Shown here: one piece after another, positions 1 to 64,000 of the stretch
Layout of the letters: the number at the start of each line of letters is the position of its first letter
How positions within the stretch are numbered: the first letter of the stretch is position 1
Assembly: GCA_025062095.1 (NCBI GenBank)
Contig: JANXAZ010000004.1
Coordinates: forward strand, 1-64,000
Direction of reading: 5' to 3'
DNA from: Geminicoccaceae bacterium
GTDB taxonomy: Bacteria > Pseudomonadota > Alphaproteobacteria > Geminicoccales > Geminicoccaceae
Length of the DNA stretch: 64,000 nt
Made by a program: the position numbers and the translations under genes
Notes under the pieces: model-generated
Told to the model about the DNA's origin: nothing
The model's input: the letters and a program-made list of their open reading frames with translations, nothing else
Databases searched by the model: none

Positions 1-200
1 TGATCGAGACCACGGCTCCGGGTGCCGCGTGTCTCGCCGGTTTCGCCGTCGGGCTCTGCCCTTCCCTCGATGCGATCGCCGCCACGTGGCGGGTGAAACG
101 CTGCTTCGAACCCGTGATCGATCCCGATCGGCGCCCGCGCGCATCGGCGCCTGGCGCGCGGCGCTCGCTTCCGTCCGCTCGACGCCCGCGCCCTAGGTGA
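1..200 (+). CDS. glpK: Glycerol kinase, C-terminal fragment
   Basis: This is the 3' end of a gene that starts before the window. The frame beginning at base 3 reads ETTAPGAACLAGFAVGL, which matches the C-terminal signature of FGGY-family glycerol kinases (ETTALGAAYLAGLAVG), followed by a Trp and an RxFEP motif typical of the last 50 residues. Glycerol kinase phosphorylates glycerol to sn-glycerol 3-phosphate. The in-frame tail after about base 130 is a Pro/Arg/Ala-rich string ending at TGA 198-200 and does not look like the family. The neighbouring frame gives a family-like ARIGAWRAALASVR ending at TAG 194-196, so a one-base deletion in this stretch is likely. Assignment to glycerol kinase rather than another FGGY kinase is probable, not certain. 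Confidence 0.7.
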   Translation, partial: IETTAPGAACLAGFAVGLCPSLDAIAATWRVKRCFEPVIDPDRRPRASAPGARRSLPSARRPRPR

Positions 201-204
201 CACG

Positions 205-1194
205 GTGCGGCTCCGATTGGCGAGCTTCAACCTCGAGAACTTCGGCGCCCGCGCGGGCGAGGCGGGGCTCGCGGAACGGATCGCGGTGCTGCGACCGCAG
301 CTCCTGCGCCTCGACGCCGACATCCTCTGTCTGCAGGAGGTGCACGGGGCGCGACCACCGGAGGGCGGCCCGCGCCGCCTTCTGGCTCTGGAAACGCTCG
401 TCGCGGGCACGCCTTACGCCCGCTTCGAGGTCGCGAGCACCCGCTCTCCCGGCGAACACGGCAAGGAAGGCTGGGTCGCCGACGTGCACAATCTCGCGGT
501 GCTCTCCCGCTTTCCGATCCGGTCCGTTCGCGAGCTGCGCCACGAGCGGGTACCACCTCTGTCCTTTCGCCTCTCCACCGCGCGACCCGACCCCCTCGAG
601 GTTTCCTGTCGCTTCGAACGGCCGGCTCTGTTCGTGACGATCGAACTTCCGGGAGGGCATCGGTTGCAGGTGGTCAACCTCCACCTCAAGGCGCCTCTGG
701 CGTCCTTCGTCCCGGGCCAGAAGCTCGGGCCCTTCGCTTGGGCGAGCATCGGTGGTTGGGCGGAAGGCTTCTTCCTCGCGGCCACCCAGCGCGCCGCGCA
801 GGCGCTCGAGGTCCGCCTCGAGCTCGAGGCCGTGTTCGATGTCGCCCCCGACGCGCTCGTCGCGGTGGCGGGCGATCTCAACGCCGAGGACCGCGAGACG
901 CCGTTGCGCATCCTCTGCGCCGAAACTGCGGATACCGGCAACGGCGCGCTCGCCCCGCGCTCGCTCGTGCCGACCTGCCGATCCCTTCCCGAGGATCGAC
1001 GCTTCACGGTGATCCACCACGGCCGGCGGCTGATGCTCGACCACGTCCTCGTCTCGCGCGCCCTCCTGGCTCGTTTCCGCGGGCTCGAGGTGCACAACGA
1101 GACCCTCGACGACGAGCTCGCCCCTTCCGAGCGGGTCGAACGCGCGACCGAGAGCTATCACGCCCCTGTGGTCGCCTGTTTCGAATTCGACTGA
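205..1194 (+). CDS. Endonuclease/exonuclease/phosphatase (EEP) family protein
   Basis: This 329-residue protein of the EEP fold (DNase I/exonuclease III/sphingomyelinase superfamily) has the expected motifs in order: SFNLENFG at the N terminus (metal-site Asn), LQEVHG about residue 45 (catalytic Glu), a VVNLHLKA strand about residue 155, AGDLNAED about residue 222 (catalytic Asp and Asn), and MLDHVLVS near the end (the Asp-His pair). The fold hydrolyses phosphodiester or phosphomonoester bonds using a divalent metal; the substrate cannot be told from sequence. There is no signal peptide, so it is probably cytoplasmic. The start is a GTG at 205, just past the preceding kinase stop, so the two may be co-transcribed. 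Confidence 0.85.
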   Translation: MRLRLASFNLENFGARAGEAGLAERIAVLRPQLLRLDADILCLQEVHGARPPEGGPRRLLALETLVAGTPYARFEVASTRSPGEHGKEGWVADVHNLAVLSRFPIRSVRELRHERVPPLSFRLSTARPDPLEVSCRFERPALFVTIELPGGHRLQVVNLHLKAPLASFVPGQKLGPFAWASIGGWAEGFFLAATQRAAQALEVRLELEAVFDVAPDALVAVAGDLNAEDRETPLRILCAETADTGNGALAPRSLVPTCRSLPEDRRFTVIHHGRRLMLDHVLVSRALLARFRGLEVHNETLDDELAPSERVERATESYHAPVVACFEFD

Positions 1195-1438
1195 GGGATG
1201 GCGATCGCGAACCGATCGGGATCGCCCTTGCGCGCGGACCGCTCCGGATCGACTGCCGCGGCGACGTCCGGCGATCGCGAGCCGCTCCCTCGGGTCGTTC
1301 TCGCGATTCGCCCCGGGGTCGAAGAGACGAATACGGTCCGCGAACGGTCCGGAGAGCGCGCCGCTCGCGGTCACGGGGACGACTTCCCGCTCGTCGAGCC
1401 GTGCGCCCGGGCCACGCCGATGGCCGCCCGGCCTCGCG

Positions 1439-1479
1439 AAAAAAAGAAACGTACGACCCGCCGTCGAGCGCTCGGCGGG
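1439..1479 (-). terminator. Putative intrinsic terminator of the leftward stress-protein gene
   Basis: On the minus strand, about 20 nt past the stop at 1498, a perfect 7-bp stem (CCCGCCG/CGGCGGG, 1457-1463 with 1473-1479, 9-nt loop) is followed after 7 nt by the run TTTCTTTTTTT (1449-1439). A GC stem followed by a T tract fits a Rho-independent terminator, though the spacer before the T tract is longer than usual. It lies in the 303-bp gene-free stretch 1195-1497, where I see nothing else convincing. Confidence 0.5.
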
Positions 1480-1497
1480 ATCCGATCCCGTGGGCCC

Positions 1498-2043
1498 TCA
1501 GCTCGGCTCGGGGATCTCGTGGATGTGCACGTCGTGCGCGGCGTGCTGGGTCAGGATCTCGATCGCCTTGCGCTCGGACCGTTCGTCGGGGGTGCGCACC
1601 CACAAAAGAATGCCGCCTTTGTCGAGCTGTTCCTGCAGCCATTCGGCGTGCCGCTTGTCCATCCATCGGGCGAGGATGGTGCCGAGCGTCGCACCGACGA
1701 GGGCGGTTCCCGCGATCGCCGCCGCCACCGCGCCGGCCGAAGCCACGACCACGCCGGCGGCCAGAAGCGTCGGCAAGACGGTGAGCGAGGAGATCACCAT
1801 GTCCTCGCGCCGACCGATCTGTTTGGCGGAGACGAAGCGCGTTCGAGGCGCGCGCGGGTCGTCCTCGAGTTCTTCGACTCTCTGATACACATGTCCGAGC
1901 TTTTTCTCGACGGTGTGCTGGCTCGCGAGCAGGCTGATCGCGTCCTTGGGAAATCCCGCTTCTCGGAGTTCGTCGACCGCCGCTTCGAGCGAGCTCCAAT
2001 CGTGGAACACCGCCACCGCTTCGCGCACCGTCTTGCTGGTCAT
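1498..2043 (-). CDS. YflT/general-stress-17M-like membrane protein
   Basis: The protein has 181 residues. Its N-terminal ~60 residues (VFHDWSSLEAAVDELREAGF...ISLLA) resemble the N-terminal domain of general stress protein 17M/YflT-like proteins, which probe pairs of residues between a membrane stretch and soluble surface. A charged linker follows, then a Gly/Ala-rich hydrophobic hairpin (about residues 85-125: LPTLLAAGVVVASAGAVAAA then GTALVGATLGTIL) typical of glycine-zipper membrane segments, and a soluble C-terminal part (LLWVRTPDE...). Function is unknown; association with membrane or stress is inferred from the family. The ATG at 2043 is chosen because upstream sequence in this frame has no family-like character. 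A terminator-like hairpin follows at 1439-1479. Confidence 0.75.
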   Translation of the reverse strand: MTSKTVREAVAVFHDWSSLEAAVDELREAGFPKDAISLLASQHTVEKKLGHVYQRVEELEDDPRAPRTRFVSAKQIGRREDMVISSLTVLPTLLAAGVVVASAGAVAAAIAGTALVGATLGTILARWMDKRHAEWLQEQLDKGGILLWVRTPDERSERKAIEILTQHAAHDVHIHEIPEPS

Positions 2044-2184
2044 CTCCGCCACCTCGCCCTCGTCGTTCTGCCCCCGCGAGCCGAGAGCTTCGCCCGCGCG
2101 TCGATCCGGGTCGACCCGACACGGCCTTCCCGGCACCGCCGCATCGTGCTTGGAATGACGCGAGCCTAACCGGAGGGGACGCTC

Positions 2185-2988
2185 TTGGCCATCGAGCGCG
2201 TGCTCGTCACGGGCGCAGCGGGCGCGCTGGGACGCGTCGTGCGTGCGCATCTCAGGGGTCGCTACGCCCTCTTGCGGCTCTCCGATATCGCACCCATGGA
2301 CCCGGCGGGACCGGGCGAGGAAGTGGTGGCGGCCGATCTCGCCGATGCACCGGCGGTCGACCGGTTGCTCGAAGGCATCCAGGCCGTCGTGCACCTGGGC
2401 GGCCATTCGGTCGAAGGCAGCTGGGACCAGATTCTCCGCGCCAACATCATCGGCTGCATCAACCTCTTCGAAGCGGCCCGCAAGGCGGGGACCGAGCGGA
2501 TACTTTTCGCGTCCTCGAACCATGCGGTGGGATTTCACCGGCGTTGGCCGCGCACCGATCACACCGCGCCGCCCAAACCCGATTCGCGCTACGGCGTCTC
2601 GAAAGCCTTCGGTGAAATCCTCGCTCTGTACTATGCCAACAAGCACGGGATCCGCGCTTTCTGCATGCGCATCGGAAGCTGCCGCGCAGAGCCGATCGAC
2701 GAGCGCCAGCTGTCGACCTGGCAGTCTTACGGCGATTTCTGCCGGCTGATCGACGTCGGTCTCACCGCCTGGTACCGCTACGAAATCGTCTACGGCGTGT
2801 CGGCCAATACGCGCAGCTTCTGGGACAATTCGAACGCCGAGCGGCTGGGCTATCGACCCGTGGACAACGCCGAGGCCTGGGCGGAAAAGCTCGAGGGCAT
2901 CAAGAGCCCGCATCTTCTGGACGAGCTCTTCGTCGGCGGTCCCTTCTGCACTCCCGACTTCACGGGCAGGGTGGAGGACATCGTCTGA
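2185..2988 (+). CDS. udh: Uronate dehydrogenase-like NAD-dependent epimerase/dehydratase
   Basis: This 267-residue short-chain (extended SDR-like) dehydrogenase has the NAD-binding GAAGALG at residues 9-15, the VHLGG strand, FASSNHAVG containing the catalytic Ser region, and the catalytic YGVSK (Tyr/Lys) about residues 134-138. The overall pattern (SxEGSWDQILRANIIG, LYGVSK, MRIGSC, LSTW) tracks Agrobacterium Udh closely. Udh oxidises D-galacturonate or D-glucuronate to the aldaro-lactone with NAD+ in hexuronate catabolism. The start is a TTG at 2185 with a good ribosome site (GGAGGGG, 2172-2178). No other uronate catabolic genes are nearby, so the physiological role is inferred from homology alone. 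Confidence 0.8.
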   Translation: MAIERVLVTGAAGALGRVVRAHLRGRYALLRLSDIAPMDPAGPGEEVVAADLADAPAVDRLLEGIQAVVHLGGHSVEGSWDQILRANIIGCINLFEAARKAGTERILFASSNHAVGFHRRWPRTDHTAPPKPDSRYGVSKAFGEILALYYANKHGIRAFCMRIGSCRAEPIDERQLSTWQSYGDFCRLIDVGLTAWYRYEIVYGVSANTRSFWDNSNAERLGYRPVDNAEAWAEKLEGIKSPHLLDELFVGGPFCTPDFTGRVEDIV

Positions 2989-3090
2989 GGCTTGCGCGCC
3001 CCGAGAGGAGATCCGGCTCTCGCGGCGCGTTGACAAGCAACGGGGCGGACCGCACAAGCGCCGCGCGCCGATGGAGCCTGTTGTCTTGCG

Positions 3091-4047
3091 ATGAGCACGC
3101 TACTCGATTTCGAGAGACCGATCGCGGAACTCGAAGGAAAGGTCAAAGAGCTGCGCCATCTGCAGGAGGGCAGCGAGCTCGATCTCTCGGAGGAGATTGC
3201 TCGCCTCGAGGCCCGTGCCGTCAAGCTCCTGGCTCAGACGTACGCCAAGCTCACACCGTGGCAGAAAGCGCAAGTGGCGCGCCATCCCGATCGGCCGCAC
3301 TTCAAAGATTACGTGGCCGAACTCGTCGAAGATTACACGCCGCTCGCCGGGGATCGTTGTTTCGCCGACGACTCGGTGATCCAAGGGGGGCTCGGCCGCT
3401 TCCGCGGTCGCTCCATCATGGTGCTCGGACAAGAAAAAGGCGCGGACATCGAAGAGCGGGTGAAACACAACTTCGGCATGGCGCGGCCCGAGGGCTACCG
3501 CAAAGCGGTTCGGCTCATGCGCCTGGCCGAGCGCTTCGGTCTGCCCGTCGTCACCTTCGTCGACACGCCCGGAGCGCATCCCGGGGTCGACGCCGAGGAG
3601 CGCGGCCAAGCCGAGGCCATCGCTCGGGCGCTCGCGTGCTGCCTCGAGCTCACGGTGCCCATCGTCGCGGTCATCGTCGGCGAAGGGGGATCGGGCGGCG
3701 CCATCGCGCTCGCCGCCGGGGATCGCGTGCTCATGCTCGAGCACAGCATCTATTCGGTGATCTCTCCCGAAGGTTGCGCGGCGATCCTGTGGCGCGCCGC
3801 CGACAAGGCGCCCGAAGCCGCAGAGGCGCTCAAGTTCACGGCCCAAGATCTCGCCGCGCTGGGCCTCGTGGACCAGGTCATCGCCGAGCCTCTGGGCGGG
3901 GCCCATCGCGCCCGACAGACCACGATCCGGGCGGTGGGCGATGCGATCGCTCAGCATCTCGCCGAGCTGGTCGGCAAGGACGGGCGCGAGCTGCGGGAGG
4001 CGCGGCGGCAGAAGTTCCTGGCCATGGGGCGCTTGCTCGAAGGCTGA
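3091..4047 (+). CDS. accA: Acetyl-CoA carboxylase carboxyltransferase subunit alpha
   Basis: This 318-residue, full-length AccA pairs with AccD to transfer CO2 from carboxybiotin-BCCP to acetyl-CoA, giving malonyl-CoA for fatty-acid synthesis in the cytoplasm. Diagnostic segments are the N-terminal coiled region [63 protein letters not shown] and [17 protein letters not shown], which forms the crotonase-fold oxyanion region. A TTGACA at 3030-3035 could be its -35 box, but no good -10 is visible 17 bp downstream. It is followed convergently by the TVP38-type gene with a 54-nt gap. Confidence 0.96.
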
Positions 4048-4101
4048 GCCCGGCGCGGGCCGCGAAAGCGCTGCATTTTCCTTTCCGGAGCGCCGGGACG
4101 G

Positions 4102-4836
4102 CTAGGCCCGCCGATCGGCGCGGCCGGCGAGATGTCGCCAGAGCACCGGTGCGAGGGCGAGGAGGGCGAGGCCCAAGAGCGGCAACGAGATCGCGGGCTC
4201 CAACAACAGATCGAGGTCGGGCTTCCGGTTCTTCTCGATCAGCGACCCCAGGCCCGACCCGAGGCTCGCGTACACGAAGGTGGCCGGGACGATGCCGATG
4301 GCCGTCGCGGCCAGGAACGGCCCCAGGCGAACACCGAAAAACGCCGGAGCGAGGTTGACGAGCCAAAAAGGGAAGAGCGGTACGAGGCGCAAGGCGAGCA
4401 GGTAGAAAAACGCGTCTTTGCGAAAACCCGCGGCCAGCCGCTCGAACCGCGGACCGGCTCGCGCTCGCAGGGGCTCGGCGAGCGCGGTGCGCGCAACCGA
4501 AAAGACGATCGCCGCTCCGATGGTGGCTCCGGTCGCCACGAGCACCGTCGCGAGGCCGGCACCGAACAGGAAACCGCCAGCCAATGTGAGGAACGCCGCG
4601 CCGGGAAGCGAAAGGGCGGTCGCAACGACATAGACGAGAACGAAAGCTCCGCACGCGAGCAGCGGTCGCTCGGCGACGAAGGCGACCAGAACACTTCTGT
4701 GCCGCTCGAGCGTCGCGACGTTCACAAAGTCTTTCCAGCCCGCGAACCAGGCGGCGAGGGCGCAGCCGAGGAGCAGAAGGAGGAAGACCCGGCGCAGCTT
4801 CGCGCGCGGCGGTGCGGGTATAGGGTCGCGGTTCAT
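4102..4836 (-). CDS. TVP38/TMEM64 (DedA-related) family membrane protein
   Basis: A 244-residue integral membrane protein with about six hydrophobic segments. The SNARE-associated/VTT domain is recognisable from PGAAFLTLAGGFLFG followed by a long helix with an Arg-containing segment and LRLVPLFPFWLVNLAPAFFGV (the conserved F-P-F-x-x-x-N motif). The family acts as lipid scramblases or transporters in the inner membrane; the substrate here is unknown. The ATG at 4836 overlaps the upstream gene stop by 4 nt (ATGA, 4833-4836), so it is translationally coupled to the flavin disulfide reductase. That pairing recurs in many bacteria. Confidence 0.85.
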   Translation of the reverse strand: MNRDPIPAPPRAKLRRVFLLLLLGCALAAWFAGWKDFVNVATLERHRSVLVAFVAERPLLACGAFVLVYVVATALSLPGAAFLTLAGGFLFGAGLATVLVATGATIGAAIVFSVARTALAEPLRARAGPRFERLAAGFRKDAFFYLLALRLVPLFPFWLVNLAPAFFGVRLGPFLAATAIGIVPATFVYASLGSGLGSLIEKNRKPDLDLLLEPAISLPLLGLALLALAPVLWRHLAGRADRRA

Positions 4837-6251
4837 CCGAGGCACCCCAAAAGCCGCACGATCCGCCGGGTCGTCGCCGAGAACAGCTTCGGCGCGAAAA
4901 AGCTCGCAGCCGCGCGCTTGGTGATTTCCGAGAACGTGGGATAAGGCATGATCGTGCGCGCGAGGGCGGAAAGCGGCAGTTTGCGCTCGATCGCGAGCAC
5001 CCAGGGCACGATCAGCTCTCCGGCGCAAGGCGCGAGGATCGCGCAGCCCAGGATCCGGCCTCGGCGATCGAGCACGACGCGGATGCGTCCGTCTTCGTAG
5101 CGTTCGCAACGGGCGCGGTCGGTGTCGGCGAGCGAGCCGTCGAGCAGTTGCGCGTCGATTCCCGCGGCTTTCGCCTCCTCGTATCCGAACCCGACCGCGG
5201 CGAGTTCGGGATCGGTGTAGAGCACGCGAGGGAGTGCCCGGGGCCGGCCCCGCGCCGGCCAGCGAAAGAGAATGCTCCGAGCCACGGCCGCGGCTTGCCA
5301 GGCGGCGAGGTGGGAGAACTGCGGACCGCCCGTGCAGTCACCGATCGCATAAACACGGGGGTTCGAGGTCCGCAGCCGAGGATCGACCGCGATGCCGGCC
5401 GCCGAGTAGCGGATCCCGGCAGCCTCGAGGTCGAGATCCTCGATCGCCGGCCGTCGACCGGTGGCGAGCAGGAGGTGCGTGCCGGAAACGCGCTCTTCGC
5501 CGCTATCGGGAACGGTGAGGACGAGGGTGGGACCGGGTTCCACCCGTCGAACGACGGCCCGCTCGCGCACGACGATCCCTTCCTCGCGGAACGCGCGGCG
5601 CAAATGCTCGACGAGGAGCTCGTCCTCGCGTGCCAGCATCGTCGCTTCGTCGAGGAGGGTCACGCGCGTACCCAGCCGGCGAAAGGCCTGGGCGAGCTCG
5701 CATCCCACCGCACCCGCTCCGAGCACGAGCAGATGTCCGGGGCGCTCGCGGATCGCGAAGATCGTGTCGGTCGTGAAATGGGGCAGGTCCTCGAGGCCCG
5801 GGATCGCGGGCAGAGCCGGTCGCGAGCCGGTGGCGATCACGAACCGTCGGGCGCGGATGCGCCATCGACCGGCTCGAACTTCGCGCGGGTTCACGAAACG
5901 GGCGTTCGCGAAGAGGACCCGCACGCCCAGACGTTCGAACCGCTCCGGGCTGTCGTGCGCCGCGATCGCGCCGATCACGGTGCGGACCCCTTCCATGACG
6001 GCAGCGAAATCGATGTCCGGCTCGACGGCGCGGATGCCGAAGGCCCCGGCCTCGCGCATCTGCTGTGCGCGGCGCGCCGCGGCGAGAAGCGCTTTGGAAG
6101 GAACACAGCCGGAGAAAAGACAATCGCCTCCCAGCCGATCGCGTTCGACGAGGACGACCGAGGCGCCGAGTTGTGCGGCACCGGAGGCGAGCGCCAGACC
6201 TCCGGCGCCGCCACCGATCACGCAGAGGTCGGGGTGGAGGACCTCGATCAT
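4833..6251 (-). CDS. FAD-dependent pyridine nucleotide-disulfide oxidoreductase, mercuric reductase-like
   Basis: A 472-residue class I flavin disulfide reductase. It has the FAD-binding CVIGGGAGGLA at residues 10-20, the redox-active pair CLFSGCVPSK about residues 44-53 (variant of CVNVGC), a second NAD(P) Rossmann LGAGAVGCELAQ about residue 178, the FAD site YAIGDCTG and the dimerisation domain. The usual active-site HPT is replaced by YPTFSEI near residue 448, where dihydrolipoamide dehydrogenase carries His-Pro. No N-terminal heavy-metal domain or C-terminal vicinal Cys pair is present, so true mercury reduction is unlikely. The electron acceptor is unknown. It is coupled to the TVP38-type gene downstream. 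Confidence 0.85.
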   Translation of the reverse strand: MIEVLHPDLCVIGGGAGGLALASGAAQLGASVVLVERDRLGGDCLFSGCVPSKALLAAARRAQQMREAGAFGIRAVEPDIDFAAVMEGVRTVIGAIAAHDSPERFERLGVRVLFANARFVNPREVRAGRWRIRARRFVIATGSRPALPAIPGLEDLPHFTTDTIFAIRERPGHLLVLGAGAVGCELAQAFRRLGTRVTLLDEATMLAREDELLVEHLRRAFREEGIVVRERAVVRRVEPGPTLVLTVPDSGEERVSGTHLLLATGRRPAIEDLDLEAAGIRYSAAGIAVDPRLRTSNPRVYAIGDCTGGPQFSHLAAWQAAAVARSILFRWPARGRPRALPRVLYTDPELAAVGFGYEEAKAAGIDAQLLDGSLADTDRARCERYEDGRIRVVLDRRGRILGCAILAPCAGELIVPWVLAIERKLPLSALARTIMPYPTFSEITKRAAASFFAPKLFSATTRRIVRLLGCLG

Positions 6252-6340
6252 GCACCGAGCCGCGAGCCGCGTTCGCGGGCGAGCGGTTGACCGAACAGGG
6301 CGGGGCCGCGATTTCTGCCGCGCGAACGGAGGGCGACAGC

Positions 6341-6847
6341 GTGCCGATGACGCCCGAAGCGTTGCTCGCTTTTCTGGCCGAGCTCGGAATCGAGACGACC
6401 ACGCATCGACACCCGCCGGTCTTCACCGTCGAGGAGGCGGCCCGCTACACGGCGCATCTGCCCGGAGGGCACACGAAGAACCTTTTCTTGGAGGACCGTT
6501 CGGGCAAGCTGTGGCTGGTGTCCTGCCTGGATTCGCAGGTTCTGCGCATCAACGGGCTCGCCCGTCTGCTCGACGCTCCGCGGATGAGCTTCGGCAAGCC
6601 CGAGCGGCTGCGCGAGGCTCTCGGGGTGGAACCGGGGTCGGTGACCCCTTTCGCTCTCGTCAACGACCGCGCCCGGCGCGTGCAGCCGGTGTGGGACGCG
6701 AAGATGCTCGCCCTGCCGCTTCTCAATTTCCATCCCCTCGTCAACACCATGACCACGGCGATCACGCCTTCGGGTCTGCGCCGTTTCGTCGAGGCGACGG
6801 GCCACGTTCCGGTCGAGCTCGACCTCGACGCCACGCTCGACGCTTGA
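6341..6847 (+). CDS. YbaK/ProX-type aminoacyl-tRNA deacylase
   Basis: A 168-residue protein of the YbaK/INS domain family that hydrolyses mischarged aminoacyl-tRNA (Ala- or Cys-tRNA-Pro) in trans. Family features are FTVEEAARYTAHLPGGHTKNLFL (residues ~29-51, with the conserved Lys), SCLDSQVLRINGLARLL, LGVEPGSVTPFAL and FHPLVNTMTTAI (substrate-pocket segments). GTG 6341 is preferred because GGAGGG (6328-6333) sits 7 nt upstream; the ATG at 6347 would leave 13 nt. Closest by pattern to prolyl-tRNA editing protein ProX. Coupling to the tRNA-Gly gene that follows is not implied. Confidence 0.85.
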   Translation: MPMTPEALLAFLAELGIETTTHRHPPVFTVEEAARYTAHLPGGHTKNLFLEDRSGKLWLVSCLDSQVLRINGLARLLDAPRMSFGKPERLREALGVEPGSVTPFALVNDRARRVQPVWDAKMLALPLLNFHPLVNTMTTAITPSGLRRFVEATGHVPVELDLDATLDA

Positions 6848-6883
6848 GCCGGGAGCGGATCGCTCGGGTGCTCGGGGGTGCCC

Positions 6884-6912
6884 TTGCCAAGCCGGGCCGG
6901 CTCTCCTAAGTA
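6884..6912 (+). promoter_or_regulatory. Putative sigma-70 promoter of tRNA-Gly
   Basis: TTGCCA (6884-6889) and TAAGTA (6907-6912) are separated by 17 bp, with the -10 box ending 19 nt before the mature tRNA 5' end. Position and spacing fit a housekeeping promoter, but the -10 is only a partial match. Confidence 0.45.
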
Positions 6913-6931
6913 CGGCGAGCACCCCAGCGAT

Positions 6932-7006
6932 GCGGGCGTAGCTCAGGGGTAGAGCACAACCTTGCCAAGGTTGGGGTCGAGGGTTCGAATCCCTTCGCCC
7001 GCTCCA
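6932..7006 (+). tRNA. tRNA-Gly (anticodon GCC)
   Basis: The 75-nt gene folds as a cloverleaf. The acceptor stem GCGGGCG pairs with CGCCCGC, the D arm is GTAGCTCAGGGGTAGAGCAC, the anticodon loop TTGCCAA gives GCC, and the T arm contains GGGTTCGAATCCC. Discriminator T and CCA are encoded (7003-7006). Confidence 0.95.
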
Positions 7007-7074
7007 TCTCCTTCTCGTGCCGAGAGATTGCGAAAGGACGCGGCGTCGGTTCGCGCAGCCGCGATCGCCGAGGC

Positions 7075-8622
7075 TCAATGGCGGAAGTGTCGGCGGCCGG
7101 TGAACACCATGGCGATTCCGGCCGCATCGGCGGCAGCGACGACTTCGCCGTCGCGCTTGGAGCCGCCGGGCTGGATACAGGCGGTGGCGCCTCCCGCGAT
7201 CGCGGCTTCGAGACCGTCGGGAAAAGGGAAGAACGCGTCGGAAGCGATCACGCACGGACCCGGTCCCGGTCCGCGGAGCATGCGCTCGACCGCGTGTCGC
7301 ACGGCGTCGACCCGATTCGTCTCGCCCATTCCGATGCCGACCGTCGCCCGGCCGCGGGCGAGCACGATCGCGTTCGAGCGCACGTGGCGCACCACCTTCC
7401 AGGCGAACAGCAGATCCGCCCATTCCTCCTCGCTCGGGGCGCGCCGCGTCACGACCCGCCATTCCGGGCGCAGGTCGACGCCGGGATCGCGGGTCTGGAC
7501 CAAGAACCCGTCGCCGAGCGCGCGCACTTGCAGGCCCGGGGCCGCCGGGTCGGGCAGGCCTTCGGTAACGAGCACGCGCAGGCTCGGCCGGCGAGCGAGG
7601 ATCGCCGAGGCCTCGGGATCGACACCCGGGGCGACGATCACTTCGAGGAACGTCCCGGCCATCGCTTCTGCCGTGGCCGCATCGAGCGGTCGGTTGAGGG
7701 CGACGATGCCCCCGTAAGCGGAGACGGGATCGCACGCCAGCGCCTTCGCCCACGCCTCGCGCAACGTGCGCCCGACCGCGGCGCCGCAGGGATTGGCGTG
7801 TTTGACGATGACCACTGCCGGTTCGGCGTGTTCGACCACCGCTTCGAGCGCGGCATCCGCATCGAGGAGGTTGTTGTAAGAGAGTTCCTTGCCCTGCAGC
7901 CGTCGGGCGGTCGTCACCCCCGGCCGCAAGGCCGAGGAGCGGTAGACCGCGGCCAGCTGATGCGGATTTTCGCCGTAGCGCAGCCACTCGAGCCGCGCCC
8001 CGGCGATCACCAGGCGCTCGGGGAACAGCTCGCCCGTCGCTTCCGCGAAGAACGCCGCGATTTCCGCGTCGTAGGCGGCGGTGAGCGCGAAGGCCTTGGC
8101 CGCGAGCCGGCGCCGCGTCTCGAGGCTCGTGCCGCCCGAGCGATCGAGCTCCTCGAGAAGAAGAGGGCGATCGGCGGGATCGACGAGCACCGCGACGAGA
8201 TCGTGGTTCTTCGCCGCGGCCCGGATCATGGCCGGCCCGCCGACGTCGATCCGTTCCACGCATTCCTCGATGGGCGCTCCCGAGGCCCGCGTGGCGGCGA
8301 AAGGATAGAGGTCGACCACCAAAAGATCGATGCGCGGGATGGCGTGTCGGGCGAGGGTCGCTTCGTGTTCGGGACTGCCGGTGGCGAGGAGCCCGCCGTG
8401 GATCTTGGGATGCAGCGTCTTCACCCGTCCGTCGAGGATCTCGGGGAAGCCGGTGATGGTCGAAACGTCGACGATCGGTAACTCCGCCTCGCGCAGAGCA
8501 CGGGCCGTCCCGCCGGTCGAAACGAGTTCGACGCCGCGCGCGGCGAGCGCTCGGGCGAAGTCGACGAGGCCGGTCTTGTCGGCGAGGGAAAGCAACGCCC
8601 TTCGGATCGGCCGAATGCTCAT
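7075..8622 (-). CDS. purH: Bifunctional AICAR formyltransferase/IMP cyclohydrolase
   Basis: This 515-residue PurH carries out the last two steps of purine synthesis, AICAR to FAICAR (10-formyl-THF donor) and closure to IMP. The N-terminal cyclohydrolase domain (MGS-like) has [14 protein letters not shown] and STGGTARAL, then [13 protein letters not shown]. The C-terminal transformylase has [19 protein letters not shown] (catalytic Lys-His) and [10 protein letters not shown]. Length is normal. The ATG at 8622 has a GGAGG ribosome site 7 nt upstream. It follows rsmB with a 21-nt gap, an arrangement common in alphaproteobacteria. Confidence 0.97.
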
Positions 8623-8643
8623 CGATCGTCCTCCGCCAACGGA

Positions 8644-10032
8644 TCACGCGGACCGGCGCAGACGGGCGATGAAAAAGCCGTCCATGCCGCCGCGTTCGGC
8701 CCAGGAGCAGGGAAGCGTGCGGACCTCGCCCGAAGGTGCGAGAAGCGCGGGCAAGCCGCGCAGCTCTGCTGCGCGGACGGGGGCGCGCTCGAGATTCGGG
8801 GTGCGCTCCAAAAGAGCCCGGATGCGCTCTTCGCCCTCCTCGCGCTGGAGCGAGCAGACGGCGTAAACGAGCACGCCGTCGCGGGCGAGCATCTGCACCG
8901 CGGCATCCAGCAGACGGTCTTGCAGCGCGACCATGCGCTCGACGTCGGAGGGCCGCTTGTGGTGCGGCACGTCCGGATGACGGCGGATCGTCCCGGTCGC
9001 AGAGCAGGGAGCGTCGAGGAGAACGAAAGGCGCGGGAGCGGGCGGTCGCCAGCTCGTCGCATCGGCTTCCACGAGCTCCGCCGCGAGCCGGGTGCGGGCG
9101 AGGTTCTCGCGCACCCGCGCGAGGCGCGGCCCCGAGAGATCCACGGCGGTGACGCGCGCGCCCATGGCGGCGAGCTGCATGGTCTTGCCGCCCGGCGCGG
9201 CGCATAGATCCAACACCCACCGATCGCGGACCTCGCCCAAGAGCCGAGCCGGGAGCGTCGCCGCCACGTCCTGAACCCAGAAGGCGCCTTCGGCGTAACC
9301 CGGAAGGCTCTCGATCGCCACGCCGACCGGACGGCGGACCACGTCGAGCCACAGAGGCTCGGCGCCGAGGGTCAGGGCCGCTTCCGCGGGATCCCCGCGC
9401 ACCACGAGATCCAAGGGCGGTTCGCGCGCGTGAATTTCGGCGATGGCGCGCGCCGTCGCCTCGCCGAAGGCACGAACCCAGCTCCGCCACAGCCAGTCGG
9501 GCGTGTTCAGCCGCGGACCGTCGAGTTCGGGCAGACGATCCTTGAAATGCCCGGCCACCCGGCGCAGCACGGCATTGATCATCGGAACGGCCTTCTCGTG
9601 GCCGTGACGGGCGAGTTCGACGGTGGTGTGCACGGCGGCGTGCGGGGGCGTACCGAGGAAGGCGAGCTGGGCGATCCCGAGCCGCAAGATGTGACGCAAG
9701 CGCGGCGGCTCGGGTTTGAAGCGCAAGAAAGGCGAGGCGAGGGCGTCGAGTTCGGCCATGTGGCGCAGGACCGTGGCCACGAGAAGACGCGCGAGCTGAC
9801 GGTCGCGCGGGGCCAGCTGCGCGAGGTCGGGATGGCTCGCGAACGCCTCCTCGAGCGGGCGCTGATCGGGCCCGAGCACCGCATCGAGCACGTCGAGGGC
9901 TACCGAGCGGGCCGTCGCTTGGGGCCGCTTCGGTTCGAGGACGGGCGGTCCGCCGTGGGCCGGGCCGCGACGCGGGGGAGGTTCGGGCGGTCCCTTGCGA
10001 CGCCGCGGCGGTTCCTCGATCCGTCCCCTCAT
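8644..10032 (-). CDS. rsmB: 16S rRNA (cytosine-967 C5)-methyltransferase RsmB/NOL1-NOP2-Sun family
   Basis: A 462-residue protein. After a basic, disordered N terminus (~40 residues) comes a NusB-like RNA-binding domain (residues ~40-170: [13 protein letters not shown]...[10 protein letters not shown]). The SAM-dependent methyltransferase domain has [14 protein letters not shown] (motif I), the catalytic [10 protein letters not shown] about residue 320 and [13 protein letters not shown] containing the second Cys. RsmB methylates C967 of 16S rRNA. The ATG at 10032 overlaps the upstream lysyl-tRNA synthetase stop by 4 nt (ATGA). Confidence 0.92.
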
Positions 10033-11612
10033 GCCGCTTCCGCCTCCCGAACCAGGGCCTGGTCGATGAGCGCGAGGGTGTCCCGGATGCCGTAGATCGC
10101 GACGAAGGTACCGAAGCGGGGACCTTCCGACTGCCCGAGCAGGGTCTCGTACAAGGCCTTGAACCAATCGCGCAGATTGGCGAAGCGGTGGGCTCTGCCG
10201 ATCTCGTAGAGTAGATTTTGGATCGTCTCGCCGTCCGTGCCCTCGGGCAGCTCGGCGAGGCGCGCGCGCAGAGCGCACAGCGCTTCGCGCTCGAGGGCGG
10301 TCGGCGCGCGGAACCGGCGCGCCGGCAAGACGAAGTCGCGGCAATAGGCGAGGGCGTGCTCGACCAGACGCGCGAGCTTGGGGTGCGTCGCGGGCGAGAC
10401 ACCGGGTACGTAGCGGGAGATGTAACTCCACAACAGTTCGGCCGACTGCGCGTTGAGCACGCTCGCGAGGTTCAAGAGCATCGAATACGAGATCGGCATT
10501 TTGTCGACCGGTGGATCGCCGTCGTGGATGTAGAATACCGGGTTACCGATTTTTTTCTCGTCGTCCTGCTCGGGATAGGCCTCGAGCAGCTGTTGATATT
10601 CGTCGACGTGGCGCGGAATGACATCGAAATACAACCGCTTCGCGGCCTTGGGTTCCTTGTACATGAAGAGGGCGAGGCTCTCGCGGGTGCCGTAGCGCAA
10701 CCACTCCTCGATGGTGAGGCCGTTGCCCTTGGACTTCGAGATCTTCTGCCCGTTCTCGTCGAGAAAGAGTTCGTAGGTGAAACCTTCGGGAGGCTCGCCA
10801 CCGAGAATACGGCAGATTTTGCTTCCGAGCCTCACCGAGTCGATTAAATCTTTACCCGACATCTCGTAGTCGACGTCGAGCGCGACCCAGCGCATCGCCC
10901 AGTCGCATTTCCACTGCATCTTACAGTGTCCGCCGGTGACCGGGACTTCGGTGAGCGTGCCGTCCTCGTCGCGGAAGATGACGGTGCCCGAGGCCGGACG
11001 CGTTTCGAGGATCGGAACCTGCAGCACCCGTCCCGTCTTGGGCGAGATCGGCAGAATGGGCGAATAGGTCGCGCGGCGTTCGGGACCGAGCGTGGGCAGA
11101 ATGACCTCGCGGATCTCGTCGTGGTGCTCGAGCACCTTGAGAAGGGTGGCGTCGAAACGGCCGCTCTTGTAGCACTCCGTGGCGCTCAAAAAGGTGTAGG
11201 AGAAGCCGAAGTCGTCGAGGAACGCCTTGAGCCTGGCGTTCATGTGATGACCGAACGATTCGTGGGTTCCGAACGGATCGGGGATAGAGGTCAGCGGACG
11301 CCCGAGATACTGGGCGACCATTTCGCGATTGGGGATGTTGTCGGGAACTTTGCGCAAACCGTCCATGTCGTCGGAGAAAGCGACGAGCTCGGTCGGCAGA
11401 TCGTGCAGCCGCGCGAAAGCCCGGCGCACCAGGGTCGTCCGGAACACTTCCCCGAAAGTGCCGATGTGCGGCAGTCCCGACGGACCGTAACCGGTCTCGA
11501 ACAGGACGTAGCCTTTCGCAGGGGGCCGACGGCGCACCCGCTCGACCACCTTGAGGGCCTCGAGCACGGGCCAGGCCTTGGAACGCGCGAACAACTCGCG
11601 GCTGACGGTCAT
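10029..11612 (-). CDS. lysK: Lysyl-tRNA synthetase, class I
   Basis: This 527-residue class I LysRS is the archaeal-type enzyme that replaces the class II enzyme in most alphaproteobacteria. It charges tRNA-Lys in the cytoplasm. The HIGH-like motif is [11 protein letters not shown] about residue 45 and the KMSKS-like motif is KISKSKG about residue 290, with FETGYGPSG before and the C-terminal alpha-helical cage region. The frame is open upstream of 11612, but ATG 11612 ([15 protein letters not shown]) fits the usual N terminus. The downstream rsmB start overlaps its stop. Confidence 0.95.
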
Positions 11613-11740
11613 GGTCGAAAACGCGTCTCGAGCGGGTTCGTCGGGTTCACGGAAGGCTCCGTCTCGGTTGGCGGACGGGCGACACCTTCCCGGTCGGCGA
11701 ACATAGGCGATCCGTACCTTTCCGCCACGGGCGGCCGCCC

Positions 11741-12265
11741 TCAATCGACGCGAACGAGCTCGCGACGGTAACGCTTCCAGTTGGCGACATAAGCGCGGGT
11801 CCCGCGGGCCATGCGTTCGAGCTGATCGGGCCGCACCTCGCCGACGATCTTGCCCGGAATCCCCATGACCAGGCTGTTGTCGGGGATCTCCTTGCCCTCG
11901 GCGACGAGCGCTTTCGCCGCGATCAGGCAGTTGCGCCCGACTTTGGCGCCCGTGAGGACCATCGCGCCGATCCCGACGAGCGAGCCCGAGCCGATCGTGC
12001 ACCCGTGGAGCACGGCGGCGTGGCCGACCGTGACGTCGTCTCCGACCACGAGCGGATAGCCGGGATCGGTGTGGCAGATGGTGCCGTCTTGGATGTTGGT
12101 CCGCGCGCCGATCTCGATCGGCTCGCCGTCGCCTCTCAGCACACAGTTCCACCAGATGCTCGCTTCGCGACCGAGCTTGACACGGCCGATGATCACGGCC
12201 GTGGGCGCTACCCAGAAATCCTCGCTCTCCGTCTCGAGTTCGTATTCACCGAGGCGGTAAATCAT
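11741..12265 (-). CDS. Gamma-carbonic anhydrase-like hexapeptide-repeat protein
   Basis: A 174-residue left-handed beta-helix protein of the gamma-carbonic anhydrase/PaaY/YrdA type. Hexapeptide turns run through residues ~20-140 ([52 protein letters not shown]). Candidate zinc-binding His residues occur in [16 protein letters not shown] and LHGCTIG. Many members lack measurable carbonic anhydrase activity, so the reaction is uncertain. The ATG at 12265 overlaps the argC stop by 4 nt, so it is coupled to argC; the two are frequent neighbours in alphaproteobacteria. Confidence 0.85.
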
Positions 12266-13209
12266 GAGGAATCTCCGCTCGTCTCGAGCCCGAGCATCAG
12301 GTGCAGGTTCTGCACGGCGGCACCCGAGGCGCCTTTTCCCAGATTGTCGAGACGCGCCACGAGGACAGCCTGACGACGTGCCTCGTTTCCGAACACGAAG
12401 AGTTCGACCTCGTCCCGCCCGGCGAGGGCCGTGGCATCCAGACGCTCGATCCGCTGATCGCTCGAAGATGTCGGCATCACGCGAACGAACCGCTCCCCAC
12501 GGTAACGTTCGGCCAGTACCGCCTCGAGGTCGCGCGCGCGGGGGCGCATCGGAAGCGCATCGAGATGCAGCGGTACGCACACCAGCATTCCCTGCCGGAA
12601 ATTCCCGACCGAAGGAACGAAGATCGGCCGACGCTCGAGCCTCGCCCACTTCTCGATCTCGGGCAGATGTTTGTGCTCGAGCCCCAAGGCGTACAGCTCG
12701 AAAGGCGGAGCACTCCCTCGCTCGTACGCTTCGATCATGCTCCGTCCGCCTCCCGAATAGCCCGAGACGGCGTTGATCGCGAGCGGGAAGTCGGGAGGCA
12801 GAAGGCCGGCATCGACGAGCGGCCGCAGCAAAAGGATCGCACCCGTCGGATAGCAGCCGGGGTTCGCGACGCGCCGTGCGCGAGCGATGGCTTCGCGCTG
12901 CCCGGGGGCCAGCTCGGGCAGGCCGTACACCCAGCCGGGAGCCGTGCGGTGCGCCGTGCTGGCATCCAGGATCCGCGGACTCCTTTCACCCAGCTCCGCG
13001 GCGAGCGCGACCGTCTCGCGCGCGGCTTCGTCGGGTAGGCACAGGACGGCGACGTCGACGGTGGCGAGGAGGGCTCTTTTGGCCTCGGGATCCTTGCGCC
13101 GCGCGGGATCGACGGCGACGAGCTCGATCGCCTCGAGGGGCGCCAAGCGCTCTCGGATCCCGAGACCGGTCGTACCGGCTTCTCCGTCGATGAAGACCCT
13201 GGCGCGCAT
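12262..13209 (-). CDS. argC: N-acetyl-gamma-glutamyl-phosphate reductase, type 2
   Basis: A 315-residue ArgC of the short (type 2) class. It reduces N-acetylglutamyl phosphate to the semialdehyde with NADPH in arginine synthesis. The N terminus VFIDGEAGTTGLGIRERL contains the NADP-binding loop, and the catalytic Cys lies in VANPGCYPTGAILLLRPL about residue 115, with SGYSGGGRSMIEAYE and the substrate-binding HKHLPEIE following. The C-terminal segment LDNLGKGASGAAVQNLHLM is diagnostic. Upstream (13210-13313) is a divergent spacer shared with the repair helicase. Confidence 0.95.
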   Translation of the reverse strand: MRARVFIDGEAGTTGLGIRERLAPLEAIELVAVDPARRKDPEAKRALLATVDVAVLCLPDEAARETVALAAELGERSPRILDASTAHRTAPGWVYGLPELAPGQREAIARARRVANPGCYPTGAILLLRPLVDAGLLPPDFPLAINAVSGYSGGGRSMIEAYERGSAPPFELYALGLEHKHLPEIEKWARLERRPIFVPSVGNFRQGMLVCVPLHLDALPMRPRARDLEAVLAERYRGERFVRVMPTSSSDQRIERLDATALAGRDEVELFVFGNEARRQAVLVARLDNLGKGASGAAVQNLHLMLGLETSGDSS

Positions 13210-13313
13210 GACCGCGTCCCGTCGGCGGCTCGAGACCGCCTTTTAAGCGGCCGCGGTCGCGCGGTCGAGCCGGACCGGGTGACCAGCGGCGCCGCCCGCG
13301 CTAGATCGCGACC

Positions 13314-15764
13314 ATGACCGACGCACCCTGTGCGGCGCACGCACCTCTCGACGGTCTCGCCTCCCTTCCCGCCCGCTTCGTCGCCTGGTTCTCCGCTCGC
13401 GGCTGGCGTCCGCGGGCGCATCAGCTCGCGATGCTCGCACTCGCCCGCGAAGGACGCGATGCGCTTCTCGTGGCGCCGACGGGCGGAGGCAAGACGCTCG
13501 CCGGCTTCCTGCCGAGCCTGGTCGAGCTCGCGCGAGAAGGCGGCGGATGCGGGATCCACACCCTCTACGTTTCCCCGCTCAAGGCTCTCGCCGCGGACAT
13601 CGCGCGCAATCTCGAAACGCCGATCCGGGAGATGGGTCTGAGTGTGCGCATCGCCGTACGCACCGGGGACACGTCCCCCGCCCAGCGCGCGCGCCAGCGG
13701 CGCCGGCCTCCCGACATCCTCCTCACCACCCCGGAATCGCTCGCTTTGATGTTGTCTTATCCCGATGCCGCGGAACGGTTCAGGGGCTTGCGCGCGATCG
13801 TCCTCGACGAGGTGCACGCGCTCGCCGAAAGCAAAAGGGGCGCTCTTTTGGCTCTGGGCGTCGCGCGGCTGCGCAGCCTCGCTCCAGACGCTCGGATCGT
13901 CGGGCTTTCCGCGACCGTAGCCGATCCCGACGCCCTGTGCCGATACCTTTCGCCCGAACCGCGGTCGGTCGCGCTCGTCCGGGGCGAGGCCGGCGCACCG
14001 CCCGAGGTCGAGATCTTGATCCCGGACGCGCGCATGCCCTGGGCCGGGCATTACGCCACGCACGCGGCCGCAGCGATCCTCGAGCTCGTCCGTCGGCACC
14101 GGACGAGCATCGTCTTCGTCAACACGCGCGCGCAAGCCGAGGTGCTCTTCGGTCTGTTGTGGCGACTGAACGAGGACAATCTCCCGATCGCGCTGCACCA
14201 CGGATCGCTCGATGCCGAACAACGCCACAAAGTGGAACGGGCGATGGCCCGAGGGGGTTTGCGCGCCGTGGTCGCCACGTCTTCGCTCGATCTCGGGATC
14301 GACTGGGGCGACGTCGACCTCGTCGTGCAGGTCGGTGCTCCCAAGAGCGTCGCGCGGCTTCTGCAGCGCATCGGGCGCGCCAACCATCGACTCGAGGAGC
14401 CTTCGCGCGCGGTCCTCGTGCCCGCGAACCGTTTCGAGGTGCTGGAATGTCTGGCGGCGCGCGAGGCCCTCGCGGAAGCCGCGTTGGACGGCGGTGCGAT
14501 CGTCGCCGGCGGGCTGGACGTGCTGGCCCAACACGTCACCGGCGTGGCCTGCGCGGGACCGTTCGATGCCGACCGGCTCTACGAAGAGGTCCGCCGCGCG
14601 GCACCGTACGCCGCGCTCGCGCGCTCCGACTTCGACGCCGTTCTCGATTTCGTCGCCACGGGTGGTTACGCCCTCGGGGGCTACGAACGATACCGTCGTC
14701 TCGTGCGCGGATCCGACGGATTGTGGCGTCTGGCCGATCCCCGCCTCGCCTGCCGCTACCGGATGAACATCGGAACGATCGTCGAAGCACCCGTGATGCA
14801 CGTGCGGCTCGGTCCTCGCGGTCGCCGTCTGGGCGAAGTCGAAGAATATTTCGTGAGTACGCTCGCACCCGGCGACACCTTCCTTTTCGCCGGTCGGCTG
14901 TTGGAGTTCGTCGGCGTTCGCGAGGACGAGGTCGTGGTGCGCGCCGCCAAACGGGCGCGCGATCCCAAGGTTCCGACCTACGCGGGCGGCAAGCTGCCGC
15001 TCACGGATACGCTCGCGACGCGGGTCAGGCGCATCCTCGCCACGCGCGAGCGTTGGCCGCAGTTGCCGGCTCCCGTGCGCGAATGGTTGGAGGCCCAGAT
15101 TCGGCGATCGAGCGCGGGCGAAGCGGAGGAGCTCTTGGTCGAGACGTTCCCTCGGCGTGGACGCCACTTCCTCGTCGCTTACCCTTTCGCCGGGCGGAAC
15201 GCGCACCAGACCTTGGGCATGTTGCTCACCCGCAGAATGGAGCGGCTGCGGCTGGCCCCGCTCGGCTTCGTCGCGTCCGATTACTGTATCGCGGTTTGGG
15301 GACGGGTCCCGATCGAGCGGCCGGAAGAACTCTTCACGGCCGATCTCTTGGCCGACGACCTCGAAGAATGGATGGCCGAGAGCACCGTCCTCCGCCGCGC
15401 GTTCCGCAATTGCGCGGTAGTCGCCGGGCTCGTCGAACGCCGTCTTCCCGGCCGCGAAAAGACCGGCCGGCAGGTGACGATGAGCACCGACCTCCTTTAC
15501 GACGTGCTGCGCAAGTACGAGCCCGATCACGTGCTGTTGCGCGCCGCGCGCGCCGAAGCAGCACAGGGCATGATCGATCTCGGACGACTTTCGGATCTCT
15601 TGAACGCGATCCAGGGCCGGATCCGACACGAGCGTCTGTCCCGCATCTCTCCCTTCGCGGTGGCGATCATCGCCGGGATCGGCAAGGAGTTCGTGGGCGG
15701 CGAGGCGCTCGACCAAGAGCTCGAGGCGGCCGTCGCCGAGCTGCTCGCCGAGGCCATGGCATGA
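13314..15764 (+). CDS. Ligase-associated DNA damage response DEXH-box helicase (Lhr-like)
   Basis: An 816-residue superfamily 2 helicase of the Lhr family. It has Walker A APTGGGKT about residue 58, DEVHALAE (DEXH), GLSATVADPDAL (motif III SAT), then the second RecA domain with TSSLDLGIDWGDVDLV and QRIGRANHR (motif VI). A winged-helix and long C-terminal Lhr-specific domain follow. Related proteins form a bacterial ligase-associated repair cassette with an exonuclease, an ATP-dependent ligase and PdeM. Here only helicase and PdeM are present together, with the stop overlapping the PdeM start (ATGA at 15761-15764). Confidence 0.92.
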   Translation: MTDAPCAAHAPLDGLASLPARFVAWFSARGWRPRAHQLAMLALAREGRDALLVAPTGGGKTLAGFLPSLVELAREGGGCGIHTLYVSPLKALAADIARNLETPIREMGLSVRIAVRTGDTSPAQRARQRRRPPDILLTTPESLALMLSYPDAAERFRGLRAIVLDEVHALAESKRGALLALGVARLRSLAPDARIVGLSATVADPDALCRYLSPEPRSVALVRGEAGAPPEVEILIPDARMPWAGHYATHAAAAILELVRRHRTSIVFVNTRAQAEVLFGLLWRLNEDNLPIALHHGSLDAEQRHKVERAMARGGLRAVVATSSLDLGIDWGDVDLVVQVGAPKSVARLLQRIGRANHRLEEPSRAVLVPANRFEVLECLAAREALAEAALDGGAIVAGGLDVLAQHVTGVACAGPFDADRLYEEVRRAAPYAALARSDFDAVLDFVATGGYALGGYERYRRLVRGSDGLWRLADPRLACRYRMNIGTIVEAPVMHVRLGPRGRRLGEVEEYFVSTLAPGDTFLFAGRLLEFVGVREDEVVVRAAKRARDPKVPTYAGGKLPLTDTLATRVRRILATRERWPQLPAPVREWLEAQIRRSSAGEAEELLVETFPRRGRHFLVAYPFAGRNAHQTLGMLLTRRMERLRLAPLGFVASDYCIAVWGRVPIERPEELFTADLLADDLEEWMAESTVLRRAFRNCAVVAGLVERRLPGREKTGRQVTMSTDLLYDVLRKYEPDHVLLRAARAEAAQGMIDLGRLSDLLNAIQGRIRHERLSRISPFAVAIIAGIGKEFVGGEALDQELEAAVAELLAEAMA

Positions 15765-16495
15765 AGCCCCATCCGATCCGGCTGTGCGGCCAGGAGTTCT
15801 TGCTCGATCCCGCGGGCGCTCTCGTGTGGCCGAAAAGGAGCGCGCTCGTGGTCGCCGACCTCCACCTCGGTAAGGCCGACGCGCTCGCGCGGCGCGGCCT
15901 TTTGGCTCCGCCTTACGAACTCGAGGAAACGCTCGCCCGCCTCGAGGCGCTCGTCGTGCGGTACCGACCGGAGATCGTCGTGAGCCTCGGCGACGGCCTT
16001 CACGATGCGGGTGCGGCACAGGCGCTCGAAAGTCAACGGTTCGATCGCCTCGGCGCGCTCGTTCGCCGTCAGCGATGGCTGTGGGTGACGGGGAACCACG
16101 ATCCGGTGGTCCCGATCGCGTTGGGCGGCGCCGTGCTGCCTCGCTTCGTGTGCGACGGCTTGACCTTCGTGCACGTTCCTTCGGGTGCCGCGGCGGAAGT
16201 GGCCGGACATCTGCATCCGGTGGCGCGCGTGGCGACGCCCGCGGGTCCCGTGCAACGTCGACGCTGCTTCGTCGGCGACGGCGAACGCCTGCTCCTGCCC
16301 GCTCTGGGAACCTTCGCGGGCGGCCTCGACGTCCTCGACCCGGCCATCGCCGGCCTGTTCCCGGGCGCGTTCACGGCGTATCTCCTGGGAGCGCGACGGA
16401 TCTTCGCGGTGTCGTCGCGCCGGCTCGTGCGGGAACCCGATCCCAGGCGGCACCGGCTCCAAGCCGGTCGATCCTCGCCCCGATCCCTCGCGTAG
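15761..16495 (+). CDS. pdeM: Ligase-associated DNA damage response endonuclease PdeM
   Basis: A 244-residue calcineurin-like metallophosphoesterase. The metal-binding motifs are VVADLHLGKADA about residue 30 (D-x-H), VSLGDGLHD about residue 73 (GD), VTGNHDP about residue 107 (GNHD) and AGHLHPVAR about residue 149 (GH). The sequence order and length fit PdeM, partner of the upstream Lhr-like helicase in a DNA end-processing pathway. The ATG overlaps the helicase stop by 4 nt. The C-terminal ~20 residues are Arg/Ser/Pro-rich and probably disordered. Confidence 0.9.
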   Translation: MKPHPIRLCGQEFLLDPAGALVWPKRSALVVADLHLGKADALARRGLLAPPYELEETLARLEALVVRYRPEIVVSLGDGLHDAGAAQALESQRFDRLGALVRRQRWLWVTGNHDPVVPIALGGAVLPRFVCDGLTFVHVPSGAAAEVAGHLHPVARVATPAGPVQRRRCFVGDGERLLLPALGTFAGGLDVLDPAIAGLFPGAFTAYLLGARRIFAVSSRRLVREPDPRRHRLQAGRSSPRSLA

Positions 16496-16523
16496 ACAGG
16501 ACGGGATCCCGCGCGAGCGAACG

Positions 16524-17966
16524 ATGATGCAACCGATCCTCCTCTGGTTCACGCGCGATTTGAGGCTCGCCGACCACCCGGCGCTCGATGCCGCCGCCCG
16601 CGGCGGCGATCCGATCGTCGCGCTTTTCGTGCTCGACGATGCGTCGTGGGGTAGCTGGGCGCGCGGTGCGGCCTCCCGCTGGTTTCTCGCCGGGGCCCTC
16701 GAGGCGCTCGCATCCGATGTGCGCGATCGCGGCGGCCGGTTGGTCCTGCGGCGCGGGCGTGCGGACGAAGTGGTCGCCTCGGTGGCGCGCGCGGTGCGGG
16801 CGCGCGCGGTGTTCTGGACGCGCCATTACGACCCCTGGGGCCGTTCCGTGGAACGGCGCCTCGAGGCGCGTCTGGGGGAACTCGGGGTCGAAGCGCGCGC
16901 CTTCCCCGGCTTCCTGATCCGCGAGCCGCAAGAAGTGCTCCAGCGAGACGGCGAGCCTTATCGCGTCTTCACGCCGTTTTCGCGCGCCTGGCTCGCCCAC
17001 CAGCCGCCGCATCCGCCGCTGCCGGTACCCGCGCGGATCGCTTTCGCCGACCTCGGGCTTCCGAGCGAAACGGTCGAAACACTCGCGCTCAGGCCGACGA
17101 AACCGGACTGGGCACGAGGGCTGCGGGCGTGCTGGGATCCGTCCGAGCGCGGGGCGGAAGCCCTGCTCGAGCGGTTCCTCGAAGGCCCCGTCTGGAACTA
17201 CGCCCGCGATCGCGATTTTCCCGCTCGTGCGGGGGGTTCGCGTCTGTCGCCGCATCTCGCGATCGGGACCGTCTCGCCGCGGCGCGTCTATTGGGCCGCG
17301 CTCGCCCGTGCCGAAGCGACGGGACGCGGCTTTCCGGCGGTATGGCCTTTCGTTCGCCAGCTCGTCTGGCGCGAGTTCGCCTGGTCCAACCTCTTCCACT
17401 TCCCGGAGCTGCCCGACCGACCGCTTCGCCGCGAATTCGAAGCCTTCCCGTGGGCAATCGATGCACGGCTCCTGCGCGCCTGGCAGAAGGGGCGCACGGG
17501 ATATCCGATCGTCGATGCCGGCATGCGCGAGTTGTGGACGACGGGCTGGATGCACAACCGCGTGCGGATGATCGTCGGGTCTTTTCTCACCAAAGATCTC
17601 CGCATCCCCTGGCAAGAGGGCGAACGCTGGTTCTGGGACACGCTCGTGGATGCCGACCTCGCGAACAACGCCATGGGCTGGCAGTGGGTGGCCGGCTGCG
17701 GCATCGATGCCGCGCCCTATTTCCGGATCTTCAACCCCGTTCTCCAGGCCAAAAAGTTCGATCCCGAAGGAGATTACGTCCGGCGCTGGGTGCCCGAGCT
17801 CGCCCGGCTGCCCGCCGCCTGGATCCACGAGCCCTGGAAGGCGCCTCCGCTCGTTCTCGAAGAAGCGGGGGTTCGGCTCGGGCTCACCTACCCCCCTCCG
17901 ATCGTCGATCACGAGATCGCGCGCAAAGAAGCCCTCGACGCCTTCGCCGCTTTGCGCACCGGCTGA
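16524..17966 (+). CDS. phrB: Deoxyribodipyrimidine photo-lyase
   Basis: A 480-residue CPD photolyase of the cryptochrome/photolyase family, which repairs cyclobutane pyrimidine dimers using light. The N-terminal antenna domain (ILLWFTRDLRLADHPAL) is followed by the FAD-binding domain with GGSRLSPHLAIGTVSPR, WPFVRQLVWREFAW, the FAD/DNA contacts GYPIVDAGMRELWTTGWMHN and the Trp electron-transfer region ANNAMGWQWVAG...YFRIFNP. ATG 16524 is taken because it gives the expected start (two adjacent ATGs, 16524 and 16527). It lies 28 nt after pdeM, so a repair operon of helicase, nuclease and photolyase is plausible. Confidence 0.95.
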   Translation: MMQPILLWFTRDLRLADHPALDAAARGGDPIVALFVLDDASWGSWARGAASRWFLAGALEALASDVRDRGGRLVLRRGRADEVVASVARAVRARAVFWTRHYDPWGRSVERRLEARLGELGVEARAFPGFLIREPQEVLQRDGEPYRVFTPFSRAWLAHQPPHPPLPVPARIAFADLGLPSETVETLALRPTKPDWARGLRACWDPSERGAEALLERFLEGPVWNYARDRDFPARAGGSRLSPHLAIGTVSPRRVYWAALARAEATGRGFPAVWPFVRQLVWREFAWSNLFHFPELPDRPLRREFEAFPWAIDARLLRAWQKGRTGYPIVDAGMRELWTTGWMHNRVRMIVGSFLTKDLRIPWQEGERWFWDTLVDADLANNAMGWQWVAGCGIDAAPYFRIFNPVLQAKKFDPEGDYVRRWVPELARLPAAWIHEPWKAPPLVLEEAGVRLGLTYPPPIVDHEIARKEALDAFAALRTG

Positions 17967-18047
17967 CGCATCGGCCGCTTGGTGTCGAGCTCGTTCGCGC
18001 GTATAAGGTCGTGTCTTCGGAAGAGCGGCCCCGCGAGGAGGCGGAGA

Positions 18048-18356
18048 ATGGTGCGAGCGGGCTCGTTGTGCGCGGCGCTTTTGATCGCGAGCCACCCGGC
18101 GGCGGGACACGACTGGTATCAGGGCCTGCGCAATCCGGTGGGCGAGCTGTGCTGCGGGGTGCGCGATTGCGCGCCGGTCGCAGAGTGCGCCCTCGAAGGC
18201 CGCGCCGGTGTCGTCCACCGCGGCGCCTGCGTGCCGATCCCGCCCGATCGTCTCGTGCCCATCCCTTCGCCGGACGGACGCGCGCACTTGTGCACGCGTC
18301 CGCATCCCACCCTCGGCGAACGCATCGTCTGCGTCATCCTCCCGGGTAGCGCCTGA
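18048..18356 (+). CDS. Small secreted Cys-rich protein of unknown function
   Basis: A 102-residue protein. A signal peptide is visible (MVRAGSLCAALLIASHPAAG, cleavage likely before HDWY). The mature part begins HDWYQGLRNPVGELCCGVRDC and contains further Cys residues (ECALEGRAG, HRGACVP, HLCTRPHP, RIVCVI), probably paired as disulfides in the periplasm. Proteins with an HDWY...CC...DC N terminus are widespread as hypotheticals in alphaproteobacteria. Start ATG 18048 follows GAGG purines at 18036-18045. It lies 80 nt after the photolyase and faces the desulfhydrase gene tail to tail. Confidence 0.75.
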   Translation: MVRAGSLCAALLIASHPAAGHDWYQGLRNPVGELCCGVRDCAPVAECALEGRAGVVHRGACVPIPPDRLVPIPSPDGRAHLCTRPHPTLGERIVCVILPGSA

Positions 18357-18363
18357 GCGCCGT

Positions 18364-19386
18364 TCAGGCGAGCCCGAGGTCCTCGGCGTAGGCGAACAGC
18401 GCCGGCGTCCCGCCCGAGTGCAAGAAGATCACGCGCTCGTCTTCGCGCACGAGACCCTTGCGGATGTGATCGACGAGGCCCGCCATCGCCTTGGCGGTGT
18501 AGACCGGATCCAAGATCAATCCTTCGAGCCGAGCGCACAAGAACAACGCCTCGCGGGCGGCATCGGTGAACACGCCGTATTCGGGGCCGATGTAGTCCTC
18601 GGTCGCACCGACCCGGTGCGGGGTCACCCGGACCGACAAGCCCAGATGCTCCGCGGTCGCATTGGCGATCCGCGCGATGTCCTCCCCGCGCGGGATCGAC
18701 CAACGGATCGGGCTCACGGTGACGAGGTGCAACGGCAGGCGCAGCGCCTCGAGGCCGAGCGCGAGGCCGGCCGGTTGCATGTTCGCGCCGCAGTTGTAGA
18801 GATGGTGGAAACGCGTCCCGGACGCCTCGATCTGCTCGGCCAGCTCGAGGCACGCTCGGACGTAGCCCAGGGCCCCGAGGACATTGGCGCGCAGACCCAA
18901 GGGTTCGACGACGTAGACCTCGCGTCCGCGGCGACGCAGCTCGTCCGCCCGCTGGTCGATGAGGGGCTGCAATTTCTCCATCGTATCGAGATCGACGATC
19001 TCGACCTCGGCGCCCATGAGCCGATCGAGCAAGAGATTACCTTGCAGTTTCGCTCCCTTCTGGCCGTGCAGCAAGATCAGGTGCAACGAAAGGCCGAGTC
19101 GGGCGCAGGCCGCGGCCATCTGTCGACACCAGTTGGATTGCGTATACGCACCAGCGACGACCGTATCCGCACCGGACGCGAGGATATCGGCGAAGAGATA
19201 CTCGAGTTGACGCGTCTTGTTGCCGCCGAAGGCGAGGCCGGTCATGTCGTCGCGCTTGACCCAGATCTCGCGTCCGAGAGCTTCCGAGAGGCGGCGCAAA
19301 GGATGCAGGGGCGTGGGAACATGCGCCAGGGGCACGCGCGGCTGGCGCGCGAGCGCGGCTTCCAAATCGGCGCGGCCCGGATCCAT
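18364..19386 (-). CDS. D-cysteine desulfhydrase / ACC deaminase-like PLP enzyme
   Basis: A 340-residue fold-type II PLP enzyme. RVPLAHVPTPLHPLRRLSEALG opens the domain, the PLP Lys lies in FGGNKTRQLEY about residue 56, and GAYTQSNWCRQMAAACARLG, LQGNLLLDRLMGAEV and IFLHSGGTPALFAY (Gly-rich phosphate loop) match D-cysteine desulfhydrase and ACC deaminase. It likely deaminates and desulfurates D-cysteine to pyruvate, H2S and ammonia; substrate preference cannot be read. ATG 19386 is chosen because family homology begins immediately after it; a GTG at 19434 is an alternative. Neither has a clear ribosome site. Confidence 0.85.
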   Translation of the reverse strand: MDPGRADLEAALARQPRVPLAHVPTPLHPLRRLSEALGREIWVKRDDMTGLAFGGNKTRQLEYLFADILASGADTVVAGAYTQSNWCRQMAAACARLGLSLHLILLHGQKGAKLQGNLLLDRLMGAEVEIVDLDTMEKLQPLIDQRADELRRRGREVYVVEPLGLRANVLGALGYVRACLELAEQIEASGTRFHHLYNCGANMQPAGLALGLEALRLPLHLVTVSPIRWSIPRGEDIARIANATAEHLGLSVRVTPHRVGATEDYIGPEYGVFTDAAREALFLCARLEGLILDPVYTAKAMAGLVDHIRKGLVREDERVIFLHSGGTPALFAYAEDLGLA

Positions 19387-19511
19387 GGACCGAGGTTGCA
19401 CGCCCTGCGCGGGCTTGTCGAGCCTTTCCGACACGGTGCACGGGGCGTCGACGGCACCCGTTGAAGACGCGGTCCCTTTTGTCCAAATTGCGGTCGGAGG
19501 GGAGAGGGTCG

Positions 19512-19976
19512 ATGCCCGCGACAGCCACCATCGCCGAAGCGGCCGAGCAGATCCGCGCCGATTTCGCGCTTTTCGACGAATATCGAGACAAGATCGAATA
19601 CCTGCTCGAGCGCGGCCGCTCGCTGCCGCCCTTTCCCGACAGCGAGCGGGTGGATGCGAACCTCGTCCCGGGCTGTCAGAGTCGGGTCTGGCTGGTGGCG
19701 CGGCGCGATCCGGCGACCGGCCGCATTCGCCTGCTCGCCGACAGCGACGCCTTCATCGTCAAAGGTTTGATCGCATTGTTGCTGCAGCTCTACGACGATC
19801 GCACGCCCGAAGAGATCCTCGCCAATCCTCCCAAGGTCTTCGAAGAAATCGGTTTGTCTTCCTTCCTGACCCCAGGCCGGGCCAACGGGCTCGCGAGCAT
19901 GATCGCGAAAATCCAGGCTCTCGCGCGTGCGATCGGGCGCGAGCCGGCGCGCGTGGCCGCAGCCGCTGCGCCTTAA
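19512..19976 (+). CDS. sufE: SufE-family sulfur-acceptor protein
   Basis: A 154-residue SufE homologue, which accepts persulfide sulfur from the cysteine desulfurase SufS for Fe-S cluster assembly. The conserved acceptor Cys lies in VDANLVPGCQSRVW about residue 53. Other marks are EYLLERGRSLPPFP at the start of the domain and FEEIGLSSFLTPGRANGLASM in the C-terminal half. ATG 19512 is preceded by a purine-rich site GGGGAGAGGG. The stop overlaps the convergent diguanylate cyclase stop (TTAA, 19973-19976). Confidence 0.92.
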   Translation: MPATATIAEAAEQIRADFALFDEYRDKIEYLLERGRSLPPFPDSERVDANLVPGCQSRVWLVARRDPATGRIRLLADSDAFIVKGLIALLLQLYDDRTPEEILANPPKVFEEIGLSSFLTPGRANGLASMIAKIQALARAIGREPARVAAAAAP

Positions 19977-21019
19977 ACGGGCAGTGGCGCGAAACCTTCT
20001 TCGACCTCGACGCGATTGCGACCGTTGCGTTTGGCCCGATAGAGCGCTTCGTCGGCGCGCGCGACGAACGTCTCTGCCGTCTCCCCGGGTCGCAGGGTCG
20101 CCACCCCGATCGAAAGGGTGATGGCTCCCAGTCGTTTGCCCTCGGTTTTCAGAACGATCTCGTGAGTCGCCATTTCGTTCCGAATGGTTTCGGCGATCTC
20201 GAGCGCTTTGCTCGTGTCGATCCCGGGCAGAAGGACCCCGAATTCTTCCCCGCCGTAGCGGGCCGCGAGGCACGGCGCGGGTGTTCGTTCGGCGAGCTTG
20301 CCGGCGACGAGCCGGAGGACGCGATCGCCGACGGGATGGCCATGAGCATCGTTGAACTTTTTGAAATGGTCGATGTCGATCATCAACAGCGAAAGCGGCT
20401 TCTCGTTCTCGGCGGCCGCCGCGACCAGCTGCTCGAGCGTGCGCTCGAACAGACGTCGATTGGCGATGCCGGTGACGGGATCGGTGTTGACGGCTTCCAC
20501 GACCCGAGCCAGATCTGTGCGCAACGAGAGGAGTTCCGCATCGCGTTCCGCCAGCTGTCGCTCGAGCTCGTACGCCCGCTCGCGCATCGCGTCCGTCGTG
20601 CGCCGCAGCTCGCGTACGAGCTCGACGAGCTCGGCGGGGGAGACGACGGCAGCGATGGCTCCGGCGGCGTCGTTCAAGCTCGCCCCGAAAGACGCGGCAT
20701 CCGCTCGGAAGTCGCCGATGTGCTGGCTCAAGCGAGAGAGCACGCGCTCCGCTTTGACCGTCAAGGCTTGCGCGCGCTCGGTGGCCGCACCGAAGCCCAA
20801 GTAACGCTCGGCGAGCTCGAAATGGAGCGCTTCGTCGAAGACGGCTCCTCTCGCTTCGAGGCTCGCGATGGCCCGGCTGAGGGCCGGGTTTTGACCGGCG
20901 TGATGGGCGAGCCACACCGCGTAGGCGACGGTGGTCGGTAGGACCCTGTGCCGACGCAGGGAAGCGAGGGCGGCTTCCGCGGCCTTCTGCAGGTGCAAGA
21001 GATAGTCTTCGGCCACCAT
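19973..21019 (-). CDS. Diguanylate cyclase (GGDEF domain)
   Basis: A 348-residue protein. The C-terminal GGDEF domain (residues ~180-345) has DPVTGIANRRLFE, LLMIDIDHFKKFND, and the active-site variant GGEEF about residue 265, with TLSIGVA later. It makes cyclic-di-GMP from two GTP. The N-terminal ~150 residues are helical and charged with no transmembrane segment or recognisable PAS or REC domain, ending in a coiled coil (RTTDAMRERAYELERQLAERDAEL written here in part). No RxxD inhibitory site is obvious before the motif. ATG 21019 has GAGGA just upstream. Input signal unknown. Confidence 0.9.
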   Translation of the reverse strand: MVAEDYLLHLQKAAEAALASLRRHRVLPTTVAYAVWLAHHAGQNPALSRAIASLEARGAVFDEALHFELAERYLGFGAATERAQALTVKAERVLSRLSQHIGDFRADAASFGASLNDAAGAIAAVVSPAELVELVRELRRTTDAMRERAYELERQLAERDAELLSLRTDLARVVEAVNTDPVTGIANRRLFERTLEQLVAAAAENEKPLSLLMIDIDHFKKFNDAHGHPVGDRVLRLVAGKLAERTPAPCLAARYGGEEFGVLLPGIDTSKALEIAETIRNEMATHEIVLKTEGKRLGAITLSIGVATLRPGETAETFVARADEALYRAKRNGRNRVEVEEGFAPLPV

Positions 21020-21086
21020 GTTCCTCGGCCGCCGGCATCGGAACGGGCGGGCCGTTCCTCGCTCGAACGCCGTGATGTCTGGTGGT

Positions 21087-21115
21087 GTTTTTGAACTTTC
21101 GGTTGCCTTTGTCAA
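21087..21115 (-). promoter_or_regulatory. Possible promoter of the diguanylate cyclase gene
   Basis: On the minus strand TTGACA (21115-21110) is followed after 17 bp by AAAAAC (21092-21087). The -35 is consensus; the -10 is weak but A-rich against the GC background. It lies about 70 nt upstream of the start. Confidence 0.3.
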
Positions 21116-21142
21116 CTTCGACGCGATTCACGCGGGTCCGTC

Positions 21143-21928
21143 TCACGAAAAACGAACGCCGTCGACGCCCGCCAGGAGCGCGACCACGTCGGGGGCGCCG
21201 GCGAGCACGGTGCGCCGCTCGAGAAGCGGGCGGCCGTCGAAGAAGGGGCTCGCCCTACCCCCCGCCTCCTCGATCAGGAGGAGTCCGCCGAGAACGTCCC
21301 AAGCATTCGTGCGGAAGGCGATCGCGCCGTCGAGCCGGCCGTCGGCGACGTGGGCGAAGGTCAAGGCGGCCGAGCCCAGTCGGCGATGATCGACACTCGC
21401 GGCGAGCAGCCGCCGCATCGCCTCCAGATAGGCCTCGGGAGGAGCTTTGAAGTTGTGGGAGAAACCGACGCAGGCGAGTTGCAACGGGCGCGCGGCCGTT
21501 CGGATCGGCCGTCCGTTGCGGAAGGCGCCCCGACCGCGACGGGCCGCGAACAGCTCGTCGTGCACGGGGTCGAAAGTCAAAGCGAATTCGGTACGACCCT
21601 CTGCCACGAAGGCGAGCGCCACGCTCCAAAACGGGATGCCTCGCAAAAAGTTGGCAGTTCCGTCGATCGGATCGACGACCCACAGACGCGACGCCTCCGC
21701 CCCGCCTCCTTCTTCGCCGAGGATCGCATCGCTCGGGAAGAAAGCGGCGAGACGGGCTCGGATCAGCGCTTCGGTCTCGCGGTCCGCGACGCTCACGAGA
21801 TCTTGAAGGCCCTTGTGTTCGACGGCGAGACCCTCGCGCTCGCGGAAGCAGCGCGCCGCTGCCGTGCCGGCTTCGCGGATGACGACATGAGCGGCCTCGT
21901 ACCGGGCCCGAAGATCGTCGTCGGTCAT
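21143..21928 (-). CDS. Inositol monophosphatase family protein
   Basis: A 261-residue Mg2+-dependent, Li+-sensitive-type phosphatase. Metal motifs are LGEEGGG (Glu-Glu), WVVDPIDGTANFLRGIPFW about residues 84-102 (DPIDGT) and AWDVLGGLLLIEEAGG (WDxxAG-like). These enzymes act on inositol monophosphate, histidinol phosphate or other sugar phosphates; the bacterial substrate here cannot be assigned. The ATG at 21928 overlaps the RecD-like stop by 4 nt. Confidence 0.88.
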   Translation of the reverse strand: MTDDDLRARYEAAHVVIREAGTAAARCFREREGLAVEHKGLQDLVSVADRETEALIRARLAAFFPSDAILGEEGGGAEASRLWVVDPIDGTANFLRGIPFWSVALAFVAEGRTEFALTFDPVHDELFAARRGRGAFRNGRPIRTAARPLQLACVGFSHNFKAPPEAYLEAMRRLLAASVDHRRLGSAALTFAHVADGRLDGAIAFRTNAWDVLGGLLLIEEAGGRASPFFDGRPLLERRTVLAGAPDVVALLAGVDGVRFS

Positions 21929-24156
21929 CGCGCATCCCCCGTTTCGATCGCGCGATCGGCTCGGAGTCCGGAAAGCCGGTGGGCGAGAAGAGTCGTCCGG
22001 GCCGGTCCGCCGCCTTCGCGGACCGCCCGCTCCAGGGCTCCGGGCTGGTAGACGAGCACGACGAGCCGGCGCGCACGGGTCACTCCGGTATACAGCAACC
22101 GCCGGTTCAACATGCGCCCGTGGGCGCGGGCGAGCGCCAAAATCACCGCCGGATATTCGGACCCTTGGGCTTTGTGCACGGTCGCGGCGAAGGCGGGAGC
22201 GAGGACGTCGAGTTCGTCGAAGCCGTAACGGTGAGCCCGTTCTTCGAAAACGACCTCGACGTTGCGCGCTTCCCGATCGATCGCCGTGATGCGCCCGAGA
22301 TCTCCGTTGTAGACTTCTCGCTCGTAATCGTTGACGAGCTGCATCACTTTGTCGCCGACACCGAGCCGTACGCCGCCCCGTTCGATCGCGACCGTCGGCG
22401 TCGGGTTGAGGCTGTTCTGCAGACGCCGGTTCAGCTCGCGTACCCCCAACGGCCCGCGGTTGACCGGGCTCAGGACCTGGACGTCGGCCCAAGGATCCAA
22501 GCCGAACCGTTCCGGGATCCGACGTACCGCGAGCTCGACGATCCGATCGGCGGCTTGCTCGGGATCGCGGACACGGAGCCCGAAAAAGTCGCCGCTCGGG
22601 TCGTCGCTGCGGGCGATCACCGGCAGCTCCCCGCGGTTGATGCGGTGCGCGTTGCGCACGATGCCGCTCTGCGCCGCTTGTCGAAAAATCTCGTCCAGGC
22701 GTGCGACACGCAGCGCAGGACAGGCGACGAGATCCGCGAGGACCTGCCCGGGGCCGACGGAGGGGAGCTGATCGGCGTCGCCGACGAGCACGAGACCGGC
22801 GCTGTCCGGCAACGCTTCGAGAAGCGCGCGCATCAGTACCGTGTCGACCATCGACATCTCGTCGACGACGACGAGATCGCAGGCCAGCGGTCTGCCGTGA
22901 TGACGGCGAAAACCACGCCCGGGCTCGGCCTCGAGCAGCCGATGCAACGTGAACGCCTCGCGACCGGTGCTTTCGGCGAGCCGTCGCGCCGCCCGACCGG
23001 TCGGTGCGGCGAGGGCGACCCGTAGGCCCGGCTCCTCGCACGCGTGAATCAACGCCCGCACCAGGGTCGTCTTTCCCGTGCCCGGACCGCCGGTGACGAT
23101 CAGGATCTTGCTCGCGAGCGCCGCGAGGAGCGCCGCGCGCTGACCCGCTGCGAGGACGAGGCCGAGGGAGGACGCGGTCCGAGCGGCAGTGGCAGCGGGA
23201 TCGGGAAAGCGCCAGCCCGCAGGAGCCGAGAGCAGACGCCCGATTTCGCGCGCGATCGCGACTTCGGCGGCGGCGAGCTCCGGAAGCTGGAGCCACTCGA
23301 CCCCGTCGACGCGGGTGGCGGACACGAGACCCCTTTCGAGTCCGGCCTGCAAAGCCGCCTCGAGCGAGGGCGCGCGCTCGCCCAGAAGCTCGCGCGCCGA
23401 AGCCAACAGCCGCGGGCGCGCGATCGCCGTGTGCCCGTCTTCCGCGGCGCGCCGGAGCGCTTCCTCGAGGGCGGCGACGAGGCGCACCGGGGCATCGGGT
23501 GCGATCCCGAGCCTGAGGGCGAGCCGGTCGGCGGTGGCGAAGCCGATACCCCGCACCTCGCGCGCGAGCGCGTAAGGATCGCTCGTGACCCGTGCCAACG
23601 CGTCCCTGCCCCAGGCTTCCAGCACGGCACGGGCGCGGGCGGGGCCGATACCGTGTGCGTGTAGGAACAGCAGGAGTTCGCGTCCGGCGCGCTGGGCTCG
23701 CCACGCCTCGACGAGCCGGGTCGCGAGGTCTCGGCGCAGACCCGCCACCTCCTCGAGCCGCTGCGGCGCATGCTCCAACACCTCGGACAAAGCCTCGCCG
23801 AAATGCCGGACGATGCGCTCGGCGGTCTTGGGCCCGAGGCCCGGGACGATCCCGGAGCCCAAATAATCGACGAGGGCCTCGCGCGTGACCGGAGGCAGGA
23901 GCTCGAGGTTCGAGACCAGGAGCCGACGACCCCACGAAGGATCGTCGTGCCAGCTGCCGCGCGCGCGCACGAGCTCGCCTTCGCGCGGCTCGGGCAAGGT
24001 TCCGACGATGACCGTGCGGGTGCCGTTCGACGCCTTGATCCGAAGGACCGTGAAGCCCGTTTCGGGTCGGTGGACCAGGACGCGATCGACCACGCCCGTG
24101 ACTTCGGCCTCGGCCGGGGTCGGCGTGTCCTCGGATACGGTCGTGGCGTCCCGCAC
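21925..24156 (-). CDS. RecD-like (RecD2 type) ATP-dependent DNA helicase
   Basis: A 743-residue superfamily 1B helicase with N-terminal OB-like region, helix-hairpin-helix domains (GIVPGLGPKTAERIV; GIGPARARAVLEAWG; GIGFATADRLA) and the motor with Walker A VTGGPGTGKTTLVRAL about residue 352, DLVVVDEMSMVDT (DExx), GDADQLPSVGPGQVL, and UvrD-like C-terminal ATVHKAQGSEYPAVIL plus LLYTGVTRARRLV. RecD2 helicases act alone in recombination or repair, not in RecBCD. Length is typical. The start is a GTG at 24156. It is coupled to the inositol monophosphatase gene through an ATGA overlap and diverges from the phosphodiesterase gene. Confidence 0.93.
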   Translation of the reverse strand: MRDATTVSEDTPTPAEAEVTGVVDRVLVHRPETGFTVLRIKASNGTRTVIVGTLPEPREGELVRARGSWHDDPSWGRRLLVSNLELLPPVTREALVDYLGSGIVPGLGPKTAERIVRHFGEALSEVLEHAPQRLEEVAGLRRDLATRLVEAWRAQRAGRELLLFLHAHGIGPARARAVLEAWGRDALARVTSDPYALAREVRGIGFATADRLALRLGIAPDAPVRLVAALEEALRRAAEDGHTAIARPRLLASARELLGERAPSLEAALQAGLERGLVSATRVDGVEWLQLPELAAAEVAIAREIGRLLSAPAGWRFPDPAATAARTASSLGLVLAAGQRAALLAALASKILIVTGGPGTGKTTLVRALIHACEEPGLRVALAAPTGRAARRLAESTGREAFTLHRLLEAEPGRGFRRHHGRPLACDLVVVDEMSMVDTVLMRALLEALPDSAGLVLVGDADQLPSVGPGQVLADLVACPALRVARLDEIFRQAAQSGIVRNAHRINRGELPVIARSDDPSGDFFGLRVRDPEQAADRIVELAVRRIPERFGLDPWADVQVLSPVNRGPLGVRELNRRLQNSLNPTPTVAIERGGVRLGVGDKVMQLVNDYEREVYNGDLGRITAIDREARNVEVVFEERAHRYGFDELDVLAPAFAATVHKAQGSEYPAVILALARAHGRMLNRRLLYTGVTRARRLVVLVYQPGALERAVREGGGPARTTLLAHRLSGLRADRAIETGDAR

Positions 24157-24291
24157 GCGAAAATCCAGAAGCGATCGGCTCCTCGGGTCTACCCGCTTGC
24201 GGACCCGGGCGCATCGGCCTAACGGCGAATTCTCCGGCGCTCCGCGGCGCGCACTCTACCGGAACCTCGGCCGAGCACGAAGGAGGGAGAC

Positions 24292-25095
24292 ATGCACGGC
24301 AAGGACTGGGAGCCCTGGCGACCGGGCCTCAAACTCCCGTTGCCCGGTCTGCCGCGGGTCATTGCGCATCGAGGTGCTTCGGCGGCGGCACCCGAGAACA
24401 CCCTCGCCGCTTTTCGCCTCGCCCACGAACGCGGTGCCCGGATGGTGGAACTCGATGCCCGTCTGACCCGCGACGGTGTGCTCGTCGCGATCCACGATTC
24501 GACCCTCGATCGGACCACCGACGGGCACGGGCGGGTGATCGAGACGGACAGCGCGACGATCGCTCTCCTCGATGCCGGCTCTTGGTTCGATCCGGCTTTC
24601 CGCGGCGAACGCGTACCGACTCTCGAAGAAGCTCTGGCTCTGCTCGCGAATCTGGGGTTGGCCGTGAACGTCGAGCTCAAGGCCGACCCCGGCCAAGAGG
24701 CGCGCACCGGCGCGGAGGCGGCACGGCTGATCGCGCGCGTGTGGCCGAGCGACGGCCCTCCCGTCCTGCTCTCTTCGTTCCAAGAAGAGACCCTGCTCGC
24801 GGCGCGCCACGAGGTTCCCGAACTGCCGCGCGGGCTGTTGCGCGAGCGAGCGGGTCCGGATTGGCGGGAGGCGATGGAGCGGCTCGCTTGCACGACCTTG
24901 CACCTCGCGGCCCACCATCTCGAGGCACCCCTCGTGCACGAGCTCTACCGTGAGGCCGTGCCCGTGCTGGCTTATACCGTCAACGATCCGCGCGAAGCGA
25001 AGCGCCTGTTCGATTGGGGCGTACGGGCGATCTTCACCGACGTTCCGGAAGAGATCGCGAGCGTGGCGCCGCCTCTGCCGCACAGCTGGAACTAG
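24292..25095 (+). CDS. ugpQ: Glycerophosphodiester phosphodiesterase
   Basis: A 267-residue TIM-barrel GDPD. The catalytic region IAHRGASAAAPENTLAAF (residues ~25-42, catalytic His and metal Glu) is followed by VELDARLTRDGVLVAIHDSTLDRTTDG about residues 52-78 (Glu/Asp ligand and second His) and NVELKAD. It hydrolyses glycerophosphodiesters to glycerol 3-phosphate and an alcohol. No signal peptide, so cytosolic UgpQ-type. Start ATG 24292 has GGAGGGAG 5-12 nt upstream. It ends 16 nt before the convergent lexA stop. Confidence 0.9.
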   Translation: MHGKDWEPWRPGLKLPLPGLPRVIAHRGASAAAPENTLAAFRLAHERGARMVELDARLTRDGVLVAIHDSTLDRTTDGHGRVIETDSATIALLDAGSWFDPAFRGERVPTLEEALALLANLGLAVNVELKADPGQEARTGAEAARLIARVWPSDGPPVLLSSFQEETLLAARHEVPELPRGLLRERAGPDWREAMERLACTTLHLAAHHLEAPLVHELYREAVPVLAYTVNDPREAKRLFDWGVRAIFTDVPEEIASVAPPLPHSWN

Positions 25096-25111
25096 CCAGC
25101 CGTCCGCGGGC

Positions 25112-25834
25112 TCAGTATCGCCGCAAGAGGCCCACGACCTTGCCCTGCACCTTGACCTGGTGCGGGCCGAAGATCCGTGTTTCGTAAGCGGGGTTCGCGG
25201 CTTCGAGCGCGATCGAAGCGCCGCGTTTGCGCAAGCGCTTGAGCGTGACTTCGCGGTCTTCGATGAGCGCCACGACGATATCTCCGCTCTCCGCGGTCTC
25301 GCAGCGGCGCACGACGACCCAGTCGCCGTCCTGGATCCCGGCTTCGATCATCGAGTCGCCGACGACCTGCAAGACGTAATGCTCACCTTCGCCCAAAAGG
25401 ATCGAGGGCACATCGATCGTCGTGCTCGCGTCAGCGAGCGCCTCGATCGGCGTCCCGGCAGCGATCCGACCGTAGACCGGCAAATCGACGTTGCCCGCGA
25501 CCCCGGCCAGGAACGTCGGACGACGCGGCGTACCGAACTCGGCGTGGACCACGTTCGACCCCGTGCGGCCGGCCGAGCCGACACTCGCCTTGGAGAGACT
25601 CGGGCGGGCGGGTACCGGTCCGAGCGGCGGTTTCAAGATTTCCAAGGCCCTCGCCCGATAAGCGAGGCGCCGGATGTAGCCGCGCTCTTCCAGTCCCGAG
25701 ATCAACCGATGGATGCCGGATTTGGAGCGTAATCCGAGCGCTGCGCGCATTTCATCGAACGAGGGTGGAACTCCCCGCTCTTGAATGAATTGGTGAATGA
25801 AGCGCAGGAGTTGAAATTGGCGCTGCGTGAGCAC
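25112..25834 (-). CDS. lexA: LexA SOS repressor
   Basis: A 240-residue LexA. The N-terminal winged helix begins [15 protein letters not shown] and carries [23 protein letters not shown], the alphaproteobacterial recognition-helix pattern. The Ala-Gly cleavage site lies in [12 protein letters not shown], the catalytic Ser in GDSMIEAGI and the Lys in VTLKRLRK. RecA-stimulated self-cleavage relieves repression of repair genes. GTG 25834 is chosen because LexA homology begins at that codon and GGGAGAGAAGG precedes it. A GTTC-N7-GTTC box sits in its own promoter, so it is probably autoregulated. It follows moeA, as in many alphaproteobacteria. Confidence 0.95.
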
Positions 25835-25880
25835 GCCTTCTCTCCCGGAGCGCGCGAGGGCCGACCGAAGCGCGGTCGAT

Positions 25881-25909
25881 GTTCTACAGACGTTCCTGGT
25901 CGCGGTCAA
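25881..25909 (-). promoter_or_regulatory. lexA promoter with overlapping SOS box
   Basis: On the minus strand TTGACC (25909-25904) and TAGAAC (25886-25881) are 17 bp apart. The alphaproteobacterial LexA operator GTTC-TACAGAC-GTTC (plus-strand 25881-25895, read as GAAC-N7-GAAC on the minus strand) spans the -10 hexamer, so bound LexA would block RNA polymerase. It lies 47 nt upstream of the lexA GTG. Confidence 0.8.
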
Positions 25910-25937
25910 TGCGGCGGGCTCGCCGCGACCGCCTTCC

Positions 25938-27155
25938 TCAAGGAAGCCTCAGGGCGGCTCGCAACGGCACGCAGGGCACCGGCGTTCCGGCCATTACGGG
26001 GGGTGCGTGCGGTGGCCGCAGGATCAAGGCGTCGGCGGCCGCCAGCGTCGCCAACATCGAGCTGTCCTGCCGCTCGGCGGGCTCCAGCCACCGTCGGCCT
26101 TCGCGCTCGACGCAACGGGCACGCAGATGATCGAAGCGGTGATCGTTGGCCGGCAGGTCTCGCGCCACCGGCAATTCCTCCACGGGCAGCTCGTTCGGCA
26201 AGCCGAGCATGGCGAGAAGTGCCGCGCGCACGAAAACGATTCCGCACACCAGCGCGGAGACCGGGTTGCCCGGGACACCCAACAGCGGCACGTCGCGAAA
26301 GCGACCGAAGATCAGGGGCTTGCCCGGCCGCATCGCGATCGTCCAGAAATCGAGCTCGAGACCGATCGGGCCGAGGGCGTCCCGAACGAGATCGTAAGCG
26401 CCGACCGAAGCGCCGCCCGAGGTGACGAGCAGATCGATCGTGTCGAGCCGTCTCAAGGCATCGGCCAGACCCTGGGGGGTGTCGGGCGCGATCCCGAGGT
26501 CGAGCGCTTCCCCGCCGAGCCGGCGCACGAGAGCGGCGAGGCCGACGCTGTTCGAGCTCGCGACCCGACCCGGTACCACCGGTTCTCCCGGCCACAGGAG
26601 CTCGTCGCCGGTGGCGAGGATCGCCACCCGCGGGCGTCGTCGAACCGGGATCCAGGCGTGACCCAGAGCCGCGGCGAGGGCGATCCGCCGGGGCTCCATC
26701 ACCGTTCCGGCCGGCAGGACGCTGGCTCCGCGAGCGAAGTCGAGTGCGCGCGGACGCACGAATTCGCCCGCTTTGCACGCGCGCGAAAAACGCACCCTGC
26801 CGTCTTCGACTTCGGCGTTTTCCTGGATCGCGACGGCATCCGCCCCTTTCGGCAGCGGCGCGCCCGTGAAGATCCGCACCGCCGTTCCCGGGCGCAGCTC
26901 CGGGGCTTCGGGTCCGCCCGCGCGGGCCTCGCCGAGGATCACGAGCCACCGCCCGGGAGGCTCGGTGTCCTCGGCCCGCACCGCATAGCCGTCCATCGCC
27001 GAGACGGCGGTCGGGGGCTGGTCGTGACGCGCCGGAAGATCGCAATCGAGAACTCGATCGAGGGCATCGGGAAGCGCCACCCACTCGCGACCGACCGGAC
27101 GAACCGCGGCGAGGATCCGGGCTCGCGCTTCGTTCACCGACAGCATCGCGCGCAT
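25938..27155 (-). CDS. moeA: Molybdopterin molybdenumtransferase
   Basis: A 405-residue MoeA, which inserts molybdate into adenylated molybdopterin to finish the molybdenum cofactor. Signatures are [15 protein letters not shown], the linker [19 protein letters not shown] about residues 95-113, [19 protein letters not shown] (MoCF-binding) and [10 protein letters not shown]...[16 protein letters not shown] 27155 is used; a second ATG at 27146 is possible. It lies between moaC and lexA, and the spacer to lexA holds the SOS promoter. Confidence 0.95.
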
Positions 27156-27171
27156 GTGCGCGAAGGCTCCG

Positions 27172-27648
27172 TCAATCGCTCACGAACTCGCCGGAGCGCC
27201 CGCCGGCCTTGTGGACGAGACGGATGTCGGTGATGCGCATGGTTTTGTCGACGGCTTTGCACATGTCGTACACGGTGAGTGCGGTCACGGCGACGGCGGT
27301 GAGCGCTTCCATCTCCACCCCCGTCTTGGCGGTGACCTTGCAGGTCGCCGTGATCTCGACGGCGGGCGGGTCCTCGACGAGCTCGAGGGTAACCGCGACC
27401 TTCTCGAGCGGCAGGGGATGGCAGAGGGGGATGAGATCGGGTGTGCGCTTGGCCCCCATGATGCCGGCGAGTTGCGCGACCGCGAGCACGTCTCCCTTGG
27501 CGAAGCCCCGCTCGGCGATGAGCCGCGCCGTCGCCGCGGAGACGAGAACCCGGCCCTTCGCCGTCGCGGTGCGCTCGCTCACCGCCTTGGCCCCGACGTC
27601 GACCATCACGGCATTGCCCGCCGGGTCGAAATGGGAAAGCCCGCTCAT
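27172..27648 (-). CDS. moaC: Cyclic pyranopterin monophosphate synthase
   Basis: A 158-residue MoaC. With MoaA it turns GTP into cyclic pyranopterin monophosphate, the first step of molybdenum cofactor synthesis. Conserved segments are [18 protein letters not shown] at residues ~15-32, [20 protein letters not shown] about residues 62-81 (active-site Lys/His) and [27 protein letters not shown] 27648 overlaps the trpC stop by 4 nt; moeA follows 16 nt downstream. Confidence 0.97.
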
Positions 27649-28442
27649 GCCGCCAGCCCCAGAAGACGCCGCGTCGCGGCTGCGACATCGGCTTCGCGCA
27701 TGAGGGATTCGCCGACCAGGAACGCGCGCGCCCCGGCGGCACGGGCGCGGTCGAGGTCGGCGCGGCTCGAAAGCCCGCTTTCTGCGACCACGATGCGGTC
27801 GGAGGGTACTCTCGGGGCGAGGGTGGAGGTCGTCTCGAGGTCGACGGCGAGGGTCTTGAGATCGCGATTGTTGATCCCGATGAGCCGGGTCGGCAGGGCG
27901 AGCGCGCGCTCGAGTTCCTCCGCGTCGTGAATCTCGACCAGCACGTCCATGCCGAGGCCGCGCGCGAGTTCGGCGAGCTCGCGCGCGGTCGCATCGTCGA
28001 GCGCGGCCATGATCAGCAAGATGCAGTCCGCGCCCAAGACGCGCGCCTCGACGACCTGATAGGGGTCGAGGATGAAATCTTTGCGCAAGACGGGCAGGCT
28101 GACTGCGGCGCGCGCGATCGCGAGATGTTCGTCGTCGCCTCCGAAGTAAGGCCCGTCCGTGAGCACGGAAAGACAAGTGGCTCCGGCAGAGGCGTAGGCG
28201 CGCGCCAGAGCCGCCGGATCGAAATCTTCGCGGATGACCCCGCGCGAAGGCGAAGCGCGTTTGATTTCGGCGACGAGCGCGAGCCCGCCCCCGGCCGCGA
28301 CGGATTCGAGCGCATCCGCGAATCCGCGCAGGGGCGGAGGCGAGGCGAGCGCGCGCTCGAGCTCGCGGAGCGGCCGTCGTAGCCGCCGGTTCGCCACTTC
28401 TGCGCGTTTGTCGGCGCAGATCCGGGCCAGTACCGAACTCAC
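27645..28442 (-). CDS. trpC: Indole-3-glycerol-phosphate synthase
   Basis: A 265-residue TIM-barrel enzyme that converts CdRP to indole-3-glycerol phosphate in tryptophan synthesis. Marks are [13 protein letters not shown] (catalytic Lys), [30 protein letters not shown] (catalytic Lys), [19 protein letters not shown] and [12 protein letters not shown]. It is single-function (no fused TrpF). The start is a GTG at 28442 overlapping the trpD stop (GTGA), and the stop overlaps the moaC start. Confidence 0.97.
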
Positions 28443-29479
28443 GTGTGCTCCTTCGCGCGGTTCGTGATCTGCACGAGTTGTTCGAGGACTCGTTCCGCGC
28501 GCCCGCTGTCGATCGCCTCGGAGGCGAGCTCGGCGGCTCGGGCGAGTTCCGAGCTGCGGCCGGCGACGACGAGCGCAGCCGCCGCCGCGAACACGACGGC
28601 ATCGCGAAAAGGACCGCGCACCCCGGCGAGGACGGCGCGAATCGCTTCGGCGTTGTGGGCGGCGTCACCGCCTTTGAGATCTTCGGGTCGGGCACGCGGA
28701 AGACCCGCCATCTCGGGCACGACCTCGAAGGTCCGGACCGTCGTGCCGTCCCATTCGGCGACCCAGGAAGGGCCGGTGGTCGTGAGCTCGTCGAGCCCGT
28801 CCGAACCGTGCACGACCCAGGCGCGCTCGGCGCCGAGCCGCCCGAGCACCATCGCGATGGGCTCGACCCACTGACGTGCGAAGACCCCGACGAGTTGACG
28901 CTTGACCCCGGCCGGATTGGCGAGCGGGCCCAAGAGGTTGAAGATCGTCCGCGTGGCGAGCTCCGTCCGCGGGCCCGCGACGTGCCGCATCGCACCGTGG
29001 TGTCGCGGCGCCATCATGAAGCCGATGCCCGCGACCCGCATGGCTTCCTCGATGACGGGGACGGGCGCGTCGATGTCCACGCCGAGCGCCTGTAACACGT
29101 CGGAGGATCCGGAGCGCGAGGAGAGGCCGCGGTTGCCGTGTTTGGCGACCGGTACGCCGCACGCGGCGACGACGAGAGCCGCTGCGGTCGAAATGTTGTA
29201 GGTGCCGGCTCCGTCGCCACCCGTGCCGCAGGTATCGATGGCTCCCGGGGGCGCGTTCACGCGGACCATTCGCTCGCGCAACACGGTGGCACCGGCGGCG
29301 ATCTCCTCGATCGTCTCGCCGCGGACGCGCAGTCCCATGAGAAACGCGCCCATCTGAGCCGGTGTCGCGTCGCCCGACATCATGATCGAAAAGGCCTCGC
29401 GCGCGGTGGCGAAGTCGAGAGCTTCGCCTCTCGCCACGATCGCGAGGATCTCCTTGAAGCGTTGGAGATCGGCGGTCAT
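28439..29479 (-). CDS. trpD: Anthranilate phosphoribosyltransferase
   Basis: A 346-residue TrpD, transferring phosphoribose from PRPP to anthranilate. The PRPP site is [17 protein letters not shown] about residues 82-98, with [19 protein letters not shown] and [18 protein letters not shown] following, then [14 protein letters not shown] 29479 overlaps the trpG stop by 4 nt. It is not fused to trpG. Confidence 0.97.
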
Positions 29480-30060
29480 ACCGGCACCGCGTTCGTGCAG
29501 AGATCGAGAAAGTTGCGCAAAAGACGCTTGCCCACCTTGGTCTCGATGCTCTCGGGGTGGAATTGGACCCCGTGGATGGGGAACCAGCGATGACGCAGAC
29601 CCATGATCACCCCGTCTTCGCTGCGCGCGTTGACCTCCAGCTCGTCGGGGACGGTCGCCGGGTCGACGCACAGCGAATGGTACCGGGTCGCCTCGAACGG
29701 TGAAGGCAGGCCCGCGAGGATCCCGCTGCCGTCGTGTTCGATCCGGCTGATCTTGCCGTGCATCGGCACGGGCGCACGCACGATCCTGGCTCCGAAGGCC
29801 TGGCCGATGGCCTGGTGACCGAGGCAGACCCCGAGAATGGGGCAACGGCCGGCCGCGGCACGGACGAGAGGGAGCGAGACGCCGGCCCGATCGGGGTCGC
29901 AAGGACCCGGGGAAATCACGATTCCGGCCGGCCGCTGCGCGAGGACTTCTTGCACCGTGACGGCGTCGTTGCGCACGACCTCGACCCGGGCGCCGTGCTC
30001 GCTCAGATAGTGGTAGAGATTCCAAGTGAAACTGTCGTAATTGTCGATCAACAGGAGCAT
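29476..30060 (-). CDS. trpG: Anthranilate synthase component II, glutamine amidotransferase
   Basis: A 194-residue class I amidotransferase. The catalytic triad is visible: Cys in [15 protein letters not shown] about residue 79 and His-x-Glu in [32 protein letters not shown] is the usual N terminus, so ATG 30060 is chosen over longer frames. It supplies ammonia to TrpE (or PabB) for anthranilate synthesis. It is the first gene of the leftward trpG-D-C-moaC-moeA run. No trpE is adjacent; the upstream neighbour is a divergent polysaccharide deacetylase. Confidence 0.95.
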
Positions 30061-30097
30061 GGGCGCCGCCGGAGGTGCGGGGCTTTCGAGCCGCGGG

Positions 30098-30126
30098 AGC
30101 AAACCCGAGGCGCGAGCCGACGTCAA
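30098..30126 (-). promoter_or_regulatory. Possible promoter of the trpG operon
   Basis: TTGACG (30126-30121, minus strand) is followed after 17 bp by TTTGCT (30103-30098), 38 nt before the trpG ATG. The -10 is poor. It sits in the 92-nt spacer between divergent genes. Confidence 0.3.
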
Positions 30127-30152
30127 GGCCGAGGCTCCGAACGGAGGAGAAC

Positions 30153-31451
30153 GTGCCGATCATCGAACCTTCGGTCGCGCGACTCCCTTTCCTTTCGCGC
30201 ATTGCGAGACGAACGGCGCGACACGGGCTCGCTCGCCGCCTCGTCGCGGCGCTGCGTGCCGGCCTCGTTCTCGCGGGCGCGATCCTCGTGTTCCTCGTGG
30301 CCGTCGCTCCCGAGCCCTCCTCGCGCCGGCCGGCGGAACGGTCCCCTTCGGGCGCACGAACGGCGGCACCCGAGCAGGGTTCCGGGTCCGAGGCCGGACA
30401 TCGCAGCCGATCCGCGCCGGGGCGATCCGCGGGCGAGGCCGTGCTGTCCGGGCGCACGGCCGGAGCCGAAGCGGGGAGGGAGACAGCGGATCGCGCCCCG
30501 TCTGTTTCCGATGCGGAAACGCGGCCCGCGGGGTCCGACCAGAAGCCGAACCCCGCGCCAGCGGTCGTCGGCTCGTCTGCTTCGAACGAGAATCGAGAAA
30601 CACCGCCCGAGCGATCGGTCGCGGTCGTCGTGCCGCGTCCGGCCGAGCCGCCCAAACCGGCTATACGGGCCGCCATCGCCGTGATCCTCGACGATCTCGG
30701 GATCGACGCCGAGGCGACGCGACGCGCGATCCGCCTGCCCGCTCCGCTCACCTTGTCCTTTCTGCCCTATGGTCGCGACACCCCCGTCCTCGCGCGGGAA
30801 GCGCGGGCGGCCGGGCACCAAGTTTTCGTCCATCTGCCGATGGAACCGCGCGGTGGCGAGGATCCCGGCCCGATGGCGCTCCTTTCGGGGCTACCGAGAG
30901 AAGAGCTGCGTCGGCGTCTTCTGTGGGCGATCGGTCGGGTACCGGGTGCGGTCGGCGCCAACAACCACATGGGAAGCCGCCTGACGGCGGACGGACGCGC
31001 GATGGCAGAGGTGATGGGCGAACTCGCGCGCCTTTCGTTGACGTTCGTCGACAGCATGACCACACCGGCCAGCCTCGCCGGTGCGATCGCGCGCGCGAAC
31101 GGCGTTCCGGCGATCGCTCGCGATCTGTTCCTCGACGACGACCCCGCACCCGCTTCCATCCGCGCTCGGCTCGCCGAAGCGGAGCGGATCGCGCGGACCT
31201 TCGGCACGGCGGTGGCCATCGGTCACCCTCGTCCCACGACCCTCGCCGCCCTCGCGGAATGGTTGCCGAGTCTGGCGGCGCGGGGCGTCGCGATCGCGCC
31301 CGCGACGACGGTCATCGAGCTCCGAGGTTGCCGCGGGTCGGGGCGCGGATGCGTGCTCCGCGCGGGTCGCGACCCGGACGCGGGCGAGCCCGCTCGTCTG
31401 CCTCTCCTCGGGGCGCTGGGTCCGGTGGTCGGTGCGAGATGGGATCAATAA
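30153..31451 (+). CDS. Divergent polysaccharide deacetylase family protein
   Basis: A 432-residue membrane-anchored protein. A transmembrane anchor lies at about residues 28-50 ([18 protein letters not shown]), a long Pro/Ala/Ser/Glu-rich periplasmic linker covers ~50-185, and a divergent polysaccharide deacetylase (DUF610/YibQ-like) NodB-fold domain fills the rest: [42 protein letters not shown] and DLFLDDD, with [14 protein letters not shown] near the end. It probably acts in cell-envelope glycan modification, without established substrate. GTG 30153 has GGAGGAGA (30143-30150) upstream. It ends overlapping glyA (convergent) by 7 nt. Confidence 0.85.
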
Positions 31452-32740
31452 ATCGGGAAACGAGCACAGAGTTCGCGCACCTCCCCGAGCACTCGCGCTT
31501 CGACGGCGGGATCGCCCTCCGGCCTGGCGGCGAGGGCGTCGAGGACGTCCGCGACGAGATGGCCGATCCGCTGAAACTCGGCGATGCCGAAGCCGCGCGT
31601 GGTGCCGGCGGGCGTGCCCAAGCGGATGCCGGAGGTGATCGTAGGCTTCTGGGGATCGTTCGGGACACCGTTCTTGTTGCAGGTGATCCCGGCGCGCTCG
31701 AGGGCTTCTTGCGCGGCCTTCCCCGTCACGCCCTTGGGCCTCAGGTCCACGAGCATGAGGTGGTTGTCGGTACCGCCGGAGACGATCGCCGCACCCCGCT
31801 CGACCATCACGGCCGCGAGCGCCTTGGCGTTGGCGACCACGGCTTGTGCGTAGAGCTTGAACTCCGGGCGGAGGGCTTCGCCGAAGGCGACCGCCTTGGC
31901 GGCGATGACGTGCATGAGCGGCCCCCCTTGCAGGCCCGGGAACACGGCGCTGTCGATTTTCTTCGCCAGTGCGGCATCGTCGGTGAGGATCAAGCCCCCG
32001 CGCGGACCCCGCAAGGTCTTGTGCGTGGTCGAGGTCACGACGTGGGCGTGCGGGAACGGCGAGGGATGAACGCCTGCCGCCACGAGGCCGGCGATATGGG
32101 CGATATCGGCCACGAGCCAAGCACCCACCTCGTCGGCGATGGCACGGAAGCGAGCGAAGTCGATGATCCGCGAATAGGCGGAAGCCCCGGCGATGATCAT
32201 CTTCGGTCGGTGCTCGCGGGCGAGGCGCGCCACCTGGTCGTAGTCGATGAAACCTTCCGGCGTCACTCCGTAAGCGAAGGCCCTGAACCACTTGCCCGAA
32301 AGCGCGACCTTCGCGCCGTGGGTGAGATGGCCACCGGCGGCCAGATCCATGCCGAGAATGGGATCGCCCGGCTCGAGAAGCGCGAGCATGACCGCGCCGT
32401 TGGCTTGCGCTCCCGAGTGCGGCTGAACATTGGCGAAACCGCAGCCGAAGAGCCTCTTGGCGCGCTCGATCGCGAGCGCCTCGACGCGATCGACCTGCGC
32501 ACAGCCCCCGTAATAGCGGCGTCCCGGATAGCCTTCGGCGTATTTGTTCGTGAGCACGGAGCCCTGGGCTTCGAGAACCGCGCGGCTGACGATGTTTTCG
32601 GAAGCGATCAGCTCGATACCCTCGCGCTGTCGCGCGAGTTCGCCCCGAACGGCATCGGCCACCTCGGGATCGACCTCGGCGAGGCTCGCTCGGAAAAAGA
32701 CGCGCGGGGTCGAGCCCGCGGCGGAAAGGGCTTCGGCCAT
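31445..32740 (-). CDS. glyA: Serine hydroxymethyltransferase
   Basis: A 431-residue PLP enzyme converting serine and THF to glycine and 5,10-methylene-THF. Diagnostic segments are [60 protein letters not shown], the PLP Lys in [16 protein letters not shown] about residue 238 and [17 protein letters not shown]. Full length. ATG 32740 fits the family start (MAEALSAAG then SLAEVDPEV); longer open frame upstream is not homologous. It shares the last 7 nt with the convergent deacetylase gene. Confidence 0.97.
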
Positions 32741-32820
32741 CGAGCGGTCTCCGTGGCTGAGCGTCCGAAACCCGCATCTAGAGCAAGCGTCCCGCGCGGT
32801 CCACGCGGTCGCCGTCCGGG

Positions 32821-33510
32821 TCAGGGGGAGGGCGCGAGTCCCAGTTCCCGGCGAATGGCCGCGACCGTTTCCGGGGCAAGGGCTTTGGCCGCCTGATCGC
32901 GCAGCGGAATCGCGACGTTCTGACCGGCTTCGGCGGCGAGCGCGAGCCAACGGTACGCGCGCGCGTAATCGGGTGGTCCGAGGCGTCCTTCCAGATAGAG
33001 CGCGCCGAGGTGGAACCGAGCCCGGGCATTGCCGGCTTCGGCGAGCTGGCGCCAGATCGCGTAGGCGCGCGCGTAATCGCCCGCCTGATAGGCGAGCACG
33101 CCGTCGCGGACCGAGCCGCGCACCGGAACCGGTGCCGGCTGGAGGCCGGGAGGGATCGGCTCGCCCGCGGCCGATTTCGTCGGCGCGCTCGCGGGCTCGC
33201 GCGGCGCCATCTGCGCGGGCGGCTCCGGCGCCGTCGCCTCGGCTCGGATCGCAGCGGAAGCCGCGCCGCCCGGCTCGAATGCGCCCGTCGTTTCCACCGG
33301 CTCGGCTCCGGGCGTGCTCGTGCGGACCGGTGCCGCACGCTCCTCCGGGACCGGCAACAACACGGCGGGTTCTCGGCTCTTGGCACGTAAACGCGCATCG
33401 GCGAGAAGCGCGAGCAGAGCCAAAAAGGCAGCGATCGCCACGATGCGCAGTCCCCGCGCCAAAGCGAGGGTCGTGGGCGCGACCGGTCGGGTGTCGATCC
33501 CGAGCGTCAC
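32821..33510 (-). CDS. Membrane-anchored SEL1-repeat protein
   Basis: A 229-residue protein with a transmembrane segment at residues ~22-38 ([18 protein letters not shown]), then a Pro/Ala/Glu-rich periplasmic linker, and two SEL1-like/TPR repeats at residues ~135-205 ([20 protein letters not shown] and [20 protein letters not shown]). Such repeats mediate protein-protein contacts. Function is unknown. The start is a GTG at 33510, 7 nt past the stop of the RraA-like gene with GAGGGA across the junction, so it is probably in an operon with it. Confidence 0.7.
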
Positions 33511-33517
33511 GGATCCC

Positions 33518-34216
33518 TCAATCCACGTAACGGACCCGGTCGGAGTTCAAGAGCGCCTCGACCCAGCCCGGGACCGCGAGGCCGGCTCGGACCTCGGCGA
33601 GGGTTCGGTTCTCCGCTTGTTTGATCGCCTCGAGCCGAGCCAGCACGCGGTCCGCTTCGGCGAGAGGGACGGTGACGACGCCGTCCGCATCCGCGAGCAA
33701 AAGATCACCGCTCGCGATCGTGCGCCCTTCGACGACGATGGGCAGGCCGACCGTTCCCGGCCCGGAGCGGACGCAGGAAGCGGGATTGACCGAACGCGCG
33801 AAGACGGGAAGGCCCACCTCGCGCAGTCCCGCGAGGTCGCGGACGGCACCGTCGACGATCAGGCCGGAGATACCCTTGTTGCGCATCATGCCGGCGAGCA
33901 GATCGCCGCAAATCGCGCTGCCCTCGAAACCTTCGGCCGAGGCGACGATGACGTCGCCCGCGCGGGCGATCGCGAGCGCAGCGGCGAGCGCGAGATTGTC
34001 GTCGGGGCCGCACCAGCAGGTGAGCACGGTTCCGAAACAACGGTTGAGCGCCGGTTCGTCGGGGAAGACCGGTTTGATCCGGGGGCCGAGCGAGCCGCGC
34101 CCGTCCTGCGCGTCGACGAGCCACCCGGTCGTCGCCGCCGCCACGGCCGCGAGCTGGGCCGCGGTGGGGCGCGGGAAGTCGCGCCGCACAGTGAGGATCG
34201 GTGGTTCGTGGATCAT
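33518..34216 (-). CDS. RraA / HMG aldolase-fold family protein
   Basis: A 232-residue member of the RraA family. The core GDLLAGMMRNKGISGLIVDGAVRDLAGLREVGLPVFAR (residues ~125-162, shown in part) contains the conserved Gly-Asp and Arg-Asp pair that in aldolase members bind divalent metal and pyruvate. The family includes HMG/CHA (4-hydroxy-4-methyl-2-oxoglutarate) aldolases, oxaloacetate decarboxylases and RNase E regulators; the role here is not determined. ATG 34216 has GAGGAC 6-11 nt upstream. Confidence 0.8.
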   Translation of the reverse strand: MIHEPPILTVRRDFPRPTAAQLAAVAAATTGWLVDAQDGRGSLGPRIKPVFPDEPALNRCFGTVLTCWCGPDDNLALAAALAIARAGDVIVASAEGFEGSAICGDLLAGMMRNKGISGLIVDGAVRDLAGLREVGLPVFARSVNPASCVRSGPGTVGLPIVVEGRTIASGDLLLADADGVVTVPLAEADRVLARLEAIKQAENRTLAEVRAGLAVPGWVEALLNSDRVRYVD

Positions 34217-34430
34217 CGTGTCCTCGCCTGGAAGCGCCGGCTCTTCTCGAGCCGCTTCGGTGGAAGATTTGTTAACCCGGCGCGTCGATACTGCGACGAG
34301 GCGAAGGCGCGTGTGAAGCGGCAACCGATGCCTCTCGGCCGCATGCCGGGGCGGTTTCCTGAGGCAGGGATCCCGTTGACGGCTCGGTAGAGAGAGCATA
34401 GGTGGCTTTGCAACGAGCGGTAGCGATGGC

Positions 34431-34958
34431 ATGACGTTGCGGCATCCGCTCTGGAAGTTCGGGGCCCTGACGGGTCTGATCGGCGTCCTGTGGCTACTGC
34501 TCGACGGGTCCGCTCAAGCACCGGCGACGATCGCGGCCGCACGCGTCCGTCCGGTGCTCGAGCATCGCGCGGGCGAGAACCCGACCATGGCGGCGCTGGC
34601 GGCGATCGCCGGACATCGGGCGGTGCCGCCGCACGAACACTTCTCGGCCGCGATCGAGCGCCCCCTGTTCGCGCCGACCCGCCGCCCTTCCCCGCGCCTC
34701 GCACCCGCGTCGACCGAGCCCGCGAGCGCGAGCCAGCCCTCACCGTCGGAGGCGAGGGGGGAGCGGTTCGCCGTGCGTCTGGTCGGCACGGTGATCCGGC
34801 GCGGCACGGCACACGCTCTTCTCTCGAAAGGCGAAGGCGGTCTGCAATGGGTGGAGCGAGGGGCGATCGTCGAGGGCTGGAAGGTCGTCGACGTCGCTTC
34901 CGATCGACTCGTTCTGGAGCGCGACGGCGAGAGCCGAGAGCTGTACATCTTGCGGTGA
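34431..34958 (+). CDS. gspC: GspC-like T2SS inner-membrane component, PDZ-less
   Basis: A 175-residue protein with one N-terminal transmembrane helix (residues ~12-26), a linker, and a C-terminal small beta domain (about residues 105-172: VRLVGTVIRRGTAHALLSKG) that resembles the homology region (HR domain) of T2SS GspC/PulC. In classical GspC, HR contacts the secretin GspD and a PDZ domain follows; this protein stops after HR. The call rests on domain layout plus position just before gspG, so it could also be classified as a GspN/PilP-like protein. It opens the rightward T2SS run, 57 nt before the gspG start. Confidence 0.7.
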   Translation: MTLRHPLWKFGALTGLIGVLWLLLDGSAQAPATIAAARVRPVLEHRAGENPTMAALAAIAGHRAVPPHEHFSAAIERPLFAPTRRPSPRLAPASTEPASASQPSPSEARGERFAVRLVGTVIRRGTAHALLSKGEGGLQWVERGAIVEGWKVVDVASDRLVLERDGESRELYILR

Positions 34959-35015
34959 AAGCCGGCAGCGTCGGGCTACTCGCGAGCGGCCGGGGTCGTG
35001 CAACGGGACCTGGAA

Positions 35016-35459
35016 ATGGAAACGAACAGAAATTGTCGACGCCGTGCGGGCTCGGCGGGCTTCACGCTCATCGAACTCCTGGTCGTGCTCGTGATCCTCG
35101 GCCTTTTGGCCGCGCTCGTGGGGCCGCGCGTGTTGGGTTATCTCGGCGGAGCCCGGGCGGATGCCGCACGACTCCAGATCCAGAGCCTCGAGCAAGCGCT
35201 CGATCTCTATCGTCTCGATACGGGATCTTACCCTTCGACACAGCAGGGCCTGCAGGCTCTGATCCGCGATCCGGGTGGCGTCCGCGGCTGGCGCGGTCCG
35301 TATCTCGACTCTTCGACCTTGCCGCTCGATCCGTGGGGCCGTCCCTATGTCTATCGTTCGCCCGGCGAGCGGGGGCCTTATGATCTTTTCTCCCTCGGTG
35401 CGGACGGCGCCCCGGGCGGCACGGGCGAGGCGGCAGATGTCACGAGCGGCCGGCGGTGA
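35016..35459 (+). CDS. gspG: T2SS major pseudopilin GspG
   Basis: A 147-residue type IV pilin-like protein. The prepilin leader ends SAG before FTLIELLVVLVILGLLAAL, giving cleavage and N-methylation of Phe by the prepilin peptidase, with Glu at mature position 5. The diagnostic GspG C-terminal calcium loop is present (DLFSLGADGAPGGTGEAAD), along with GWRGPYLD and DPWGRPYVYRSPG. It forms the pseudopilus piston. ATG 35016 gives a 15-residue basic leader; GTG 34998 is an alternative. The gspH start overlaps its 3' end by 23 nt. Confidence 0.95.
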   Translation: METNRNCRRRAGSAGFTLIELLVVLVILGLLAALVGPRVLGYLGGARADAARLQIQSLEQALDLYRLDTGSYPSTQQGLQALIRDPGGVRGWRGPYLDSSTLPLDPWGRPYVYRSPGERGPYDLFSLGADGAPGGTGEAADVTSGRR

Positions 35460-35829
35460 GGCCGGATTCACCTTGCTCGAGCTGCTCGTCGTGGTCGTTC
35501 TCGCGGGTCTCGGGCTCGTGCTCGTCGCCCCGCGCCTCGGACCGCGCGCGAATTCTCTCGAACGGGCAGCGGCCGAGGCGGCGCGGGCGTTGTCCGAGTC
35601 GCGCGAGCGAGCGATCGACCGCGCTCGGATCGAGACGATATTCGGTTCCGCACCCCTCCCCTGGGGCGAGCACGGTGTCGTTCTCGAGAGCGAAGGCCAG
35701 GTCTCGATACGATTTTTTCCCGATGGAACGGCTTCGGGTGGTACGGTCGCGGTGGTGGACGAGAGTGGTCGCCGGATCCGTTTGCGCATCGACCCCCTCA
35801 CCGGGCGGATCGTGCGCGTCCGGAATTGA
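35437..35829 (+). CDS. gspH: T2SS minor pseudopilin GspH
   Basis: A 130-residue protein with leader MSRAAGGEAG followed by FTLLELLVVVVLAGLGLVLV (Glu at mature position 5). The rest is a beta-rich globular domain (SIRFFPDGTASGGTVAV, RIRLRIDPLTGRIVRV) typical of GspH/FimT. It is one of the minor pseudopilins. ATG 35437 lies inside the end of gspG. The stop TGA at 35827-35829 overlaps the probable gspI start. Confidence 0.9.
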   Translation: MSRAAGGEAGFTLLELLVVVVLAGLGLVLVAPRLGPRANSLERAAAEAARALSESRERAIDRARIETIFGSAPLPWGEHGVVLESEGQVSIRFFPDGTASGGTVAVVDESGRRIRLRIDPLTGRIVRVRN

Positions 35830-36208
35830 GCCGAACCGCGACCGCGGTTTCGGTCTCGTCGAGGCTTTGGTCGCCATCGTCGTCCTCGGGATCGCGCTCT
35901 CCGTTGCTTTGCAGACGGCCGGCTCCACCCTCGATCGCGCCGAGCGCGCGCGCCGCGAGCTCGCGATGGCGCGCTTCGCCGAGACCCTGCTCGAGCGAGC
36001 CGGGGTCGACCTCCTTCTCGGAGCGACGAGGATGGAGGGCCAGGAAGGGACGTTTTTCTGGCGGCTGTACCGAGAACGCGAGGATCCGTCCGAGGTCGCG
36101 CGGCGCTCCGGCGGGCCCGTGCTCTGGCGGATCGTGGCCGAGGTCGAAGACCGCGCGCACGGGCGTTCGTTCGCCCTGTCGACGCTGCGCTTCGAGGCTT
36201 CCCGGTGA
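35825..36208 (+). CDS. gspI: T2SS minor pseudopilin GspI, apparent ATT start
   Basis: A 127-residue protein with leader IEPNRDRG and mature start FGLVEALVAIVVLGIALSVA, the GspI pattern (Phe+1, Glu+5), followed by a small globular part. No ATG, GTG or TTG in this frame gives a normal leader. The codon at the natural position is ATT 35825-35827, giving an 8-residue basic leader and overlapping the gspH stop. The nearest conventional option is GTG 35765, which would make a 28-residue leader. The protein identity is firm; the exact start is not. Its stop overlaps the gspJ GTG. Confidence 0.8.
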   Translation: MEPNRDRGFGLVEALVAIVVLGIALSVALQTAGSTLDRAERARRELAMARFAETLLERAGVDLLLGATRMEGQEGTFFWRLYREREDPSEVARRSGGPVLWRIVAEVEDRAHGRSFALSTLRFEASR

Positions 36209-36858
36209 TCGGCGTTCGAGCGCGGGAGCGAGGCCTGACGCTTCTCGAGCTCGTCGTCGCGGTCACGGTTCTCGCGCTCGCCGTCCTCGTCGCCTCCGAT
36301 GGTCTCGCGGTCCTCGGGCGCGCGGCCGAGCGGGAACGGCGCGCGGCCGTGGCACAGGATTCCGAGGAGAGCGCGCTCGAGCTGTTCCGTTCGGAGCTCG
36401 GCCGAGCCCTCCCCCTCGATTGGGGTGTGATCGAGGAGCGACGATCCGCGTTCGTCGGAACGGCCGAGCGCCTGCGCTTCGTGAACGCTCCTCCCGAATA
36501 TCGAGCGCACGGGTCCCTGGACCTTTGGGAGTTCGCGCTCGAAGAAGACGGGAACGGACGGCGTCTGGTCGCCCGACGGGCACCGCTCGTCCGAGACGGT
36601 ACGGGGTTCGCACGCCTCGACGAAGCCGAGCCCGTGGTACTCGCTCGCTTCGACCGTCCTCTCGGCTTCGCCTATTGGGGCCGGCCGCGCGACGAGCGCG
36701 AGGCGCGTTGGTGGCCCGATTGGCCGCCCGGGGAGCGTTTGCCGCTCGCCGTGCGGCTCGGGGCCGAAGACGGTCGGCCGCCGGCGACGGTCGTGCGGCT
36801 CGCGATCGACTGGCCCAGGACGTGCCTCGGCCGACGAAGGGGAAGGGGGTGCGAGTGA
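36205..36858 (+). CDS. gspJ: T2SS minor pseudopilin GspJ
   Basis: A 217-residue protein with leader MIGVRARERG and hydrophobic stretch LTLLELVVAVTVLALAVLV (Glu+5), then a large beta-rich domain with EEDGNGRRLVARRAPLVRD, the usual GspJ size. It forms the pseudopilus tip complex with GspH, I and K. The first mature residue is Leu rather than Phe. GTG 36205 overlaps the gspI stop (GTGA). Confidence 0.9.
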   Translation: MIGVRARERGLTLLELVVAVTVLALAVLVASDGLAVLGRAAERERRAAVAQDSEESALELFRSELGRALPLDWGVIEERRSAFVGTAERLRFVNAPPEYRAHGSLDLWEFALEEDGNGRRLVARRAPLVRDGTGFARLDEAEPVVLARFDRPLGFAYWGRPRDEREARWWPDWPPGERLPLAVRLGAEDGRPPATVVRLAIDWPRTCLGRRRGRGCE

Positions 36859-37745
36859 GGGGCGCCGCGCGCGTGCGGGCGCAGGCGGGGAGCGCCTTCC
36901 TTTTGGCGCTCTGGTTCGCCGCGGCAGCGAGCGGCCTCGCTCTGGCTCTTCTGGACACGAGCCGAGAGGCGGTTCCGGAAGCGCGGCGTCAGATCGATTC
37001 GATCCGCCTGCGAGCCGCGCTATCTTCGGCGGTGCACATTGTTGCCGCGCGCTTGTCGTCGGAGAAGCTCGAGCTGCGCGCCGGGACGGCGGTTCTCGAG
37101 CTCGCGCACGAGGACATCGCTGTTTCCGTGCGCGTGCGCGCGGAAAGCGGCCTCGTCGACGTCGCCGCCGCTTCGCCCGGGCTCGTGCAGCGTTTGGCCG
37201 AGCTGGTCGGGTTCGATCGGGAGCGCGCGCGGGCGCTCGTCGACGACATCGAGCGACGGAGGACGGGAACGCGGAGCGGCGATCCGCCCGAGAACCGGGC
37301 TCCGCAAGCGTTCCGAGAGCTGCGGCCGCCGGATCGGCCCGGCCTCGATCATCCGATCGAAGTGGTGGAGGCGGCGGGAGGCGGATCCGGACCGTCGGCC
37401 GGGCCGTGGGACCGGTTCTTCGCGTTCTTGACGCTCGGCACCGATCTTCCCGAACCCGTGGTCGAGCTCGCTCCGCGCGAGGTGCGCATCGCTCTGGCCG
37501 GAACCAAAGACGACCGTTCGCGGCGTTCGTCTCCCCAGGCGGAGGTGGAGCCGGTGAGCGTCCGGCGACGCGATCCCAACGATCTCTATCGGCTCGAGAT
37601 CCTCGCCCGCACCCCCGGGGAGCGAATGGCGGCGCGACGCGTCGTCCTCGCTCTGCGTCCCGGCGATATCCGCCCGGTGCGGATCGTGGACTGGTCGGGT
37701 CCCCTTGCCGTAGGAGGTTCCTCCGAGCCGGACGAGAAGTCCTGA
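36855..37745 (+). CDS. gspK: T2SS minor pseudopilin GspK
   Basis: A 296-residue protein, the largest minor pseudopilin. The N terminus VRGAARVRAQAG is followed by the hydrophobic SAFLLALWFAAAASGLALAL, resembling GspK (which carries a Leu-Trp after a short run and may lack Glu+5). A large domain with VDVAAASPGLVQRLAELVGFDRERA (GspK SAM-like helical domain) follows. GTG 36855 overlaps the gspJ stop (GTGA); a second in-frame GTG at 36849 is possible. It caps the pseudopilus. Confidence 0.85.
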   Translation: MRGAARVRAQAGSAFLLALWFAAAASGLALALLDTSREAVPEARRQIDSIRLRAALSSAVHIVAARLSSEKLELRAGTAVLELAHEDIAVSVRVRAESGLVDVAAASPGLVQRLAELVGFDRERARALVDDIERRRTGTRSGDPPENRAPQAFRELRPPDRPGLDHPIEVVEAAGGGSGPSAGPWDRFFAFLTLGTDLPEPVVELAPREVRIALAGTKDDRSRRSSPQAEVEPVSVRRRDPNDLYRLEILARTPGERMAARRVVLALRPGDIRPVRIVDWSGPLAVGGSSEPDEKS

Positions 37746-37746
37746 C

Positions 37747-38877
37747 GTGTCTACACTCCCGACCAAGTCCTCGAGCGGGCGCGGGTTCGTGTCCTGGTGG
37801 CTGGACGAGCTCGAGGGAATCTTCCGATGGCGGAGACGACGGGGTCGCTTCGCCAAGCCGCGTTTTTGTCTATTTTATCGCGAAGGGCGGGTGCGGGCCT
37901 TCGAACTCGGGCGCGGCCGACCGCGCGAGATCGGCGGCTTTACGCTCGAGCCGGCGCGAGACGGCGCGACGCGTCCGGCCCCTGCGTCCCGGTCGCTTTC
38001 CGCCGAAGAGGTGTGCGCTCGCCTGCGACGCCGGGGGCCGGTGATGGTGCGCTTCGCGCCCGACCACGGGGTCGTCGTGCGCGATGTCCTTCCAGTGGCG
38101 AACGAGGACGAAGTCCGAGAGATCCTCGCCCATCGTCTCGACGCGCTCACGCCCTGGAGCGCGGATAAGGCCGTCTTCGACTTCGCGATATCCGCTCTCT
38201 TGCCCGACGGTCGGCTGGAAGTCGTGGTCGCCGCCGTGCCTCGGCCCCTCGTCGACCGCGTCGTGGAACAGCTCGAACGATTGGGTTTGACCGTCGGGCC
38301 CATCGATGTGGCGGATCTGGAAGAATCCGTGCCGGGGCGGTTTCTGTTGCGGCGCGGCAGAAGCGCCGACGGCGGTCGCTTGTCGGCGGTGGTCGCGGCG
38401 ATCACGCTCGGTGGCGCCTCGGCTCTGGGCATCGCTTGGGCCGTCTCGGAGATCCACGCTCGCGGCGTGGTGCTGGCCGACCGCGAGCGAACGGTAGCGG
38501 CGTTGAGCGCGCGTTTGGCCGACATGCCCGAGCTCCGGCGTCGGCTCGAGGAACTGCGTGCCGAACTCGACCTTTTGGCCGGGCGCGTGCGCTCCGCGCC
38601 TTCGACGTTGACGATCATCGAGGAGCTCAGCCGAATCCTGCCCGACGAGGTGTTCCTCCAACGTCTGGAGCTCCATCGGGACCGGCTCGTGATCGCGGGT
38701 TACGCGACCGAGGCGGCGGGCCTCGTGCCGTTGCTTGAGGCCGCGGCCGCTTTCCAAGACGTCCGCTTCGAGGCCCCGAGCACGAAGGCCGCGCTCGACG
38801 GCCGGTCGGGCAGGCGCGAAGTCGAACGTTTCGTCCTGTCGGCTCGGCTCGGAAATGTGGTGCGAGGTGGATCGTGA
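37747..38877 (+). CDS. gspL: T2SS inner-membrane platform protein GspL (PilM/PilN-like)
   Basis: A 376-residue protein. The N-terminal cytoplasmic half (residues ~35-200) is a divergent actin-like domain as in GspL/PilM, with EILAHRLDALTPWSADKAVFDF containing the typical HRLDALTPW-like patch. A transmembrane helix follows (about residues 218-236), then a coiled coil and a PilN-like periplasmic domain (TLTIIEELSRILPDEVFLQRLELH). GspL links GspE to the pseudopilus platform. The start is a GTG at 37747, 2 nt after the gspK stop. Confidence 0.85.
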   Translation: MSTLPTKSSSGRGFVSWWLDELEGIFRWRRRRGRFAKPRFCLFYREGRVRAFELGRGRPREIGGFTLEPARDGATRPAPASRSLSAEEVCARLRRRGPVMVRFAPDHGVVVRDVLPVANEDEVREILAHRLDALTPWSADKAVFDFAISALLPDGRLEVVVAAVPRPLVDRVVEQLERLGLTVGPIDVADLEESVPGRFLLRRGRSADGGRLSAVVAAITLGGASALGIAWAVSEIHARGVVLADRERTVAALSARLADMPELRRRLEELRAELDLLAGRVRSAPSTLTIIEELSRILPDEVFLQRLELHRDRLVIAGYATEAAGLVPLLEAAAAFQDVRFEAPSTKAALDGRSGRREVERFVLSARLGNVVRGGS

Positions 38878-39512
38878 GGTCGCCTCCGCCGATGTTGCGA
38901 CGGAGTGCCGCGCTCGCGCTTCTCTTCTTGCTCGTGGCGGCTCTGGGGATGCTCGTTTGGCTTCCGCTGCATTGGATCGCTTGGCAGGATGCGCGATTGG
39001 CCCGGCTCGACGAGGAAATCGCGGAATTGCAGCGACGCTTGGCCGAGCGCGAGGAGATCCTGGCCGAGCGGCGTCTGATCGAACGCGCGCTCGCCGAGCC
39101 GGGCTTGATCCTCCGGGCGGCGACACCCGCTCTGGCCGCGGCGGAACTTCAAGGTACGGTGACGACCATGGTGCGCGAGCGCGGCGGGCAGATCGCCAGC
39201 GTTCACGTGCTGGAGCCCGTCGAACTCGGGGCGTTCACCGAAGTCGGCTTGCGGATCGTCCTGGAAGCCGACATGGAGGGCTTGGTCGGGCTCCTGCACG
39301 CGGTGGAAACGAGCCGGCCGCTCGTTCTCGTCCGTCGGCTCGAGCTCGATGCCGAAGACCCGCCGGCCGACGGAGGCCCCCCGCGCCTGCGGGCGGTCGT
39401 AGAATTGGCCGGGTTGAACCAACGTCCACGAGGCCGTTTTCGCTCGCAGAGGAGCCGCGGCCGCACGGGTCGGGGAACGGAAGGGCGAGGAGGCGGAGGA
39501 TGGGCGAGGTGA
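38874..39512 (+). CDS. gspM: T2SS inner-membrane protein GspM (type b)
   Basis: A 212-residue bitopic protein with a transmembrane helix at residues ~12-32 (AALALLFLLVAALGMLVWLPL), a coiled coil (ARLARLDEEIAELQRRLAER) and a small periplasmic ferredoxin-like domain (QGTVTTMVRERGGQIASV), as in the GspM type b family. The extreme C terminus is Arg/Gly-rich. GspM partners GspL. GTG 38874 overlaps the gspL stop (GTGA). Confidence 0.85.
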   Translation: MRSPPPMLRRSAALALLFLLVAALGMLVWLPLHWIAWQDARLARLDEEIAELQRRLAEREEILAERRLIERALAEPGLILRAATPALAAAELQGTVTTMVRERGGQIASVHVLEPVELGAFTEVGLRIVLEADMEGLVGLLHAVETSRPLVLVRRLELDAEDPPADGGPPRLRAVVELAGLNQRPRGRFRSQRSRGRTGRGTEGRGGGGWAR

Positions 39513-39865
39513 CCTATCGGACGGGTGACAGCGACGAGCGACCTTGGGGGCGTTGGCGGGTGCTCGACGTCGACCAGGGTTTCGTCGTCAAACGGATCAC
39601 CGTGGATCCGGGCGGGATCCTCTCGCTTCAATTCCATCGGTACCGCGCCGAGCACTGGTTCATCCTGCGCGGTCGGGCACGGGTGACTTTGGGCGAGCGC
39701 GAGTTCGAGCTGCGGGCGGGCGAAGCGGTCGATGTTCCGGTCGGAACCCCGCACCGGGTGGCGAACCCGGGCGAGGAGACCCTCGAGTTTGTCGAAGTGC
39801 AACACGGCGAACGGCTCGACGAGGCCGACATCGTGCGTTTGGACGATCGTTACGGCCGTCTCTGA
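39500..39865 (+). CDS. Single-domain cupin, ManC (mannose-6-phosphate isomerase type II) C-terminal type
   Basis: A 121-residue cupin. WGRWRVLD, FVVKRITVDPGGILSLQFH, HRYRAEHWFILRGRARVTLG and DVPVGTPHRVANPGEE match the C-terminal isomerase domain of ManC/WbpW (His residues for the metal in FHRYRAEHW and TPHRVAN). Stand-alone copies are common in alphaproteobacteria. It may isomerise mannose-6-phosphate; the nucleotidyltransferase half is absent. ATG 39500 lies inside the gspM 3' end (13-nt overlap) after GGCGGAGGA, so it is co-translated with the T2SS genes. Confidence 0.88.
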   Translation: MGEVTYRTGDSDERPWGRWRVLDVDQGFVVKRITVDPGGILSLQFHRYRAEHWFILRGRARVTLGEREFELRAGEAVDVPVGTPHRVANPGEETLEFVEVQHGERLDEADIVRLDDRYGRL

Positions 39866-39978
39866 GACCGCCACGGCCGCCGTTCGGAAAACACGGGGCT
39901 GCCGCGCAGCGGCGCCGATTGTCGCATTTCCCGGTAGAAGCCTAACGGAGAAAGAGGCGGCCCGAGGAGGTCTGGGGC

Positions 39979-40725
39979 ATGGCCAGAGTGGTTTTGGTGA
40001 CCGGTGGCTCGCGCGGCATCGGTGCGGCGGTGTGCAGGCTCGCGGCGCGCGACGGCTGGGACGTCGCCGTCGCTTATCGGGAGCGCGAGGCGGCGGCCGA
40101 GCGCGTCGCCGAAGACGTCCGCGCCTATGGTCGACGCGCGATCACGATCCGTTGCGACATCACCGATCCGCGCGCCGTGTGCGCCGCCTTCGACCGCGCC
40201 GCGGAAGAACTCGGCTACGTCGAAGCTCTGGTGAGCAACGCCGGGGTCATTCACAAAGCGGCACCGCTCGCGTGCATCCCGATCGAGGAGATCCGGCGAA
40301 TTATCGAAACCGATCTGCTCGCGCACATCATCTGCAATCGCGAGGCGGTACGTCGCATGGCGCGCTCGCGTGGCGGTCGTGGCGGGGTGATCGTCAATAT
40401 TTCGTCGATGGCCACGGAACTCAAAGGAGCCGGAGGATTCGTGCCCTATGCGGCGGCCAAGGCGGGGATCGACCTGTTGACGGAGGGCCTCGGAAAAGAA
40501 GTCGCATCCGAAGGGATCCGGGTCAACGGTGTGCGACCCGGGCTCATCGATACGGACATGCAGCTCGACACGGGGGTGCCCGAGCGCATTCAACGTTTCG
40601 GCCCGACCGTGCCGCTCGGCCGAGCCGGTCGGCCCGAGGAGGTCGCCGAAGCCGTCGTGTGGCTGCTCTCGGACAAGGCGAGCTACGTCGCGGCCACGAT
40701 CTTCAACGTGAGCGGAGCCCGCTGA
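39979..40725 (+). CDS. SDR-family oxidoreductase (FabG-like)
   Basis: A 248-residue classical short-chain dehydrogenase. TGGSRGIG at residues 8-15 binds the cofactor, NAGVIHKA (NNAG position), Ser in NISSMA and YAAAKAG (Tyr/Lys) about residue 157 form the catalytic set, and VRPGLIDTDM follows. The pattern fits 3-ketoacyl-ACP reductase-like SDRs; substrate unknown. ATG 39979 has AGGAGG 8-13 nt upstream. It stands alone, 113 nt after the cupin, and 7 nt before the convergent cytochrome c. Confidence 0.88.
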   Translation: MARVVLVTGGSRGIGAAVCRLAARDGWDVAVAYREREAAAERVAEDVRAYGRRAITIRCDITDPRAVCAAFDRAAEELGYVEALVSNAGVIHKAAPLACIPIEEIRRIIETDLLAHIICNREAVRRMARSRGGRGGVIVNISSMATELKGAGGFVPYAAAKAGIDLLTEGLGKEVASEGIRVNGVRPGLIDTDMQLDTGVPERIQRFGPTVPLGRAGRPEEVAEAVVWLLSDKASYVAATIFNVSGAR

Positions 40726-40732
40726 AAGCGAT

Positions 40733-41038
40733 CTAAAGCGTTTCCAGAAAGGCCAAGAAGTCGGCGATCGCTCGCGGTTCGAGGCGTATTTCGGGCATCG
40801 CCGGGTGTCCTGTGACCAGACCTTCGGCCAGTGCCTCGGCGAGGCTCTCGGGCGGATAACGGCGAACGATCTCCGAAAAGGGCGGTGCCTGGGGCATGGG
40901 GCTCGCGCCGGAGGCGGTGATGGCGTGACAACGACTGCACAACGCCTGCGCGAGCTCACGGCCGTGTTCGGCCCGGCCCTCGGCCACCGCGATCGCGGCC
41001 GGGACGGCGACGATCGCCATCGGGACCGAGAAGAACAC
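40733..41038 (-). CDS. Small periplasmic c-type cytochrome
   Basis: A 101-residue class I cytochrome c. A short signal peptide (FFSVPMAIVAVPAAIAVAEG) precedes a single heme site CSRCH about residues 35-39. The axial Met lies in GHPAMPEIRLEPRAIADFLAFL. Electron carrier in the periplasm; partners unknown. GTG 41038 lies 5 nt past the TAXI stop; ATG 41020 is an alternative but would cut the signal peptide. The order TAXI binding protein then cytochrome suggests co-transcription. Confidence 0.82.
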   Translation of the reverse strand: MFFSVPMAIVAVPAAIAVAEGRAEHGRELAQALCSRCHAITASGASPMPQAPPFSEIVRRYPPESLAEALAEGLVTGHPAMPEIRLEPRAIADFLAFLETL

Positions 41039-41043
41039 CCGTT

Positions 41044-42012
41044 TCAGTTCGCCGCCAGCCACTGTTCCACCGTTTCCAAGCGCCGCCAGCCGGGGATCGT
41101 AGCGCGGAGATCGACCGCCTTCCACTTCGGGTGATACGCTTCCGTCTGCAACAGCGGCAGCGACTCGAGAAGGCGTCGGACGAAGCGGTTCGTGCGATCG
41201 AAACGGCTGGTCCCGGGCTTCCAATTGTACACGGCGAGCACCGCACCGACGGCGATCGTCGGGATCCGCTCTCCGGGCGGGACGAGATTGGGGTAATCCT
41301 CCGAAGTCAATTCGGCGTCGAGATAGACGTCCTCCAATCCCTTGGTGAGCTCGACGGGGAGGAAGCGGAGCCCGAGGTCGTTGCGGATCTCTCGGAAGTA
41401 GGTCGCGGGTTTGCCGACGACGAAGACCGCTGCGGCGATACTTCCGGCTCTGAGCGCGGCGAGCGCTTCCGAGTTGGAAAGATGCAGGGCTTCGATCGGA
41501 ATGTCTTCGATATCGAAGAGGATTCTGGACGTCATCGCCGTCCCGCTTCCCTTGGGACCGATGTTGACCTTTTTGCCGGCGAGGTCCTTCAGGCTCGAAA
41601 TCTCGGGACGCGCCAAAACGTGAACTTCCTCGTTGTAAAGCTTCGTGACGTATCGAATTTTTTCTTCGATGCCGGGAAAAACCCTGTTCTCCTTGAAATA
41701 CTGCAGAACATCCGATTGGACGATGGCCGCGTCCACGTTTCGCAAATAAAGAAGATCGGCGACGTTCTGAATAGAACCTTTGCCGAGCATCGCGATGATC
41801 CGGAGCTCGCCGGGCGCGTCGAGGGCGTCGGCGAGATCTTGCGCGAAACGCGCGTAAGTGCCCGTCACACTGCCGGAAACGATGCCGACCGTGTCGCGAT
41901 TGGCGCGCTCGACCTCGCTCGCACCCGCAGCGTGCGCCACCGACCGAACCGAGCCCGAACTCGCCGCCAATACGGCCAAGATCAACCATGCGCAACGCAA
42001 AGCGTACCGCAT
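41044..42012 (-). CDS. TAXI-family TRAP transporter solute-binding subunit
   Basis: A 322-residue TAXI (TRAP-associated extracytoplasmic immunogenic) protein. A signal peptide (MRYALRCAWLILAVLAASSG) is followed by the diagnostic IVSGSVTGTYARFAQDLADAL, with DAAIVQSDVLQYF and LAGKKVNIGPKGSGTAMTSR later. It binds a small organic ligand in the periplasm. TRAP permease genes (DctQ/DctM fused) are not in this window, so the permease must be elsewhere or the protein works without one. ATG 42012 is preceded by GGGAGGAA. Confidence 0.92.
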   Translation of the reverse strand: MRYALRCAWLILAVLAASSGSVRSVAHAAGASEVERANRDTVGIVSGSVTGTYARFAQDLADALDAPGELRIIAMLGKGSIQNVADLLYLRNVDAAIVQSDVLQYFKENRVFPGIEEKIRYVTKLYNEEVHVLARPEISSLKDLAGKKVNIGPKGSGTAMTSRILFDIEDIPIEALHLSNSEALAALRAGSIAAAVFVVGKPATYFREIRNDLGLRFLPVELTKGLEDVYLDAELTSEDYPNLVPPGERIPTIAVGAVLAVYNWKPGTSRFDRTNRFVRRLLESLPLLQTEAYHPKWKAVDLRATIPGWRRLETVEQWLAAN

Positions 42013-42139
42013 CCGCGTTCCTCCCTTCCACGGCGGCTCTTCTGCCCGGATCGGGGCGCGGGCGCAACGGAGGACCTCGACCGTGGAACAGTCGCTCGAT
42101 GTTGTTTAAAGTGACGGCAAGGGGCGCAGGAGGGCGGCG

Positions 42140-42910
42140 ATGTTGCGTTGGGTAGAAAAAGTCGGATTGGCGCTCGCTGTCACAGTGATCGCGAGTGTGG
42201 CGTGCGCCGACGAGCGAGCCGAAGCCAACGCCTTGCTCCGGCAGGCGCTCGCCGCCATGAGCGAAGCCGAACGCGCCCCCTCGCCGGCGGCACGGCTGCG
42301 AGCTCTCGAACAGGCCGCAGCGAACGTCGCGCGCTTGGTGCGCGAGTACGGGAACACCTACATCGGCCTCCGCCTGGCGAGCGGACAGCCCATCGGGAAC
42401 CTCGATCCGGCTCGGCTCGAACGGTCGTTGGCCGAGGCGCGAGCGCAAGCCAAAGACGTCGGAGCGATCGGACGACCGGCGGACGAACCTCGCGCACCGG
42501 CTCAGCCGCGACCTTCGACCGGCAAGCGCCCGTGCGAGATCGGCGTCGCAGCCGGGCGCCGTCCCGGTGAGCCCGGGCCGAGCTTGGCGGAAGTGATCGC
42601 GGATTGTCGGAGCGCGCTGGTCTTCGAACCGGGCGCGCCGCGCTGGCGTTACCAGCTCGCGCGGGCGCTGTCCGAACGCGGCGAGCCCGGCGATCGCGAG
42701 GAGGCGATCCGCTTGTTGGAAGCGGCGGCCGCAGACGGATGGAGCCTCGCCAAAGCCGAACTCTGCGCCCGGTATCTCTGGGGCATCGGTACCGAGAAGA
42801 ACCCCGGCCGCGCCAGGATCATGTGCGAAGCGGCCGCCGCCGAGGGCAACGAGCAGGCCCGCCAGCTCCTCCGGCGTCCCGAGTTCGCCCGCGCCACGGC
42901 CTCGCCTTGA
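42140..42910 (+). CDS. Secreted SEL1-like repeat protein
   Basis: A 256-residue protein with signal peptide MLRWVEKVGLALAVTVIASV cut before ACADE, a helical middle (ANALLRQALAAMSEAERAP), and C-terminal SEL1/TPR-like repeats (REEAIRLLEAAAADGWSLAKAELCARYLWG, partly shown; ARIMCEAAAAEGNEQAR). Function unknown. ATG 42140 has AGGAGGG 8-14 nt upstream. A weak hairpin (CCCGG/CCGGG, 42917-42933) follows its stop. It precedes the manganese transport operon, but an AT-rich spacer with its own promoter separates them. Confidence 0.75.
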   Translation: MLRWVEKVGLALAVTVIASVACADERAEANALLRQALAAMSEAERAPSPAARLRALEQAAANVARLVREYGNTYIGLRLASGQPIGNLDPARLERSLAEARAQAKDVGAIGRPADEPRAPAQPRPSTGKRPCEIGVAAGRRPGEPGPSLAEVIADCRSALVFEPGAPRWRYQLARALSERGEPGDREEAIRLLEAAAADGWSLAKAELCARYLWGIGTEKNPGRARIMCEAAAAEGNEQARQLLRRPEFARATASP

Positions 42911-42938
42911 AAGCACCCCGGCCGAAAACCGGGTTGTG

Positions 42939-42967
42939 TTGACAAAAATTTAGATCCAGCGAAAAAT
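42939..42967 (+). promoter_or_regulatory. Putative promoter of the manganese transport operon
   Basis: The strongly AT-rich stretch 42939-42975 holds TTGACA (42939-42944) and AAAAAT (42962-42967), 17 bp apart, 30 nt upstream of the mntA-like ATG. It is the most AT-rich spacer nearby and a likely site for MntR control, but I could not define a palindromic operator. Confidence 0.45.
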
Positions 42968-42997
42968 GTTAGTGTCCGTTCCGAGGGGGGATTCGGG

Positions 42998-43960
42998 ATG
43001 CGGCGGCGGAGCCTCCTTCACTGGACAGCTGCGACCCTGGTCGTGGCTGCTCGGGCACCGGCGGGCCTTCCCGCCGCGCCCCTCCGCCTCGTCGCCACGA
43101 CCGCGCTGATCGCCGATCTCGTCGGACGCGTCGCCGGAGATCGCGCCCGGTTGCAGGTTCTCGTGGGCGAAGGTGTCGATCCCCACACCTACCGTCCCAC
43201 GCGGGCGGACATCGTCGCGATGCGCCGTGCCGACGCCGTGTTCGCGAACGGGTTTCGGCTCGAGGCCCAGCTCGAAGGATTTCTCGAAGAGCTGGCCCGC
43301 GAGCGCCTCGTCGTCCGTCTCGCCGAACGTCTTCCGGAAGAGCGGTTGCTCGCGAACCCGACCTTCCCGGGACGTTTCGATCCGCACGTCTGGATGGAAG
43401 TCGCTCTGTGGCGCTCGCTCGCATCGATCGTCGCCCGAGAGCTCGCCCGGCTCGATCCATCGGCCGAGCGGGTCTTTTTCGAGCGCGCCCGGGACTACGA
43501 GGCGGAGCTCGAACGGTTGGAGAGCTACGTCCGCGACGTGCTCGCGACGGTTCCGCGCGAGCAGCGGGTCCTGGTCACCGCGCACGACGCCTTCGGCTAT
43601 TTCGGCCGCGCCTACAGCTTCGAGGTGATCGGCATCCAGGGGATCTCAACCGAAAGCGAAGCCGGGCTCGCCGACATCGAAAGGCTCGTCCGTCTCGTGG
43701 TCGAGCGGCGTATCCCTGCCGTGTTCGTAGAGACGAGTGTTGCCGAGCGCAACGTCATGGCAATCGTCGAAGGGGCGCGAGCCCGCGGCCATCGGATTCG
43801 CATCGGAGGACGATTGTTCTCCGATTCTCTCGGAGCACCAGGAACCTACGAAGGAACCTACATCGGCATGATCGATCACAACGTCACCACCATCGCCCGC
43901 GCGCTCGGAGGCGAAGCGCCCGCAGGAGGCTTCCAGGGTCGGCTGAACGGGATCGAGTGA
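42998..43960 (+). CDS. Manganese-type ABC transporter substrate-binding protein
   Basis: A 320-residue cluster A-I (TroA/MntC/ZnuA) metal-binding protein. The signal peptide may be a Tat or Sec type (MRRRSLLHWTAATLVVAARA). Metal ligands are His in GVDPHTYRPTRAD about residue 65, HVWMEV about residue 130 (FDPHVW), Glu about residue 215 (ISTESEA) and Asp in GMIDHNVTT about residue 293. It lacks the His-rich loop of zinc-specific ZnuA, which with the adjacent mntR supports manganese. First gene of the operon. Confidence 0.88.
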   Translation: MRRRSLLHWTAATLVVAARAPAGLPAAPLRLVATTALIADLVGRVAGDRARLQVLVGEGVDPHTYRPTRADIVAMRRADAVFANGFRLEAQLEGFLEELARERLVVRLAERLPEERLLANPTFPGRFDPHVWMEVALWRSLASIVARELARLDPSAERVFFERARDYEAELERLESYVRDVLATVPREQRVLVTAHDAFGYFGRAYSFEVIGIQGISTESEAGLADIERLVRLVVERRIPAVFVETSVAERNVMAIVEGARARGHRIRIGGRLFSDSLGAPGTYEGTYIGMIDHNVTTIARALGGEAPAGGFQGRLNGIE

Positions 43961-43970
43961 GAGGACGAAG

Positions 43971-44780
43971 ATGAGCGTACTGTCGTCGGTTTCGCGCGCG
44001 TGGGCGGAGGCGGGCGAGCCTCCGGCGCTCGAGGTTCGAGGGCTGTTCGTCGCGTACGACGACCGAACGGTTCTCGAGGGGGTCGATTTCCGTGCCGAGG
44101 CGGGCAGCCTGGTCGGCATCGTGGGGCCGAACGGAGCCGGAAAGTCCACCTTCTTGAAGGCGGTGCTCGACCTCGTGCCGCGACTGTCCGGTGCGATCCG
44201 CGTGTTCGGGCGGCCGCTCGACAAGCGTGCGGGTCTCGTCGCGTATGTGCCGCAGCGCGCGAGCCTCGAATGGGATTTTCCGATCACCGCGGTGGAAGTC
44301 GTGGCGATGGGGCTCTATCGCCGTATCGGTTGGTTCCGTCCGGTGCGCAAGCACCATCTGCGAACGGCGCTCGCCCGGCTCGAACGGGTGGGGCTCGCGG
44401 ATCTCGCCGATCGGCCGGTAGGAGAGCTCTCCGGCGGCCAGCGACAACGCCTGCTTCTGGCCCGAGCGCTCGCCCAGGATGCGCGGCTCTACCTCCTCGA
44501 CGAGCCCTTGGCGGGGATCGATGCCGCCAGCGAACGGCTCGTCCTCGACCTGTTCGCGGAGTTGCGAGCCGGAGGCGCGACGGTGGTCGTGGTCCATCAC
44601 GACCTCGACACGGTGGCCGATCGCTTCGAGGAGGTGCTGCTGTTGAACCGCAGAGCGATCGCGTTCGGGCCCCCCTCTCGGGTGCTGACGGCCGCCAACC
44701 TCGCCCGGGCCTACGGCACTCCCGTGCCGGTGCGCTCGTGGAACGATCGCGAATCGCTGGCTCCCGCGAGTTCGGCGTAA
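43971..44780 (+). CDS. Manganese-type ABC transporter ATP-binding protein
   Basis: A 269-residue ABC ATPase. Walker A GPNGAGKST at residues ~49-57, Q-loop VPQRASLEWDFPITAVEVV, signature LSGGQRQRLLLARALA about residue 150 and Walker B LYLLDEPLAGID with the switch VHHD about residue 206 are all intact. The Q-loop sequence VPQR..EWDFPI is typical of the Mn/Zn/Fe metal-import class. Starts 10 nt after the binding protein and is read by the same operon. Confidence 0.9.
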   Translation: MSVLSSVSRAWAEAGEPPALEVRGLFVAYDDRTVLEGVDFRAEAGSLVGIVGPNGAGKSTFLKAVLDLVPRLSGAIRVFGRPLDKRAGLVAYVPQRASLEWDFPITAVEVVAMGLYRRIGWFRPVRKHHLRTALARLERVGLADLADRPVGELSGGQRQRLLLARALAQDARLYLLDEPLAGIDAASERLVLDLFAELRAGGATVVVVHHDLDTVADRFEEVLLLNRRAIAFGPPSRVLTAANLARAYGTPVPVRSWNDRESLAPASSA

Positions 44781-44786
44781 CGGGCA

Positions 44787-45710
44787 GTGCTCGGGGACAC
44801 GGGACCGGGCATCGGGCTCAACACGCTGGTCGTGGCCAGCGGCGCCGGCCTTCTCGGAGCCGGGGGCGGCGTTCTCGGGACCTTTCTCCTCTACCGTCGG
44901 CGGGTCATGCTCGCCGATGCCGCCGGTCACGCGACCCTGCCGGGCGTGGTTCTGGCTTTTCTCGTCGGCCTCGCACTATTCGGCGAGGGGCGCGTTCCGG
45001 TGCTGTTGTTTTCGGGCGCTGTTCTGAGCGCGGCATCGGCCGGTCTTCTCGTCGAGACGTATCTGCGGACCCGCAGGCTTCCCGAAGACGCCGCCACGGC
45101 CTCGGTTCTCGCCACGTTTTACGGAGCCGGGCTCGTGTTGTTGGATTACGTCCAGGCTCTGCCGGTGGGCGGACAAGCGGGGCTCGAGCGCCTTCTGCTC
45201 GGTTCGGCCGCGAGCATGCTGCGCGCGGAAGCCGAACTCCTGGCCGCGGGCGCCTTCGTTCTGCTCGTTGTTCTCGCGCTTTCGGCCAAAGAATTCCGGC
45301 TTCTGTGCTTCGATCCCGGCTTCGCCGACGCGCACGGCTGGTCGTCGCGCCGTCTCGACCTGCTGCTCACGGGGCTGCTTTTGGTCCAGATCGCGCTCGC
45401 GTTGCCGATCGTCGGTCTCGTGCTCGCGCTCGCCCTCGTCGCCACGCCTCCGGTGATCGCACGGCTGTGGGTCGACCGGCTGAGCCACATGCTCGGCCTC
45501 GCCGCTCTGGTGGGCGGTTTCGGGGCCTGCGCGGGCGTGTTCCTGTCGGCGCTGCTGCCGCGGTTGCCCACGGGGGCCACGGTCGTGCTGGTCTTGGCCG
45601 CTCTGCTCGCGGCGAGCCTGGGCACCGCACCGCGGCGCGGATGGTGGGCCGTGGCGCTGCGGCGGCGCGCACTGCGCCGGCGTTCCGCCTCGGTCGGCGG
45701 AAAGCGGTGA
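44787..45710 (+). CDS. Manganese-type ABC transporter permease, first subunit
   Basis: A 307-residue ABC-3 family permease with about eight hydrophobic segments. YRRRVMLADAAGHATLPGVVLAFL and LSAKEFRLLCFDPGFADAHGW (coupling helix region) are family marks. The GTG at 44787 is 6 nt after the ATPase. It and the next gene are paralogous permeases that likely form a heterodimer, as in systems with two distinct permeases (MntC/MntD, SitC/SitD). Confidence 0.88.
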   Translation: MLGDTGPGIGLNTLVVASGAGLLGAGGGVLGTFLLYRRRVMLADAAGHATLPGVVLAFLVGLALFGEGRVPVLLFSGAVLSAASAGLLVETYLRTRRLPEDAATASVLATFYGAGLVLLDYVQALPVGGQAGLERLLLGSAASMLRAEAELLAAGAFVLLVVLALSAKEFRLLCFDPGFADAHGWSSRRLDLLLTGLLLVQIALALPIVGLVLALALVATPPVIARLWVDRLSHMLGLAALVGGFGACAGVFLSALLPRLPTGATVVLVLAALLAASLGTAPRRGWWAVALRRRALRRRSASVGGKR

Positions 45711-45720
45711 CGGCTCTGTC

Positions 45721-46653
45721 GTGATCGATCCGAGCGATTTCCTCGAGGTCGATGCCCCGGTCCTTCTGAGCGGTTCTCTCGCTGCGCTCGCCTGTGGCCT
45801 GCTCGGCAATTTCCTCGTGCTCCAACGGCGCGCCCTCGTCGTCGATGCGGTCGGTCACGCCGTGCTGCCCGGGATCGTGGTCGGTTTTCTCGTGACCGGA
45901 ACCACGAGCGAAGCAGCGATGTTCGCGGGCGCGCTCGCGGCGTCCGTGCTCGCGGTGGCGATGATCGAGTTTCTCCAACGCGCGGTGCGGATCGAGCCGG
46001 GAGCGGCGATCGCCGTCGTCCTCACGAGCCTGTTCGCTCTCGGTGTCGTGGTGTTGGAGCGAAGCGATGCGCGCTCGATCCATCTCGACGTCCAGCACGC
46101 GCTCATGGGCTCGCTCGAAACGGTCGTCTGGCTCGGAGCCGAGGACTGGTCGGCGATTTTCGACCCGGAGCGTCTGTTGCGACTTCCGAGCATGCTCGTC
46201 CGGCTGCTCGTCGTCACCGTCGTGGTCGTAACGGTGTTGTTCGCGCTCGCCAAAGAGTTCACGATGGTCGTCTTCGATCCGGCTCACGCCCGGAGCCTCG
46301 GCATCCCGGTGCGTTTCTTGTCGCTGTTGTTTTTGCTTCTCTGCGCGGTCACGGCCGTAGCCTCGTTCCAGGCCGTGGGCGCCATTCTCACCGTTGCGAT
46401 GTTCGTGTGCCCGGCCGCGACCGCGCGGATGTTCACCGATCGCCTGCGCGTACAGATCGCGCTCTCCGCCCTCGTGGCTCTGCTTGCCGGTGCCTCGGGG
46501 TACGCTCTGGCCGCTTGGGCGCCGCTCCTGTGCGGCTTCGAGCGTGGCTTCGGGGCGGCCGGAGGCATCGCGCTCGCAGCCGGTATTCTGCAGACCCTGG
46601 CGGTCGTCTTCGCGCCACGCTACGGGATCCTCGTTCGCCGAGAGCGGGTCTGA
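45721..46653 (+). CDS. Manganese-type ABC transporter permease, second subunit
   Basis: A 310-residue ABC-3 family permease (about eight hydrophobic segments) with LQRRALVVDAVGHAVLPGIVVGFLVT and FALAKEFTMVVFDPAHARSLGIP, the counterpart of the preceding permease. GTG 45721 is 10 nt after it. The arrangement binding protein, ATPase, two permeases, MntR is a complete regulated importer. Confidence 0.88.
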   Translation: MIDPSDFLEVDAPVLLSGSLAALACGLLGNFLVLQRRALVVDAVGHAVLPGIVVGFLVTGTTSEAAMFAGALAASVLAVAMIEFLQRAVRIEPGAAIAVVLTSLFALGVVVLERSDARSIHLDVQHALMGSLETVVWLGAEDWSAIFDPERLLRLPSMLVRLLVVTVVVVTVLFALAKEFTMVVFDPAHARSLGIPVRFLSLLFLLLCAVTAVASFQAVGAILTVAMFVCPAATARMFTDRLRVQIALSALVALLAGASGYALAAWAPLLCGFERGFGAAGGIALAAGILQTLAVVFAPRYGILVRRERV

Positions 46654-46669
46654 GAAGGGGACCGAACGC

Positions 46670-47110
46670 GTGGAGGAGCGGCGTCGCGACCCGCGGGCGC
46701 GGGCCGCGAGCTTCGATCGGGCTCGCGCGGATCACCGCCACGAGCGCACCGAAGACTACGTCGAATTGATCGCGGAGCTCACCGAGGCGACCGGCGAGGC
46801 GCGTGCGATCGACCTCGCGCGCCGGCTCGGTGTGCGACCCGCGACCGTTGCGGCCGCGATCGCCCGGCTGCAGCGCGAGGGCTACGTCCGAGCCGAGCCC
46901 TATCGGGCGATCTTTCTCACCGACCGCGGTCGCACGCTCGCCGAGTTCTGTCGTCGCCGCCACCGCGTCGTCTTGGCTTTCCTGGAGGCACTGGGTGTCG
47001 ATCGCGAGACCGCGGCTCACGATGCCGAAGGCATCGAGCACCACGTGAGCGAGACCACGCTCGCCGCGCTCGAACGCTGGCTCGAGCGTTTCGGGCCGGG
47101 CTCGGGATGA
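46670..47110 (+). CDS. mntR: Manganese-responsive regulator MntR (DtxR family)
   Basis: A 146-residue DtxR-family repressor, read from GTG 46670 (AGAAGGGG 8 nt upstream). The N-terminal helix-turn-helix RTEDYVELIAELTEATGEARAIDLARRLGVRPATVAAAIARLQREGYV (shown in part) and YRAIFLTDRGRTLAEFCRRRHRVVLAFL with C-terminal DAEGIEHHVSETTLAAL (metal-binding Glu/His) match alphaproteobacterial MntR. It would repress the importer when Mn2+ is high. It is the last gene of the mnt run. Confidence 0.92.
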   Translation: MEERRRDPRARAASFDRARADHRHERTEDYVELIAELTEATGEARAIDLARRLGVRPATVAAAIARLQREGYVRAEPYRAIFLTDRGRTLAEFCRRRHRVVLAFLEALGVDRETAAHDAEGIEHHVSETTLAALERWLERFGPGSG

Positions 47111-47242
47111 GGCCGATGGAATCGCGATCGTGGCTTGCGGCTCTGGGCGGGCGAGAGGGCTTGCGCCATAGTCTCAACGGGGTCTTCACCGAAAAGGGCT
47201 ACGCTCGTGGCGGGACCGATGATCGCGAGCGAGGGCGGGCGA

Positions 47243-48604
47243 ATGCGAGCGAGTCGATTGGATCAGCTCTGGTCGTCGATCGCCGATGCCGGCCGCGAAT
47301 TCGTGCGTCGCCGGCTCGGCTCCCGCCGAAGGCCGATCGGTGTCCTCTGCCGAGACCTGCTCTCGGTGCGCGGCGAGGCCTCGACCCTCGCACTCGCGCG
47401 CGAGGTGCTCGAGGCGTGGCGCGCGATGAGCGAAGCCGAGCGGCGAGAATTTTTTCTCCTTCTGGCCCGAGAGTTCGGGCCGGACATCGACGCGGTCAAG
47501 CGCGCGGCCGAGGCCTATGCCGCCGCCCCGGGTCCGCGCACCCTCGCCGAGCTGCGAAGGGTGAGCGAATCGCCTCGGCTGGAGCTCTTCCGTCGGCTCA
47601 ACACCGCGCCGGGGGGGCCGCGTACGATCGTCGAGATGCGGGCGTTGTTGCTGCGCTGGATCGCTTCCGCGCCCGAGCTCGCCGAGCTCGACGCCGATCT
47701 CCACCATCTGCTCGCTTCTTGGTTCAACCCCGGCTTTCTCACATTGACGCGTATCGATTGGGGCAGCCCCGCGTCGCTTCTCGAAAAACTCAAGAATTAC
47801 GAGAAAGTGCATCAGCTCCGTGCTCTCGAAGATTTCAAGCGGAGATTGGCAAAAGATCGACGCTGCTTCGCGTTTTTTCATCCCGTGCTGCCCGACGAGC
47901 CGCTGATTTTCGTTCAGATCGCGCTCACGAGCGGTCTCGCCGATCGCATCCAGCCGTTGATCGATCCGAGCGAGCCCGTGGCCTCGCCCGCCGATGCCGA
48001 TACCGCGATCTTCTATTCGATCAGCAACTGCCAGGAGGGCCTCAGAGGTGTGACCCTCGGCAATTTCCTCATCAAACTCGTGGTCGCGACGCTGCAATCG
48101 GAACTGCCCCATATCGCGACCTTCGCGACTCTCTCCCCGGTGCCGGGGTTCGCGCGCTGGCTCGAGCAGACGATCGCCGAAAATCGCCTGCGTCTTTCCG
48201 AATCCGAGCGAGGGCTGCTCGAGCGATTGGCCGATCCGGATTGGCACGAGGACCCGGCGACCGCGGAGGCTCTGCGTCCGCTGCTCACGGCACTGTGCGC
48301 TTGGTATCTCGTGCGCGCGCGTCGCAACGGTCGTCCGATCGATCCGGTGGCACGCTTCCATTTGGGAAACGGCGCGCGGCTCGAGCGGGTCAACTGGCTC
48401 GCCGACCTTTCGCGCAAGGGGCTCGCCGAGTCTTACGGGATCATGGTGAACTACGCCTACGATCCGAGCCGGATCGAGCAGAACCACGAGCTCTACGTCG
48501 AAGGCGAGGTGGTCCACGCCCGCGCGGTCGAGAAGCTCGTCACCGCGGCCGCGCGGCTCGTCGAACCCGTGTTCCTGCCCGTCTCGGCCCAAACGATATC
48601 GTGA
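47243..48604 (+). CDS. Malonyl-CoA decarboxylase
   Basis: A 453-residue malonyl-CoA decarboxylase (MCD), which decarboxylates malonyl-CoA to acetyl-CoA. The N-terminal helical oligomerisation domain is followed by the GNAT-fold catalytic domain with RLNTAPGGPRTIVEMRALLL, FHPVLPDEPLIFVQIALT, and VARFHLGNGARLERVNWLAD (active-site His and Asn), plus catalytic Ser/His in the middle. ATG 47243 has GAGGGCGGG upstream; ATG 47219 and the longer frame from 47135 are alternatives. Adjacent to no malonate genes, so the source of substrate is unknown. Confidence 0.9.
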   Translation: MRASRLDQLWSSIADAGREFVRRRLGSRRRPIGVLCRDLLSVRGEASTLALAREVLEAWRAMSEAERREFFLLLAREFGPDIDAVKRAAEAYAAAPGPRTLAELRRVSESPRLELFRRLNTAPGGPRTIVEMRALLLRWIASAPELAELDADLHHLLASWFNPGFLTLTRIDWGSPASLLEKLKNYEKVHQLRALEDFKRRLAKDRRCFAFFHPVLPDEPLIFVQIALTSGLADRIQPLIDPSEPVASPADADTAIFYSISNCQEGLRGVTLGNFLIKLVVATLQSELPHIATFATLSPVPGFARWLEQTIAENRLRLSESERGLLERLADPDWHEDPATAEALRPLLTALCAWYLVRARRNGRPIDPVARFHLGNGARLERVNWLADLSRKGLAESYGIMVNYAYDPSRIEQNHELYVEGEVVHARAVEKLVTAAARLVEPVFLPVSAQTIS

Positions 48605-48625
48605 TCACGCGACGAGGTGATCACG
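48600..48625. repeat. 9-bp inverted repeat at the malonyl-CoA decarboxylase stop
   Basis: CGTGATCAC (48600-48608) and GTGATCACG (48617-48625) form a perfect inverted repeat with an 8-nt spacer; the core GTGATCAC is itself a palindrome. The gene stop (TGA 48602-48604) lies inside. No T tract follows, so it is not a standard terminator. Confidence 0.5.
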
Positions 48626-48674
48626 TGCGACGCGCACTCGCTTTCGTACGCTTCGTCATCGGTAAAGGAGGAAA

Positions 48675-48751
48675 TGGTCGGAGCGGCGGGATTTGAACCC
48701 ACGACCCCCAGCGCCCCATGCTGGTGCGCTACCAGGCTGCGCCACGCTCCG
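48675..48751 (-). tRNA. tRNA-Pro (anticodon GGG)
   Basis: On the minus strand this 77-nt gene folds as a cloverleaf: acceptor CGGAGCG with CGCTCCG, D arm GGCGCAGCCTGGTAGCGC, anticodon stem-loop with loop ATGGGGC (GGG), T arm GTGGGTTCAAATCCCGC, discriminator A, and CCA encoded. It closes the merR-ihfA-fabH-plsX neighbourhood on the left. Confidence 0.95.
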
Positions 48752-48774
48752 ACCGGCGGTGAGCCGTGCCCAGC

Positions 48775-48803
48775 ACTATAGATGGCCCTTCTTGCGCCGG
48801 CAA
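48775..48803 (-). promoter_or_regulatory. Promoter of tRNA-Pro
   Basis: On the minus strand TTGCCG (48803-48798) and TATAGT (48780-48775) are 17 bp apart, with the -10 ending 23 nt upstream of the tRNA. This is a good housekeeping promoter match; TATAGT is striking against the GC background. Confidence 0.65.
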
Positions 48804-48818
48804 TCGAGCCCGCGCCGA

Positions 48819-49268
48819 TCACGTCAGCGCACGCTGCAGCAGCGCCCGCAAGGAGTCGAGCTCGTCGCGGATCGCGAGGAGGCGGCTGCGCGCCTCGCCG
48901 CCGAGCTGCAGCGCCGCGGAGGTTCGCGCAGGAGAAGACCGCTCGCCTTCGCCGCGCCCGCCGCGCGCACCGGAGTGGATCGACCGCAGCGCCTTCTGTG
49001 CGCCCTTGATCGTATACCCTTCTTCGTAAAGAAGGCGGCGAATCGTGCGGAGGATCTCGACGTCTTCGGGTCGGTAGTAGCGTCGGCCACCGCCGCGCTT
49101 GAGGGGGCGGAGCAGGGAAAAGCGGGTCTCCCAAAAGCGCAGCACGTGCGGAGGGACCCCGAGCTCGGCGGCGACCTCGCTGATCGTCCGGAACGCTCCG
49201 GGCGCTTTGGCGGGGCGCTCGTCGCCGTGCGCGGCGGGGTTCTCGGCCTCGGTCGGAGATCCGCTCAT
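48819..49268 (-). CDS. MerR-family transcriptional regulator
   Basis: A 149-residue protein with an N-terminal disordered stretch (~25 residues), the MerR winged helix at residues ~27-95 ([25 protein letters not shown] then [14 protein letters not shown]), and a C-terminal coiled coil ([16 protein letters not shown]). The effector domain has no metal-binding Cys. ATG 49268 overlaps the ihfA stop (ATGA). The ihfA-merR pair is conserved in alphaproteobacteria; target genes are unknown. Confidence 0.88.
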
Positions 49269-49576
49269 CGGCTTCGGCCCGAGCCGCCCGCGTTGATGCG
49301 CTCTTTGAGGACTTGCGAAGGTCGGAACACGAGCACCCGTCGCGGCGGAATCGGGACTTCTTGACCGGTCTTGGGGTTGCGACCCACGCGCGGGCCTTTG
49401 GTCCGCACGACGAAGGTTCCGAAGGCCGAGATCTTGACCGTGCCTTCTTTGAGAAGCGACTCGACGATTTCGTTCAAGACCGCTTCGACCAGCGCCGCCG
49501 ATTCGCTGCGAGAAAGCCCGACTTGTTGATAGACCGCCTCGGCGAGCTGCGCGCGCGTCACGGTTCGCCCGGCCAC
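49265..49576 (-). CDS. ihfA: Integration host factor subunit alpha
   Basis: A 103-residue nucleoid DNA-bending protein of the HU/IHF family. [20 protein letters not shown] and [32 protein letters not shown] are family marks, with the beta-arm Pro used in DNA intercalation (RNPKTGQE). The start is a GTG at 49576 with GGGAGGGA upstream. IHF-alpha acts with HimD/IhfB, not in this window. It sits between fabH and merR. Confidence 0.93.
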
Positions 49577-49602
49577 CGGCGTCCCTCCCCACCCTCATCG
49601 AA

Positions 49603-49631
49603 ACGCTAGATGGCGCAAAGGGTTCCGTCAA
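49603..49631 (-). promoter_or_regulatory. Possible internal promoter of ihfA
   Basis: In the 64-nt gap between fabH and ihfA, TTGACG (49631-49626) and TAGCGT (49608-49603) are 17 bp apart on the minus strand, followed by the GGGAGGGA ribosome site. The -10 is only a partial match. Confidence 0.4.
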
Positions 49632-49640
49632 CGCCCCGGC

Positions 49641-50624
49641 TCAGAAACGGAGAAGAGCGGAGCCCCAGGCGAAGCCCCCGCCGAGCGCGTTGAGGGCGAC
49701 GAGCTGTCCGCGCGTCAGACGCCCCTCCTCGAGAGCCGTGGCGAGCGCGAGGGGGATCGAAGCCGCCGAGGTGTTGGCGTGACGATCCACGGTCACGACC
49801 ACGCGTTGCGGATCGAGGCCGAGCCGCCGACCCACCGCCTCGATGATGCGGAGGTTCGCTTGATGCGGCACGAGCAAATCGAGGTCGCCGGCAGCGAAGC
49901 CGGTATCCGCGAGAAGGGCTTCGACCGACTCGGCCAGCCGCACCACCGCGTGTCGGAACACCTCGCGGCCGTTCATCCGCAGGTGGCCCGTCGTGCGCGT
50001 GGCGGAGGGCCCCCCGTCGACGTAGAGATCGCCGTAATGCCGACCGTCCGCCCACAGACGCGTGGCGAGAACGCCGCGATCGTCGAGCCTGCCCGCGCTC
50101 CGTTCGGCCCGCAGGACCAAGGCCCCGGCCCCGTCACCGAAGAGAACGGCGGTCGTTCGATCGGTCCAATCGAGGATGCGCGAGAAGGTTTCGGCGCCGA
50201 TGACGAGAGCGGTGCGGGCGTGGCCGGCGCGCAGGAAACTGTCGGTGACCGCGACGGCGTAGGCGAAGCCGGCGCACACCGCTTGGACGTCGAAGGCGAT
50301 CCCGATCGGCGCCCCGAGTTTGCGTTGGACGGCGGTGGCGGTCGCCGGAAAGGTGTGGTCGGGCGTGCTCGTGGCGACGACGATGAGCTCGACCGCCGAG
50401 ACCGGAAGGTCGGCGTTCTGCAAGGCTCGCCGAGCGGCCTCGACCGCGAGGTCGGAAGTGAGCTCGTCGTCGGCTGCGACATGGCGTCGCGTGATGCCGG
50501 TGCGTTCGCGGATCCAGGCATCGGAGGTGTCGAGGACGAGGGCGAGCTCCGCGTTGGTGACGATCCGCGCCGGGAGATAGCCGCCGATGCCGGCCACGAG
50601 CGAGCGGAGCACGATCGTTCGCAC
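49641..50624 (-). CDS. fabH: 3-oxoacyl-ACP synthase III (KAS III)
   Basis: A 327-residue FabH that starts fatty-acid elongation by condensing acetyl-CoA with malonyl-ACP. The Cys-His-Asn triad is visible: Cys in [12 protein letters not shown] about residue 112, His in [15 protein letters not shown] about residue 248 and Asn in [13 protein letters not shown] about residue 278. GTG 50624 gives the usual N terminus ([15 protein letters not shown]) and lies 4 nt after the plsX stop. Confidence 0.96.
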
Positions 50625-50628
50625 CCGG

Positions 50629-51672
50629 CTAAGAAGCGGCCGCGCCCTGGACGGGTTCGAGCGCGTGTCGGAACGCGCCCATTTCTTCGGTGATCCGCGC
50701 GTTCGTGTCCTGACGGACGAGGTCGGCCGCGACGCGGATCGCGTTGGAGAAGCCGAGCGCGTCGGTTCCCCCGTGGCTTTTGACGACGACACCGTTCAAA
50801 CCGAGGAACATGGCTCCGTTGTGCCGACGGGGGTCGAACCGCTCGCGCAAGCGCAGAAGCGCCGGGCGTGCCACGAGATAGCCGAGCTTGCCGCGCAAGG
50901 TTCCGGTGAAGGCCTCTTTGAGCGAATCCCGGAACAAGCGCGCCACACCTTCCGCGATCTTGAGCGCGACGTTGCCGGTGAACCCGTCCGTCACGACGAC
51001 GTCCACGGCACCGTCGACGATATCGGTGCCCTCGACGAACCCGCCGAAGCGGATCGGGGGCGGGCTCTGCTTCAACATCGCCGCCGCCCGACGCACGACG
51101 TCGTCTCCTTTGAGATCTTCGGTGCCGACGTTGAGGAGCCCGATGACCGGCGTTTCGCGCCTGAGGAGGGCGCGCGCGAACACCGTCCCCATGACCGCGA
51201 ACTGGACCAAGGTGCCGGCATCGCAGGCCACGTTGGCACCCAGGTCGAGCATCGCCACCGGTCGCGACCGCGACGGGAACACCCCGCAGATCGCCGGACG
51301 GTCGATACCGGGCAAGGTCCGCAAGACGATCTTGGCGATCGCCATGAGCGCGCCGGTGTTGCCGGCCGAAACGGCGGCGGCGACGCGGCCGTCGCGCACT
51401 GCATCGATGGCCAGGCGCATGCTCGAGTTGCGGCCTTGGCGCAGGGCCATGGACGGCTTGACCTCGGGTCCGATCGCATCGGGCGTGTGGACGAGCTCGA
51501 CCGCGCGGCGGAGGCTCGGGTGTTTGTCGAGCTCGGGCTTGAGCCTGCCCTCGTCCCCGAAGAGGAGGAACCGGAGCTCGGGGTCGGCCTCGCAAGCCAA
51601 CGCGGCTCCGTCGACGACGATGCCCGGAGCGGCGTCCCCGCCCATTCCGTCGAGAGCGATCCGCAAGCTCAC
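50629..51672 (-). CDS. plsX: Phosphate acyltransferase
   Basis: A 347-residue PlsX, which makes acyl phosphate from acyl-ACP for phospholipid synthesis. [19 protein letters not shown] at residues ~4-22, [29 protein letters not shown], and [13 protein letters not shown] and GFVEGTDI are diagnostic. The start is a GTG at 51672. Unlike many bacteria, no rpmF lies between it and the DUF177 gene. Confidence 0.96.
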
Positions 51673-51682
51673 CGGAGCGTCC

Positions 51683-52273
51683 TCAGTGTCGACCAGAGGC
51701 GATCGTCGCGCTCTCGCTCGTCGCCGCCGGCTCGTCGCGCGCGGTTTCCTCCCACGCGCGCATCGCGGCGTCCGCCATCGGTCCGCGCGGATAGGGGTCG
51801 AGCGCGAGGGCGAGCTCTTCGGCCACGATCTCGCCGAGATCGAGCACCGTGCCTTCGAGGGGTTCGGGCTCGTCGCGCTCGACGTCGATCACCACTTCGC
51901 CCGTCTGCGGCTCCTTGAGCGGGGTGAAGCGCCGCGTGAACGAGAAGGCGAGCGTCTGCTCGAAGGGCTCGAGGGTCACGACGCAGAGTTGAGTCACCCG
52001 CGCCTCGATGCGGCCGTCCACCTCCAGGATCTGGCCGCCCGGAAGCCACGCGACGCGGCCGCGCGCTTCGAGCTTCCCGATCGATTCGACACGCAGCCGA
52101 CGGGCGAGCGCCTCGCGCTCGGAAGGGCTCGCGACGATGGCGAAGGAGCGTCCGCCGGGAGGGACGCGCATCACCTCGATCGTCCGGCTCAGCTCGCGTT
52201 CGTCTGCCGAAAGCGTCACGGATCCCCGATCCTGCCTCGCCCGAGCGAGGTCCCGAAACTCGAACTCGGTCAC
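51683..52273 (-). CDS. DUF177 (YceD-like) domain protein
   Basis: A 196-residue protein with the DUF177 domain (residues ~40-165: SIGKLEARGRVAWL, VTQLCVVTLEPFEQTL, and the acidic EVVIDVERDEPEPLEG), related to YceD, which is linked to large-subunit or 23S rRNA accumulation. It has one Cys in the position often occupied by two. LGEIVAEELALALDPYPRGP is conserved. The start is a GTG at 52273. It precedes plsX as in many proteobacteria. Confidence 0.88.
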   Translation of the reverse strand: MTEFEFRDLARARQDRGSVTLSADERELSRTIEVMRVPPGGRSFAIVASPSEREALARRLRVESIGKLEARGRVAWLPGGQILEVDGRIEARVTQLCVVTLEPFEQTLAFSFTRRFTPLKEPQTGEVVIDVERDEPEPLEGTVLDLGEIVAEELALALDPYPRGPMADAAMRAWEETARDEPAATSESATIASGRH

Positions 52274-52317
52274 TCGTTGCGCACAACTCGCAAAGCTAAG
52301 TCGGCCTCGCAAGGGGG

Positions 52318-52917
52318 TCAACCGGATTCTCCGGAGAACTCGGGCTTCTCGTCCAATCGACCGGCGAGGAGGGCTGCATCGGCGATCGCCTGCAACCGCG
52401 TGGCCGTGCACGCGACCTCGGCAGCGAACGCGCGGACGAGGTCGTCGGAGGGCTCGGGGACGCCCGGCCACGCGGTCCGCCGCAGAAACGCGCGCAGAGC
52501 CGCCTCGTCGTCGCGATCGAGAATCCGTGCGAGCTCTTCGGCGCGCGCGAGAAGACTGCCGACCATGCGCTTGACGTATCGGCCCACCGAAAGATCCCCG
52601 ATCCCCATTTCGCGCAAATTGCGGTCGAGATCTTCGACGAGCACCTCGAGAAGGCTGCGCGCGAGCTCGGTCCCGGGATCTCCGAGGCTCCGGAGGCGGC
52701 GCAGAACGAGCGCGATCTCGAGGCCCAGCATCTCGAACCGACCGTCCGGCGTGTCCGGAACGCCGAAGTCCGTATAAAGACGTGGCCGACGCGCCCGCGC
52801 GGCCGCGTCAGCGTACAGCCGACGCGCGCGTTCGACGCGAGCCCGTTCCGCTCGCGCTTTCGCGCGCCAGCGTCGCCACCAGCCGCCCGGGCCGCCGCTC
52901 TGGTCGCTCGCGCTCAT
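52318..52917 (-). CDS. Ubiquinol-cytochrome c chaperone family protein
   Basis: A 199-residue protein of the CBP3/UQCC1 (ubiquinol-cytochrome c chaperone) family. RRPRLYTDFGVPDTPDGRFEMLGLEIALVLRRL, partly quoted, and DLDRNLREMGIGDLSVGRYVKRM are the family hallmarks. It probably aids assembly of cytochrome b of complex III. The N-terminal 35 residues are Arg-rich. It faces bamE divergently with a 50-nt spacer and lies 44 nt upstream of the DUF177 gene in the same direction. Confidence 0.9.
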   Translation of the reverse strand: MSASDQSGGPGGWWRRWRAKARAERARVERARRLYADAAARARRPRLYTDFGVPDTPDGRFEMLGLEIALVLRRLRSLGDPGTELARSLLEVLVEDLDRNLREMGIGDLSVGRYVKRMVGSLLARAEELARILDRDDEAALRAFLRRTAWPGVPEPSDDLVRAFAAEVACTATRLQAIADAALLAGRLDEKPEFSGESG

Positions 52918-52967
52918 CGGTGCTAGACCCGCGCCGCCATCGGCTCGGAAGCCCTCGGAGGTGGGGG

Positions 52968-53444
52968 ATGGTTGTGCGTTTTCCGCGCGCTCTCGCCGGT
53001 GCGTCGCTCGCCCTGGCGATCTCCGCGTGTACGCCGACCGTGATCAACCATGGCTATCGGCTCGACACCGCCAGGCTCGATGCGATCCGACCGGGAGTGA
53101 CCAGTCGCGAGGAAGTCCGGCGCTTGCTCGGATCGCCATCGACGGTGGCCACGCTCGATGACAAGACTTGGTACTACGTGGCGCAACGTAAAGAGCGGGC
53201 GAACTTCTACCAGGAGAAGCTCGTCGACCAGGAAGTGGTCGCGATCGTCTTCGACGAGAGGGGCCTCGTCGCTCGGGTCGAGGTCAACGGATTGCACGAC
53301 GCTCAGCCGATCGAACCCGTCGCCGATACGACACCGACGCGCGGGAACGAGTTGACTCTCTGGGAACAAATCGTCGGCAACATCGGCCGTTTCAATACGC
53401 CCACCGATCCTCTCCTGCGCCGACGGGGACCGGGGCCTTACTGA
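52968..53444 (+). CDS. bamE: Outer membrane protein assembly factor BamE
   Basis: A 158-residue lipoprotein. The signal peptide ends in the lipobox LAISAC (Cys about residue 21). The SmpA/OmlA domain is seen in LDAIRPGVTSREEVRRLLGSP and ATLDDKTWYYVAQRKER. BamE is part of the outer-membrane beta-barrel assembly machine. ATG 52968 follows GGAGGTGG. It is divergent from the chaperone gene. Confidence 0.92.
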   Translation: MVVRFPRALAGASLALAISACTPTVINHGYRLDTARLDAIRPGVTSREEVRRLLGSPSTVATLDDKTWYYVAQRKERANFYQEKLVDQEVVAIVFDERGLVARVEVNGLHDAQPIEPVADTTPTRGNELTLWEQIVGNIGRFNTPTDPLLRRRGPGPY

Positions 53445-53497
53445 GACACAGCCGCGGGCGGCACCGCGCGTGGGCACCACGCGTTCAGATGCAGAAA

Positions 53498-53529
53498 GCG
53501 AGGGCCGCGGCGTCGACCGCGGCCCTCGC
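53498..53529 (-). terminator. Intrinsic terminator of hppA
   Basis: A perfect 13-bp GC-rich stem (GCGAGGGCCGCGG/CCGCGGCCCTCGC, 53498-53510 with 53517-53529) with a 6-nt loop is followed on the minus strand by TTTCT. It begins 17 nt past the hppA stop. The symmetric stem could also act weakly on bamE transcripts from the other side, which lack a T tract. Confidence 0.75.
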
Positions 53530-53546
53530 GATCCGCTCCGGCTCGC

Positions 53547-55667
53547 TCAGAGCGCCGCCAAGGCGGCGAGCAAGAGCAGAGCCACGATGTTGGTGATCTT
53601 GATCATCGGATTCACGGCCGGACCGGCGGTGTCTTTATAGGGGTCGCCTACGGTATCGCCGGTCACCGCCGCCTTGTGGGCGTCCGAGCCCTTGCCGCCG
53701 TAATGACCCTCTTCGATGTACTTCTTGGCGTTGTCCCAGGCTCCCCCACCCGAGGTCATGGAGATCGCGACGAAAATCCCGGTCACGATGGTGCCCAACA
53801 ACAGCGCGCCCAGGGTCGTGAAGGCGGCCGCGCGTCCGGCGATGGCGGCGATCACGAGATAGACGAGGATCGGCGCCAGCACCGGGAGGAGCGAGGGCAC
53901 GATCATCTCGCGGATGCCGGCGCGGGTGAGCATGTCGACGGCCCGACCGTAATCCGGCTTGGCGGTCCCCTCCATGATGCCCTTCACCTCGCGGAACTGC
54001 CGGCGCACCTCTTCGACGATCGAGCCGGCGGCGCGACCGACGGCTTGCATCGCGAGCGAGCCGAAGAGATAGGGCAGGAGCCCACCGATGAACAGACCGA
54101 TCACCACGAAGGGATTCGAGAGACTGAAGTCGACCTCGAGGCCCGGGAAGTAGTGGTTGAGATCCTGCACGTAAGCCGCGAACAACACGATCGCGGCGAG
54201 ACCGGCAGAGCCGATCGCGTAGCCCTTCGTCACCGCCTTGGTCGTATTGCCGACGGCATCGAGAGCGTCGGTGTGCACGCGGACGGACTTGTCGAGGCCG
54301 GCCATCTCGGCGATGCCGCCGGCGTTGTCGGTGACCGGACCGTAGGCATCGAGGCTCACGACGAGACCGGTGAGCGCGAGCATGGAGGTGGCCGCGACCG
54401 CGACACCGTACAGACCGGCGTTGAGGTAGGCGATCAGGATTCCGGCGCAGATCACGATCACCGGGAGGGCGGTGGCCTCCATGGAGACCGCCAGCCCTTG
54501 AATGATGTTGGTGCCGTGTCCGGTGGTCGAAGCCTTGGCGATCGACAGCACGGGCCGATGCATGCCGGTGTAATAATCGGTGATCCACATGATCAGGCCC
54601 GTGACGGCGAGGCCGACGAGCGCGGAATAGAACACGTGGCGACCGCCGAAGGCGACCGAAGTCGCTCCGCCCACCTTGGCTTCGTAGCCGGTCGCGCCGA
54701 ACCCGAGCACGATCCAGGTGACGGGGACGAGAGCGATCGCCGAAATGCCCGCGGCGCCCCAGAACCCCTTGTAGAGCGCCCGCATGATGTTGTTGTCGGG
54801 ACCGAGTTTGACGAAGAAGGTCCCGGCGATCGAGGCGAGAAGACAAGTCGCGCCGACGACGAGCGGATAGAGCATCAACAGGCGCGCCTGATCCCCGACG
54901 AAGAAGATCGCGCCCAGCAGCATGGTGGCGACCACCGTGACCACGTAGGTTTCGAAAAGGTCGGCCGCCATGCCGGCGCAGTCGCCGACATTGTCGCCCA
55001 CGTTGTCCGCGATCACCGCCGGGTTGCGGGGATCGTCCTCGGGGATGCCGGCTTCGACCTTGCCCACCAGATCCGCACCCACGTCCGCGCCTTTGGTGAA
55101 GATGCCGCCTCCCAGGCGCGCGAAGATCGAGATCAACGAAGCGCCGAAGGAAAGACCCACGAGCGCTTCGAGAACGCGGCGCATGGAGGCGGGATCGGCC
55201 GTCCCGAAGACCGCGAGGAGAAAGCTGTAATAGACCGCGACGCCGAGCAGCCCCAGCGCGACGACCAGGAGCCCGGTGATGGCCCCGGCCTTGAAGGCGA
55301 CGTCGAGCCCGGCGGCCAGGCCGCCCTGGCTCGCCGCCTGCGCGGTGCGGACATTGGCCTGGACCGAGGTGTTCATGCCGATGTAACCGGCCAGACCCGA
55401 CAAGACGGCGCCGAGCGCGAAGCCCACGGCCGGAGCCCAGCCCAAAAAGAAGAACAACAATACGAAAATCACTACGCCTACGATCGCGATCGTCGTATAT
55501 TGCCGGTTGAGATAAGCGCGGGCCCCTTCTTGGATGGCGGCCGCGATCTCTTGCATGCGCTGTGTGCCGGTGGAAAGGCTCAACACCTGGTTGCGAGTGG
55601 CGAGCCCGAAGGCCACGCCGGCGATACCGCTCAACATCACGAGGAACATGAAGATCGTCTGCAGCAT
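53547..55667 (-). CDS. hppA: Membrane-bound proton-translocating pyrophosphatase
   Basis: A 706-residue polytopic (about 16 helices) H+-PPase that couples pyrophosphate hydrolysis to proton pumping. The catalytic loops are [20 protein letters not shown] (DVGADLVGK, residues ~185-205), [31 protein letters not shown] and, in the C-terminal part, [10 protein letters not shown] and [15 protein letters not shown]. Lys in [17 protein letters not shown], where K+-dependent enzymes have Ala, suggests the K+-independent class, as in Rhodospirillum rubrum. It lies alone, with an intrinsic terminator downstream. Confidence 0.95.
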
Positions 55668-55882
55668 CGAGGAGGACCCCGGCTTGCGCGTCCGGACCTC
55701 GGCGGAGGAACCGATGGCGGCGCGCGACGTTGGATCGTGCTTGACGCGCGCGCGGTCACGCCGACCGCGGCGGCGCTCCCGTTTAGCGACGGATCGGGTT
55801 CCTGTCCATCGAGCCGCGGCGGCGCGTCGCGTACCCGAGCCGGTCTCGCCTTCTACCGCGATCGCGACGCGCGTTTGGCGCG

Positions 55883-56890
55883 CTAGCCGGGGTCCGCGGG
55901 CTCGAGGAGCAGGCGGGCGAAAGGCTCGGGATCGACGTTGCCGCCCGAGAGCACCACCGCGACCGTGCGGCCGCGACAGTCGACGCGTCCCGAAAGAACC
56001 GCGGCGAGCGCCACCGCGCCGCCGGGTTCGAGCACGAGCTTGAGTTCGGAGAAGGCGAGCCGCATCGCGCGGCGCACTTCCGCGTCCGAGACGACGAGAC
56101 CGCCGGCCAAGAGCCGTCGGTTGATCGCGAAAGTGAGCCGGCCCGGTTCGGGAGCGAGCAGGGCATCGCAGAAGGAACGCACGCCCGGGGGATTGGCGAG
56201 GCGCTCGCCCGCGGCGAGGGAACGCGCCGTGTCGTCGTGCCCCTCCGGCTCGACGGAAAAAACGCGCACGCGGGGCAGGAGTCCTTTCAGCGCGGTCGCG
56301 CAGCCGGCGACGAGACCCCCGCCGCCGCAGGGCACGAAGACGAGGTCGGGAACGCGACCCGCGGCGCGGGCCTGCTCGACGATCTCGAGACCGACCGTGC
56401 CCTGGCCGGCGATGACGCGGGGATCGTCGTAAGGCGCCACGATCTCGGCCGCGGTCTCGAGTGCGATGCGCGTTCCCACGGCCTCGCGCGATTCGCGCAC
56501 GCGGTCGTAGAGCACGACCTCGGCGCCGAACGCGCGCGTGCGGTCGATTTTGATCCGCGGCGCGTCTGCCGGCATCACGATGATCGCCCGCCTCCCCAGG
56601 AGCGCCGCGGCGAGCGCCACGCCCTGAGCGTGGTTACCGGAAGACCAAGCGACGACAGTGGATTTCGCACTCTGTGCGATCGCGTTGTAAGCACCGCGGA
56701 ATTTGAACGATCCCGTCCGTTGCAAAGGTTCGACTTTCAAAAGGAGCCGTCCGCCGACCAGCCGATCGAGTGGCGTATCGCACAACAGCGGTGTCCGCAC
56801 CGCCACCCCCGCGAGGCGCGATGCGGCCTCTCGGATCGTCTCGAGGGCGACCTCGGCTTCTCCTGCGTGTGACAGCGGTGCGTTGGTCAT
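55883..56890 (-). CDS. Threonine/serine dehydratase-like PLP enzyme
   Basis: A 335-residue fold-type II PLP enzyme. The PLP Lys lies in [12 protein letters not shown] about residue 63, the phosphate loop is [14 protein letters not shown] about residue 190, and [13 protein letters not shown] is the substrate loop. No C-terminal ACT (regulatory) domain is present, so it is a catabolic/short threonine deaminase, serine racemase or related ectoine-pathway (EutB-like) enzyme rather than full-length IlvA. ATG 56890 is preferred; the longer frame upstream has no homology. Confidence 0.88.
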
Positions 56891-57084
56891 GGCCGAAGAC
56901 CCGGTCGCGCCTCGCGCGTGGTTGGAGGTGTCGAGTGCCGACCGGGGGAAACGGTCGGCGTGTGGATCGGAGGCGCGAAGAGCGGGGCGGAAGGCGTCTC
57001 CGGGACGGAGACGGGACCTCGCACGCTGGCGCGTGGTCTCGCGATCGCGCGGCTTTCCGCTCGGGACGGCATGGGGTGCGAGGA

Positions 57085-59073
57085 TCACGAGGGCTCTTCG
57101 AGCGATGACGCATCGAAGCCCGCTTGCGGGCTCGGTGCGCCGAGAGGGACCGCGGCCGCGTTCGATTCGCTCAACAGACGGCGATAGATTTCGACCGCCT
57201 CGAGAACCCGTTGGACGTAGTTGCGCGTCTCGCTGAACGGGATCCGCTCGATCCAGTCCAAAAGAGCGTGGCGGCCGGCCCCGCGGGGATCGCCGTTGCG
57301 GTCGAGCCACGCCAACACGCGGCCGGGGCCGGCGTTGTAGGCCGCGAGGGCGAGCGCGGGCTCGCCGAAACGTTCGATCTGGCTCGCGAGATAGAAAGCT
57401 CCCAACCGTACATTATAACTCGGCTGGTCGAGAAGTGCGTCTTGGTCGAATCGCAGACCGAGCTCCCGCGCGACCAGCCGCGCGGTCGCCGGCATCAGCT
57501 GCATGAGACCTCGGGCTCCGGCCGGACTGACGGCACGCGGATCGAACTGGCTCTCTTGCCGCGCCACCGCCAGGAGCAGAGCCGGCTCGACCGGGACGTT
57601 CGGCTCCAGGAGACCGTCGAGGCGCGGGATCGGGAAGGCGAGCGCGGGATCGATCCGGCCCTCGCGCACGGGAGCTCGGCCGAGCGCGGTCGCGAGATCC
57701 AGCCTGCCGCAGGCGAGCGCGAGCTCGAGGACGAGCGCGAGGCGCGGTCCGTCGTCGCCGCTGTCCTGGGCCAGCCGCCGGATCGGCGGACCGACCTCCT
57801 CCGGTGCCCCGGCACGGCACAAGAGCTCGGTCAACGAGACCAGTTCGAGTTTTTTGAAGGCCGCCCGGGTCTCTGCATCGGGCGTCGGTGGCTTCCGAGG
57901 GACGGGCGGAGGACGGCCGAGTTCGGCCGCGGCGACCTGACCGTAAAAGGTCAGCGGCCAGCGCAGGGCGCGCTCGTACCATTCGCGAGCTTCCGCCTGT
58001 TTGCCGATCGCCGCCGACGCGCGTCCGGCCCAATAAGCCGCGCGGGCGAGACCGAGCGGGGTCGTCGCCTGTTCGTAGGCGATCCGGAAGTGGCGGCTCG
58101 CTTCGTTCGGCGCCTGGAGAAGACGGAGAGCGATCCATCCGGCGAGCCACTCCGCCTCGAAGAGCATCGGTCCCGGCGGAAGCCGATGCGTCGTCGCCAG
58201 GCGGTAGGCCAAGCGCGCATCGCCCGCCTCGAGCGCCTCGCGTACGACCCGATGTCGCTCCGTCCACCACAGAGCCGGCCGCTCGGCTTCGCTCGAGACC
58301 GCGAGCAGCAGCCTCTGGACGGCCTGGACCCGCCCGCGCGCCCGCTCGAGGCGGATCCGGTCGAAGGCGACCCCCGGATCCGAGGCCACGGCCTCGTGGA
58401 GGGTGCGAAGGGCGCGCTGAGCGGTCTTGCCCCCGGCCTGCAAGGCGAGCCGGGTTTCCGCGACCGCGCGGCGGCGCCCGTCGACGAAAGGCAAAAGACG
58501 GCGGGCCGCGTCCGTTCGGCCGTCCCACAACAAACGCGACAGGCGACGCTCGTGGTCTTCTCGCCGCAGATGCGCCCCGAAACGCTCGAGCAGCCGTCGT
58601 TCGTCGGCGGCCGCGAGATCGTCGGCGACCCAGAGCCGGCGCAGCAACTCGCGGCCTTCCTCGATCCGACCGCTCGCGAACAGCGCTTCGGCGAGGCGCA
58701 ACCGACCGACCGCGGTGCGCGGTTCGCGATTGGCGAAGAAGGCGAGGATCTCGGGGGCACTCGCGCGATCGTCCAAGAGTTCCTCGGCGCGCGCTTGCAA
58801 GCGGGCGATCTCGGGCCAGTGCGGCGCCCGATCGAGGAACTCTCGATAGGCTGCGAAGTCGACACCGTCGCCTTCGCGCAGGCGCCGCCATTGCACCCAG
58901 GTCGGAAGCGGCGTTCGGGCGAGCCGGGCGGCCAATTGCTCGGCGGTGGCCCAATCGCGCCGTGCCGCTGCTTGCACGACGGCGCGGACCGAGGTCTCCT
59001 GGCTCGAGACGGAAGGAGCGCAGACGACGAGTGCCGAGGCCAAGAGGAAGGTGACCCGGACCGGTTGCGCCAT
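57085..59073 (-). CDS. slt: Soluble lytic murein transglycosylase
   Basis: A 662-residue periplasmic enzyme. A signal peptide ([20 protein letters not shown], cut near SVSSQ) precedes a long alpha-helical superhelix of TPR-like repeats (residues ~30-460), then the C-terminal catalytic domain with the Glu in [20 protein letters not shown] about residue 513 and [13 protein letters not shown] and [15 protein letters not shown]. It cleaves the glycan strand of peptidoglycan, forming 1,6-anhydro-MurNAc. The order slt, dapA, smpB (divergent pair) is usual in alphaproteobacteria. Confidence 0.93.
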
Positions 59074-59195
59074 GGCCGTATTCGGCTCCTCGATCGGCGA
59101 TCGGTCTTGCTCCCCCCGCGCTTGTCGCCCGCGAGCGCGAGCCCTATCGTGGCTCGGCGCGAATCGACGTCGGCGCGAGACGAAGAGGTCGACCC

Positions 59196-60071
59196 ATGTT
59201 CCGCGGTTCGATCGTGGCGCTGGTCACGCCGTTCCGCAACGGCGCGATCGACGAGCGCGCCTTCCAGGACCTCGTCGAGTGGCACCTCGACCAAGGGACC
59301 GACGGCTTCGTACCGGTGGGGACAACGGGCGAGAGCCCGACCCTTTCCCATGCCGAGCACCAGCGGGTGATCGAGCTGTGCGTGGAGGCCGTGGCCGGTC
59401 GGGCACCGGTCATCGCCGGCACCGGTTCCAACTCTACCGAGGAGGCGATCAGCCTGACGCGTCACGCCAAAAAGGTCGGAGCGGACGCGGCTCTCGTGGT
59501 CACGCCCTATTACAACAAGCCCACACAGGAAGGTCTTTACCAGCACTTCAAGGCGATCCACGACGCGGTCGATCTGCCGATCATCATCTACAACATTCCG
59601 GGGCGCTGCGTCGTCGACATGACGCCGGAGACCATGGCGCGGCTCGCCCGGTTGCCGAATATCGTCGGGGTCAAAGACGCAACGAACGACATCGTCCGTC
59701 CGCTGCTCACCGCCGAGACCTGCGGTCCCGAGTTCTGCCAGCTCTCCGGAGAAGACGCCAACGTCGTGGCCTTCCTCGCCCACGGTGGGCACGGTTGCAT
59801 CTCGGTCACGGCGAACGTGGCACCCGCTCTGTGCGCGGCCTTGCACGACGCCTGGGCGGCGGGTCGGCACGCCGAGGCTCTCGCGATCCATCGCAAGCTC
59901 ATGCCCTTGCACCGGGCGCTGTTCTGCGAGACCAACCCCGGGCCGGTGAAATACGCCCTGAGCCGCCTCGGTCGTATCGCGCCCGAGATCCGCTTGCCGC
60001 TCGTGATGCCGAGCGAGGCCAACCGAGCGCGGATCGAGGAGGCGTTGGCGGCGGTCGGGATCGCGGTGTGA
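59196..60071 (+). CDS. dapA: 4-hydroxy-tetrahydrodipicolinate synthase
   Basis: A 291-residue TIM-barrel DapA, condensing pyruvate and aspartate semialdehyde in lysine/DAP synthesis. [16 protein letters not shown] (catalytic Thr/Tyr region), [16 protein letters not shown] (Tyr), [11 protein letters not shown], and the Schiff-base Lys in IVGVKDATN about residue 162 are all present. The TGA overlaps the smpB GTG start by 4 nt. Confidence 0.96.
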
Positions 60072-60568
60072 GTCACGAACCGAGACCCGGCGCGGATCGG
60101 GAAGGCGAACGGCGCGTCGTCGCCGTCAACAGAAAGGCTTTTCACGACTACACGATCGAGGAGCGGATCGAAGCGGGGATTCAGCTCACGGGCAGCGAGG
60201 TGAAATCGCTGCGCGAGGGGCGAGCTCAGATCACGGAAGCCTACGCCGCGGAGATGGGCGGAGAACTCTGGCTCTTCAACGCTTACATCCCCGAATACGG
60301 TGCGGCGAACCGGTTCAACCACGAGGTCAGGCGTCCGCGCCGGCTTCTCCTCCACCGCCGCCAGATCGAACGTCTCAAGGGTGCGCTCCAGCGCAAGGGG
60401 ATGACGTTGGTGCCGCTTTCGCTCTACTTCTCGCCGCGCGGTTGGGCGAAGGTGGAGCTCGGGCTCGCGCGCGGCAAGACCCTCTACGACAAACGCGCCG
60501 CGCTGCGCGAACGGGATTGGCAGCGCGAGCGCGAGCGGCTCTTGCGCGCCGGTCGCGCGGCGACGTGA
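60068..60568 (+). CDS. smpB: SsrA-binding protein SmpB
   Basis: A 166-residue tmRNA-binding protein for trans-translation. After a short charged N terminus, [34 protein letters not shown] (in part), [26 protein letters not shown] and [24 protein letters not shown] are diagnostic, with a basic C-terminal tail. GTG 60068 overlaps the dapA stop (GTGA), so the two are coupled. The ssrA gene is not in the window. Confidence 0.96.
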
Positions 60569-60648
60569 GGGTGCGCGGACCGAGGGGCTTCACGCATCGT
60601 TAACGGGCCGGCGTTAGCTCTTGCCCCGGGACGAACGGGGCTCGGGGC

Positions 60649-61527
60649 ATGCTCGCGATCGTCGGCATCGTCGTCGTCTTCGCCATGGTCTTCGGCGGCT
60701 ATCTGCTCGCCGGAGGAAAATTCGGCATCATCGCCAAGGCGTTGCCGTTCGAGCTGATGATGATCGGGGGTGCCGCCGCCGGAACTTTCCTGGTCGCCAA
60801 CAACGCTTCCGTGGTCAAAGGGACACTCGCCGACCTCAAGTACGTCTTCAGCGGTCCGAAATGGACCAGGAACGACTACAGAGACCTCCTTTCGCTCATG
60901 TTCATGATCGTAAAGACGTTGAAAACGAAAGGTGTTCTCGCGCTCGAGCCGCACCTCGAACGTCCGCAAGAGAGTAGTCTCTTCAGCAAGTTCCCGAAGA
61001 TTCAACAAGATCACTTCGCTTTGCCGTTCATCGCCGATACATTGCGGATGATGACCATGAGTATGGACGATCCGTATCAGGTCGAAGACTGTATGCAACG
61101 CCAGCTCAAGAAGCACCACGCCGAACTCCACGCCCGGGCAGCAGCGATTCGAACGGTGGCCGACGCTCTGCCGGCGCTCGGCATCGTCGCCGCCGTCCTC
61201 GGCGTGGTGAAGACCATGGCCTCGATCAACGAGCCGGTAGAAATTCTCGGAAAAATGATCGGCGGCGCTCTCGTCGGAACGTTCCTCGGCGTATTCTTGG
61301 CTTACGGCTTTTTTGGACCCTTCGCGTCCAAGCTCGACCAGGTTTACCGGCAAGACGGTCAATTTTATGCGATCATTCGTGATTGCCTCGTCGCCTATCT
61401 GCAGGGACACTCGGCGCCGGTAGCCGTCGAGTTGGCGCGGGGCAACGTGCCGAGCGAATTGCAGCCGACGTTCCAGGAACTGGACGAGTTGTTGGCGGCG
61501 ATCCCGACCGATCCGCTGGCGGGATGA
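60649..61527 (+). CDS. motA: Flagellar motor stator protein MotA
   Basis: A 292-residue inner-membrane protein with four transmembrane helices (residues ~2-20, 30-50, ~170-190, ~200-225). The cytoplasmic loop carries the charged torque-generating residues in the region KHHAELHARAAAIRTVADALPALGIVAAVLG (partly quoted). With MotB it forms the proton channel that turns the flagellum. It lies 80 nt after smpB; a GC hairpin sits just before its ATG (60623-60648). motB follows 12 nt downstream. Confidence 0.95.
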   Translation: MLAIVGIVVVFAMVFGGYLLAGGKFGIIAKALPFELMMIGGAAAGTFLVANNASVVKGTLADLKYVFSGPKWTRNDYRDLLSLMFMIVKTLKTKGVLALEPHLERPQESSLFSKFPKIQQDHFALPFIADTLRMMTMSMDDPYQVEDCMQRQLKKHHAELHARAAAIRTVADALPALGIVAAVLGVVKTMASINEPVEILGKMIGGALVGTFLGVFLAYGFFGPFASKLDQVYRQDGQFYAIIRDCLVAYLQGHSAPVAVELARGNVPSELQPTFQELDELLAAIPTDPLAG

Positions 61528-61539
61528 CGAGAGGGAAAC

Positions 61540-63027
61540 GTGGCGGGAACCGGAAAGGGTGGGAGCAAGCCCAATCGGCCGATCGTCTTGCGCCGGATCG
61601 TCGAGGAAGGCGGACACGGCCATCACGGCGGTGCGTGGAAAGTCGCTTATGCGGACTTCGTGACCGCGATGATGGCGTTTTTCTTGTTGTTGTGGCTTCT
61701 CAGCACCTCCAGCGAGGACGTGCTCAAAGGCCTCGCCGAATATTTCAGCGAGGCGGTGGCGCAGACGGGACCGCCCGGCGGCGTCGGCGGCGCGTTGCAG
61801 GGGCTCACGGTGGTGCCCGACCACGTCCCGCGCACCCCGAGTTCTCCGCTCTCGCTGCAAACCTCGGTCGCGATGCGCGCGGAGGACCGGATGGAAGACG
61901 CGACCGAGCTCGCGCTCGGGGCGGCGAACGAACCCGCGGACCTCGCCCGTCTCGACGATGCGGCCTTCGAGCGGGAATGGCGTCGGCGGGAGCAGGAGCG
62001 GTTCGAAGCCGCCAAGCGGGCGATCGAAGCGGCCCTCTCGAGCGCGCCGGAGCTCGCGAAGCTCAAAGAGAGTCTCGTCTTCGACCAGACGCCGGAAGGT
62101 CTTCGGATCCAAATCGTCGACCGCGAGCAGACCTCGATGTTTCCTCTCGGCAGCGACGCCATGTATCCTCACACGCGACGCCTGCTCGCCGTCGTGGTGC
62201 AGGCGATCGCGGGGATGCCGAACCGCATCTCGATCCGCGGACACACCGACGCGCGCCCGTACCTTTCCGGCAGTTACGACAATTGGCGCTTGTCGAGCGA
62301 CCGGGCGAACGCCACGCGCGCGGCCATGATCGAAGCGGGACTGGATCCCAAGCGGATCGCCGAGGTCGTCGGGCGCGCGGATGTCGAGCCGCTCGTCGCG
62401 GCCGATCCCAACGACCCGCGCAACCGGCGCATTTCCCTCGTGCTCATGCACGATCGGCCGGGGCCGGCGCGCGAGCGCTCCTCCCCTCGCTCGCGATCCG
62501 CTAAGAAGCCGCGCGGCGGAGGGAAAGAGCGAAGGAGCGAGCCGTGCCGTGGCCGGTGGAAGCGGTCGAAACGTTCCCGGTCCCGGTCGCGATCGGACCC
62601 TTGCGCGCTGCGCTCGCGCGCCCGCGCGACGCGCGGACCGCCGGTACCGTGCTCTTGCTCGAAGGTCGCGGCGAATTCTTGGAGAAGTACGGCCCCACGG
62701 TCGTTCGCCTCGTCGCCCGGGGGTTCGTCGTCTTGGGCTTCGATTGGCGCGGCCAGGGGGCGTCGCCGCGGCTCGTTCCCGGATCGGCGCGCGGTCACGT
62801 CCGGCGCTTCGAGGATTATCTCGAAGATCTCGCCTGCGTCGCCGCGCGCGCCGAAGCTCTCGGCCTGCCGCGACCCTGGTATCTGCTCGCCCATTCGATG
62901 GGGGCGCATCTGGCTCTGCGCTGGCTGGTCGAGGATTGCCGACGCGCAGAACGCGCGGCCCTCGTGGCACCGATGTTCGACATCGACTTTCGACCGTTGC
63001 CGCGCAACGTCGTCGAGCCGATCGTGA
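61540..63027 (+). CDS. motB: Flagellar motor protein MotB, with an unusual open C-terminal extension
   Basis: The recognisable protein runs to about base 62,465 (~309 residues): N-terminal basic tail, the plug/transmembrane region AWKVAYADFVTAMMAFFLLLW with the channel Asp, a linker, and the OmpA-like peptidoglycan-binding domain (FDQTPEGLRIQIVD, RISIRGHTDARPY, SDRANATRAAM, DPRNRRISLVL). The frame then stays open to the stop at 63,025-63,027, adding ~185 Arg/Ser-rich residues that are just the +1/-1 frame reading of the downstream hydrolase. A stop at 62,502-62,504 in frame 0 would give a normal length if one base were missing. The C-terminal part is therefore unlikely to be real. Confidence 0.8.
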   Translation: MAGTGKGGSKPNRPIVLRRIVEEGGHGHHGGAWKVAYADFVTAMMAFFLLLWLLSTSSEDVLKGLAEYFSEAVAQTGPPGGVGGALQGLTVVPDHVPRTPSSPLSLQTSVAMRAEDRMEDATELALGAANEPADLARLDDAAFEREWRRREQERFEAAKRAIEAALSSAPELAKLKESLVFDQTPEGLRIQIVDREQTSMFPLGSDAMYPHTRRLLAVVVQAIAGMPNRISIRGHTDARPYLSGSYDNWRLSSDRANATRAAMIEAGLDPKRIAEVVGRADVEPLVAADPNDPRNRRISLVLMHDRPGPARERSSPRSRSAKKPRGGGKERRSEPCRGRWKRSKRSRSRSRSDPCALRSRARATRGPPVPCSCSKVAANSWRSTAPRSFASSPGGSSSWASIGAARGRRRGSFPDRRAVTSGASRIISKISPASPRAPKLSACRDPGICSPIRWGRIWLCAGWSRIADAQNARPSWHRCSTSTFDRCRATSSSRS

Positions 63028-63512
63028 AGACGGCGGTGTTGTTGGGGGCCGAATACCGTTATGCGCCCGGTCAGCGCGATCCGCGCTCGCGCTGCCGGTT
63101 CGAGAGCAATCCCGCGACCTCTTGTCCCGAGGGCTTCGTCCTCTGGCGGCGCCTCCTCGAATCCCATCCCGAGCGTCGGGTGGGCGGGGTCACCTGGGGA
63201 TGGCTCGCGGCGGCGCTGCGATCGATCGAGGCTCTGCGCGCACCGGGTGTGCTCGAGCGGGTGTCGGTTCCGCTCTTGATCTTCTGCGGCGAGGCGGACC
63301 GCGTGGTGTGCAACCGTGCCACGGTTTCGGCTGCCCGACGGCTGCGGAGCGCGCGGCTCGTCGCCTTCCCGAACGCGCGGCACGACCTGTTCTTCGAGAG
63401 GCCGTCGGTTCGGGAGACGCTGCACGAGCGTATCCTTGCGTTTTTCAGCGAAAGCTCCGAACAGCACGAGACGAACGCCAGACCCGCAGAGCTCTCGCGA
63501 CTTCGCCGATGA
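62544..63512 (+). CDS. Alpha/beta hydrolase, lysophospholipase-like
   Basis: A 322-residue alpha/beta hydrolase. GFDWRGQGASPR is the oxyanion-hole region, the nucleophile elbow is LAHSMGAHLAL about residue 117 (GxSxG variant A-H-S-M-G), and the catalytic Asp and His are in FCGEADRVV and NARHDLFFE. It resembles lysophospholipase L2 (PldB)-type proteins; lipid substrate inferred. GTG 62544 has AAGGAG upstream. It ends 68 nt past the start of the convergent glycosylase 3' end. Confidence 0.85.
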   Translation: MPWPVEAVETFPVPVAIGPLRAALARPRDARTAGTVLLLEGRGEFLEKYGPTVVRLVARGFVVLGFDWRGQGASPRLVPGSARGHVRRFEDYLEDLACVAARAEALGLPRPWYLLAHSMGAHLALRWLVEDCRRAERAALVAPMFDIDFRPLPRNVVEPIVKTAVLLGAEYRYAPGQRDPRSRCRFESNPATSCPEGFVLWRRLLESHPERRVGGVTWGWLAAALRSIEALRAPGVLERVSVPLLIFCGEADRVVCNRATVSAARRLRSARLVAFPNARHDLFFERPSVRETLHERILAFFSESSEQHETNARPAELSRLRR

Positions 63513-64000
63513 GGTCGTCGAACATCGCCGACGCGAGCCGTCCGGTGCTCGAGTTGTAGCGCGAGGTGTGATAGCTCGCGAACACCAGCCGCCCGTCCGG
63601 CAGCTCGTCGCGCCGACCGTGGGCGAACGGGCGCAAAGGCAGTCTCAGAGCGCGAAAGATCGCTTCGTGGGCGATCCGACCGAGTGCCAGGATCACCCCG
63701 GGCCGGGGCTCGACTTGGAGATCCGCCGCCAAGAACGGGCGACAGGCGACGAGTTCGGATCGGAGCGGACGGTTGGCGGGCGGGACGCAGCGCAGGGCGT
63801 TGGCGATCCGGCAATCGAGGAGCTCGAGACCGTCGCTCGGCCGCGCCGCATCCTGCCGGCGGGCCAGACCATGGCGCAGAAGCGCGGCGCGAAGGACGTC
63901 ACCCGCGCGGTCGCCGGTGAACGGCAGCCCGGTGCGGTTGGCCCCGGCTCGACCCGGGGCCAGGCCGACGATCAACAGGCCGGCGTCCTCCGGCCCGAAG
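63445..64000 (-). CDS. Uracil-DNA glycosylase family 5, partial (start lies beyond window)
   Basis: This is the C-terminal 185 or so residues of a type 5 (UdgB-like) uracil-DNA glycosylase. LLIVGLAPGRAGANRTGLPFTGDRAGD contains the family active-site region (motif A GLAPGxxGANRTG), with NALRCVPPANRP (4Fe-4S-type Cys spacing nearby), ILALGRIAHEAI and ASYHTSRYNSSTGRL (motif B). It excises uracil and related bases. The frame continues past base 64000. The stop overlaps the convergent hydrolase by 68 nt. Confidence 0.9.
   Translation of the reverse strand, partial: FGPEDAGLLIVGLAPGRAGANRTGLPFTGDRAGDVLRAALLRHGLARRQDAARPSDGLELLDCRIANALRCVPPANRPLRSELVACRPFLAADLQVEPRPGVILALGRIAHEAIFRALRLPLRPFAHGRRDELPDGRLVFASYHTSRYNSSTGRLASAMFDDLIGEVARALRVWRSSRAVRSFR

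Follow-up and report, generated by a model that had tools for sequence, protein, structure and literature searches.

The eight-gene operon at 34431-39512 of the window (the 64,000-nucleotide stretch of a Geminicoccaceae genome, G000, that was analyzed here) is part of a type II secretion system (T2SS) that we take to be complete and Xps-like, with gspD, gspE-gspF, and gspO at three other chromosomal places; we put the probability of this reading at about 0.93. The first-pass annotation of the window had reasoned that, with the secretin, ATPase, and inner-membrane F genes missing, the system must be either split across loci or incomplete. The split is borne out by a gspD on contig C77, gspE-gspF on C22, and a prepilin peptidase gene on C90, and the presence of D, E, F, and O in the same genome means that the gene set is not an incomplete one.

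The window operon and the remaining components

The genes run gspC-G-H-I-J-K-L-M, each on the + strand and either overlapping the next or separated from it by a short gap, in the order and tight packing originally described for them. The major pseudopilin gspG (34998..35459; PF08334, 140.9 bits; TIGR01710, 165.5 bits against a cut-off of 88.85) and the XpsM-type gspM (38874..39512; NF040576 GspM_XpsM, 108.8 bits against 60; PF10741, 66.7 bits against 21.7) are recovered above their thresholds. The T2SS family match of gspC (34431..34958) falls below cut-off, and gspL (37747..38877) matches PilN (PF05137, E 1.1e-11) and, weakly, PilM. Among the minor pseudopilins, gspH (35437..35829) is called by gene order and family profile, with sub-threshold matches to PF12019 (E 0.003) and TIGR01708 (E 5e-7), gspI (about 35825-36208) by its prepilin motif (PF07963, E 1.8e-7), and gspJ (36205..36858) by family profile and a sub-threshold match to NF006453, the protein J family (E 9e-14). 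The tip pseudopilin gspK (about 36849..37745) is assigned from its place in the operon and a family profile common to its relatives, with no curated family above cut-off (GspK itself only at E 0.33). The starts of gspH, gspI, and gspK, like those of gspD and gspE below, are inferred: that of gspH is the ATG preceding the GFTLLELL motif, and inspection of the gspI frame leaves an uncertain choice between an ATT at 35825 and in-frame GTG or ATG codons at least 60 bases upstream, no in-frame ATG, GTG, or TTG being found from the GTG at 35765 to the prepilin motif. The ATT is the nearest candidate and overlaps the gspH stop.

No gspD, gspE, or gspF occurs within the 34431-39512 cluster, as first reported. 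Upstream of gspC lies an RraA-like gene on the opposite strand, and gspM is followed, with a 13-base overlap, by a cupin gene of the MannoseP_isomer family (39500..39865, + strand; PF01050, 113.5 bits), which is included in the segment ending at 39865. These flanking genes indicate that D, E, and F do not adjoin the operon and dispose of the idea that they might sit directly upstream. An SDR gene (39979-40725) comes after the cupin gene, downstream of the C-M block; the same cupin-SDR pair follows the C-M block in loci of genera g9, g10, and g16 (L037, L038, L039, and L041), and the cupin occurs there without the SDR in L040 and L042. A related-locus search with GspM alone as the query returned no relatives.

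A profile search of the genome (3.30 Mb in 143 contigs, 99.57% complete) finds secretins and PF00437 ATPases, two of each, along with four PF00482 matches that fall at two places. The gspD gene is on C77, running from an ATG at about 10493 to a stop at 12955, with matches to the secretin domain (PF00263, 165 bits), the N0 domain (PF21305, 48.4 bits), and the T2SS equivalog TIGR02517 (451 bits against 351.35); the profile query began at an internal codon (L009:6548), 18 codons past the likely ATG at 6494, and the matches lie downstream of that point. The gspE-gspF pair occupies about 7397-10335 of C22, with PF00437 at 438 bits and PF00482 matched twice above cut-off; the best NCBIfam matches of both products are to T2SS families, below the equivalog cut-offs (593.8 against 630.25 for GspE and 331.3 against 424 for GspF). 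The prepilin peptidase gene gspO (C90, 6343-7110, - strand) encodes 255 residues with paired Cys motifs and a GLGDAK motif and matches PF06750 at 65.4 bits against 23, with no NCBIfam family matched; it is preceded by a long putA-like gene, which we take to be putA. The second secretin and ATPase are clustered with two F-like genes (C33, 85918-91755; L011), probably as a Tad pilus system, for which we presume from the gene order that the PF00437 ATPase is CpaF. Many genomes of the family, including ones without a T2SS, have secretin and ATPase matches like those of this cluster. A consensus lipobox is present in 17 of the 19 GspD loci among those numbered up to L072, and absent from the gspD of the window genome (L009; CAGC, with position -3 off consensus) and from L053; the secretin is thus likely a lipoprotein across the family, and we are unsure that it is one in the window genome.

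These loci bear directly on whether the operon is the remnant of an incomplete or decaying T2SS devoid of a working secretin or motor. Such a reading would account for the lack of D, E, and F in the window, and some genera of the family indeed have no T2SS at all; however, the D, E, F, and O genes of this genome are present, free of internal stops, and conserved in the genus, which refutes it for gene content and leaves it very improbable overall. By analogy with what is known of T2SSs, GspO would mature the pseudopilins, GspE together with GspF, GspL, and GspM would drive their assembly, and the HR domain of GspC would hold the N0 domain of GspD, through which folded periplasmic proteins would exit.

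GspC and GspL

GspC was first described as a 175-residue protein with only a transmembrane helix and an HR-like domain, and the AlphaFold2 model (mean pLDDT 76.9) agrees: a membrane helix at residues 7-25 is followed by a low-confidence linker and a β domain at about 112-175 (pLDDT mostly >90). The best structural matches of this model in VIA-align are the GspC HR domain (3oss_C; Z 10.6, 1.6 Å over 61 residues) and PilP (Z 10.2), and the HR model also matches Legionella LspC (7oio; Z 7.3). As the chain ends with the HR domain, the protein has no PDZ domain. None of the 39 GspC proteins of the Xps-like branch matches a PDZ family, but this is weak by itself, since GspC PDZ domains may go undetected by Pfam (PMC6411480), and the argument rests on where the chain ends.

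The GspL model (mean pLDDT 84.1) comprises an actin-like cytoplasmic domain, a membrane helix, and a periplasmic ferredoxin-like domain. Its closest structures are those of GspL proteins, namely cytoplasmic GspL (4pht_Y; Z 11.9, 3.3 Å over 148 residues) and the periplasmic domain of PulL (5hl8_A; Z 9.5, 2.1 Å over 74 residues), with PilM ranking after them. The PilM/PilN appearance noticed at first pass is therefore genuine, but it is to be expected rather than particular to this locus, since 39 of 40 GspL proteins of the Xps-like branch match PilN and 23 of 40 match PilM_2; a special PilM/PilN fusion is accordingly rejected. A PDZ-less GspC together with a PilM/PilN-like GspL is the normal condition of the Xps-like T2SS branch, which spans Alpha- and Gammaproteobacteria.

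The same resemblances could be read as signs that the operon builds a type IVa pilus, or a pseudopilus machine of some other kind, instead of serving secretion, given that the best profile matches of GspL are PilN and PilM and that the HR domain of GspC matches PilP as well. Against this, GspD, GspG, and GspM exceed T2SS equivalog cut-offs, the domains of GspL match GspL structures first, and a PilT-like retraction ATPase is lacking: none is found in the genome, whose PF00437 proteins are GspE and the C33 cluster ATPase only. We consequently regard a pilus as highly unlikely and retain the secretion system.

Dispersal of the genes in the genus and the family

In a member of the window genus assembled as one contig of 3,762,466 bases (G022), E lies at 740,323, L at 1,613,621, O at 2,574,875, and D at 3,129,659, such that the EF, C-M, O, and D loci are more than 0.5 Mb apart and the split is not an effect of assembly. 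Fragmentation of the metagenome assembly, suggested by the 143 contigs, has hardly any chance of explaining the split, for other genes bound the C-M operon at either end, the remaining loci are internal to their contigs, and the four loci are far apart in the single-contig genome too. The neighbors around each locus are the same in the members of the genus examined: an RraA-like gene, C-M, cupin, and SDR for the window operon; ACAD-APH-ORF120-D-(CBS)-tig-clpP for gspD; a set of its own for EF; and the putA-like gene before gspO. Identity between the window genome and another member (G023) is 54% for L, 80% for E, and 83% for D.

The presence or absence of four markers, namely L, E (E <1e-100), D (E <1e-50), and O, was recorded for 31 genomes of the order, all from one family, with absence calls limited by the completeness of the drafts. 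All four are present in 16 genomes, none in 10, and a part in five (G007 with LE, G013 with LED, G016 with LDO, G020 with ED, and G021 with LEO); the last are 5 of the 21 genomes with any marker, each wanting one or two of the four. Four of these partial genomes are estimated to be 87-95% complete, and the other is 90% complete with 8% contamination; real marker loss may have occurred in one or two of the five. Among the 22 genomes that are at least 90% complete with at most 5% contamination, 12 have all four markers, 8 have none, and 2 are partial. L and O, for example, are found together in 18 of the 31 genomes and are both absent from 11, and Fisher tests of the six marker pairs give p values between 6e-5 and 9e-7, with related genomes counted as independent. 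This co-occurrence speaks for the four loci serving one machine.

The arrangement of the genes varies within the family. Single clusters occur as EFCGHIJKLMD (G017 and G018) or CGHIJKLMDEF (G010). Four genomes (G003, G015, G028, and G030) have EFCGHIJKLM with D elsewhere, and G029 is similar, but with no C called. In G005, EF and D share a locus away from GHIJKLMC, and G004 likewise has EF and D together, with I-M on a short contig. C-M, EF, and D are all apart in G013, G014, and the window genus. The gspO gene adjoins gspD in 12 of 17 genomes having both, and is apart from it in the window genus (four genomes) and G014. Outside the family, the 68 GspD loci (L085-L152) include 59 with gspL on the same stretch and 19 with the exact order EFGHIJKLMCD.

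A tree built from the system's own genes (E, D, L, G, and M), some deep branchings of which are poorly resolved, groups the Geminicoccaceae sequences, with the exception of G019, in a single supported clade. The proposal of a distinct alphaproteobacterial T2SS lineage is thus mildly supported in that such a clade exists, but the clade falls inside known T2SS diversity. The fewest changes on this tree are three for the EF/C-M linkage, two for C-M/D, and two for D/O. The split is most likely derived, with ancestors that had one operon, from which EF, D, and O would have moved out stepwise as the machine was kept; by these counts, EF would have separated from C-M at least three times and O from D twice. 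With two changes for C-M/D, a history in which D returned to the operon in the compact clade costs no more than any other, so that different sequences of the D events are equally parsimonious. The departure of D apparently preceded that of EF, since the gspD of one genome with EF still beside C-M (G003) has the neighbors seen in the window genus. That genome belongs to genus g4, and its gspD (L058) lies beside ORF120-APH-ACAD as in the window genus (L009). Two further genomes carry duplicates: G013 has two gspD-like genes on separate contigs (C206 and C402), and G019, the system of which is outside the family clade, has two gspL-like genes (C62 and C34).

Relation to known systems and the short GspC forms

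The Xanthomonas Xps system is ordered XpsE-F-G-H-I-J-K-L-M-C-D. The window system shares with it the XpsM-type GspM and a PDZ-less, HR-bearing GspC, but its C precedes G rather than D, and D, EF, and O each occupy a locus of their own; having these two proteins and not the single EFGHIJKLMCD cluster, it is Xps-like and not Xps-type. XpsC itself has an HR domain and a helix and no PDZ domain (PMC11981180). The Lsp T2SS of Legionella pneumophila is described as occupying five chromosomal loci, with a short C lacking a known C-terminal domain and a monocistronic lspF (PMC6617341). The system of the window genus is likewise scattered and has a short C, the HR domain of which can be matched to LspC, but it belongs to another lineage and its genes are grouped otherwise. 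In Acinetobacter, the gsp genes form five scattered clusters, and pilD is shared with type IV pili (PMC9952577); the scatter over the genome is comparable, but this lineage too is a different one. A further comparison is with sister Geminicoccaceae (G017, G018, and G010), which have the homologous genes in one cluster.

Searches of one literature collection for Geminicoccaceae or Geminicoccus with a T2SS or secretion system found nothing relevant, and one for split T2SSs in alphaproteobacteria listed nothing on Geminicoccaceae. Scattered T2SSs and a short GspC being already known, the present case adds the Geminicoccaceae as a modest instance of scattered genes, not a new machine. For annotation, it cautions that a T2SS operon is not necessarily broken when D, E, and F are missing from it. 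It also provides one family with repeated, stepwise breakup of an operon of some twelve genes, where relatives with compact, partly split, and fully split arrangements can be compared. The absence of PDZ from GspC across a whole T2SS branch is consistent with branches differing in how they recognize substrates.

The GspC proteins of the same sister genomes are much shorter before the HR domain than that of the window. In a sample of 75 rows, of which two were not measurable and four were duplicates, the distance from the hydrophobic stretch to the HR motif is 11-23 residues in seven of the 69 distinct proteins (L044 [=L082], L047 [=L076], L048 [=L077], L050 [=L084], L049, L088, and L102) and 28-57 in the other 62. 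Several of the seven resemble a signal peptide plus an HR domain and nothing else. These mini-GspC forms occur in G007, G010, and G016-G018, where gspC is beside EF or in a single operon, and, as separate cases, in Azospirillum RU38E and a Roseobacter-like genome. We offer the tentative, and on balance doubtful, suggestion that mini-GspC, if its start is cleaved, might be a free periplasmic HR protein, with the window GspC (helix, linker, and HR) as a middle stage leading to it from a PDZ-bearing GspC; the link from the inner to the outer membrane would then run without a membrane anchor of GspC's own.
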